39,588 nt of DNA from an uncultured Clostridia bacterium (GTDB lineage: Bacteria > Bacillota > Clostridia > TANB77 > CAG-508). Location: positions 1-39,588 of the forward strand of contig CALXEV010000015.1 in the NCBI GenBank assembly GCA_944387425.1. The letters run 5' to 3'. The translations under genes and the position numbers were made by a program. The stretch's first letter is position 1. Every line of letters starts with the position of its first letter. Positions 1 to 39,588 of the stretch are shown piece after piece. The notes under the pieces are model-generated. The model was not told where the DNA came from and made no database searches. It worked only from the letters and a program-made list of their open reading frames with translations.

Positions 1-102
1 TACTATCTTTCTAGAATTTTTTATTTTAAATTTTAAAAATATTCTTACTGGAATTTACTTTTTTATTCAACCATTTTATTTATTATATAATTCTTATTTA
101 TT

Positions 103-188
103 ATAGTTATATATTAATATTTTTAAAGGCAAGACCCAATGGTATGACCCCAGATATGTTTTGCCAAAAAAATATTAATATATAACTA
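103..188. repeat. 22-bp perfect inverted repeat around a 42-nt core
   Basis: The left arm (103-124) and right arm (167-188) are exact reverse complements of 22 nt. Inside them a second short pair, GGCAA/TTGCC, continues the dyad. The core holds two imperfect direct copies of GACCC-N-TAT (near 133-158). The right arm overlaps the -35 position of the promoter proposed for the following small gene, so a DNA operator is as likely as an RNA hairpin. I do not recognise it as a known riboswitch class. Confidence 0.7.
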
Positions 189-203
189 TTTAAAATGTAT
201 AAT
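175..203 (+). promoter_or_regulatory. Putative promoter of the Cys-rich small gene
   Basis: TTAATA (175-180) and TATAAT (198-203) are 17 nt apart and lie about 45 nt upstream of the small gene's start. The -35 matches consensus at four of six positions and sits inside the right arm of the inverted repeat. Confidence 0.45.
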
Positions 204-247
204 ATAGGATATTTTAAGAAATAATAATATTATAAGAGGTGATATCT

Positions 248-382
248 TTGACAAATATCAATTGTACATTAAATTGTATTTATCAAATTGATGGAAAATG
301 CTCTTATGATATTATTTCTAATTCAAATATATGTACAAATTCTGAATGTGCATATTATGTTTTAAAACCAGTTCAAAAATAA
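248..382 (+). CDS. Small Cys-rich protein, 44 residues
   Basis: This short frame starts at TTG (248) with an AGAGGTG ribosome binding site 7-8 nt upstream and ends at TAA (380-382). The protein has five cysteines at residues 6, 10, 18, 29 and 34, in the order C-x3-C-x7-C-x10-C-x4-C. It has no signal peptide or membrane segment. The spacing resembles the small metal-binding-like Cys-rich proteins (DUF1540-like) common in spore-forming Clostridia; metal binding is inference and no function is known. It is monocistronic, with its own putative promoter upstream and a terminator that overlaps its last codons. The non-ATG start and small size mean automatic annotation may miss it. Its reality is supported by the ribosome binding site, the cysteine pattern and the terminator position. 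Confidence 0.65.
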   Translation: MTNINCTLNCIYQIDGKCSYDIISNSNICTNSECAYYVLKPVQK

Positions 383-397
383 TTTGGACTGGTTTCT
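363..397. terminator. Bidirectional intrinsic terminator
   Basis: AAACCAGTTCAAA and TTTGGACTGGTTT pair with a single G-U and a 4-5 nt loop. On the plus strand CTTTT follows; on the minus strand a TTTT run follows. It overlaps the end of the small Cys-rich gene and lies just past the stop of spoIIP, so it probably ends both convergent transcripts. Confidence 0.75.
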
Positions 398-398
398 T

Positions 399-1565
399 TT
401 AATTGACTTTTTTATATTCATCAAGTACTTTTGCCAAATATTTCATACTTGTCATGCATTGTTCAAGTGTATTTCCTGTTGCACCTACTTCTATTATACA
501 TGCAGCACTCCCTAAATGTTGATTATATCTAGAATTTCTTACAATTATAGGTTTAAATAAACCTGGATACATTTCATTTGCTTTTTGTTGAATCTCTATT
601 GCGAATTTCAAATTACTCTGCCAATTTGGATGATATAGTCCTCCTCCATTTGTTCCTATTACAAACATAAGCTGTGCCGCTACATCCTCTCCAATTTTTA
701 CACTTGGGTCATAATTGCTTTTGCTTCCTATTGCATCTCTATGTAAATCAATAATAATATCACTAGGAGTAGTTTTTAACGCATTTTGGACAGTTGTTAA
801 TGATCTATTATATGAACCAGAATATGCTGGATAGTCATGATATGTTTTATCATGTGTCACCGAAAATCCAAACCCCTGCAAATAATTTGTAAGTTCATCA
901 CCAACTCTAGAAACATTAAAATTCAAGTCTGTTGTTCTGAAATTTCCTGTTTGCTGATATTGATATTGTTCGCTTGGTGTATAGCTTTCACATGTATGTG
1001 TGTGAAATATTAATACATTATTTTTATTAATTTGTGTTTGGTTTTCTAAAATTGAACTATTTATTTCAAATGATGTTTCATTTTTTATTTTTACTCCATT
1101 ACATTCTACATTATAACTTTCTGATATAGGGTTTTGTGTTACTACTTCTGTTGCTACATTTGTTTGCACTTCTTGAGAATTTGACTGTTGTTCTTGAACT
1201 TGTTCTTGTGTTTGTTCTTGAATTTGTGCCTGTTCTGTGTTTTCGGCAACTTGTGTTTCTTCTTGAACATTTTTTTCTTGTATTTGAGACAATTCTATAC
1301 TTAATAATTTTGCTAGCAAACTTTCTTCATCTTCTTCTCCATCTTCTATAATTTCAGTATTCACTTTTTCAAAAGTATTCTCCATTGCAGGAATTTCAAC
1401 ATTTAAGCATTTCATTAAATTAACTGAAATATTGGTTTGTAATACCTTATTGCTTTTTATTGATGTTAAAATTTTAGTTATAAAAAATAGAGTGGTTAGA
1501 ACTATAAGCAATATAGCAATATTTCTTATGGATTTTTTTACATTTATTATTGTAACATTAAACAT
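399..1565 (-). CDS. spoIIP: Stage II sporulation protein P
   Basis: SpoIIP is a membrane-anchored peptidoglycan amidase/endopeptidase. With SpoIID and SpoIIM it degrades septal cell wall and drives engulfment of the forespore. The 388-residue protein has an N-terminal membrane anchor (about 13-32). A long Glu/Gln-rich, low-complexity linker follows (about 70-140, with repeats of the type QEQTQEQVQEQ). The catalytic domain runs from about 183 to the C-terminus and carries HTHTCESY (188-195), DLHRDA (273-278) and a late CIIEVGATGNT segment. His188/190 and the late Glu are the likely zinc ligands and catalytic residues by family analogy. An AAGGAG site precedes the ATG. It is the last gene after recJ-rel-MBL, 67 nt behind the hydrolase gene, and is followed by a terminator. 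I could not identify a sporulation promoter with confidence. Confidence 0.93.
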   Translation of the reverse strand: MFNVTIINVKKSIRNIAILLIVLTTLFFITKILTSIKSNKVLQTNISVNLMKCLNVEIPAMENTFEKVNTEIIEDGEEDEESLLAKLLSIELSQIQEKNVQEETQVAENTEQAQIQEQTQEQVQEQQSNSQEVQTNVATEVVTQNPISESYNVECNGVKIKNETSFEINSSILENQTQINKNNVLIFHTHTCESYTPSEQYQYQQTGNFRTTDLNFNVSRVGDELTNYLQGFGFSVTHDKTYHDYPAYSGSYNRSLTTVQNALKTTPSDIIIDLHRDAIGSKSNYDPSVKIGEDVAAQLMFVIGTNGGGLYHPNWQSNLKFAIEIQQKANEMYPGLFKPIIVRNSRYNQHLGSAACIIEVGATGNTLEQCMTSMKYLAKVLDEYKKVN

Positions 1566-1632
1566 TTTTTTCTCCTTGTCCTAATGTTCCTATATATAAT
1601 ATATGTTTAATGTTTTTTATTTAGAACCATTT

Positions 1633-2280
1633 TTATAATAATCTTGGTTTTAGTTCTAAATAAATTGGTTTTTCTTCTCTAATCATTGTGCTTTTACCAT
1701 GTCCAGGATATACTATTGTTTCATCAGGTAAAATCATAAGTTTCTTTGTAATTGAATTAATTACATCTTCAAAATTTCCTGTAGGTACATCAGTTCTTCC
1801 CCATGTTCCTCTAAATAAAGTATCTCCTGAAAATAATAATTTTTCCTCTTCACAATAAAGACAAGAACCTCCTGATGTATGACCTGGTGTATGAATAACT
1901 TTGAATTCTAATTCTCCTAAATGTAGCAAGTCGCCATCATCTACACGAGAATCTACTTCAATTGTCAATCCTCCCATGCCTATATATGTTGTTAAATTTA
2001 TATTTGGGTCTAATAGATTTTCTGCAGTTTTTCTTTGTGCAACTATTTGACCACCATATCTTTCTTTAAGTTCTTTTACTCCTCCTATATGGTCACCATG
2101 GCAATGTGTTAAATATATATATTTTAGTTTTGCTTGTAATATATCTAACATTTCTACTATTTCATCTACTTTACCTGCTGGGTCTATTACCATAGTTTCT
2201 TTTGTTTTTTCATCTTGAACTATATAACAATTTGTAGGGTCTCCTGCCCAAGTTTCAATCTTTAGTTCTTTTAATATCAT
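1633..2280 (-). CDS. MBL-fold hydrolase, glyoxalase II-like
   Basis: This is a 215-residue, single-domain metallo-beta-lactamase-fold protein. The metal motif HCHGDH appears near residues 59-64. Later ligands are visible in HTPGHTSGG, SGDTLFRG (the bridging Asp) and a C-terminal YPGHG. The order matches hydroxyacylglutathione hydrolase-like enzymes (YcbL/GloB group), which hydrolyse thioesters such as S-lactoylglutathione. It lacks the C-terminal domain of true glyoxalase II, so the substrate is unknown. The gene begins 15 nt after rel, and an MBL gene after rel is a frequent arrangement in Firmicutes. The ribosome binding site is AAGGG, upstream of the chosen ATG. Confidence 0.85.
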   Translation of the reverse strand: MILKELKIETWAGDPTNCYIVQDEKTKETMVIDPAGKVDEIVEMLDILQAKLKYIYLTHCHGDHIGGVKELKERYGGQIVAQRKTAENLLDPNINLTTYIGMGGLTIEVDSRVDDGDLLHLGELEFKVIHTPGHTSGGSCLYCEEEKLLFSGDTLFRGTWGRTDVPTGNFEDVINSITKKLMILPDETIVYPGHGKSTMIREEKPIYLELKPRLL

Positions 2281-2295
2281 TTTATTTCATCCCTT

Positions 2296-4491
2296 CTACT
2301 TTTTCCTACTTACATCATATACACTATCAATTTTTCTTAATTCTCTTATGATTTTATTTAAGCTTTCTAAACTATCTGTTTCAAGTGTAACATCTGTTAT
2401 TGCTATCCTTTCTTTTGTTGCTTTAGCATTTACTCCTAAAAGTTTTGCTTTTGAGTCATTTATTTTTTGTACAATATCTGCTAATAATCCATTTCTATCA
2501 TTTGCAGATATTTCAATTTCTACTGTATATGTTACTTTTTCTTGATTATACCAATGTACTTCTATTATTCTATTTTCTTCTTTTAATAGTTCATTTACAT
2601 TTACACAATCTTTTCTGTGAACAGATACTCCTCTTCCTCTTGTTATGTATCCTATTATTTCGTCTCCTGGAAGTGGGTTACAGCATTTTGATAGTTTTAC
2701 TAAACAGTTATCTATCCCTTTAACTACAATTCCTGAACTTGATGGTTTTGTTTTATTAGCTTTAAGTGTTGATAATTCTTCAATTTTTTCTTCTATTGGT
2801 TCTTCTTTATGTTCTTTTCTATATTCTATCAACATTCTTGCAATAATTTTTGTAGCAGTCATTGCGCCAAAACCAACAGCAGCATACATCTCGTCAAGGT
2901 TCTTATAGTTATATCTTTCTAACATAGGTTCAATATATTCTGTTTTGAATAAATTAGCATATGCAACTCCTATTCTTTTTAGTTCTCTTTCAATGGCTTC
3001 TTTACCTTTTTCTATGTTTTCTGTTTTATTTTCTTTTTTAAACCATTGCTGAATTCTATTTTTTGCAGTTGTACTTTTTACAAATTTTAGCCAATCCATA
3101 CTTGGTCCTTTTGAATTGTCAGATGTGATTATTTCTACAATATCACCATTTTTTATTGGTGTTATTATTGGAACCATTTTACTGTTTATTTTCGCACCTA
3201 CCATGTGATTTCCTATTTCTGCATGTATACTATATGCAAAATCTATTGGTGTGGCTCCTCTTGGAAGAACTTTTATTGCTCCTTTTGGAGTAAATACATA
3301 TACTTCATCTTCAAATAGTTCTGTTTTTAGTGTTTCTAAAAATTCTTGAGGATCTTGCATTTCTTGTTGCCATTCTAGTGTTTCTCTAAGCCATGCTAAC
3401 TTATCTTCTTGTACTGATACAACTTTTTGTCCTTTTCTACTTCCATAATTAGCTTCTTTATATGCCCAATGTGCTGCTATACCATATTCAGCTATTCTAT
3501 GCATGTCCCATGTACGTATTTGAACTTCAAATGGTGTTCCTTTTTCACCTAAAAGAGTTGTATGTATTGATTGATACATATTTGTTTTTGGAACAGCTAT
3601 ATAATCTTTAAATCTTCCTGGCATAGGATTGTACATTTCATGTACTACACCTAGTGCTGCATAACAATCTTTTACTGAGTTTACTATTATTCTTAATGCA
3701 AATAAATCATAGATTTGGTCTAATGTTTTATTATCTCTTTGCATTTTTCTATAAATGCTATATAAATGTTTTGCTCTTCCTGTTACTTCTGCATCTAAGT
3801 GTTGCTTTTTTAATTGAACTCTAATGTCAGCCATTATTTTTTCAATAAATTTAAGTCTTTCTTCTCTTTTTTGTTCTATTCCTTTTATTAATTCTCCATA
3901 TTCTTCAGGATGTAAATATTTAAACCCTAAATCTTCAAGCTCCCATTTTAAGCTATACAAACCAAGTCTATTAGCAAGAGGTGCATATAATTGCATTGTT
4001 TCTTTTGCAATTGCTATTTGTCTATCTCTTTTTAAGAATTCTAATGTTCTCATATTATGCAATCTGTCAGCTAGTTTTATTATTATTACTCTAATGTCTT
4101 TTCCCATTGCTAAGAACATTTTTCTATAATTTTCTACTTGGTTTTCTTCAATTGTTGTGTGTTGTAACATTTTTAATTTTGTTACACCATCAACCATTTC
4201 TGCAATTTCTTCACCAAATTCTTTTTTTATGTCTTCATATGTTACTTCTGTGTCTTCAACGACATCATGCAATAATGCTGCACATATTGTTTTTTCGTCA
4301 AGTCCTAGTTCAGCTATAGTGTATGCAACATTTGTTGGATGTATTATATATGGCTCTCCGGATTTTCTTGTTTGTCCTTCATGTTTTTGAGAAGCATAAT
4401 TATATGCTCTTTGTATTAATCTTGTGTCTGGCCATCTTTTATTTTTTTTCACTCTATCTGTTATGTCTTTTATTGTATAATTTTTTGTCAT
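2296..4491 (-). CDS. rel: Bifunctional (p)ppGpp synthetase/hydrolase
   Basis: This 731-residue protein makes and hydrolyses the stringent-response alarmone (p)ppGpp and acts at the ribosome. An N-terminal HD hydrolase domain has His51 and the HD pair at 75-76 (LLHDVVEDT). A synthetase domain follows, with the motif RFKDYI. RxKD is typical of bifunctional Rel, whereas ExDD marks synthetase-only RelA. A TGS domain (about 390-450, VYVFTPKGAIKVLPRGAT) and a C-terminal ACT domain (about 655-731) complete the full-length architecture, and the HD residues are intact. The start has a GGTG site 5-7 nt upstream. recJ lies 83 nt upstream, and most of that gap is a long palindrome of the repeat family seen elsewhere in this window. 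Confidence 0.97.
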   Translation of the reverse strand: MTKNYTIKDITDRVKKNKRWPDTRLIQRAYNYASQKHEGQTRKSGEPYIIHPTNVAYTIAELGLDEKTICAALLHDVVEDTEVTYEDIKKEFGEEIAEMVDGVTKLKMLQHTTIEENQVENYRKMFLAMGKDIRVIIIKLADRLHNMRTLEFLKRDRQIAIAKETMQLYAPLANRLGLYSLKWELEDLGFKYLHPEEYGELIKGIEQKREERLKFIEKIMADIRVQLKKQHLDAEVTGRAKHLYSIYRKMQRDNKTLDQIYDLFALRIIVNSVKDCYAALGVVHEMYNPMPGRFKDYIAVPKTNMYQSIHTTLLGEKGTPFEVQIRTWDMHRIAEYGIAAHWAYKEANYGSRKGQKVVSVQEDKLAWLRETLEWQQEMQDPQEFLETLKTELFEDEVYVFTPKGAIKVLPRGATPIDFAYSIHAEIGNHMVGAKINSKMVPIITPIKNGDIVEIITSDNSKGPSMDWLKFVKSTTAKNRIQQWFKKENKTENIEKGKEAIERELKRIGVAYANLFKTEYIEPMLERYNYKNLDEMYAAVGFGAMTATKIIARMLIEYRKEHKEEPIEEKIEELSTLKANKTKPSSSGIVVKGIDNCLVKLSKCCNPLPGDEIIGYITRGRGVSVHRKDCVNVNELLKEENRIIEVHWYNQEKVTYTVEIEISANDRNGLLADIVQKINDSKAKLLGVNAKATKERIAITDVTLETDSLESLNKIIRELRKIDSVYDVSRKK

Positions 4492-4511
4492 AATATCACC
4501 TTCTTATATTT

Positions 4512-4572
4512 TTTGCCATAGGGACGTTCCTTAATGACAAATTTGTCAACAAGGACCGTCCCCTGTGGCAAA
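4512..4572. repeat. 61-nt palindromic repeat between recJ and rel
   Basis: The two arms (TTTGCC-N-GGGACG-N-TCCTT and its complement) surround the perfect centre TGACAAATTTGTCA (4535-4548). It fills nearly the whole recJ-rel gap. In the sense direction of rel, the second arm reads AAGGAACGTCCC then TGGCAAA. This resembles the AAGAACCGGCACC/TGCCAAA unit found before asd, ileS and others, so I take it as a head-to-head relative of that family. It could fold as a strong hairpin in the recJ-rel mRNA. Confidence 0.8.
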
Positions 4573-4574
4573 TT

Positions 4575-6263
4575 TTAAATAGACTTCATAATGTCTTTTA
4601 TATTAATTTGCAAATTATCCACTCCATTGAAAGAATTTATTTCAAGGTTTCCAACAACATCTATCTTATCTCCTATTTTATATTCAGATGATAAGTAACC
4701 TAGATTAAATCCTATGGCATTTACGATGTTTTTCTTATCTTTTAATGTTAATTTTAAATGTTTACCTTCTGATAATGCTCTAATAGAATCTATTCTTAAA
4801 TTTTTGAATGCAAATATTGGCATCTTGTTTCCTTCTCCATATGGTTCAAGTTCTTTTAAACTATTTACCATATCTTTATTTATTTCGTCTAATTCTACTT
4901 GTGCATCTATATTTAATATTGGTACTATCTCTTCAATATGTTGCTCTTTTGCTATTTCTTCTAATTTATTTCTAAATTCGTTGAACTGTTCTTTTTTTAC
5001 ATTTATTCCAACAGCCATTGAGTGTCCACCAAATTTATTTATTGTATCTTTACATTCTGTAAGTGCCTTATATAAATCAAATCCTGGAATACTTCTTCCT
5101 GAACCTTTTCCATGGTCATCTTCTTCACATAGCAAAATACTTGGTTTAAAGTATAGTTCAGTAATTTTTGATGATACAATTCCAATCACACCATGATGCC
5201 AATTTTTTCCCATTACTACTATTGTGTTCTTTTTGTCTAAATCGTCTTTATCAATTATTTCGATTGCTTCATTATATATGTTTTTTTCTATATCTTGTCT
5301 TTCTTTATTATATTCATTTAATTTTTCTGCTAATTTAATAACTTCGTTGATATCTTTTGTTGTAAATAATTTTAATGCATCTTCTTGATGTCCCATTCTA
5401 CCACAAGCATTTATTCTAGGTGCAACTCCAAATGAAATTGTTGTAGAATCAATTTGTTGATATCCTGATAGTTTTAATATTTCTCTTAAGCCTAAATTTC
5501 TTGTTTGTGATACAAGCTTCAATCCTAATTTTACTATTACTCTGTTTTCATCTTCTAATGGAACTATATCTGAAATTGTTCCTACACATACAATGTCTAA
5601 GTATTTTAAATATTCTTTTTCATCTAAGTTTAATTTTATACTTAATGCTTGAATTAGTTTAAAAACTACTCCTACACCTGCCAAATTTCTACATGGATAT
5701 TTATTGTCTTTCCTTTTTGCATCAACTACTGCAAGTGCTTTAGGTAGTTCATTTCCCGGTTCGTGGTGGTCTGTTACTATTGTTTCTATTCCAAGCTGAT
5801 TTGCATAGTCTATTTCTTCTATTGCAGAGATACCACAGTCTACTGTAATCATCAACATATATTTTTGTTTTGATATTTTTTCTATGGCTGTTTTGTTTAG
5901 ACCATATCCTTCATTTAATCTATTTGGTATATATTCATCAACGTGAATTCCTCTATCTTGAAAAAAACTTTTTAGTACAGTTACACTTGTTATTCCGTCA
6001 ACATCATAATCCCCATATATTATTATTTTTTCGTTATTTTCTATTGCTTTTAAAATTCTATTTACTGCACTTCCCATATCTGGCATTAAAAATGGATTAT
6101 AAAAGTCTGTTCGTTTTGGGTCTAAGAATTTTTTTATTTGCTTTTCTTCTATTATACCCCTATTTGATAATATTGTTGCTAATAATTTATTTATATTATA
6201 TTTTTCTTGTAATTCTTTGATTTTTTCATAATCTGATTGATATATCTGCCATTTTTTGTTCAT
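4575..6263 (-). CDS. recJ: Single-stranded-DNA-specific exonuclease RecJ
   Basis: RecJ is a 5'-3' single-strand exonuclease used in recombination and mismatch and base-excision repair. The 562-residue protein is close to the usual length. It has the DHH phosphoesterase motifs YGDYDVDGITS (near residue 81), TVDCGISA and TDHHEPG, and the DHHA1 motif GGHSMAVG. A C-terminal OB-like domain follows, ending with a beta-rich stretch. The start ATG lies behind AGAGGA. It is the first gene of the recJ-rel-MBL-spoIIP run. The gap to recA upstream contains the recA terminator and a possible extended -10 promoter for this gene. Confidence 0.96.
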   Translation of the reverse strand: MNKKWQIYQSDYEKIKELQEKYNINKLLATILSNRGIIEEKQIKKFLDPKRTDFYNPFLMPDMGSAVNRILKAIENNEKIIIYGDYDVDGITSVTVLKSFFQDRGIHVDEYIPNRLNEGYGLNKTAIEKISKQKYMLMITVDCGISAIEEIDYANQLGIETIVTDHHEPGNELPKALAVVDAKRKDNKYPCRNLAGVGVVFKLIQALSIKLNLDEKEYLKYLDIVCVGTISDIVPLEDENRVIVKLGLKLVSQTRNLGLREILKLSGYQQIDSTTISFGVAPRINACGRMGHQEDALKLFTTKDINEVIKLAEKLNEYNKERQDIEKNIYNEAIEIIDKDDLDKKNTIVVMGKNWHHGVIGIVSSKITELYFKPSILLCEEDDHGKGSGRSIPGFDLYKALTECKDTINKFGGHSMAVGINVKKEQFNEFRNKLEEIAKEQHIEEIVPILNIDAQVELDEINKDMVNSLKELEPYGEGNKMPIFAFKNLRIDSIRALSEGKHLKLTLKDKKNIVNAIGFNLGYLSSEYKIGDKIDVVGNLEINSFNGVDNLQINIKDIMKSI

Positions 6264-6331
6264 ATTTTTCCTCTTTTCTATTTTCTTGTTGCATGTATTT
6301 CATAAATTGCTTCTTACTTGTATATTGTACT

Positions 6332-6340
6332 ATTATACCA
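6332..6340 (-). promoter_or_regulatory. Possible extended -10 promoter for recJ
   Basis: On the minus strand TGGTATAAT gives TGn plus a perfect -10. No good -35 is visible because the recA terminator occupies that position. It is the best candidate promoter in the 109-bp recA-recJ gap. Confidence 0.4.
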
Positions 6341-6370
6341 AAAAAATAGCAAGTAAACTTGCTATTTTTT
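6341..6370. terminator. recA intrinsic terminator
   Basis: A perfect 14-bp stem (AAAAAATAGCAAGT and its complement) closes a 2-nt loop, with a T-run on the minus strand. It starts immediately after the recA stop codon. Confidence 0.85.
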
Positions 6371-6372
6371 TA

Positions 6373-7431
6373 TTATTCATCATCATCTTCTAAAGAATCA
6401 TCTTCTTCTGGTAATTCTTCTCCTAAACTTTGTTCAAATGCTTTTGCAAAATTATCTCTTACTTTCTTTTCAACATCTTGTAGTTTATCAGGATGCTCTA
6501 TTAAGAAACGTTTTGCATTTTCTCTTCCTTGTCCAATTCTTTCACCATTATAGCTAAACCATGATCCACTCTTTTCTATTATATCTAGGTTTACAGCCAT
6601 ATCTAATATATTTCCTTCTTTTGAAATACCTTTTCCATATAATATATCAAACTCTGCCTCTCTAAATGGTGGAGCAACTTTGTTTTTAATTACTTTTACT
6701 CTAACTCTATTTCCTATAACTTCTCCATCTTGTTTTATGTTTTCTATTTTTCTTATATCCATTCTTACTGATGCATAGAATTTTAATGCTCTACCTCCTG
6801 TTGTTGTTTCAGGATTTCCAAACATTACACCTATTTTTTCTCTTAATTGGTTTATGAATATTAATACTGTTTTTGATTTATTAATAGCTCCAGCAAGTTT
6901 ACGTAGTGCTTGTGACATTAATCTTGCTTGTAATCCCATATGAGAATCTCCCATATCTCCATCTATTTCTGCTTTTGGTACTAATGCTGCTACAGAGTCT
7001 ACAACTATTACATCTAATGCACCGCTTCTTACTAATGCTTCAGTTATTTCTAATGCTTGCTCACCTGTATCTGGTTGAGAAACTATTAAATTATCTATAT
7101 CTACTCCAAGTTTTTTTGCATATACAGGGTCTAATGCATGTTCAGCATCTATAAATGCTGCTTCTCCACCAGTCTTTTGTGCTTCAGCTATTACATGTAA
7201 TGCTAATGTTGTTTTTCCTGAAGATTCTGGTCCAAATACCTCGATTATTCTTCCTCTTGGTACTCCTCCTATACCTAATGCTATATCTAAACTTAATGCT
7301 CCTGTTGGTATTGCCTCTACCTCCATAGCTTTAAATTCTCCTAATTTCATTACAGAGCCTTTTCCAAATTGTTTCTCTATTTGACTCATTGCTACTTCTA
7401 GTGCCTTTTTCTTTTCTTGATTTTCTTCCAT
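6373..7431 (-). CDS. recA: Recombinase RecA
   Basis: RecA forms ATP-dependent filaments on single-stranded DNA, catalyses strand exchange and triggers LexA self-cleavage. From the chosen ATG the protein is 352 residues. Walker [10 protein letters not shown] lies at 67-75, followed by the Walker B segment [10 protein letters not shown]. The DNA-binding loop L2 region is [22 protein letters not shown]-like, and the C-terminal tail is acidic ([11 protein letters not shown]). An upstream in-frame ATG would add 13 residues, but 7431 has AGGAGG 7 nt before it and gives a normal N-terminus. A consensus promoter with a LexA-like site lies just upstream, and a perfect hairpin terminator follows. Confidence 0.98.
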
Positions 7432-7453
7432 GTTTTTTCCTCCTAATTTATAT

Positions 7454-7466
7454 AAACTTTTGTTCG
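7454..7466 (-). promoter_or_regulatory. LexA-like SOS box at recA
   Basis: On the minus strand the site reads CGAACAAAAGTTT. This matches the Gram-positive LexA box CGAAC-N4-GTTCG except at the outer end of the second half. It covers the predicted transcription start of recA, as expected for a repressor site. Confidence 0.55.
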
Positions 7467-7474
7467 ACATCTGT

Positions 7475-7502
7475 ATTATATCGTATTTTTTTCTTTTGTC
7501 AA
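7475..7502 (-). promoter_or_regulatory. recA sigma-A promoter
   Basis: Perfect TTGACA (7497-7502) and TATAAT (7475-7480) are 16 nt apart on the minus strand, giving a start near 7468. The recA start codon lies about 37 nt further on. Confidence 0.85.
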
Positions 7503-7525
7503 GTAATTTATAATATTTTTATAAA

Positions 7526-9115
7526 TTATTCTTTATACCAGTTATCTATATCTGAGAAAATGTTATACCAATTTGCTTCTATATTTCCTCTAAGTGTTAA
7601 TCCACTCATTACAGCATAATAACTACTATATAAGCCTATATATGGTAATTCGTCATTATAGATTTCTCTTATTCTAGCATATTTTTCTTTTAATAAATCA
7701 TCTTTTGTTATATTTTTACATTCATTTAATAATGTTGTAATTTCTTCATTAGTGTAATTAGCTAAATTGTTAGTACCAAAATATGTATCCAAATTGGGGC
7801 TGGCTGATACTGTTGTTCCTGTTAATATCATATCATAGTTTTTGTTTTGTAAATAATTTTGGTATTGTGCATCTGATGCTTTTACTATTGTTATTTTTAT
7901 ACCTAATTCCTCTAGGTTTGTTTTAATTGTTTCAGCTACTGATAATCTAGTTTGGTTTGTAGATTGAACAACTAACCTTAATGTGTTTATTGATTTTGTT
8001 GAATAATTTTCGGTTTTCTGCCATCTATTATATTTATATTCCCAACCATTTTCTTGTAAGGTTTGTCTTGCTTTTTCTATATTATATGAATAATCTACAG
8101 CTTCACCTTTTAGCCAACTACCAAAGTCTAGTGGATAACCTGTTGTTTTATATTTACTATTAAAAATATTGGCTACAATATTTTCTCCATTTATTGTATA
8201 TGCCATTGCCTTTCTTACTTCTTTATTTGATAATATAGAATTTTGTGTGTTTATGGCAATAAAATCATATTCTCTTCCTCTTGCTTCTTTTTTATTATAC
8301 CCCAATGTTCCAATATAATCTTCTATATTTATATTATTTGTTGTTATCAAGTCAACTTTTCCTAATTTAAAAGCATTATATAATTCAGATAGTGTTCCAT
8401 ATTTTCCAATAACTATTTTTTCTAATGTAAGCTCACTTCTTGAATAATTTTCATTTTTTTCTAATGTAATTTGATTTGCATCATTTTGTACTATTTTATA
8501 TTTTCCAGTTCCAATTGGAGCATTATTTTTTTCTGTTGTTGAAAAATCTTGTCCTTCATAATAATTTTTATTCATTATTGGAAAAATCAAATTATATTCG
8601 AAAAATGGAATTTCATGGTCTATTGTTATTTGTAATGATTGTGTATCAATTTTATCTACTTTTGTGACATATTGTACATTATATGCATATATTGAAGGTA
8701 TTTTTTTCAAAATATCAATTGTAAATAATACATCGTCAGCTGTTAAATTTTCTCCATTTGACCATTTTATATCATTTTTTAATTTTATCAAATATGTTAT
8801 TTCACTTGTTTTTGCCCACTCACTCGCAAGACAATTTTGAATTTTATATTCTGAATCTAATTCTAATAATGGTTCATAAATTATTTTTGTTATTTCTTGT
8901 ACATATTTGTTTTTACTTAAAATAGGATTTATTGTATCAAATTCTGCTATTCCTAATGAAATTTCTTTTATGATTTCATTTTCACTCTCAGTTTGCTCAA
9001 TTGTTGCTTGTCCTTCACTTTCATCTGTTTTATTATTGGTTAATTTATATATGACAAATACTATTATTATAACTACAAATATAATAAAAATGTATTTTAC
9101 AAAATTACTTTTCAA
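7526..9115 (-). CDS. Family 5 (oligopeptide-type) extracellular solute-binding protein, membrane-anchored
   Basis: This is an SBP family 5 protein of the OppA/DppA type, which normally delivers peptides or nickel to an ABC importer. An N-terminal membrane segment (about 7-25) is followed by an acidic linker and the binding domain. That domain has the family pattern of a TINPIL segment, EPLLELDSEYKIQNCLASEW, KWSNGENLTADDVLFTI and a late DMILTG segment. No lipobox Cys follows the hydrophobic segment, so it is probably held by an uncleaved anchor rather than lipid. No permease or ATPase gene lies nearby, so it is an orphan. A GTG three codons upstream is possible, but the TTG at 9115 has AGAGGTG at normal spacing and is preferred (529 residues). 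Confidence 0.85.
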   Translation of the reverse strand: MKSNFVKYIFIIFVVIIIVFVIYKLTNNKTDESEGQATIEQTESENEIIKEISLGIAEFDTINPILSKNKYVQEITKIIYEPLLELDSEYKIQNCLASEWAKTSEITYLIKLKNDIKWSNGENLTADDVLFTIDILKKIPSIYAYNVQYVTKVDKIDTQSLQITIDHEIPFFEYNLIFPIMNKNYYEGQDFSTTEKNNAPIGTGKYKIVQNDANQITLEKNENYSRSELTLEKIVIGKYGTLSELYNAFKLGKVDLITTNNINIEDYIGTLGYNKKEARGREYDFIAINTQNSILSNKEVRKAMAYTINGENIVANIFNSKYKTTGYPLDFGSWLKGEAVDYSYNIEKARQTLQENGWEYKYNRWQKTENYSTKSINTLRLVVQSTNQTRLSVAETIKTNLEELGIKITIVKASDAQYQNYLQNKNYDMILTGTTVSASPNLDTYFGTNNLANYTNEEITTLLNECKNITKDDLLKEKYARIREIYNDELPYIGLYSSYYAVMSGLTLRGNIEANWYNIFSDIDNWYKE

Positions 9116-9134
9116 TTTATACACCTCTGGTTGT

Positions 9135-9163
9135 ATAATACATTATAAATGTATTTTTTTCAA
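9135..9163 (-). promoter_or_regulatory. Putative promoter of the solute-binding protein gene
   Basis: TTGAAA (9158-9163) and TATTAT (9135-9140) are 17 nt apart on the minus strand. The implied 5' leader is very short, about 13 nt. Confidence 0.5.
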
Positions 9164-9223
9164 GTATTTTAAGAAGTTTATAAACAAAAAAGGCGACTTT
9201 TTTAAGCCCCCTCTCATATATTA

Positions 9224-9487
9224 TTATTTTCTTGATTCTACAATCAATTTAATTCCTGTTCTGTCTTCCCCCTCAACCTCTACTTCTGCAAAGGCTGGTA
9301 TACAAACTAAGTCTACTCCTGATGGCGCTACAAATCCTCTTGCTATTGCTACTGCCTTTACTGCTTGATTTAGAGCTCCTGCTCCAATTGCTTGCATTTC
9401 TGCTTTTTGTGATTCTTTTACTAATCCTGCAATAGCTCCTGCTACTGAGTTTGGATTAGATTTTGATGAAATTTTTAAAATTTCCAT
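9224..9487 (-). CDS. spoVS: Stage V sporulation protein S
   Basis: SpoVS is a small Alba-like protein that affects septation and coat assembly; its mutants block sporulation at stage V. The 87-residue product begins MEILKISSKSNPNSVAGAIAG and contains the conserved AIGAGALNQAVKAVAIARGF and IPAFAEVEVEGEDRTGIKL segments. It covers the whole family length without extension. The ATG at 9487 has GGAGG 8-9 nt upstream; the longer in-frame start lacks a site. ymdB lies directly upstream, the same neighbour as in Bacillus subtilis, although here spoVS also has its own promoter-like sequence. Confidence 0.95.
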   Translation of the reverse strand: MEILKISSKSNPNSVAGAIAGLVKESQKAEMQAIGAGALNQAVKAVAIARGFVAPSGVDLVCIPAFAEVEVEGEDRTGIKLIVESRK

Positions 9488-9536
9488 TTTCTTTTGCCTC
9501 CTATAATTTAATTTTTGTTGCAACTTTTATGTTTTT

Positions 9537-9565
9537 ATTTTACAACTTTTGGAAATTATTGTCTA
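9537..9565 (-). promoter_or_regulatory. Putative spoVS promoter
   Basis: TAGACA (9560-9565) and TAAAAT (9537-9542) are 17 nt apart on the minus strand. This is sigma-A-like; I did not find a convincing sigma-H element. Confidence 0.5.
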
Positions 9566-9619
9566 GCCTTTTTTGGAAATTTTTTCAAATTTTTATCGCG
9601 AGTTTCGACAGTTTTTGTT

Positions 9620-10402
9620 TTATTTATTAATGAATATTTTTTTAATAGCAGTAACTTTATTAGTATTATCATCTATTTCAAATTTAACAGCATTTAATAT
9701 ACATTCACCTTCAGCAATTTTATATTTTTCTGGTAAGGCTGTTTCAAATCTTTTAAACGAAACTTGTACATCCATTCCAATTACCGAATTTTTTGGACCT
9801 GTCATTCCTAAATCTGTAATATATGCTGTTCCTTGAGGAAATATTTGCTCATCTGCTGTTTGAACATGTGTATGTGTACCAAATAATATTGTTATTTTTC
9901 CATCTAGAAATCTACCCATTGCTATTTTCTCTGCTGTAGCTTCAGCATGGAAATCTATTATTATAATGTCTGCTTCTTTACTAACTTCTTCTACATCTTT
10001 CTTTGCCATTACAAATGGGTTTTCTGTTAATATATTTATATCTACTCTTCCCATATAGTTCATTACAGCTATTTTTTTATTATTACATTCAAAAATGTTA
10101 TATCCTTTTCCAGGCACACCTTCAGGATAGTTTGCTGGTCTTAATATTTGAGGTTCATCTATAAATTTAAATATTTCTTTTTTTGCCCATGTATGATTTC
10201 CTAATGTTATTACATCTGTTCCTGCACTAAGAATATCTCTAAAGTTTTTTTCTGTAATTCCCATTCCTCCTGCAGAATTTTCACCATTTGTGATTACAAA
10301 ATCTATATTTTCTTGTTTTTTTATTTTTGGTAATTCTTCTTTTAGTTTTCTAATTCCTGCTTCTCCTACAATGTCACCAACTGCTAAAATATTCAATTTC
10401 AT
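9620..10402 (-). CDS. ymdB: YmdB-family metallophosphoesterase
   Basis: This 260-residue calcineurin-like phosphoesterase belongs to the TIGR00282/YmdB family. Bacillus YmdB hydrolyses 2',3'-cyclic nucleotides and influences biofilm versus motility decisions. Metal-binding motifs are visible as VGDIVGEAG (Asp near residue 9), NGENSAGG, GNHTW, DFHAEATAEK and GTHTHVQTAD. The ATG at 10402 follows AGAAGGA; the longer in-frame start adds 16 residues without a site. rny, which is next to ymdB in Bacillus, is absent here. A promoter lies just upstream at 10441-10469. Confidence 0.93.
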   Translation of the reverse strand: MKLNILAVGDIVGEAGIRKLKEELPKIKKQENIDFVITNGENSAGGMGITEKNFRDILSAGTDVITLGNHTWAKKEIFKFIDEPQILRPANYPEGVPGKGYNIFECNNKKIAVMNYMGRVDINILTENPFVMAKKDVEEVSKEADIIIIDFHAEATAEKIAMGRFLDGKITILFGTHTHVQTADEQIFPQGTAYITDLGMTGPKNSVIGMDVQVSFKRFETALPEKYKIAEGECILNAVKFEIDDNTNKVTAIKKIFINK

Positions 10403-10440
10403 TCCTTCTTTCTTTTTGGTATTGATTTTTTTCGCTTTAT

Positions 10441-10469
10441 ATTTTAACATTTTACAGTTGGTTAGTCAA
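10441..10469 (-). promoter_or_regulatory. ymdB promoter
   Basis: TTGACT (10464-10469) and TAAAAT (10441-10446) are 17 nt apart on the minus strand, about 40 nt before the ymdB start. Confidence 0.6.
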
Positions 10470-10543
10470 GTTGCATTATGCTCTTAAGTTTTTTCTTTGG
10501 TTATTTTGTACATAATTTGATACTCTTATAGTGTTTATATTTT

Positions 10544-10885
10544 TTAATATTGACATTCTAATTTTTTAATTCTTATTTCATGCTTTTCATAAATATTTTC
10601 AGTTGATCTTTGAAATGTGTCTATAATTCTATAAATTTCTTTATAATCTTTGTTATATTTCTTTTCAAATCTCTCAAAACGTTCTGTTAAAGATAAGATT
10701 GCTACTTTATTCTCTTGTATTTCTTTACTATTTCTTTGAATTGCTTCTCTATTTTGTCTTATTTCCTCTGCATTTTTTTGAATTGCCTCTCTGTTTTTTT
10801 GTATTTCTCTTCTATTTTCTCTTATGTCTATTTTTAAATCATTAATTGCATTTAAAATTGGAGCTACTATTTCATCTTTGCTCAT
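10544..10885 (-). CDS. Heptad-repeat coiled-coil protein, 113 residues
   Basis: I do not recognise this gene. From about residue 20 to 66 it consists of near-perfect seven-residue repeats (EIQKNRE, AIQKNAE, EIRQNRE, AIQRNSK, EIQENKV, AILSLTE). The Ala/Glu-Ile positions form the a/d stripe, so a parallel coiled coil is very likely. The ends are also charged and helical, with no membrane segment or signal. Repeats of this kind occur in phage-type and DUF1640-like proteins, but that link is weak. AAGGAGG precedes the ATG. It has its own consensus promoter and an unusually long 5' leader of about 180 nt. Confidence 0.7.
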   Translation of the reverse strand: MSKDEIVAPILNAINDLKIDIRENRREIQKNREAIQKNAEEIRQNREAIQRNSKEIQENKVAILSLTERFERFEKKYNKDYKEIYRIIDTFQRSTENIYEKHEIRIKKLECQY

Positions 10886-11072
10886 TTTTACCTCCTTAAC
10901 ATTTAGATTTTACGATTATCATTTAAGATTTTAATTTTTTATATATGAATTAAATTCCATATGATTAATAAAATGATAAAAAAATTGAAATTAAAATTTA
11001 AGCATCAAATTATATGCTTCTACATAGTGTGTTTTGAAAAAAATATTAACACTATTTAAAATTTATGTAGTC

Positions 11073-11101
11073 ATTATATTACCATCTTTTTATATTGTCA
11101 A
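11073..11101 (-). promoter_or_regulatory. Consensus promoter of the coiled-coil gene
   Basis: Perfect TTGACA (11096-11101) and TATAAT (11073-11078) are 17 nt apart on the minus strand. The start codon is about 180 nt downstream. Confidence 0.75.
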
Positions 11102-11146
11102 GAAAAATCGTTCAACAAAATTCGACAAAGTTGTTGTAAAAAAGAG

Positions 11147-11207
11147 CAAAAAAGAACCGGCACCAAATGAAAAATGACAAAAAAGAACCGGCACCAAATG
11201 CCAAATT
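11147..11207 (+). repeat. Two tandem leader repeats before asd
   Basis: Two copies of CAAAAAAGAACCGGCACCAAATG lie with a 31-nt period, the second ending in CCAAAT about 30 nt before the asd start codon. Their orientation is the same as that of the gene. Confidence 0.85.
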
Positions 11208-11237
11208 TAGAATATATATACATATAAGGAGGAAAAC

Positions 11238-12239
11238 ATGAAAAAACATAAATTAGCAGTAGTTGGTGCTACTGGACTAGTAGGTAGAACCATTTTAAAA
11301 GTTTTAGAAGAAAAGAAGCTTCCAAATTTTGAATATAAACTTTTTTGTTCTTCAAAATCTGCAGGAACAAAATTAAAATTTATGGACAAAGAATATATCG
11401 TAACAGAGCTAACTACTAATTCATTTGATGAAGGATTTGATTTTGCAATATTTTCAGCAGGAGCAGAAACAGCAAAACATTTTGCTCCAATTGTGGCATC
11501 TAAAAGATGTATTGTAATAGATAATAGTAGTGCTTTTAGAATGGATAATGATGTACCATTAATCGTTCCTGAAGTAAATTTTAATGATGCTTTAAATCAT
11601 CATAATATTATTGCAAACCCTAATTGTTCAACTATTCAAGCTGTTGTAGTTTTAAAACCACTAGATGAACATTTTAAAATCAAACGAATTATTTATTCTA
11701 CTTATCAAGCTGTATCAGGTGCTGGAAAAATCGGATTACAAGATTTAGAAAATGGTAAATCTAATATCCCACCTCAAAAATTTGAACACCCTATTTATGA
11801 TAATTGCTTACCACAGATTGACTATTTTTTAGTAAATAGGTATACAAAAGAAGAAATGAAAATGATTGAAGAAACTAGAAAGATTTTAGAAAAATCTAAT
11901 TTACCTATTACGGCAACATGTGTACGTGTTCCTGTATCTAATTGCCATGGAGAAAGTATAAACATAGAATTTGAAAATTCATTTTCTATTGATGAAGTAA
12001 CTCAAATTTTAGAAAATGCACCTGGAATTATAGTTCAAGATGATATTAGTAGTTTTACTTATCCTCTAGCTTCAACTAGTAACAACCATGACGAAGTTTT
12101 TGTCGGAAGGATTCGTAAAGATTATAGTGTGCAAAACGGTCTTAATTTGTGGGTTGTTGCTGATAACCTTAGAAAAGGTGCTGCAAGTAATGCAATTCAG
12201 ATTATGGAAAAGTTTATTGAAATGGAGGATAATAAATGA
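11238..12239 (+). CDS. asd: Aspartate-semialdehyde dehydrogenase
   Basis: Asd reduces aspartyl-4-phosphate to aspartate semialdehyde with NADPH, the branch point to lysine/diaminopimelate, threonine and methionine. The 333-residue protein has the nucleotide loop VGATGLVG (9-16) and the catalytic Cys130 in NPNCST. A later CVRVPVSNCHGE segment contains the substrate-side His. AAGGAGG sits 5-6 nt before the ATG. Its TGA overlaps the ATG of dapA by 4 nt, so the two are translationally coupled. Two tandem family repeats occupy its leader. No aspartokinase or dapB gene is in the window. Confidence 0.97.
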   Translation: MKKHKLAVVGATGLVGRTILKVLEEKKLPNFEYKLFCSSKSAGTKLKFMDKEYIVTELTTNSFDEGFDFAIFSAGAETAKHFAPIVASKRCIVIDNSSAFRMDNDVPLIVPEVNFNDALNHHNIIANPNCSTIQAVVVLKPLDEHFKIKRIIYSTYQAVSGAGKIGLQDLENGKSNIPPQKFEHPIYDNCLPQIDYFLVNRYTKEEMKMIEETRKILEKSNLPITATCVRVPVSNCHGESINIEFENSFSIDEVTQILENAPGIIVQDDISSFTYPLASTSNNHDEVFVGRIRKDYSVQNGLNLWVVADNLRKGAASNAIQIMEKFIEMEDNK

Positions 12240-13114
12240 AAAAATGTTTATTTACTGGAGTTGCAACAGCTTTAGCAACTCCTTTTGATGACAAAGGTGT
12301 AAATGTTAAAGAATTTTCAAGATTTATAGAGTTTCAGATTAATGCAGGTGTAAATGCGCTTGTTGTATGTGGAACTACTGGTGAATCTAGTACAATGACA
12401 AAAGTAGAAAAAGTTCAAGCCATCAAATGTGCTCTTTCAACATCAAAAAAAAGAGTTCCTGTTATAGTAGGTACTGGTTCAAACAATACTTTAGCAACAA
12501 TTGAAATGTCTATTTTAGCAGAAGAACTTGGTGCTGACGGTTTGTTAATCGTTACACCCTATTATAACAAAACTACTCAAAACGGACTAATTGAACATTA
12601 TAAGGCAATTGCAAATTCAGTTAATATACCAATAATTTTATATAATGTTCCTAGTAGAACTGGTATGAATATATTGCCAGAAACTTGTTTTGAACTTTCA
12701 AAAATTGATAATATTGTTGGAATAAAAGAAGCTAGTGGAAATATATCACAAGTTGCAAAAATAGCTCAATTATGTGGAAATGACTTTTCTATTTACTCTG
12801 GAAATGATGATCAAATTTTACCCATTTTATCTTTAGGCGGAAAAGGTGTAATTTCTGTGCTTTCTAATATAAAGCCTAAACTTACTTGTAAAATCGTAAA
12901 TTCGTTTTTTGAAAATAATACTGCTACTTCTCGTGATGAACAATTAAATGCCTTGCCTCTAATCAATGCCTTATTTGCCGAAACTAATCCAATTCCTATT
13001 AAATATGCTATTAATTGCATTGGATATGATTTTGGAACTCCTAGACTTCCTTTAGTAGAATGTTCTTCAAATCTAAAATCAACAATAGAAAAATTTTTAA
13101 ATGAAATATTATAA
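12236..13114 (+). CDS. dapA: 4-hydroxy-tetrahydrodipicolinate synthase
   Basis: DapA condenses pyruvate with aspartate semialdehyde, the first committed step to diaminopimelate, lysine and the spore component dipicolinate. The 292-residue TIM barrel carries GTTGES (46-51), Tyr136 in YNVPSRTG and the Schiff-base Lys164 in GIKEASG. The start overlaps the asd stop by 4 nt, with GGAGG inside the end of asd. No clear terminator follows; the next gene has its own promoter 30 nt downstream. Confidence 0.97.
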   Translation: MKKCLFTGVATALATPFDDKGVNVKEFSRFIEFQINAGVNALVVCGTTGESSTMTKVEKVQAIKCALSTSKKRVPVIVGTGSNNTLATIEMSILAEELGADGLLIVTPYYNKTTQNGLIEHYKAIANSVNIPIILYNVPSRTGMNILPETCFELSKIDNIVGIKEASGNISQVAKIAQLCGNDFSIYSGNDDQILPILSLGGKGVISVLSNIKPKLTCKIVNSFFENNTATSRDEQLNALPLINALFAETNPIPIKYAINCIGYDFGTPRLPLVECSSNLKSTIEKFLNEIL

Positions 13115-13144
13115 ATATGCAAAGTGAAAATTATGTTAATTTTA

Positions 13145-13173
13145 TTGACTTTTTATGCCAAATGTTTTATAAT
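13145..13173 (+). promoter_or_regulatory. Promoter of the orphan gene at 13226
   Basis: TTGACT (13145-13150) and TATAAT (13168-13173) are 17 nt apart. A small CCC-AAAT-GGG hairpin lies in the leader. Confidence 0.7.
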
Positions 13174-13225
13174 TATTAATATGCCCAAATGGGTAAATAT
13201 TAAATTTTTGAGGAGGCTCTTTCTA

Positions 13226-13729
13226 ATGAAAGAACAAGTCTGTACCGCCAAACAATTACTTATTGAAAAGTGTAAAACCAACCGGTTAGACATCTCCAGC
13301 ATCGATTTTTTAGTAAAGCAATTTACTAAAAATTTAGTTGTTATTGATGGAGATGTAGATCATTTTCAACCTTTTGAACAACTAGAAAGTTGTAAGGAAC
13401 GTGATTGGCTCATGAAAAATTTTCATGACAGACTTCCAAAAGTTCCTGCTGGTTGTCAACTTCAGGTTCGATGGATGCCACTCTATTCCATTGAACACGA
13501 TTCTGCTTTCTTTACATCAACAGCAAGTATGTGTTATGAGGATGACCTTGGAACCTGTTGGACGCCAACTTTGGTCGCTTATACACAAGTTTATCCCAAA
13601 ATTTGGGATATCCCTTCAAATTCTTGGGTAAACTTTAAGGTTTCCGAAAAATTTTCGTCCAAAGATGGTAAATTCTCATATACACATGCAGCATTTGTTC
13701 GTCTTCTCAAAACTTGGTTACCTTGGTAA
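13226..13729 (+). CDS. Orphan hypothetical protein, 167 residues
   Basis: I do not recognise this gene. Starting at 13226 with a strong AGGAGG, it encodes a soluble 167-residue protein without signal or membrane segment. The first part is helical (CTAKQLLIEKCKTNR). A central segment holds several cysteines and aromatic residues (near LPKVPAGCQLQVRWMPLYS and MCYEDDLGTCWTPT), and the C-terminus is LLKTWLPW. Base composition and codon choice are clearly less A/T-biased than in dapA and the genes on either side (many C-ending codons). It is a single-gene unit with its own sigma-A promoter, a perfect ribosome binding site and three consecutive hairpins at its 3' end. This suggests acquisition or a lineage-specific gene. 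Longer in-frame starts upstream lack a site. Confidence 0.75.
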   Translation: MKEQVCTAKQLLIEKCKTNRLDISSIDFLVKQFTKNLVVIDGDVDHFQPFEQLESCKERDWLMKNFHDRLPKVPAGCQLQVRWMPLYSIEHDSAFFTSTASMCYEDDLGTCWTPTLVAYTQVYPKIWDIPSNSWVNFKVSEKFSSKDGKFSYTHAAFVRLLKTWLPW

Positions 13730-13769
13730 AAAAGTAACCAAAGTACACATATAGAGGTTATATATGTGT
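13714..13769 (+). other. Two hairpins across the end of the orphan gene
   Basis: TTGGTTAC/GTAACCAA (8 bp, 13714-13741) spans the stop codon. ACACATATA/TATATGTGT (9 bp, 13745-13769) follows directly, before the terminator. They may stabilise the mRNA 3' end; function is inference. Confidence 0.55.
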
Positions 13770-13771
13770 AA

Positions 13772-13814
13772 AGCAAGAGGGTGTACTGTTTAACAGGACG
13801 CCCTCTTGCTTTTA
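13772..13814. terminator. Intrinsic terminator shared by convergent genes
   Basis: AGCAAGAGGG-N-GT and its complement (13772-13810) form a long GC-richer stem with TTTT on the plus strand. It also lies at the stop of the minus-strand PF06541 gene, so it can serve both. Confidence 0.85.
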
Positions 13815-14639
13815 CTTATTATCTTTCTTTTTATATAGTCTTTCAAAATTTTGCTTAGATGTATCTAACATTCCTTTTATTTGTGCTTTTGAACCATCTA
13901 TTTTTGCTTTTATTTCTTCTTTAGAATTATCTATTTTATTAAAAATCTCCTCTTTTGATTCTTCTATTCTTTTCTTTATTTCATCCCAGCTATTATATAG
14001 AACATTTTCCTTTATTCTAGGGAATGCACGTACAAGTCTTCTATATGGACGCATTTTCTTTTTAATAATTTTCTTAACTTTATCAGAAATTTCAATTGTA
14101 TTATCCTTAAATTCTCTAGACATTTCTTTCAAGTTAAGTATTATTTTAAATGATACTATACAATCCACAATATATAACACCAAAAGTATTCCGATTATAA
14201 TATGCATAGCCAAATCAGGAATCATTTCTATATATTTTAGTAAAAATGGATTTGCAACATATATAATAAATGTTCCTGCTATTCCGAAAGGAATAAGAGT
14301 TTCAAGACATATACGTCCATTTATGTTAAATTTTCTTTGGCTATAATCCCACCATCTTGCCTTAAATATTTTTTCCATAATATAACTTGTTAGATATTCA
14401 AGTGTGCCACAAATTAATAATGACATAAAAAATGTTATCCATATATCGTCTCTATATTTTTGTAATAATATTGTAATTAATAATACTCCAACTCCATATA
14501 TTGGGCAATATGGTCCAATTAAAAATCCTCTGTTTACAAATTTTTTCTTTTTAATTGTATCTCCAATGGATTCCATTAACCATCCTAAAAATGAATATAT
14601 AAAAAACAAGCTAATATATTGTTCAATTTGTATTAACAT
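13812..14639 (-). CDS. PF06541-type putative ABC transporter permease (CmpB-like membrane protein)
   Basis: From the ATG at 14639 this is a 275-residue protein. The N-terminal half has about five hydrophobic segments (roughly 5-25, 40-65, 70-95, 115-135 and 145-165). It carries the family-typical SFLGWLMESI, NRGFLIGPYCPIYG, WWDYS and NINGRICLE. This matches PF06541, annotated as putative ABC transporter permease, whose function is unproven. The C-terminal third is cytoplasmic and charged. It ends in four 11-residue repeats (IEESKEEIFNK, IDNSKEEIKAK, IDGSKAQIKGM, LDTSKQNFERL), suggesting a long amphipathic or coiled helix. The start overlaps the end of the upstream activase gene by 17 nt and its GGAG site lies inside that gene, so translation is coupled. 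Confidence 0.8.
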   Translation of the reverse strand: MLIQIEQYISLFFIYSFLGWLMESIGDTIKKKKFVNRGFLIGPYCPIYGVGVLLITILLQKYRDDIWITFFMSLLICGTLEYLTSYIMEKIFKARWWDYSQRKFNINGRICLETLIPFGIAGTFIIYVANPFLLKYIEMIPDLAMHIIIGILLVLYIVDCIVSFKIILNLKEMSREFKDNTIEISDKVKKIIKKKMRPYRRLVRAFPRIKENVLYNSWDEIKKRIEESKEEIFNKIDNSKEEIKAKIDGSKAQIKGMLDTSKQNFERLYKKKDNK

Positions 14640-17600
14640 TAATTTTCTCCTTATTCTCTTTCTCAGCAATTTTTCTTTCTTTTTGTTGTTTTTTCAAATT
14701 ATCTTTTGCTACAGTCATAAGAAGTTTAATTCTATTTGTTTGGTTTGCTTCACTTGCACCTGGATCATAATCTACAGGTACTATGTTTGCTTCTGGATAC
14801 ATATCTCTAATAGTTTTAATTACTCCTTTTCCTACAACATGGTTTGGTAAACAAGCAAATGGTTGAACACATATTATATTTGGAATTCCATTTTCCATAT
14901 ATTCAAGCATTTCTGCTGTTAAAAACCATCCCTCACCTGTTTGATTTCCTGTTGATAATACAGATTTTACATTATCTGCTAAGTGCCATATATTTGATGT
15001 AGGTAAATATCCTTTTTTAGATTTTGCTAATGCTTTTCTTGTATCTTTTTCAAATAAGTCGATAAGCTTAATTGCTGCAGCAAATAAAGCTGCTTTTTTA
15101 TTATCATTTTTTAACATTTGATTAGATATTACTTTATTACTTGCAATGAATTTAACAAATCCCAAGAAATCTGGTAGTACAACTTCTGCTCCTTCTTTCT
15201 CTAATAAGTTTGCAGCATAATTATTACCAAAAGGATGATATTTTATTAATATTTCTCCTACTATTCCTACTCTTGGCTTTTCTAATCCTTTTTTCCATTC
15301 TATTTTTTCAAAATCATCTACTATTTGATAAATACTTTTTGAAAATTCTTTTCCTTTACTTTCAACTGCTAATTTCTTTGCTTTTTCTAGCCATTCTTTA
15401 AATAGTTTATCTGTTTCACCTTTATTTTTTTCATATGCTCTATTTTTATAAAGCATTTTTTGCAATAAATCTCCATAAACCATTGCCTTTAAAAGTTTTT
15501 CTACTAATGATAAAGTTAATTTAAATCCCGGATTTTTTTCCATACCAACAACATTAAATGATATTACCGGAATATTCTCATATCCTGCATCTTTTAATGC
15601 TTTGCGTATAAATCCTATATAGTTTGTTGCTCTACATCCTCCACCAGTTTGTGACATTATTAAAGCTGTTTTATCTAAATCATATTCACCTGATTCTAGT
15701 GCTTCAATCATCTGACCTGTTGTGATAATTGATGGATAACATGCGTCATTATTAACATATTTTAGTCCTGTTTCAATTGTGTGAGGTGTACATTCTCTTA
15801 ATAATTTTGCTTTATATCCTTCACTATGTAATATTGGCTCTAAAAATTCAAAATGTATTGGAGCCATTTGTGGTATTAAAATCAAGTAGTCTTTTTTCAT
15901 TTCTTCTGTAAATGTAACTCTTTGTAGTCTATAGTCACCTGTTGCTGTTTTGTCTTTTTTCTCATTTAAACGTTTATTTATACTTGCTAACAATGAACGT
16001 AAACGAATTCTTACAGCTCCTAAATTATTTACTTCATCTATTTTAATTAGAGTATACATTTTTCCGAAGCTTGTTAAGATTTCTTCTACTTGGTCTGTAG
16101 TAACAGCATCAACTCCACATCCAAATGAGTTTATTTGTACCAATTCTAGATTATCATGTCTTCCAACAAAATCTGCTGCTGCATATAATCTTGAATGATA
16201 TACCCATTGGTCAACTACACGTAAAGGTCTCTCTGGTAATGTTTTATCAGCTATACTATCTTCTGTTAATACACACATTCCTAAACTTGTTATTAATGTA
16301 TCAATTCCATGGTTTATTTCTGGGTCTACATGATATGGTCTTCCTGCTAATACAATACCTTTTAAGTTATTTTTTTCTATATATTCAAGTGTTTCTTTAC
16401 CTTTATTATGAATATCTTCTCTACATTTTTGATATTCTGCTTCTGCTTTTGCAATAGCTTCTTTTAATTCTTTTTTAGTAAAGTTATATTCTTTAAATTC
16501 ATCTAATTCTAACATTCTCTTCATTAGTTGTTTTGATTCAAATGGTAAAAATGGATTGATGAATTTTATATTTTCAGTTTTTAATTCTTCAACATTGTTT
16601 TTTATTACTTCTGAATAAGAAATTACAATTGGACAATTATATCTGTTATTAGCATCTGCATATTCTTTTCTTGAATATGGCATACATGGATAAAATATTG
16701 TTTTTATTCCTTTTTGAATAAGACTTATTACATGACCATGTGATAATTTTGCTGGATAACATACAGATTCTGATGGCATTGATTCCATACCTTTTTCATA
16801 TATTTTTCTTGTACTCTTTTCAGAAATTATTACTCTAAATCCTAAATTAGTAAGTAATGTAAACCAAAATGGATAATCTTCATACATATTTAGTACTCTA
16901 GGTATACCAATTGTTCCTCTTGGTGCATCTTTTTCTTCTAATGGTTTATATCCAAATATTCTTTCATATTTATATTTAACTAAGTTTGGAAGTTCACTGT
17001 TTTTATTTACAATTCCTTCTCCTTTTTCACATCTATTTCCTGATATATGTCTTTTTCCATTACTAAATTGGTTAATTGTTAATTGACAATGATTTTCACA
17101 ACCATTACATCTTGTATGTGTAACTTTTATATTTAATTTGTCCATTTGTTCTGGTGTTGCAATTGTTGATTTATATTCCAAGTCCATATTTGCTTCATAT
17201 TGTTGACATGCAAGTAGTGCCATACCATATGCTCCCATAAGTCCTGCTATATCAGGTCTTATTACATTTCTACCAACAATTAATTCAAATGCTCTTAAAA
17301 CCGCTTCATTATAGAATGTTCCTCCTTGAACTACTATATGACTTCCTAATTTTTTTACATCTCTTATTTTCATTACTTTTTGAATTGCATTTTTTATTAC
17401 TGAATATGATAAACCAGCAGAAATATCCCCAACAGAATATCCTTCTTTTTGAGCTTGTTTTATTTTTGAATTCATAAATACAGTACATCTAGAACCTAAA
17501 TCTACTGGATTTTTAGCTTCTAAAGCTTCATTTACAAATTCTGATATATCTAAATTCAAGCTTTTTGCAAATGTTTCTATAAATGAACCACATCCAGATG

Positions 17601-18936
17601 AACAAGCTTCATTAAGCATTATATTGTCAATAGTATTGTTTTTTAATTTGATGTATTTCATGTCTTGACCACCAATATCAACAATACTTGTAACTTTTGG
17701 TTCAAATTTCTTTGCAGCTGTATAATGTGCAATTGTTTCGATTTCATTTAAGTCTACATTTAGTGCTGTTTGAATTAATTTCTCACCATATCCTGTTACT
17801 CCACTATAACGAATTATAGCTTCTTTTGGCATTACTTTATATAATTCTTTTAGCATTTCCATTACACTATCTAGAGGTTTTCCACCATTACTTTGATATG
17901 CTGAATAAAGTAACACTCCATCTCTATCTGTTACAACAAGTTTTGATGTTGTTGATCCAGCATCAATTCCAATGAAGCAATCACCCTTATGTTCTGATAA
18001 TGGTTTCTTTGCAACTTTATCTTTATCATGTCTTTTCTTAAATTCTTCGTATTCTACATTTGTTTTAAATAATGGTTGTAAAGGTTGTGTTGTTGTGTCT
18101 TTAGAAAATCTTAATACTTGTATTTTACTTTTTAATTTTTCTACACTTATTGGTGTCATTTCTTGTGAATCTAAGCATGCTCCTTTAGCAACTAATAAAT
18201 GTGCTTCTTCTGGCACTATTGTTTGTTTTGGTGTTAAGTGTAATGTTTCTACAAATCTTTTTCTTAATTCTGGTAAATAGTTTAATGGTCCTCCTAAAAA
18301 TGCAACATTTCCACGTATTGGTCTACCACATGCTAGTCCACTTATTGTTTGGTTTACTACTGCTTGGAAGATTGATACTGCTATGTCTTCCTTTGCAGCA
18401 CCTTCATTTAATAGTGGTTGTACATCTGTTTTTGCAAATACTCCACAACGTGATGCTATTGGATATATTGTTTGATAATTTTTGGCTAATTCATTTAGTC
18501 CTGCTGTATCTGTATTTAATAATGAAGCCATTTGGTCTAAAAATGCTCCTGTACCTCCAGCACATGTTCCGTTCATACGTTGTTCTATTGATTTACCAAA
18601 GTATATTATTTTTGCGTCTTCTCCACCTAATTCTATAACTACATCTGTTTGTGGTATGTATTTTTCTACTGCTCTTTTACATGCTACTACTTCTTGAATA
18701 AATGGTACATCTAAAAATTTGGCTGTACTCATTGCTCCAGAACCTGTTAGTGCAATTGTAAATTCATAGTCTTTGTATTTTTCTACTAAGTTTTCTAATA
18801 CTTTACATACTGTGTTTTTTGTATCTGAATAATGTCTTTCATATGATGTATGTATTACTTCTAGTTTTTCATTCATTACTACAATTTTTACTGTTGTTGA
18901 ACCCACGTCCATTCCTATATGTACTACTTTTTTCAT
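14623..18936 (-). CDS. Acyl-CoA dehydratase activase-related protein, double ASKHA ATPase fused to HgdB-like domains
   Basis: This giant 1437-residue protein combines two BcrAD/BadFG-type ATPase domains and dehydratase-like domains. The first ATPase starts at MDVGSTTVK (near residue 9), with CAGGTGAFLDQMA further on. The second starts at GIDAGSTTSKLVV (near 330), with ACSSGCGSFIE. A Cys-rich CNGCENHCQ motif (near 615) is followed by a DUF2229-like region and two HgdB/COG3580-like segments with conserved Cys, such as YPCMPYS and GGGCRATNY. In 2-hydroxyacyl-CoA dehydratases the activase uses ATP and a 4Fe-4S cluster to inject an electron. In this large fused family the substrate is unknown. The ATG at 18936 has AAAGGA about 10 nt before it; the longer frame runs into repeat DNA. 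Confidence 0.88.
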   Translation of the reverse strand: MKKVVHIGMDVGSTTVKIVVMNEKLEVIHTSYERHYSDTKNTVCKVLENLVEKYKDYEFTIALTGSGAMSTAKFLDVPFIQEVVACKRAVEKYIPQTDVVIELGGEDAKIIYFGKSIEQRMNGTCAGGTGAFLDQMASLLNTDTAGLNELAKNYQTIYPIASRCGVFAKTDVQPLLNEGAAKEDIAVSIFQAVVNQTISGLACGRPIRGNVAFLGGPLNYLPELRKRFVETLHLTPKQTIVPEEAHLLVAKGACLDSQEMTPISVEKLKSKIQVLRFSKDTTTQPLQPLFKTNVEYEEFKKRHDKDKVAKKPLSEHKGDCFIGIDAGSTTSKLVVTDRDGVLLYSAYQSNGGKPLDSVMEMLKELYKVMPKEAIIRYSGVTGYGEKLIQTALNVDLNEIETIAHYTAAKKFEPKVTSIVDIGGQDMKYIKLKNNTIDNIMLNEACSSGCGSFIETFAKSLNLDISEFVNEALEAKNPVDLGSRCTVFMNSKIKQAQKEGYSVGDISAGLSYSVIKNAIQKVMKIRDVKKLGSHIVVQGGTFYNEAVLRAFELIVGRNVIRPDIAGLMGAYGMALLACQQYEANMDLEYKSTIATPEQMDKLNIKVTHTRCNGCENHCQLTINQFSNGKRHISGNRCEKGEGIVNKNSELPNLVKYKYERIFGYKPLEEKDAPRGTIGIPRVLNMYEDYPFWFTLLTNLGFRVIISEKSTRKIYEKGMESMPSESVCYPAKLSHGHVISLIQKGIKTIFYPCMPYSRKEYADANNRYNCPIVISYSEVIKNNVEELKTENIKFINPFLPFESKQLMKRMLELDEFKEYNFTKKELKEAIAKAEAEYQKCREDIHNKGKETLEYIEKNNLKGIVLAGRPYHVDPEINHGIDTLITSLGMCVLTEDSIADKTLPERPLRVVDQWVYHSRLYAAADFVGRHDNLELVQINSFGCGVDAVTTDQVEEILTSFGKMYTLIKIDEVNNLGAVRIRLRSLLASINKRLNEKKDKTATGDYRLQRVTFTEEMKKDYLILIPQMAPIHFEFLEPILHSEGYKAKLLRECTPHTIETGLKYVNNDACYPSIITTGQMIEALESGEYDLDKTALIMSQTGGGCRATNYIGFIRKALKDAGYENIPVISFNVVGMEKNPGFKLTLSLVEKLLKAMVYGDLLQKMLYKNRAYEKNKGETDKLFKEWLEKAKKLAVESKGKEFSKSIYQIVDDFEKIEWKKGLEKPRVGIVGEILIKYHPFGNNYAANLLEKEGAEVVLPDFLGFVKFIASNKVISNQMLKNDNKKAALFAAAIKLIDLFEKDTRKALAKSKKGYLPTSNIWHLADNVKSVLSTGNQTGEGWFLTAEMLEYMENGIPNIICVQPFACLPNHVVGKGVIKTIRDMYPEANIVPVDYDPGASEANQTNRIKLLMTVAKDNLKKQQKERKIAEKENKEKINVNTN

Positions 18937-18956
18937 ATAATTCAATTCCTTTCTGA

Positions 18957-19044
18957 GCATTTGGGGCCGGGGCTTTTTTGTCATTTTGACAATTGGTGCC
19001 GGTTCTCTTTTGCTTTTTTGGCATTTGGTGCCGGTTCTCTTTTG
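18957..19044 (-). repeat. Three tandem leader repeats before the activase gene
   Basis: Copies start near 18957, 18989 and 19021 with a 32-nt period. Read with the gene, the two distal copies contain AGAACCGGCACCAAATGCC-like sequence. The copy nearest the gene is degenerate (GCCCCGGCCCCAAATG) and merges with the ribosome-binding region. Orientation follows the gene. Confidence 0.85.
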
Positions 19045-19061
19045 TTCAATTTAATTATTTT

Positions 19062-19088
19062 ATTATATAATTGTGAATTTTTTGTGAA
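19062..19088 (-). promoter_or_regulatory. Activase promoter with TGTGAA-N5-TGTGAA
   Basis: On the minus strand TATAAT (complement of 19062-19067) is preceded by TTCACA (19083-19088) at 15 nt. On the plus strand TGTGAA occurs at 19072-19077 and 19083-19088, an 11-bp period like OmpR-family regulator sites. The same arrangement lies before the ABC transporter gene. Confidence 0.5.
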
Positions 19089-19179
19089 ATTTTTAATAAT
19101 TTGTTTTTAGCAAATTGAGTAAATTATATCATATTTATTTTTTTTTATCAATATTAAGAGTTGGATTTAAACTAATTAG

Positions 19180-19208
19180 TTGCTTTTTCTAATGTCTTTT
19201 GTTATAAT
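19180..19208 (+). promoter_or_regulatory. Promoter of the membrane peptide gene
   Basis: TTGCTT (19180-19185) and TATAAT (19203-19208) are 17 nt apart. Confidence 0.65.
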
Positions 19209-19217
19209 AATCATGTT

Positions 19218-19293
19218 AAAGGAAATTTCCTTTTGTTGAACTATTTTTAATATTGAATGTCATATTTTCAACTCATAAGCGACTTTAAGGAGG
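19218..19293 (+). promoter_or_regulatory. Structured leader A, possible Shine-Dalgarno switch
   Basis: The palindrome AAAGGAAATTTCCTTT (19218-19233) is followed by GTTGAA (19235-19240) pairing with TTCAAC (19267-19272), then TCATAA and AAGGAGGT. CCTTT (19229-19233) could pair with the upstream AAAGG or with AAGG of the ribosome binding site (19287-19290). The same order of elements occurs before the gene at 19647. Confidence 0.5.
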
Positions 19294-19301
19294 TCACTAC
19301 T

Positions 19302-19496
19302 ATGAAAACACTGTTTAAAATTTTACTTCTTATGATTATTATAATAGTTTGTTTCACTGTTCTTATGACACTATTTATTCCATTTAGTATAATTTTAAGT
19401 ATAGTAGCTGCAATTTTTTCAGTGATTTTGAAGATAGCTTTGGTTACAATTTTGGTTATAGTCCTGGTTTTGATGATTATATTTATATCCCGATAA
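19302..19496 (+). CDS. Small hydrophobic membrane protein, 64 residues
   Basis: The product is almost entirely hydrophobic. A lysine-containing start (MKTLFKILLL) is followed by continuous Ile/Val/Leu/Phe segments, probably two transmembrane helices (about 4-34 and 38-62), ending in SR. No family is recognised. The ATG at 19302 follows a perfect AAGGAGGTC at good spacing; the longer in-frame start upstream has no site. It is a single-gene unit with its own promoter, a folded leader shared in design with the next gene, and a terminator. The lack of soluble parts fits a small membrane protein or a type-I-toxin-like peptide, but there is no direct evidence for toxicity. Confidence 0.65.
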   Translation: MKTLFKILLLMIIIIVCFTVLMTLFIPFSIILSIVAAIFSVILKIALVTILVIVLVLMIIFISR

Positions 19497-19500
19497 TTTT

Positions 19501-19550
19501 AACCCAAAAAAAAAATATTCTACTGAATTTTCTTTTTGGGGTTTTTTTAT
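19501..19550 (+). terminator. Intrinsic terminator of the membrane peptide gene
   Basis: AACCC plus an A-run pairs with a T-run plus GGGGTT. Inside this, ATTC/GAAT closes the TACT loop, and TTTTTTT follows. It lies 5 nt after the stop codon. Confidence 0.8.
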
Positions 19551-19553
19551 TAT

Positions 19554-19582
19554 TTGCTTTTTTATGTAAAATATGGTAAAAT
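19554..19582 (+). promoter_or_regulatory. Promoter of the orphan gene at 19647
   Basis: TTGCTT (19554-19559) and TAAAAT (19577-19582) are 17 nt apart, with TG one base before the -10. The -35 hexamer is identical to that of the preceding gene's promoter. Confidence 0.6.
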
Positions 19583-19591
19583 AAAATTTGG

Positions 19592-19638
19592 AAAGGTTTT
19601 CGCCTTTGTTGAACATCAACTCATAAACATCAAGGAGG
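19592..19638 (+). promoter_or_regulatory. Structured leader B, counterpart of leader A
   Basis: AAAGG (19592-19596) pairs with CCTTT (19603-19607), then GTTGA (19608-19612) with TCAAC (19616-19620), followed by TCATAA and AAGGAGG (19632-19638). CCTTT could instead pair with the Shine-Dalgarno AAGG. The element order matches leader A although loop lengths differ. Confidence 0.5.
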
Positions 19639-19646
19639 TAAACAAA

Positions 19647-20198
19647 ATGGAGTTGAACTTTAAAATCGGAGCAATCATTCGGTTTGAATTGATGGGATGT
19701 GTAACTCCTGTAGTCAAACTGGGTAAAGTCATCAGTGTGACTTCGTCGTTTGTTACAATTCTTCCTCAGGTGCATATTCACCGCAAAGATGGAGAAGTTG
19801 TAAAAGACTGGACAGTTTTGTTAAATCCAGAAAGTGCTGAGTTTGACAAAAACTGCACTGCAGACTCCAACATTCCAGTGCATATTCGCCGGAATTTGAT
19901 TATGTCTTGGCAGTATGCTTCTCCCGACGACGACTTTATCACTCATGATCTGGTTGATATCATTGAATATCAGCCTGGTGACCACTGCATCAACCAGTAC
20001 AAGAATGGCATCTGTTATGGGGACGGAGCTGACTGTTCCACTATTAAGGAAGAGAACAGCAATATCACTTTCTACCATACTCCAGTTATGCCACCGGACT
20101 TCTCGACGTGTGATGATACTGGTGATGACACTGGTTTTGAGCTTGGTATTGAGCACAGTAGTGATGTTGACAACTGCATGATGAACGGCATCTTCTAA
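19647..20198 (+). CDS. Orphan hypothetical protein, 183 residues
   Basis: No family is recognised. From the ATG at 19647 (perfect AAGGAGG) the protein is soluble and beta-rich in its first half (KIGAIIRFELMGCVTPVVKL, with repeated Val/Ile strands around 20-50). Its second half contains CINQYKNGICYGDGADC and a Thr/Asp-rich acidic tail (CDDTGDDTG), seven to eight cysteines in all. Codon choice is distinctly GC-richer than in flanking genes, with many C- and G-ending codons such as GACGACGAC. It is a single-gene unit with its own promoter, a structured leader and a strong terminator. Together with the gene at 13226 it looks foreign or lineage-specific. The longer upstream reading frame crosses the promoter and is not used. 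Confidence 0.78.
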   Translation: MELNFKIGAIIRFELMGCVTPVVKLGKVISVTSSFVTILPQVHIHRKDGEVVKDWTVLLNPESAEFDKNCTADSNIPVHIRRNLIMSWQYASPDDDFITHDLVDIIEYQPGDHCINQYKNGICYGDGADCSTIKEENSNITFYHTPVMPPDFSTCDDTGDDTGFELGIEHSSDVDNCMMNGIF

Positions 20199-20221
20199 AG
20201 ATAGTTCATTGCTCCAAAAAC

Positions 20222-20268
20222 GGGAAAGAAGTAGGCTTAAATAAGCCTGCTTCTTTCCCAGTTTTATT
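20222..20268. terminator. Strong intrinsic terminator
   Basis: GGGAAAGAAG-N-AGGCTT pairs with its complement (20222-20259), followed by GTTTTATTAT. It separates the orphan gene from the convergent ABC transporter gene and could serve both. Confidence 0.85.
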
Positions 20269-20272
20269 ATAT

Positions 20273-22879
20273 TTATTCACTTCTTAAAGCTTCAACCGGA
20301 TCTCGTTTTGCTGCAAATCTTGCTGGAATTAATCCTGCAATCATTGTAAGAACAACACTTATCACTACTAATATAATTGCTCCTCCAACTGGTAATTTTG
20401 CAATACCTGTAATTCCCACTAACATATTTATAATTATATTTATTGGTATATTTAATAATATTGTTACTCCTATTCCTAATAAACCTGCAACTAATCCAAC
20501 AATTAAAGTTTCTGCATTAAATACTCTTGAAACATCTTTCTTTGATGCACCTATACTACGTAAAATTCCAATTTCTTTTGTTCTTTCTAATACTGAAATA
20601 TATGTTATAATTCCAATCATTATTGAAGAAACAACCAAAGAAATTCCTACAAAAGCAATTAATGCATAACTGATAACATCAATTATTGTTGATACAGAAC
20701 TCATCATAATTCCTACTATGTCTGTATAATTAATTACATTTTCTTCTTTACTTTCTTGTGTTTGTTTATCATTATAGTCAGAAATAATATTAGTTATCAT
20801 ATCTTTTGAGTCAAAGTCTTTTGGATATAAATTAATTGTACTTGGTTTATTTAAATCTACAACTCCCAATTTTGTTAGATTACTATCATATGTTGCATTA
20901 GCATTTGAAGAATATGTTTGCATTAATTCTGCAAGTTCTTCTTGTGAAAGAGTTGCTATATAAGCTTTTTGTTCATCAGATAATTGTGAAAAGTCAAATG
21001 AATTATTAGAACCCTCAGCAAATTCAATTCCTGTAAATACATTTACATTAGGGTTGGCTTTTTGTTCCTTTACTATTTCTGTTTCATTTATTTTATTTAT
21101 TACATATTCTTTTAAATCTTTATTATATCCAACTAATCCAGCTCCTGATGATGTTACTGTTTCTCCATTTGGTTTTATAATTCCTACTATTGAAATTTCT
21201 TCTGCATTTTGTACTATTTGCTTCATGTATTCTGTATCATCAGACATATCCTGCCATGCATTTCCAACTTTTTTATAATAATCTGTATTTAGTAAAACTT
21301 TAAATTTATAATTTAAGATATCATCATATGAATAACTCTCTGTTTCACTACTTGTTTCAAGTTCTTCTCCATTTTTTATTTTGTCCATTGCTTCACTTAA
21401 CTCACTTATATCTTTAATACCTAAAGAATATAGTGTATAATCACTTATTTCGTTATTTTCATCAACTATTAATACAACTTCATTATAATTAGTTGGCCAT
21501 CTACCTGCTAAAACATCATATTGTGATTCAAGCAATTCTTGATTATCTAGAAGTTCTGTCCATACGTCTGTTGATGTTAAAGTTGTTCCTCCTGAAAACA
21601 TTGAGCTTGATTCCTGTTGAACTTCTATCATCTGTCCAAATCCAAGTTCATTAAATACTATGCTTGGATTTACTTGTTGAATATCTCCATTTTCATCTTG
21701 ATTATATATGTTTAAATCCAAATCATAGCCATATTGAATTGAATTTGTATAATTTTTTATATCACTTTCTCCACTTTCTAGAAATGTCTTAAATGCTTCC
21801 AAATTATTTGTCTGTACTTTTGTTGAAACTGTTTCTAATATTTCATTCACAATTTCTCTTGAATATATTTTTCCATCTTCATGTTCAACTTCTTCATCGC
21901 TTCCCATCATTGATTCCATCATGCTAGACATATCAATCGTTGATTCTTGAATTGTTATAGGATATGATGATAATGTATCTTCTTCAACTCTGTCTATATA
22001 AGATTGCATACCATGTGATAATGATAAAATCAAGGCAATTCCGATTATTCCAATACTTCCAGCAAAAGCTGTTAAAAATGTTCTTCCTTTTTTAGTCATT
22101 AAATTATTTAAACTTAAACGGACAGCTGTTCCAAACTTCATTGAAGCTTTTCCTGATTTTTCCTTTTTGTTTTTAGCTTTTTCTATATCTTTTTCTGAAG
22201 CATGATATGGATTGGTATCATCTGTAATATTTCCGTCTAATAATCTAATTATTCTTGAAGAATATTTTTCTGCTAAATTAGGATTATGTGTTACCATTAT
22301 TATTAATCTGTCTTTTGATATTTCTTTCAAAATCTCCATTACTTGTTCACTTGTTTGTGAATCTAATGCACCTGTTGGCTCATCTGCAAGTAATATATCT
22401 GGGTCATTTACTAATGCTCTTGCTATTGCAACTCTTTGCATTTGACCTCCAGACATCTGGTTTGGTTTCTTATTTAATTGGTCTCCTAATCCAACTTTTT
22501 CTAATGCCTCTTTTGCTCTCCTTTTTCTTTCTTCTTTACTTACACCTGAAATTGTTAGTGCTAGTTCAACATTAGATAAAACTGTTTGGTGTGGTATTAA
22601 GTTATAACTTTGAAATACAAATCCTACTGAATGATTTCTATATGTATCCCAGTCTTTATCTTTAAATTCTTTTGTTGTTTTTCCATTTATAACTAAATCT
22701 CCTGAAGTATATCTATCTAGTCCACCGATAATATTTAATAATGTAGTTTTTCCAGAACCACTTTGTCCTAGAATTGATACAAATTCACTTTCTCTAAATT
22801 CCAGATTAATTCCTTTTAATGCATTTACTTCGTTGTCTCCTGATAAATAATTTTTAGTTATATTTTTTAATTGTAACAT
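20273..22879 (-). CDS. MacB/FtsX-type ABC transporter, fused ATPase and permease
   Basis: This 868-residue protein has an N-terminal ABC ATPase of the LolD/MacB type: Walker A GQSGSGKTT (36-44), signature MSGGQMQRVA (near 143), Walker B ILLADEPTGALDS. It is fused to a FtsX-type permease with one membrane helix near 270-290, a large extracytoplasmic domain of about 430 residues, and three C-terminal helices. Such MacB-like proteins act by mechanotransmission at the cell envelope, exporting peptides or antibiotics or controlling enzymes. The substrate cannot be inferred. GGAGG precedes the ATG. Two degenerate leader repeats and a promoter that resembles the activase promoter lie upstream. Confidence 0.92.
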   Translation of the reverse strand: MLQLKNITKNYLSGDNEVNALKGINLEFRESEFVSILGQSGSGKTTLLNIIGGLDRYTSGDLVINGKTTKEFKDKDWDTYRNHSVGFVFQSYNLIPHQTVLSNVELALTISGVSKEERKRRAKEALEKVGLGDQLNKKPNQMSGGQMQRVAIARALVNDPDILLADEPTGALDSQTSEQVMEILKEISKDRLIIMVTHNPNLAEKYSSRIIRLLDGNITDDTNPYHASEKDIEKAKNKKEKSGKASMKFGTAVRLSLNNLMTKKGRTFLTAFAGSIGIIGIALILSLSHGMQSYIDRVEEDTLSSYPITIQESTIDMSSMMESMMGSDEEVEHEDGKIYSREIVNEILETVSTKVQTNNLEAFKTFLESGESDIKNYTNSIQYGYDLDLNIYNQDENGDIQQVNPSIVFNELGFGQMIEVQQESSSMFSGGTTLTSTDVWTELLDNQELLESQYDVLAGRWPTNYNEVVLIVDENNEISDYTLYSLGIKDISELSEAMDKIKNGEELETSSETESYSYDDILNYKFKVLLNTDYYKKVGNAWQDMSDDTEYMKQIVQNAEEISIVGIIKPNGETVTSSGAGLVGYNKDLKEYVINKINETEIVKEQKANPNVNVFTGIEFAEGSNNSFDFSQLSDEQKAYIATLSQEELAELMQTYSSNANATYDSNLTKLGVVDLNKPSTINLYPKDFDSKDMITNIISDYNDKQTQESKEENVINYTDIVGIMMSSVSTIIDVISYALIAFVGISLVVSSIMIGIITYISVLERTKEIGILRSIGASKKDVSRVFNAETLIVGLVAGLLGIGVTILLNIPINIIINMLVGITGIAKLPVGGAIILVVISVVLTMIAGLIPARFAAKRDPVEALRSE

Positions 22880-22894
22880 TTAAGCCTCCTTAAT

Positions 22895-22958
22895 CATTTG
22901 GTACCGGTTCTTTTTTGCCATTTTTCTATTTTGACATTTCGTGCCAATTCTTTTTTGC
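22895..22958 (-). repeat. Two degenerate leader repeats before the ABC transporter
   Basis: CATTTGGTACCGGTTC (22895-22910) and CATTTCGTGCCAATTC (22935-22950) are diverged copies with a 40-nt period. Orientation follows the gene. Confidence 0.75.
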
Positions 22959-22974
22959 TTGGTTTTATTATTCT

Positions 22975-23001
22975 ATTATATAATTGTGAATTCTTTGTGA
23001 A
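22975..23001 (-). promoter_or_regulatory. ABC transporter promoter with TGTGAA-N5-TGTGAA
   Basis: TATAAT (complement of 22975-22980) and TTCACA (22996-23001) are 15 nt apart on the minus strand. TGTGAA occurs at 22985-22990 and 22996-23001 on the plus strand. The roughly 30-nt block is nearly identical to the one at 19062-19088. Confidence 0.5.
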
Positions 23002-23030
23002 TTAATACATTTTTATACTAAATTTTATCA

Positions 23031-23075
23031 AATCAAAAGCTCCAAGAGAAAATTATCTCCTAGAGCTTTTGATTT
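23031..23075. terminator. Terminator of the 129-residue gene
   Basis: AAATCAAAAGCTC and its complement pair, with AGAGA/TCTCC-type pairing inside. A T-run follows on the minus strand. It lies just past the stop at 23091. Confidence 0.8.
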
Positions 23076-23090
23076 TTCATAGTGCTTTAA

Positions 23091-23480
23091 TTATTCTGTA
23101 GATTCTTGCAACTTAACAAACTTTTCATATTGTATTTGAGCTAAAGTCTTTTTTCCACCTTTATATTGTGGTACTACAAATTGAATTGGATAAGTTCCTG
23201 TATGCAAAGAAATTTTTAAATAAAATCCCAATTCTGTGATTGCTCTTTTCACAAGCAAATCAAACTTAATTCCCAACAATATTTGATACTTCTTTAAATG
23301 TTGTAAATCTCCTAACCATAAGCAGAATTTAAGAGGTTCAGACTTTGAGAATACTTTATATTGTAATGCTATATTATATTCTTCTTTTGTCATTTTAAGA
23401 ATTAATATCTTGATTTTTTTTAGCACCTCTTTTTCTATTTTTGAAGATTTCTTTGTTGCATAGTCTTCACTTTGTTTCAT
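23091..23480 (-). CDS. Hypothetical protein, 129 residues
   Basis: I do not recognise this gene. The product is soluble, Lys-rich and helical in its first half (KKSSKIEKEVLKKIKILIL). A following segment contains FCLWLGDLQHLKKYQ and then a basic stretch. The C-terminus is GGKKTLAQIQYEKFVKLQ. It has no signal, membrane helix or cysteine motif. AGGAG precedes the ATG. It has its own consensus promoter and an unambiguous terminator, so it is transcribed alone, convergent to nothing and divergent from cotJA. Codon use resembles the surrounding genes. Confidence 0.7.
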   Translation of the reverse strand: MKQSEDYATKKSSKIEKEVLKKIKILILKMTKEEYNIALQYKVFSKSEPLKFCLWLGDLQHLKKYQILLGIKFDLLVKRAITELGFYLKISLHTGTYPIQFVVPQYKGGKKTLAQIQYEKFVKLQESTE

Positions 23481-23543
23481 AGCTTTCTCCTATCTTACTG
23501 TTTACTTCAAAAAATTTTCGGTCTTGACCTAATTTATGGACAT

Positions 23544-23572
23544 ATTTTATCATTATAAGTAATCATTGTCAA
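23544..23572 (-). promoter_or_regulatory. Promoter of the 129-residue gene
   Basis: Perfect TTGACA (23567-23572) and TAAAAT (23544-23549) are 17 nt apart on the minus strand. Confidence 0.65.
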
Positions 23573-23648
23573 TTTGCTTTATTTAAGTTTCACATATTTT
23601 ATTAATCATCATATTATGTAATATATAATTATGGAAAGGAGAATTATA

Positions 23649-24011
23649 ATGTTTAGACGTAGATTTCAAAAATGTTATTGTATGAATAATGGTAATAATA
23701 ATATGAATAGCAACATGATAGAAGACAAATGTGATAATGTATGTCCTTCTAGTTATGAAGAAATTAATACAGATGAATGTGATTGTGGATTTGATGAAGA
23801 TTATGAAATGAGTGTTTTTCCATCAAACCCTATGCTCGCTCAAAGCTATGTTCCTATTCAATATATGGATAAAACTTTTAAACCATGTATTGGATTAAAA
23901 ATGGGAACTATATTTCCAGAGCTTGTTAGCCCTTATATTCCTTGTCAATCTATGAGAGTTAATGAGTTTTTAGAAGCTACAAATACTGTTGGAGAGGGGT
24001 GTAATAAATAA
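23649..24011 (+). CDS. cotJA: Spore coat protein CotJA
   Basis: CotJA is a spore coat component made in the mother cell and assembled with CotJC. The 120-residue protein has a Cys/Asn/Met-rich N-terminal part (CYCMNNGNNNMNSN). The conserved CotJA segment follows: SNPMLAQSYVPIQYM, then KPCIGLKMGTIFPELVSPY. The ATG at 23649 has GGAGA upstream; an earlier in-frame ATG would add six residues and overlap the site. TAATG joins its stop to the cotJB start. Confidence 0.9.
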   Translation: MFRRRFQKCYCMNNGNNNMNSNMIEDKCDNVCPSSYEEINTDECDCGFDEDYEMSVFPSNPMLAQSYVPIQYMDKTFKPCIGLKMGTIFPELVSPYIPCQSMRVNEFLEATNTVGEGCNK

Positions 24012-24298
24012 TGGAAGATTATAATAGAAATTGTACTTGTGAACAAAATGAACAAACTAGAGCAGATATGTTTGAAAGAATTAAATGCTTAAATTTTGCT
24101 ATTACAGAATTAGGACTTTATTTAGACACCCATAATGATGATGAAAAGGCTATTTGCTTACACAGAAAATATAGCAAAGAATATAGAGAGTTGACTGATA
24201 AATATCAAAAGGTTTATGGTCCTTTGACTATACAATTTCCATGTAATAAATGGAGATGGATTGAAGAACCTTGGCCTTGGGAAGGAGGTAATTTTTAA
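24011..24298 (+). CDS. cotJB: Spore coat protein CotJB
   Basis: This 95-residue member of the CotJB family is a coat-associated protein of unknown biochemistry encoded between CotJA and CotJC. The core has LNFAITELGLYLDTHNDDEKA and a C-terminal YGPLTIQFPCNKWRWIEEPWPWEGG, typical of the family. Its ATG overlaps the cotJA stop by one base and its stop overlaps the cotJC start by one base, so the three are tightly coupled. Confidence 0.93.
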   Translation: MEDYNRNCTCEQNEQTRADMFERIKCLNFAITELGLYLDTHNDDEKAICLHRKYSKEYRELTDKYQKVYGPLTIQFPCNKWRWIEEPWPWEGGNF

Positions 24299-24924
24299 TG
24301 TGGACTTATAATAAAATGTTACAATATCCTGTTAATATAAAATGCACTAATCCTCGTCTTGCAAAGGTGATTATTAGTCAATATGGTGGTCCTGATGGAG
24401 AACTTGCCGCTTCTTTACGATATCTTTCTCAAAGATTTGGTATGCCTGATCAAAATTCTAAAGCAATTTTGAATGATATTGGCACTGAAGAATTGGCTCA
24501 CTTAGAAATGATTGGTGCTATAGTTCATCAATTAACAAAAAACGCTTCAATAGAAGAAATAGAAGCTGCCGGACTTAGCCCATATTATACAGACCACGGA
24601 GTAGATGTATATCCTCAGTCTGCAGCAGGAGTTCCTTTCACATCTGCATATATTGCTTGTAAAGGTGATGCTATTGCCAATTTACAAGAAGACCTTGCAG
24701 CAGAGCAAAAAGCTCGTGCAACATATGAAAAATTAATTGATTTATGTAGAGATGAACCAGATGTACTTGATCCACTTCGTTTCCTACGTGAAAGAGAAGT
24801 TGTTCACTTCCAAAGATTTGGTGAAGCATTAAGAGGAGTTCAAGATAAACTTGCGGAAAAGAAATTTTACATGAATGATGGAAATTGTTTAGACATGAAG
24901 AAAAATGACTGCAATTGCAATTAA
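24298..24924 (+). CDS. cotJC: Spore coat protein CotJC, manganese-catalase-like
   Basis: CotJC is a ferritin-like dimetal protein of the manganese catalase family located in the spore coat, and may remove hydrogen peroxide. The 208-residue protein shows metal ligands in GGPDGELAASL (Glu35), TEELAHLE (Glu65, His68), a third segment EDLAAEQKARATYE and REREVVHFQRF. The tail is Cys/Asp/Asn-rich (KKNDCNCN). It is the last gene of cotJABC. No obvious terminator follows; 24925-25040 shows nothing I can name. Confidence 0.95.
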   Translation: MWTYNKMLQYPVNIKCTNPRLAKVIISQYGGPDGELAASLRYLSQRFGMPDQNSKAILNDIGTEELAHLEMIGAIVHQLTKNASIEEIEAAGLSPYYTDHGVDVYPQSAAGVPFTSAYIACKGDAIANLQEDLAAEQKARATYEKLIDLCRDEPDVLDPLRFLREREVVHFQRFGEALRGVQDKLAEKKFYMNDGNCLDMKKNDCNCN

Positions 24925-25044
24925 AGACTACCAATTTTTTACCTTTTCTTTTGATTCATGCACAAAGTTTCCTAAAAAAAGCAAGATTTAATAAAAAAGC
25001 ATAGACTACAATGTTAGTAATTTAATTGATTTTGATTAAAATAA

Positions 25045-25077
25045 AAAAAAGAAGAGCTTAAAAATCTCTTCTTTTTT
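25045..25077. terminator. pyk intrinsic terminator
   Basis: AAAGAAGAG and CTCTTCTTT pair around a 9-nt loop, with A- and T-runs on either side. It sits at the pyk stop codon; its T-run serves the minus strand. Confidence 0.8.
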
Positions 25078-26521
25078 ATACTCTTACAATTCCGCCTATA
25101 ACTTTTTTCTCACATTTTGTATTAACAAAAGTTTGAGCCCCTCCTGATAATACAACTATATCACCTTTTTCAAGTGTTCCATTTGCTTTAAGGTTTTCAA
25201 TTCCTTTTTCAAGAGTTGCTTCTGGTGTAGCTTCTCCTTCAACTAATACAGGTAATACATTCCATACAACTGATAATTGATGGTAAGTTTTTTCATCATC
25301 TGTTATAGCAATTATTGGGCATCCAGCTCCCATTCCTGCTAATTTTCTAACAGAATTTCCTGTATGTGTATATGTTGCTATAGCACTAGCATCTATATGC
25401 TCAGCCATTGCACATGTTGTATATGCAATATTTTTTTCCATATCTTCTGATTTTTCAGCATATGATCCTTTTTTAATAAATCTTTTCCAGTAGTTTACTG
25501 AATTTTCTATTGAATGTGATATTCTTACCATTGTTTCAACACATTCTACTGGATATTTACCCATAGCACATTCTCCAGAAAGCATTATACAACTTGTTCT
25601 ATCATATACTGCATTTGCTACGTCACTAACTTCTGCTCTTGTTGGACGTGGACTTGTTGTCATTGATTCTAACATTTGTGTAGCTGTTATTACTGGTTTT
25701 CCAACAGCATTACATCTTTTTATAAAGTGTTTTTGAACAACTGGTACTTGTTCCATTGGGATTTCTACACCCATATCTCCTCTAGCAACCATTATTCCAT
25801 CTGATAATGCAAGAATTTCTTCAAAATTATCAATTCCTTCTTGGCTTTCTATTTTTGATATGATTTGTACTCTTTCTCCACCATTATCATTTAATAATTT
25901 TCTAATTTCTTGAACATCTGATGCTCTTCTTACAAATGATGCAGCAATAAAGTCAAATCCTGCTTTTATTCCTTTTGTTATATCATCAATATCTTTTGGA
26001 GATAAAGCTGGTAAATTTAATTTTAGTCCTGGTACATTAACTGTTTTTCTGCTTCCTAATCTTCCTGTATTTAATGCTTTACAAATTATGTCTTTATCTT
26101 TGATTTCTACAACTTCAAATTCGATTGCACCATCATCAACTAAGATTTTAGCACCTGGAACAACATCTTGGTATAAGTTTTTATATCCTATAGATGTTTT
26201 TGTATTGTCTCCGATTACATCATCATATAAGAATGTAAATGTTTGACCTTCTTTTATAACTACTTTTTCATCTCCAGATTCTAATTTTCCTGTTCTTATT
26301 TCTGGTCCTTTTGTATCAAGCATTAATCCGATAGGTTTATTTAGTGCTTTTCTTACTTTTTTTATTGTATCAATTTTTGTTGCGTTCTCTTCATATCCTC
26401 CATGTGAGAAATTAATTCTTGTTACATTTAATCCTGCATTTACTAATTTTGTTAACATTTCTTCGCTTTCACTAGCTGGTCCTATTGTTCCTACAATATT
26501 TGTTCTTCTTAATTCTTTCAT
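25076..26521 (-). CDS. pyk: Pyruvate kinase
   Basis: Pyruvate kinase converts phosphoenolpyruvate and ADP to pyruvate and ATP in glycolysis. The 481-residue protein opens with TNIVGTIGPASES and contains RINFSHGGYEE, LDTKGPEIRTG, the catalytic KIESQEG, MVARGDMGVEIP and ITATQMLESM. It ends after the regulatory C-domain and lacks the extra PEP-utiliser domain found in Bacillus pyruvate kinase. Two starts are possible: ATG 26533 lies directly against the AAGGG sequence, and ATG 26521 is 12 nt from it; I prefer 26521. No separate promoter is visible in the short gap to rpmF, so read-through past the rpmF terminator is possible. Confidence 0.97.
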   Translation of the reverse strand: MKELRRTNIVGTIGPASESEEMLTKLVNAGLNVTRINFSHGGYEENATKIDTIKKVRKALNKPIGLMLDTKGPEIRTGKLESGDEKVVIKEGQTFTFLYDDVIGDNTKTSIGYKNLYQDVVPGAKILVDDGAIEFEVVEIKDKDIICKALNTGRLGSRKTVNVPGLKLNLPALSPKDIDDITKGIKAGFDFIAASFVRRASDVQEIRKLLNDNGGERVQIISKIESQEGIDNFEEILALSDGIMVARGDMGVEIPMEQVPVVQKHFIKRCNAVGKPVITATQMLESMTTSPRPTRAEVSDVANAVYDRTSCIMLSGECAMGKYPVECVETMVRISHSIENSVNYWKRFIKKGSYAEKSEDMEKNIAYTTCAMAEHIDASAIATYTHTGNSVRKLAGMGAGCPIIAITDDEKTYHQLSVVWNVLPVLVEGEATPEATLEKGIENLKANGTLEKGDIVVLSGGAQTFVNTKCEKKVIGGIVRV

Positions 26522-26552
26522 TTTTAATACCATTCCCTTCTCTTAAATTTAC

Positions 26553-26576
26553 GGCAAAAAACGCCCTCTGGCGTTT
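26553..26576 (-). terminator. Terminator or attenuator between rpmF and pyk
   Basis: AAACGCC/GGCGTTT (26559-26576) closes the CTCT loop, followed by a T-run on the minus strand. It lies between the rpmF stop and the pyk start. Confidence 0.75.
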
Positions 26577-26584
26577 AAAATGCT

Positions 26585-26773
26585 TTAGTTATTTGTTTCT
26601 TTTTTTGAAATGACTTCTTTTCCATCATAGTATCCACAATTTGAGCATACTCTATGTGGTAATACTGGCTCATGACAATGTGGGCAAGTAGCAAATTTTG
26701 GTTGTTCTACTTTCCATGTTGATCTTTTTAAATGTGTTCTAGCTTTTGACCATCTTCTTTTTGGTTGTGCCAT
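26585..26773 (-). CDS. rpmF: 50S ribosomal protein L32
   Basis: L32 is a small zinc-binding protein of the large ribosomal subunit. The 62-residue product begins MAQPKRRWSKARTHLKRS and has two CxxC pairs (CPHCHEPVLPHRVCSNCG), so it is the zinc-containing form. The ATG at 26773 has GAGGGGGGA upstream; an earlier in-frame ATG would add six residues. The DUF177/yceD gene that usually precedes rpmF is not here. A consensus promoter lies upstream at 26857-26885. Confidence 0.96.
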   Translation of the reverse strand: MAQPKRRWSKARTHLKRSTWKVEQPKFATCPHCHEPVLPHRVCSNCGYYDGKEVISKKETNN

Positions 26774-26856
26774 CTTAATCCCCCCTCGCATAAGATATAT
26801 TTATATATCTATTTCATTTTTTAACTTATCCTTTTATGGTATTAAACCACTATAAG

Positions 26857-26885
26857 ATTATACAAGTATTTTCCTTTTTTGTCAA
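26857..26885 (-). promoter_or_regulatory. rpmF promoter
   Basis: Perfect TTGACA (26880-26885) and TATAAT (26857-26862) are 17 nt apart on the minus strand, about 85 nt before the rpmF start. Confidence 0.85.
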
Positions 26886-26993
26886 TATCTTTTTATAATT
26901 TTCTTTGAAATATAGTGTTTTATTAACAACTTTTCTATTTTCCTTGCATATAATTAATAATACAGAAAAATAATTATTATAGGAGGATTTTTT

Positions 26994-28802
26994 ATGTGTG
27001 GAATCGTTGGCTTTGTAAATTTTAAACAAGTTCTAACTAAACATAAAAATGTTTTATTAAATATGAATTCAAGCCTAATAAATCGTGGACCTGATGAAGA
27101 TGGTTATTACATAAAAGAGCATGTTGCTCTTGCTCATAAAAGACTTATTGTTATAGACCCAAAAGGTGGTAAGCAACCTATGGTTGAACAATTATCTGAA
27201 AATGAATATGTAATAGTATATAATGGTCAAATATATAACACAAAAGAATTAAGACAAACTCTAGAAGAAAATGGTTTTACTTTTAAAGGACATTCTGATA
27301 CAGAAGTTCTATTAAAAAGTTATATTTATTATGGAAAAAATGTAGTGCATCACCTAAATGGTATTTTTGCATTTGCTATTTGGGACCAAAAAAATGAGGA
27401 ATTATTTATTGCAAGGGACCATTTTGGTATAAAACCTTTATTTTATACAATGCAAAATAACTCTTTTATTTTTGCGTCTGAAATCAAAGCTATTTTCCAA
27501 TATCCAGGTGTAAAAAAAATACTAAACTCTCAAGGAATAGCTGAATTGTTTGGCATTGGACCTGCTCATACACCTGGAACTACAGTTTTTGATAATATTT
27601 TTGAATTAAAACCTTCTCATTTTGCTATTTTCAATAGAAGTGGTTTTCATTTAGAAAAATATTGGAAACTAGCAAGTATGCCTCACACAGAAAACTTTGC
27701 TCAAACTTGTGACCATTTAAGTTTTCTCTTAAAAGATGCTATTACAAGACAATTAGTTTCAGATGTGCCTTTATGTACTTTTTTGTCTGGAGGGCTTGAT
27801 TCTAGTATTATAACAAAATTTGCTTCTGACTATTGTTTTGAAAACAACCTAGCTCCTCTTGACACATATTCTATTGATTATGTAGATAATGATAAAAATT
27901 TTGTAAAGAGTGATTTTCAACCAAACTCAGATAATTATTATATCAATCTGATGGTTAATAAGTTGCATACTAAGCATCATTCAATAGTAATTGATACCCC
28001 TGAACTAGCAGAATATCTTGAAGATGCAATGATTGCGCGTGATATGCCTGGCATGGCTGATATAGATTCATCTCTTTTATTGTTTTGCAAAAATGTAAAA
28101 CCTTATGCTACTGTATCTCTAACAGGAGAATGTGCTGACGAAATTTTTGGAGGATACCCGTGGTTTTTCCGTGATGATGCTCTTCATAGCGGAACATTCC
28201 CTTGGTCTATTGCTATTTCAGAACGTCAAACATTACTTGCACCACATATAGCTAAAAGAGTTGATTTGAAAGGTTATATTGATTATAGATATAATGAAAG
28301 CCTTTCTGAAGTTGAAATTCTTGACACAGATTCTCCAGAAACAGCTGAAAAAAGAAAAATATCATATCTTACTCTTAATTGGTTTATGCAAACACTTCTT
28401 GATAGATCTGATAGAATGGCTATGTATAGTGGTTTTGAACTTCGTGTTCCTTTTTGTGATTATAGATTAGCCCAATATGTATGGAATATTCCGTGGGAAA
28501 TAAAAGCTCTTAATGGCAGAGAAAAAGGCTTGCTTCGTTATGTTTCTCGTAAATTTTTACCTTCCGAAATTGTAGATAGAAAGAAAAGCCCTTATCCTAA
28601 AACTCATAATCCAACTTATCTTGCTAAAGTTAAGTCTATGCTTTCTGACATTATGGCAAAAACAAATGCACCGATTAATTCTCTATTAAATAGAGATTAT
28701 ATTATGGAAATTCTCGAAACTGATGGTAAAGCATTTACACGTCCATGGTTTGGTCAACTTATGACTCGGACCTCAGCTTATGGCATATTTGTGCCAAGTT
28801 AA
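26994..28802 (+). CDS. asnB: Asparagine synthetase, glutamine-hydrolysing
   Basis: AsnB forms asparagine from aspartate, ATP and the amide of glutamine. The 602-residue protein starts MCGIVGFVNF, with the class II glutaminase nucleophile Cys2 once Met is removed. NRGPDEDG and YNGQIYNT lie in the glutaminase domain. The synthetase domain has the PP-loop LSGGLDSS (near 265) and TGECADEIFGGYPW. Length and motifs are complete. AGGAGG lies before the ATG. It stands alone; a TATAAT near 26950 may be its -10 but no -35 is convincing. Confidence 0.96.
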   Translation: MCGIVGFVNFKQVLTKHKNVLLNMNSSLINRGPDEDGYYIKEHVALAHKRLIVIDPKGGKQPMVEQLSENEYVIVYNGQIYNTKELRQTLEENGFTFKGHSDTEVLLKSYIYYGKNVVHHLNGIFAFAIWDQKNEELFIARDHFGIKPLFYTMQNNSFIFASEIKAIFQYPGVKKILNSQGIAELFGIGPAHTPGTTVFDNIFELKPSHFAIFNRSGFHLEKYWKLASMPHTENFAQTCDHLSFLLKDAITRQLVSDVPLCTFLSGGLDSSIITKFASDYCFENNLAPLDTYSIDYVDNDKNFVKSDFQPNSDNYYINLMVNKLHTKHHSIVIDTPELAEYLEDAMIARDMPGMADIDSSLLLFCKNVKPYATVSLTGECADEIFGGYPWFFRDDALHSGTFPWSIAISERQTLLAPHIAKRVDLKGYIDYRYNESLSEVEILDTDSPETAEKRKISYLTLNWFMQTLLDRSDRMAMYSGFELRVPFCDYRLAQYVWNIPWEIKALNGREKGLLRYVSRKFLPSEIVDRKKSPYPKTHNPTYLAKVKSMLSDIMAKTNAPINSLLNRDYIMEILETDGKAFTRPWFGQLMTRTSAYGIFVPS

Positions 28803-28844
28803 TATGTGGCTTGAGAAGTATCAGCCTAATATTGAGCTATAAAT

Positions 28845-28878
28845 AAGTTAAGAGGTCGCTAATTGCGATCTCTTACTT
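28845..28878. terminator. Hairpin between convergent asnB and the two-TM gene
   Basis: AAGTTAAGAGGTCGC pairs with GCGATCTCTTACTT around AATT, with two small irregularities. No good T-run follows on either strand, so termination is likely but not certain. It overlaps the last codons of the minus-strand gene. Confidence 0.5.
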
Positions 28879-29902
28879 GCCTTCTATACTCATTAAATTC
28901 TTTAGCATTTTCTTTTGTATAACCTTTTAGACTATCTGCTGGTATTTTCTCACATATCTTATTAAGTATTCCTGCAAACTCGTCGGTTTCTTTTCCTTTT
29001 ATTTCGACACATTGCAGATTAGTTTTTCCATCTTTCAAATGCACTATAATACTAGATGAAACAGTTATTGTTCCATAATATCTTACATTATGAACATGAA
29101 TCCATTTTACATCAGAAAACTTAAATGCTGTGAATTTATGTGAAATGTCTACCAAATAGTCTTTTGTTATTATAACTTTATCTTTATAATGTTTTTCTTC
29201 TACAGAATTATCTAATTGATTAATTAAATCTTCTTCATAATCATTCTTTTTTAAATAATCAATTATTTTTTTATTACTAAACATCTCTATTATATGAGTT
29301 ATAAATATTATAATTATTCCAAATACTCCTAATATTATAAATGATTCTTCAAAAGATGTATCTACAACACCTTTTCTTGTATTTATTAATACACTTCCAA
29401 AAAGGTTTTCAAATTCTGATTCTGTAATTGCACTCTCTTCTCCAACTATGCTGTTGTAATATTCAATTATTATTTTTTTCAATTCTGTTGGAATTTCCTC
29501 TGTGATTCCATTTATTAGTACTGGTTGTGGCACAGTTTCAGAATCTGAGCTTAAATACTCTTGTACTTCCTTTAATTTATCAATTGTTTCAGAATCTAAA
29601 TCAACCAAAAACAAATTTTCATCGCTTATAGCAATAAAAAATCTCCCCTCAATATTATTAGAATCACCTAGTCTAGCAATTTCAGTTGTAAGTCCTTGAA
29701 CATCTATAGAAACATATTGATTAACCCCAAGTTCATATGTTCCTGTTTCACTTATATTTACTGGCTCTATACCTTCACTAGCTTTTTGTGCTGAGTTAAT
29801 TAGATATATTGCTATCAAAATCATCAAAATGCTTATTATATATCCAATTTTAATCTTAGTCGGTATTTTTTTACTCTTCTTTAATATTTGTTTTCCATCC
29901 AT
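28859..29902 (-). CDS. Two-TM membrane protein of unknown function
   Basis: This 347-residue protein has a membrane helix near 18-37, an extracytoplasmic segment to about 185, a second helix (about 186-206, ILGVFGIIIIFITHII) and a cytoplasmic C-terminal domain. That domain (TKDYLVDISHKFTAFKFSDVKWIHVHNVR followed by strands) has the feel of a PH-like fold, but this is inference. I can name no characterised family (DUF6709-like is a guess). It starts directly after the patatin stop codon (TAAATG), the last gene of the queA transcript. Confidence 0.75.
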   Translation of the reverse strand: MDGKQILKKSKKIPTKIKIGYIISILMILIAIYLINSAQKASEGIEPVNISETGTYELGVNQYVSIDVQGLTTEIARLGDSNNIEGRFFIAISDENLFLVDLDSETIDKLKEVQEYLSSDSETVPQPVLINGITEEIPTELKKIIIEYYNSIVGEESAITESEFENLFGSVLINTRKGVVDTSFEESFIILGVFGIIIIFITHIIEMFSNKKIIDYLKKNDYEEDLINQLDNSVEEKHYKDKVIITKDYLVDISHKFTAFKFSDVKWIHVHNVRYYGTITVSSSIIVHLKDGKTNLQCVEIKGKETDEFAGILNKICEKIPADSLKGYTKENAKEFNEYRRQVRDRN

Positions 29903-30769
29903 TTATCTATCCTCTTTTTCTAATAAATCTAAAATTTTAGTTTTATGTCTCATTATTTCATCATATCCGATTTGATAACATTGTTCTAGATTTGTAATTT
30001 CTAAAAGTGACGTTCCTTGTGTATCAAACTCTATTGCTATATCTGCTATTTTTTGAGCATTTCTAACATCTTTTTGCGAAAAAATGTCCACTGCTCTTAA
30101 TAACACACTAAATATGTTATTTGATGGAATATATTTATCAATATTAAAACTAAGTCCTATTGTTTTAGTAGCTCCCATATCTTTTAATACTTGTACTGGC
30201 AAATTATCTTTTGTTCCTCCATCAATAAAATTATATTTTTCAAAGTTACAAGTTGTAAAGATTCCAGGGAAAGACATGCTTGCTCTTACTGCCTTTCCTA
30301 TTGGAATATCATATATATAATCAATATATTCTCTATTCAAATCGTATTTTTTAGAAATTGAAATACATTCATTTGTTGAAATTGTATCTACTGTTGGAAT
30401 GGCCAATGGCATTTTTATATCACTTATGTTTTTTATTCCTTTTTTACTAGCTACATTTTTTACTATTTCCTCAATTTTTTCTCCAGATATTAGTCCTTCA
30501 ATTTTTATTTCTCTTTGTGGAAAATATGATATTATTCCATATGCTATCTTTCTTTTTTCAAAATTAGTTAATGTTTTATAATAATTTTTTGCAAACTCTA
30601 TCATTTCATCTGTTGTAAATCCCATTGCATACATTGTTGCAAAAATGCTTCCGGAGCTTGTCCCTGAAATATAATCAAATTTTATTCCTAAATCATTAAA
30701 TGCTTTTATTGCTCCTATATGTGCTATTCCTTGTAATCCTCCACCTGCTAATGCTAAGCCTAAACTCAT
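29903..30769 (-). CDS. Patatin-like phospholipase
   Basis: Patatin-family enzymes hydrolyse acyl esters of phospholipids with a Ser-Asp dyad. The 288-residue protein has the oxyanion loop AGGGLQG (8-14), the nucleophile elbow GTSSG (36-40, Ser38) and the catalytic Asp in FIDGGTKDNLP (near 199). It is most like the bacterial RssA/YchK group. There is no signal peptide. GGAA precedes the ATG. It lies 17 nt after the DUF4321 gene and abuts the following two-TM protein gene, which may place its action at the membrane. Confidence 0.92.
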   Translation of the reverse strand: MSLGLALAGGGLQGIAHIGAIKAFNDLGIKFDYISGTSSGSIFATMYAMGFTTDEMIEFAKNYYKTLTNFEKRKIAYGIISYFPQREIKIEGLISGEKIEEIVKNVASKKGIKNISDIKMPLAIPTVDTISTNECISISKKYDLNREYIDYIYDIPIGKAVRASMSFPGIFTTCNFEKYNFIDGGTKDNLPVQVLKDMGATKTIGLSFNIDKYIPSNNIFSVLLRAVDIFSQKDVRNAQKIADIAIEFDTQGTSLLEITNLEQCYQIGYDEIMRHKTKILDLLEKEDR

Positions 30770-30786
30770 TCTTATTTCCTCTCTAA

Positions 30787-31044
30787 CTAAATTTTTCTAT
30801 ATAGAAAAAGCGCAATTGCCATTCCTATTATACTTGCAATATTTATATTGACTACTAGTGCAAATGTTATTTTTATTACATTTAAATCTAAAACAAATGG
30901 TTCTTCTACCCCGAAACTTTGACCATATGATAGCCATGAAAGCCAATCAACCTGACCTGCTAATTGTCCTAATAGACCTCCTATTACTAAGCCCGCACAT
31001 ATAAATAATAATAATAACCATATATTTTTATCTCTTGTTGCCAT
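30787..31044 (-). CDS. DUF4321 family membrane protein
   Basis: This is an 85-residue protein with two membrane helices, about 8-29 and 58-82. Gly-rich LVIGGLLGQLAG follows the first helix, and the short loop contains the family-typical FVLDLNVIKITFAL. It matches DUF4321, a small clostridial family without known function. It has no cysteine or charged motif of note. It sits between the WG-repeat and patatin genes with gaps of 26 and 17 nt. Confidence 0.85.
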   Translation of the reverse strand: MATRDKNIWLLLLFICAGLVIGGLLGQLAGQVDWLSWLSYGQSFGVEEPFVLDLNVIKITFALVVNINIASIIGMAIALFLYRKI

Positions 31045-31070
31045 TTCTATTACTTCCTTTCATTTGTTAA

Positions 31071-32378
31071 TTATAAACCTAAACCAGCTAATGTATCTTC
31101 TACATTTTGTGTGTTTCCATTAAATGTCATAAAATAAGAATTTTTACCAGTGGTTGCATTTGTCCTCATATATACTGAATCTAGAACAAAACTAGTTATT
31201 AATTCAGATCCATCTTTTTTCATTATATTATAAAGTCCATCTTTTTCTACTATTATTACTTGATAACTTGGTACAACAACTACCGGATATGAATTTGCAA
31301 CATCTGTAACTTTTGAACCGACTGAAGTATATTTGAAATCCGTTATTTGCTTTCCTTCTATATCAAAAAATCCCCATAAGTTATTATTTTTAGCTGGAAT
31401 AATTGTATCTAACAATATATATTGATTTTCAACTCCATTTTCAGTATAGTTATTTGCCTCTAGTCCTATATGTTGATATTCCACATCTAATACAGTATTA
31501 CCATCTGTATTTAAAACCCCATATAAAACTCCTTCTTTTACTAAATACAATCCATTTTGATTATCCATTATTTGAATATCATCATATGCTACATTTATTT
31601 TTGTCTTTGCCTCTTTTGATAACACTCCATATTTTCCTCCACTTCTTACTAAAAAGTCTGATGTTGTAGGTAGATATGATATTGCTTCATATTTTGGCTC
31701 CAATATATATTTTCCACTTGCTATGTCTATTACACCATATTGTGTTTGGTTTGCTTGTACAATTAACATCCCATTTAGTACAGCTTTTTTATCAGAAAAT
31801 TCTTGAGAATAATTTGTAATTCCTAAAGCAGTAGTATAAGAAGTCAATAAGTAATCTAATGTGTAAATTGATATGTCTTTTTTCTCTGGATTATATTCAA
31901 ATTCAACATTAAATGCTTTTTCTATTCCATCTATTGTTGTATATAAATCACCACTTTCTTGAAAAACTTTCTCATCAATTTTTACATATTCATAATCAGC
32001 TCCACCTCTGGTTTTAATTATTACATCAGAATCTAAAGTAAACATAGCAATTTCATTTTCATTACTTACATAACATTTGGTTGTATCTTCAGATTTTACT
32101 TTATAGTCTCCACTATAATCCTCATAGTTGAAATATTGTGCAATTTTTCTTATTGGTATATAAATTTTAGTTCCAGTTTCATCAAATTTAAAAATCTGTT
32201 CTAACTCACCTATTTTTACATCATCTATCTTTATTGTTGTCATAGAACCTCTTAAATAAATTATAAATCCAAGTATAACAAATAAAATTACAACAAGTAT
32301 TCCAATACAAATTCCTAAAATCATTGGCAATTTTGACTTTTTTGTGTTTTTTTGTTCTTCTTCATTATATAATTCCAT
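31071..32378 (-). CDS. Membrane-anchored WG-repeat protein
   Basis: From the ATG at 32378 (GGGGGA upstream) the protein is 435 residues. A short cytoplasmic Lys/Glu-rich tail and a membrane helix near 20-43 are followed by an extracytoplasmic part. That part begins with a segment like the copper amine oxidase N-terminal domain (IKIDDVKIGE, YIPIRKIAQYF). WG-type repeats follow from about 205, recognisable as YGVIDIASGKYIL, KYGVLSKEAK, YGVLNTDGN and WGFFDIEGKQI. WG repeats form beta-rich propeller-like structures; no enzymatic role is implied. The longer frame would add nine residues without a site. It starts 10 nt after the tgt stop. Confidence 0.85.
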   Translation of the reverse strand: MELYNEEEQKNTKKSKLPMILGICIGILVVILFVILGFIIYLRGSMTTIKIDDVKIGELEQIFKFDETGTKIYIPIRKIAQYFNYEDYSGDYKVKSEDTTKCYVSNENEIAMFTLDSDVIIKTRGGADYEYVKIDEKVFQESGDLYTTIDGIEKAFNVEFEYNPEKKDISIYTLDYLLTSYTTALGITNYSQEFSDKKAVLNGMLIVQANQTQYGVIDIASGKYILEPKYEAISYLPTTSDFLVRSGGKYGVLSKEAKTKINVAYDDIQIMDNQNGLYLVKEGVLYGVLNTDGNTVLDVEYQHIGLEANNYTENGVENQYILLDTIIPAKNNNLWGFFDIEGKQITDFKYTSVGSKVTDVANSYPVVVVPSYQVIIVEKDGLYNIMKKDGSELITSFVLDSVYMRTNATTGKNSYFMTFNGNTQNVEDTLAGLGL

Positions 32379-32388
32379 AATTTTCCCC

Positions 32389-33519
<1,131 letters not shown>

Positions 33520-33546
33520 TTACCTATTCACTCCTATTTCTTTATC

Positions 33547-34572
33547 TTATTTTATAAACATCGCATCTCCAAAACTAAAAAATTTATATTTTTCTTTAAC
33601 CGCTTCATTATATGCTTTTAATATATAATCTTTTCCAGCTAATGCTGATACTAACATTAGTAATGTAGATTTAGGTAAATGAAAATTTGTTATTAACCCA
33701 TCTATACATTTAAATTTATAACCTGGATATATAAATATGTTTGTATCTCCTTCAGTTTCTTTTACCATTCCATTATCTTCAGAAGCTATAGTTTCCAATA
33801 CTCTACATGATGTTGTTCCAACTGCTATAACTCTTTTTCCATTTTTCTTAGTTTCATTTATTTTTTCTACATCTTCTTGTTTTATATAGAAATGTTCTAC
33901 ATGCATTTCATGGTCTTCTACATTTTCTTCTTTTACAGGTCTAAATGTTCCAATTCCTACATGTAAAGTAACATTGGCTATTTTAACACCATTTTCTTCA
34001 ATTTTTTTTAATAATTCTGGTGTAAAATGTAGTCCTGCTGTAGGTGCTGCTGCTGACCCTTCATATTTTGCATATACTGTCTGGTATCTATCATTATCTT
34101 TTAAATCCTCGTGTATATATGGAGGTAATGGCATTAATCCAATTTTATCTAAGATTTCATTAAATATTCCATTATAAGAAAATTTAACTTTTCTTGTTCC
34201 ACCTGGCATTGTTTCTATAATTTCTGCTGTTAAAATTCCATCTCCAAATATTACTTTTGTACCAGCATGTAATTTATTTCCTGGTCTAACAATTGTTTCC
34301 CATATATCTCCTTCAATATTGTTTAATAATAAAAACTCTACTTTTGCTCCTGTTTCTTTTTTTCCATATATTCTAGCTGGTATAACTTTAGTATTATTTC
34401 TTACTAAACAATCTCCTGGCTCTAAATAGTCAATTATATCTTTAAATATTTTATGTTCTATAGTTTTATTTTTTCTGTCTAGCACCATTAGTCTAGATTC
34501 ATCTCTTTTTTCTATTGGTACTTGTGCTATTAAATTTTCTGGTAATTCATAATCAAATTCTGTTATTTTCAC
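33547..34572 (-). CDS. queA: S-adenosylmethionine:tRNA ribosyltransferase-isomerase
   Basis: QueA transfers the ribosyl group of S-adenosylmethionine to preQ1 in tRNA, giving epoxyqueuosine. The 341-residue protein contains the N-terminal [12 protein letters not shown], the [11 protein letters not shown] motif, [15 protein letters not shown] and the late [15 protein letters not shown]. The frame starts at GTG (34570-34572). It has no Shine-Dalgarno sequence in normal reach. An AAAGGAG lies 41 nt upstream, and a 9-bp hairpin between the two brings them close. No ATG start fits better. Confidence 0.96.
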
Positions 34573-34581
34573 TTTTATTTT

Positions 34582-34620
34582 ACTAGTTTCTTCTTGCTTT
34601 GAAACTAGTATAACTCCTTT
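34582..34620 (-). promoter_or_regulatory. Ribosome binding site plus hairpin before the queA GTG start
   Basis: On the minus strand AAAGGAG (34614-34620) is followed by ACTAGTTTC, a 10-nt loop, GAAACTAGT (34582-34609) and then nine A-rich bases to GTG. With the stem folded, the spacing falls from 41 to about 13 nt. Confidence 0.6.
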
Positions 34621-34637
34621 CTATTTCATATGTATAT

Positions 34638-34666
34638 ATTGTACTATTTTTATATAAAAATTTCAA
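34638..34666 (-). promoter_or_regulatory. queA-tgt transcript promoter
   Basis: TTGAAA (34661-34666) and TACAAT (34638-34643) are 17 nt apart on the minus strand. The start near 34631 gives a leader of about 60 nt that contains the ribosome-binding hairpin. Confidence 0.65.
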
Positions 34667-34691
34667 GATAAATATAGATTTTTGCAAAATA

Positions 34692-34733
34692 AAAAAGTTC
34701 ATATTTAACTATTTGAAATCAAACATGAACTTT
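34692..34733 (-). terminator. ileS intrinsic terminator
   Basis: AAAGTTCAT and ATGAACTTT pair around a loop of about 22 nt that may pair internally. A T-run follows on the minus strand. Confidence 0.7.
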
Positions 34734-34794
34734 CTAATTTGTTTTGGTGTACTTTTTATAATTACTATCACATTTTGCTTATGTCAATAAAAAC

Positions 34795-37700
34795 TCATTG
34801 ACATTTTTCGACATCAAGCATTAGCTTTTCTCCGTTTATTGAAACTTCTGTATATGTATCTTTTTTAGCATTATATTCAACTTTTTCGGCCAAAGTTTCT
34901 TTCATTATTTCTTTTTCGAATTTTTTAACAACAGCTTCTAACATTGAATTTTCTGCAACATATAATGTTATTTTGTCTAATACTTCAAACCCTTTATCTT
35001 TTCTCATATTTTGAATTTTAGATAAAATTTCTCTTACATATCCTTCTTCTTTAAGTTCAGGTGTTATTGTTGTATCTAGCACTACACCAATTTCTCCTTC
35101 ACCAGCAAATGCAAAACCTTCTTTTCCTTGCATTGTAACAAGTAAATTTTCAGAATTTAATGCTATTTGAGTATCATCTATATCAATATATTCTACTCCA
35201 CCATTTTTTACTTTGTTTGCCAAGTCCATTTGGTTCATTTTGTTGATAAATTCTCTTATTTTAGGAATCAATTTTCCATATTCTTTTCCTAAAACTGGTA
35301 GGTTTGGTTTTATTTCGAAATGTACATAGTCAGACATATTAGCACCTAATTCTACTTCTTTTACATTTAATTCTTCTTTAACTATATTACCATAATATTC
35401 AGGTAATGTATCAACAGAAATTAACATTTTTGAAAGTGGTTGTCTGTTCTTCATATTTGATGTATTTCTTGCACTTCTTCCAAGTTTTACTATTGAATAT
35501 GCTAAATCCATCTCGTTTTCTAGTTTTTTATCTATTTCTTTTTCGTTTACTTCTGGCCATAAACATAAATGTACACTTTCTGGAGCTTTTGAATCTAAAC
35601 CAACAACTAAATTTTGATATATTTCATCTGTCATAAATGGTACAAATGGTGCTGAAACTTTTACTAAGTTTACTAATACTCTATATAATGTTGTATATGC
35701 TCCTATTTTGTCATCTGTTAATTCTTCTCCCCAAAATCTTTCTCTGTTTGTACGTACATACCAATTAGATAATGAGTCAGTAAATTCTCCTATTTGCATT
35801 GCTGCTGATGTTATATCATATTTATCTAATTTTTCAGCAACTTCTTTTATTAAAGTATTTAATTTTGATAAAATCCATTTATCCATTATATTTTCAGACT
35901 CGAAGTCTTTGTAGTTTAAAGGATTAAATTTATCTATTTCTGCATATAGAACATAGAATGAATATACATTCCATAATGTACTTAAAAATCCTCTTTGTGT
36001 TTCTTGTACATTTTTAATTCCTAATCTTTTTGGTAGCCAAGGACTACTGCTTACATAAAAATGCCATCTTGTTGCATCTGCTCCTACTGTATCTAATAAT
36101 TCTATTGGGTCTACACCATTTTTCTTTGATTTAGACATTTTTTGTCCATGTTCATCTAATACATGACCTAAAACTATACAGTTTTCGTATGATGCTTTAT
36201 CAAATAAACAAGTTGATATTGCAAGTAATGTATAGAACCATCCTCTTGTTTGGTCAACTGCTTCTGAGATAAATTGTGCTGGAAAATGTTTTTCAAACTC
36301 TTCTTTATTTTCAAATGGATAATGTAGTTGTGCAAATGGCATAGAACCAGAATCAAACCAACAGTCTATTACTTCTTTATATCTTGTCATTTCTTTTCCA
36401 CATTCAGGGCATTTTAAATGCACATTATCTATATATGGTTTATGTAATTCAATATTTTCAGGACAATCAACTGCTTTTTCTTTTAATTCAGCTATACTTC
36501 CAATACATTCTTCATGACCACATTCGCATTTCCATACAGGTAATGGAGTTCCCCAATATCTATCTCTTGATATTCCCCAATCTATTACATTCTCTAAGAA
36601 TTTTCCAAATCTTCCTGTTCTTATTGTATCTGGATACCAATGTATTGTATTGTTGTTAGCAATTAATTGGTCTCTTAGTTTTGTCATTGCAACAAACCAA
36701 CTTTCTTTTGGGTAATATAAAAGTGGTGTATCACATCTCCAACAATGTGGATATGAGTGCATATGTTTTTCTTTTGAGAATAATTTTCCTTGTTCTGCAA
36801 GCCATTTACAGATATCTTCATTGCAATCTCTTACAAATCTTCCTGCCCATGGCTCAACTTCTGGAACAAATTTGCCTGATTTATCTACTAAATTTACAAA
36901 TGCTATTCCATTTTGTTTACAAGCAATACTATCATCTTCACCATATGCTGGAGCCATGTGTACAATTCCTGTACCTTCTTCTTTTGTTACAAAGTCTCCA
37001 TGAATTACTTCAAATGCTTTTCCATCTACTTTAGCAAATGGCATTAGTTGTTCATATTTTACTCCTACTAGTTCTGTTCCTTTAAATTCTCTTATTATTT
37101 CATATGGTGTTTCTCTTAATACTGGTTCTAATAAATCTTTTGCTAATATATAATTTTCATATTTTGGCTCATCATCTGTTCCAATATTTGCTTTCACTTC
37201 AACATATGTATAAGCTTTGTTTACACATAGTGCTAAATTTGATGGTAATGTCCATGGGGTTGTTGTCCATGCTAATATATATGTATTTTCTTTTCCTTCT
37301 ACTTTGAATTTTGCAATACATGTTAAATCTTTAACATCTTTATATCCTTGTGCTACTTCATGTGATGATAAAGCTGTTCCACATCTTGGGCAATATGGCA
37401 TTACTTTATGACCTTCATATAATAATCCTTTTTTCCACATTTCTTTTAAAGCCCACCATACTGATTCTATATAATCATTATGATATGTAACATATGGATG
37501 TTCCATGTCTACCCAAAATCCTACTTTGTTTGTCATTTCTTCCCACATTTTTACATATGTGAATACACTTTCTTTACATTCTTTTACGAATTTTTCTACT
37601 CCATATTCTTCAATTTGTTCTTTTCCTGATATGCCTAGTTTTTTCTCTATTTCTAGTTCAACTGGTAATCCATGTGTGTCCCATCCAGCTTTTCTATCTA

Positions 37701-37935
37701 CATGGTAACCTTTCATTACTTTGTATCTTGGGATAATGTCTTTCACTACTCTTGTTTCTATATGTCCTACATGTGGTTTTCCATTTGCTGTTGGTGGTCC
37801 ATCATAAAATGTGAAATATCTTTTTCCTTTATTCATGTCAAAGTTTTTTTGGATGATTCCTTTTTTCTTCCACATTTCAGCAACTTCTCTTTCCATTCCA
37901 ACAAAGCCATTTTTTAATTCTACTTTTTTATACAT
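34795..37935 (-). CDS. ileS: Isoleucyl-tRNA synthetase, IleRS2 type
   Basis: This class I synthetase charges tRNA-Ile. The 1046-residue protein from the ATG at 37935 (AGGAGG upstream) has HVGH (55-58), [18 protein letters not shown], the editing domain and KMSKSKK (near 600). It also has zinc-ligand cysteines ([18 protein letters not shown]) and a C-terminal DUF5915-like region. This layout is that of IleRS2, often found in bacteria with low mupirocin sensitivity; that property is not shown here. It is preceded by a DUF1653 gene under an isoleucine T-box and by three tandem family repeats. Confidence 0.96.
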
Positions 37936-37958
37936 AAATATACCTCCTATCATTTTCA

Positions 37959-38054
37959 TTTTGGCATTTGGTGCCGGTTCTCTTTTGTCATTTTGGCATT
38001 TGGTGCCGGTTCTCTTTTGTTATTTTGGCATTTGGTGCCGGTTCTCTTTTGTCA
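37959..38054 (-). repeat. Three near-identical 32-nt tandem repeats before ileS
   Basis: Three copies of GGCATTTGGTGCCGGTTCTC-type sequence (plus strand) lie at exact 32-nt spacing, almost identical. Read with the genes, the array begins at the TGA of the DUF1653 gene (AAATGACAAAAGAGAACC) and ends about 24 nt before ileS. It is the best-preserved array in the window. Confidence 0.9.
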
Positions 38055-38300
38055 TTTTTTAGCTACACTTTTTATTTCTTGTAATTCAAATCTATATTTT
38101 TGTTTTACATCTGGATATTTTTTGTAATCAACTTCTGACAAAAACATTTCTTTGGGTCTAACCCACAAACCTCCATCTTCGTATAGCATTCTGTATACAA
38201 CCATTTCTTCTTTTGTCTCGGAATCTTTTGCGATATCTTCTACAATATAGTAATCTCCCTTAAAATGTTTATAAATCCCATGAATTTTAAGTTCTCGCAT
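38052..38300 (-). CDS. DUF1653 family protein
   Basis: This small 82-residue soluble protein begins [28 protein letters not shown] and has the DUF1653 signature [25 protein letters not shown] and EVDY. No biochemical function is established. The ATG at 38300 follows a GGGGGG site; the longer frame reads through the T-box terminator. It is the first gene behind the isoleucine T-box and cotranscription with ileS is likely. Its stop codon lies within the first leader repeat. Confidence 0.85.
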
Positions 38301-38319
38301 ACATATCCCCCCTTTCAAA

Positions 38320-38532
38320 AAACAAAAAAGTCCTAACATGCAAAAAATTGCATATTAGGACGAAATTTTATTTATTCCGCGGTACCACCTATTTTAGTAC
38401 TTTGAATACTCTCTTAAATATCTTTAACGCAGATTTACGGCAAAACTTACTAATTGTTCGGCCTTGCAACTAACATAGGTGATAACAAATAATTTTTACT
38501 TTCAAACTCACACCATTTGTTTGATTCTCTCT
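38320..38532 (-). ncRNA. Isoleucine T-box riboswitch
   Basis: The minus-strand leader has AAGAGAGAA and GGUGUGAGUUUGAAAG in stem I. The specifier AUC lies in GUUAUCACC (complement of 38481-38483). The T-box AGGUGGUACCGCGG lies at 38377-38390, and its UGGU bulge can pair with the tRNA end ACCA. A terminator hairpin (GTCCTAA-type stem, 38330-38361) with a U-run follows. Uncharged tRNA-Ile should favour the antiterminator and allow transcription of DUF1653-ileS. Confidence 0.92.
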
Positions 38533-38538
38533 TAAGAT

Positions 38539-38566
38539 ATTATATTATTTGTGTTGTCCTTGTTAC
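38539..38566 (-). promoter_or_regulatory. T-box/ileS promoter
   Basis: TATAAT (complement of 38539-38544) and GTAACA (38561-38566) are 16 nt apart on the minus strand. The start falls just at the beginning of stem I. Confidence 0.55.
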
Positions 38567-38575
38567 TGTTTTTAT

Positions 38576-38848
38576 TTATGCGTTTTGTGTTTCTGTTACT
38601 TGATAAACACTAACTTGTTTTTTATCTTTACCTTTTCTTTCAAATTTTACAGTTCCATCTACTAATGCAAATAGTGTATCATCACTACCTTTTCCAACAT
38701 TAATACCAGGATGTATTTTTGTTCCTCTTTGTCTTACTAGAATATTTCCAGCTAAAACAAATTGACCATCAGCTCTTTTGACACCAAGTCTCTTAGATTC
38801 ACTATCTCTACCGTTCTTGATACTACCTTGACCTTTTTTATGTGCCAT
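38576..38848 (-). CDS. rpmA: 50S ribosomal protein L27
   Basis: L27 lies near the peptidyl transferase centre of the large subunit. The 90-residue protein begins [19 protein letters not shown] and retains [26 protein letters not shown] and [15 protein letters not shown]. Most Firmicutes make L27 with a short N-terminal extension that the protease Prp removes; here Met-Ala-His-Lys-Lys is encoded directly. Consistently, no prp gene lies in the 67-nt gap to rplU, where it usually sits. AGGAG is 9-10 nt before this ATG; an earlier ATG would add only three residues. Confidence 0.96.
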
Positions 38849-38915
38849 GCTTCTCAACTCCTTTCGGTTCTAATTTCATTTATATTTTCTCTATTAAAAT
38901 CTAATTTTACTGAAA

Positions 38916-39311
38916 CTAAGCTTCTACTTTTTCTGTTTTTGAAGCTTTTGGAGCTTTTTCAGTTTTTTCAACTTTTTCAGCTTTTTCTGCTTTTTTAGCA
39001 GCTGTTTTTATAGCTGTTATTTCAACTTTAGTGTATGGTTGTCTATGTCCTTGTTTTGTTCTCTCATTTTTCTTTGCTTTCATTTTGAAAACAATTATTT
39101 TTTTACCTTTTCCGTGAGAAACAACTTTTCCTTCAACCTTTACACCTTTAACATAAGGTTCTCCTACTTGTACTTTCCCGTCATCAGATACTAAAACTAC
39201 ATTATCAAATGTAACTTTTTTTCCTTCTTCTGCATCTAATTTTTCGAAAAATACTACATCTCCTTCTGCTACTTTGTATTGTCTTCCACAACTTTCAATT
39301 ACTGCGTACAT
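38916..39311 (-). CDS. rplU: 50S ribosomal protein L21 with charged C-terminal tail
   Basis: L21 is a large-subunit protein that binds 23S rRNA. The first about 102 residues are normal: [18 protein letters not shown] at the start and [18 protein letters not shown] near the end. A tail of about 29 residues follows, built of Ala-Lys-Lys-Ala-Glu-type repeats ([24 protein letters not shown]), not present in the usual protein. The tail has no frameshift signs and uses the same codons as the core. GGAGGTG precedes the ATG. rpmA follows, and a structured leader with a consensus promoter lies upstream. Confidence 0.96.
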
Positions 39312-39343
39312 TTAAAATGCACCTCCCTTATTTGTATACTCGC

Positions 39344-39426
39344 TAATCCTTAAATAAAGGCAGTTATTTTATTCTTTGATATTTTAAAGATTTCATAACA
39401 TTTGCTTGCCTTGACTAAGCGGATTA
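39344..39426 (-). ncRNA. Probable L21 leader RNA
   Basis: In the rplU 5' leader four pairs nest in order: UAAUCC/GGAUUA, AAGGCA/UGCCUU, GUUAU/AUAAC and UCUUU/AAAGA. Together they make a long interrupted hairpin ending about 30 nt before the start codon. Firmicutes rplU genes are known to carry an L21 leader thought to serve ribosomal-protein autoregulation; assignment to that family rests on position and shape. Confidence 0.6.
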
Positions 39427-39435
39427 CAGTTATTT

Positions 39436-39464
39436 ATTTTACCATATTAAGTAATTCTTGTCAA
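39436..39464 (-). promoter_or_regulatory. rplU-rpmA promoter
   Basis: Perfect TTGACA (39459-39464) and TAAAAT (39436-39441) are 17 nt apart on the minus strand, preceding the leader hairpin. Confidence 0.75.
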
Positions 39465-39505
39465 CATTTTATAAACAATTTCTATACTTTTTAGTGATTT
39501 ATATA

Positions 39506-39588
39506 TTAAATATCAAAATATTCACTTTCTCCTTGCAACCCTCCAAAATTATTTTGTCTTAATATTTCATATGCTATTACACATACAG
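39506..39588 (-). CDS. 3' end of an unidentified gene, cut by the window edge
   Basis: On the minus strand one frame stays open from the window edge to a TAA at 39506-39508. It encodes the last 26 residues of a protein, ending in NNFGGLQGESEYFDI. The tail is acidic and hydrophilic. In Clostridia this position often holds a gene of the ribonuclease G region, but the fragment is too short to assign. The other two minus frames are closed early, which supports this one. Confidence 0.5.
   Translation of the reverse strand, partial: VCVIAYEILRQNNFGGLQGESEYFDI

Follow-up and report, generated by a model that had tools for sequence, protein, structure and literature searches.

The closest described counterparts of the repeats reported here are the TIRtrons, for which part of the account by Di Nocera (2013, PMC3733652) describes a Y1 transposase gene (TIRYT) bracketed by non-GTAG inverted repeats (TIRs). 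According to the same part, TIRs form moderately abundant dispersed families that occur as singles, dimers or clusters, and several TIRYT/TIR pairs per genome are reported for Stenotrophomonas. These traits recur in the genome studied here. The TIR core treated in those sections is of a GGGG type with the motif GGGGWSAS; our family A (GGGGACGG) agrees with it at 7/8 positions and our family B core differs. Neither family carries the full motif, several relatives show GGGGACA[CG], and because in that part of the paper only some TIRs have the motif, its absence does not exclude TIRYT membership. Our case differs from the TIRtrons in its Clostridia host, in arms that vary by lineage and in two families interleaved in shared arrays.

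The GTAG REPs and REPINs of Proteobacteria, in the parts of three papers that deal with them (Bertels and Rainey 2011, PMC3116915; PMC3733652; PMC6006769), are short, high-copy palindromes that stand singly or in inverted pairs, with RAYT genes flanked by their own units and the two diverging together, all of which resembles what we find. The conserved tag here is instead a GGGAC-type core inside the unit, and family B prefers direct 32-nt tandems; the consensus sequences (61 A units, 110 B units) have no GTAG or GTGG 5′ of the hairpin foot. CGTC REPs have the letters CGTC in common with our units, and part of PMC3733652 gives these as an unpaired end tag with no associated transposase. We rejected the CGTC class, as CGTC is here internal to the core and RAYTs are associated. 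The phyla for which part of PMC3733652 lists GTAG and CGTC repeats are others than Firmicutes, a word absent from that paper. A literature search, with many journals outside its reach, returned no report of A or B units, and its matches to unit sequences were unrelated, to judge by their titles apparently chance matches to primers. The system behaves like the TIRYT/TIR kind and most probably belongs to it; the defining features of GTAG REPs, of CGTC REPs and of the REPIN layout are absent here.

On the enzyme side, part of Quentin (2018, PMC6006769) describes RAYT group 1, or TnpA-Y1 subclass 2.1, by a Y---NP motif, a long C-terminal extension, low copy number and helix-turn-helix matches in some members; the RAYTs analysed here resemble it in these points, with the helix-turn-helix matches obtained at a permissive threshold. 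The same part assigns 20/26 TIRYTs to subclass 2.1 and states that REP-like sequences near the genes of this subclass were found by neither automatic nor manual search.

Here we analyse an element between recJ and rel in an uncultured gut Clostridia bacterium. It is very probably an inverted pair of REP-like units from a family that depends on a resident HUH/Y1 protein, RAYT-A.

Two related repeat families

The window, meaning the whole 39,588-nt stretch of DNA that was analysed, contains at 4512-4572 a 61-nt palindrome with GGGACG/CGTCCC arms and a TGACAAATTTGTCA centre, separated by 2 nt from the recJ stop (4575-4577), all as the initial annotation had described it. The rel start (ATG) is 20 nt away from it. 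A refinement is that the palindrome consists of two ~30-nt units in inverted orientation, every unit itself an imperfect palindrome, of a family that we denote A (approximately TTTGYCA-NN-GGGACGNNCCTT-NN-TGRCAAA; Table 1). Folded as RNA in the sense of rel, 4505-4580 reaches −36 kcal/mol, against a mean of −12.9 (sd 2.7, z −8.7) for shuffles, of which 0/200 attain that energy. Rfam gave no family at its gathering score in the window, and no terminator was called on either strand of the recJ-rel locus.

Table 1. Repeat units and adjoining genes located in the window
Feature	Position	Strand	Basis or remark
Family A unit 1, TTTGCCA-TA-GGGACGTTCCTT-AA-TGACAAA	4512..4541	+	sequence, genome copies
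Family A unit 2, inverted; minus strand reads TTTGCCACAGGGGACGGTCCTTGTTGACAAA	4542..4572	-	sequence, genome copies
recJ, upstream of the element (name from the initial annotation)	4575..6263	-	C-terminus used as anchor in relatives
rel, 731 aa, downstream of the element (name from the initial annotation)	2296..4491	-	
Likely rel ribosome-binding site AAGAAGGTG	4497..4505	-	inferred from sequence; 6 nt from hairpin base, element-free
Family B tandem pair, 31-nt spacing	11137..11213	-	
Family B tandem array, 32-nt spacing, first copy diverged	18957..19045	+	
Two family B units, 40-nt spacing	22895..22958	+	
Family B tandem array of three, 32-nt spacing	37964..38052	+	directly upstream of minus-strand gene 34795-37959

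The genome (G000) comprises 1.416 Mb in 48 contigs. The half-unit pattern of the palindrome occurs in it at 95 places with at most 3 mismatches, against 19 for the reversed pattern, and the strict full-unit A pattern has 38 matches against 0 for the reversed control, so the recJ-rel palindrome is not a product of chance. A blastn search with the 91-nt region gave 59 genome matches at E ≤ 10, palindrome strands being counted apart. The tandem AAGAACC-GGCACC repeat noticed earlier also proved real, its core (family B) being present at 108 places against 1 for the control.

We catalogued 61 family A units (GGGACG core) and 111 family B units (GGTGCCGGTTCT core) in 214 kb of stretches of this genome around pattern hits, rather than by a whole-genome scan. 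Palindromic A units matched on both strands were counted once, and one A pattern hit (C15:30007), a chance match inside a gene with no arms, was dropped before counting. Unit midpoints are intergenic for 52/61 A and 91/111 B units, compared with a background of 14% intergenic by crude gene calling in the same stretches.

The two families differ in layout (Fisher p = 6e-4; 4e-5 with palindromic units taken as inverted). Among neighbours within 50 nt, A-A pairs are inverted in 5 cases, include a palindromic unit in 2 and are direct in 3, beside 32 single-unit A clusters (a number that includes the chance match dropped later), and B-B pairs are direct in 38 cases, mostly 32 nt apart, and inverted in 2. 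We rejected the REPIN on these counts, since two inverted units are the usual element neither for A (5, or 7 with the palindromic cases, against 3 direct and 32 singles) nor for B (2 against 38). A-B neighbours lie in the same orientation in 12 cases and in opposite orientation in 1, the spacing being 30-34 nt with two exceptions, and a B-A-B block of ~75 identical nt is found at both C4:470 and C8:15249 within unrelated outer flanks.

Both families have a TGNCA arm, a AAGRACCGNCMCC core and a second TGNCA arm. When the consensuses are aligned, A and B prove related rather than two unrelated families, the alignment being beaten by 1/2000 shuffles only. The initial annotation had suggested one family with two layouts. 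Kinship stands, on the shared layout, the aligned consensuses and the mixed arrays; the single family gives way to two, each with its own layout and its own RAYT. They are not one family because each lies beside a different RAYT, on opposite sides of a 100/100 split in the RAYT tree described below. At the variable arm position of A units, 16/34 combinations are Watson-Crick against 17.3 expected if independent; this lack of co-variation gives no sign that pairing within a single unit is maintained.

The three tandem B units near the end of the window lie in or near the 5′ leader of the gene next to them. The window also contains, at 81-211, an AT-rich inverted repeat with 44-nt arms that are 77% complementary and 43 nt apart.

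RAYT genes and the units around them

A Pfam Y1_Tnp search identified two proteins in the genome. RAYT-A (C2:12815-13555, 247 aa) is single-copy; an A unit precedes its first ATG by ~34 nt, and the next A units are ~0.65 kb downstream, past a gene that we take from its sequence to be acetyltransferase-like. RAYT-B (C3, 258 aa) is bordered on either side by two B units at 32-nt spacing. The two proteins share 38% identity over 144 aa and score 83.2 (RAYT-A, above) and 56 (RAYT-B, below) against the NCBIfam REP_Tyr_transpos cut-off of 80. Both contain HUH and Y-x-x-x-N-P, as do 69/69 RAYT ORFs from the loci analysed below, and a profile of 29 RAYTs compared with solved structures had TnpArep 4ER8 as its sole match. 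HTH_23, HTH_11, HTH_24, HTH_19 and HTH_28 each match 4/29 RAYT members at a permissive threshold (E ≤ 0.1), and the RAYT-A C-terminus matches only HTH_19 (E 0.41) among helix-turn-helix models. Each gene is flanked by units repeated elsewhere, as is typical of RAYTs, RAYT-B on both sides and RAYT-A by one close unit. The mark of a TIRYT, a non-GTAG inverted bracket that is also a dispersed family, is likewise present, one-sided at close range for RAYT-A, for which no 5′/3′ inverted match was scored.

Across related genomes, NF047646 matched 40/55 at E ≤ 0.001, our own included, and 3/55 exceeded the REP_Tyr_transpos cut-off. We fetched 72 loci (two of them our own RAYTs again), 69 with a RAYT ORF; L194-L196 were excluded as the ORF was absent. 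Genes with flanks of 250 nt or more at both ends were scored, and one counted as bracketed when its 5′/3′ inverted match exceeded in length the second-highest value among 62 mismatched pairs. By this measure 49/62 RAYT genes are bracketed by inverted matches, and 10/62 have a direct match. CGTCCC occurs in 81/138 RAYT flanks against 2.7 expected from Markov resampling, and with longer flanks 52/69 loci are bracketed, 44 of these with GGGAC. For a second set, RAYTs close to RAYT-A were used to fetch loci of named uncultured Clostridia; after removal of 5 duplicates and 5 loci with short flanks from 80, brackets were found at 49/70 genes, with a GGGAC core in 46/49. These Clostridia RAYT loci look like the subclass 2.1/group 1 branch, from which, as described, they differ in the bracketing units found at these genes in both sets.

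The arms of the flanking units are lineage-specific (TGTCA, TGAGACA, AGGGATT, GGACA and others), and the core varies less. A tree of the 69 RAYTs separates clades of 27 and 42 (100/100), placing RAYT-A in one and RAYT-B in the other. Unit distance and RAYT distance are modestly correlated (Spearman 0.27), a value that 0/2000 permutations equalled, and the nearest unit neighbour belongs to the same RAYT clade for 47/52 loci, compared with a mean of 25.7 and a maximum of 40 after shuffling.

The RAYTs themselves occupy shared chromosomal addresses: a neighbour gene common to at least three loci adjoins 52/74 RAYTs (L125-L193, L373-L378). Twelve have a radA-like gene downstream and others adjoin comFC-like or tilS-like genes, and RAYT-B resembles the G076 and G073 RAYTs in its downstream sequence, which looks like an aminoacyl-tRNA synthetase gene; we read these names from the peptides and take them as presumptive. 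The RAYTs of G029, G076 and G073 are each 60% identical to RAYT-B, that of G029 being closest in the first set of 69, and the units of the G076 and G073 RAYTs have cores that differ from the B core. Such shared addresses make it likely that RAYTs are inherited vertically as the units turn over. At one locus, L378 (G071), a tandem array of ~20-nt GGGACCGACCCC units stands directly after the RAYT stop.

Unit number follows RAYT number. The core GGGGACRNNNC has a median of 50 copies in the 38 genomes with a RAYT (a hit of at least 55 bits) and of 3 in the 17 without (Mann-Whitney p = 2e-7), and core copies correlate with RAYT number over the 55 genomes (Spearman 0.78) and within the genus (0.69). 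Most genomes of this low-GC lineage have one to four RAYTs. G019 is the only genome without a RAYT hit that has a high unit number (42 core copies, genome 79% complete). The other exceptions are G012, with a RAYT, 2 copies of the core used in the search and another core in the units that flank its RAYT, and G029, whose RAYT also goes with a different core. Family A is nearly private to our genome (38 strict matches, with 2 in G009, 1 in G030 and 0 in the other 55/58 genomes). In the same 58-genome comparison the B core occurs 84 times in our genome, 173 times in G029, 8 in G071, 2 in G003, 1 in G066 and 0 in the other 53.

Taken together, high copy number, intergenic position, brackets around RAYT genes, co-variation of units with RAYTs, copy number across genomes and the differing units at recJ-rel (next section) argue that the units depend on RAYTs, and A and B most likely form a REP/RAYT-type system of the TIRYT kind, putatively mobile. 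Counted against this are the one-sided close unit of RAYT-A, the RAYT-B score below the NCBIfam cut-off, the lack of co-variation in the A arms, the modest RAYT-unit correlation and the exceptions G019 and G012.

By analogy with TnpAREP and IS200/IS605, the RAYT would recognise the unit as a single-stranded hairpin, cut it at or near the conserved core and pass copies into other intergenic, single-stranded targets. The variable arms may give lineage specificity, with the GGGAC core as common tag, and tandem and mixed arrays could arise by recombination between neighbouring units. At the locus studied, a pair would have landed after the recJ stop and left the rel ribosome-binding site undisturbed; once transcribed it should form a strong hairpin between the cistrons, which might shield the recJ and rel segments of the mRNA locally or set them apart. 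The closest relatives compared are other species, with gaps too diverged to define a junction, and among them we saw no excision, copying or empty site. More tentatively, and with somewhat less than even confidence, we propose that vertically kept RAYTs at a few fixed addresses each drive their own repeats, GGGAC serving as a catalytic tag and the arms as a rapidly changing code for specificity that diverges together with the RAYT, and that recJ-rel is a landing site used more than once.

What hosts gain from RAYTs, which are domesticated transposases, is still unclear. If the reading given here is true, REP/RAYT biology would extend to a RAYT branch reported without REP-like units. The ~140 RAYT loci (69 and 70 usable), each with its own diverging unit, offer a natural set for finding the bases that the enzyme reads.

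The recJ-rel gap across the genus

The rel gene is present in 58/58 genus genomes. We read 56 recJ-rel loci, of which 3 lacked a recognisable recJ C-terminus, leaving 53 gaps; at some loci the rel start went unrecognised, and a stretch of fixed length was read there. A broad core pattern (regular expression) had no match in 44/53 gaps, many of them short, with little beyond a ribosome-binding site. The pattern flagged 9/53, and inspection by eye identified 4 GGGAC-core pairs (L197, L199, L200, L207), in our own genome, G076, G073 and G016, of differing types. The gap of G055 (L348) contains a single unit. Other hairpins or long GTCCC stretches were seen in the gaps of L208, L344, L352 and L366, of which L344 resembles L366, and the gaps of L210, L216 and L218 measure ~350-590 nt and lack the core pattern, possibly containing other inserts.

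In two of these species the pair matches the flanks of the resident RAYT. The G076 gap unit has 35 exact nt in common with that genome's own RAYT flanks, and that of G073 has 25 nt. Since unit types differ by species and most gaps have none, the element is dispensable at recJ-rel in most species.

A variant of our preferred explanation holds that an ancestral recJ-rel unit was rewritten in each lineage by gene conversion to the resident type, in place of separate insertions. In its favour, a CCCAAATTTCCCAAATT tract is found at the same position in the G076 and G073 gaps, and the rel proteins of our genome, G076 and G073 are closely related (86-88%). Against it, the gaps of G029, which has the most similar rel (89%), and of G071 (rel 83%) contain no unit, and our gap carries an A unit where those of G076 and G073 match their RAYT-B-related locus. 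We regard rewriting as possible, with the odds against it; G076 and G073 may nevertheless have inherited a recJ-rel pair in common.

Dispersed bidirectional transcription terminators between genes are an unlikely description of the units. They would fit the mostly intergenic position of A units, and a T-run of at least 4 lies within 9 nt after the A arm in 23/61 and 16/61 units (two strands) against 11% of sampled positions, a background not limited to AT-rich intergenic DNA. However, T-runs flank both sides in 8/61 units only, convergent genes are not clearly enriched (A: 36 tandem, 12 convergent, 4 divergent; background: 103, 27 and 18), the recJ-rel locus yielded no terminator call, and the linkage to RAYTs would be left unexplained.

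The initial annotation had proposed that the hairpin tunes rel. As a cis-regulatory element specific to rel, an attenuator or stability element that tunes expression of the ppGpp synthetase, it would account for a fold of this strength between recJ and the rel ribosome-binding site and for the strong palindromic pairs seen by eye in the gaps of four species. As a conserved function the proposal fails on the gaps without a core-pattern match, that of the relative with the closest rel among them. A units also occupy some 60 other places in the genome, unit sequences differ between species and a terminator-like site was not found at the locus, and we consider such a regulator improbable, a little more so than terminators. 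The idea that the units are operator or nucleoid-type sites for a DNA-binding protein, with the RAYT linkage incidental, could draw on their imperfect palindromes and on the permissive HTH_23 matches in RAYT-like proteins, and is made very improbable by the RAYT brackets in two sets and the co-variation with RAYT phylogeny and copy number.

The inverted pair of RAYT-dependent units most likely landed beside rel rather than serving as a dedicated rel control element; a modest local influence of its hairpin on recJ/rel mRNA is possible. Strong intergenic hairpins in these genomes, the one before rel included, may be repeat copies, and their annotation as regulators needs a test.

An extra C in rel of relatives

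The relatives' rel genes also drew attention for a feature inside the coding sequence. In a number of them an extra C lies between the positions of residues 238 and 241 of our rel (GAAGTNACA-C-GGAAGAGC; ACA CGG), causing a +1 shift with a stop in the 0 frame shortly after. It occurs at L363-L368, L379-L383 and L385-L390 (G074, G015, G026, G018, G002, G069 and further genus members), and the pattern is present in 17/194 genus genomes. Twelve such loci were read, 11 of them in rel context; the pattern in G154 (L384) lies outside rel. The extra C was read in rel for G002 and G069 and at the rel frame break for G010, and G126 and G129 were counted by pattern alone. Around it, nearby synonymous positions vary between species, and in the sampled ORFs CGG belongs to the least used arginine codons. 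The extra C is a candidate programmed +1 frameshift in this stringent-response gene, with the GAAGTTACACGGAAGAGC region as the candidate site, or alternatively a shared old lesion. The rel gene of our own genome is intact.
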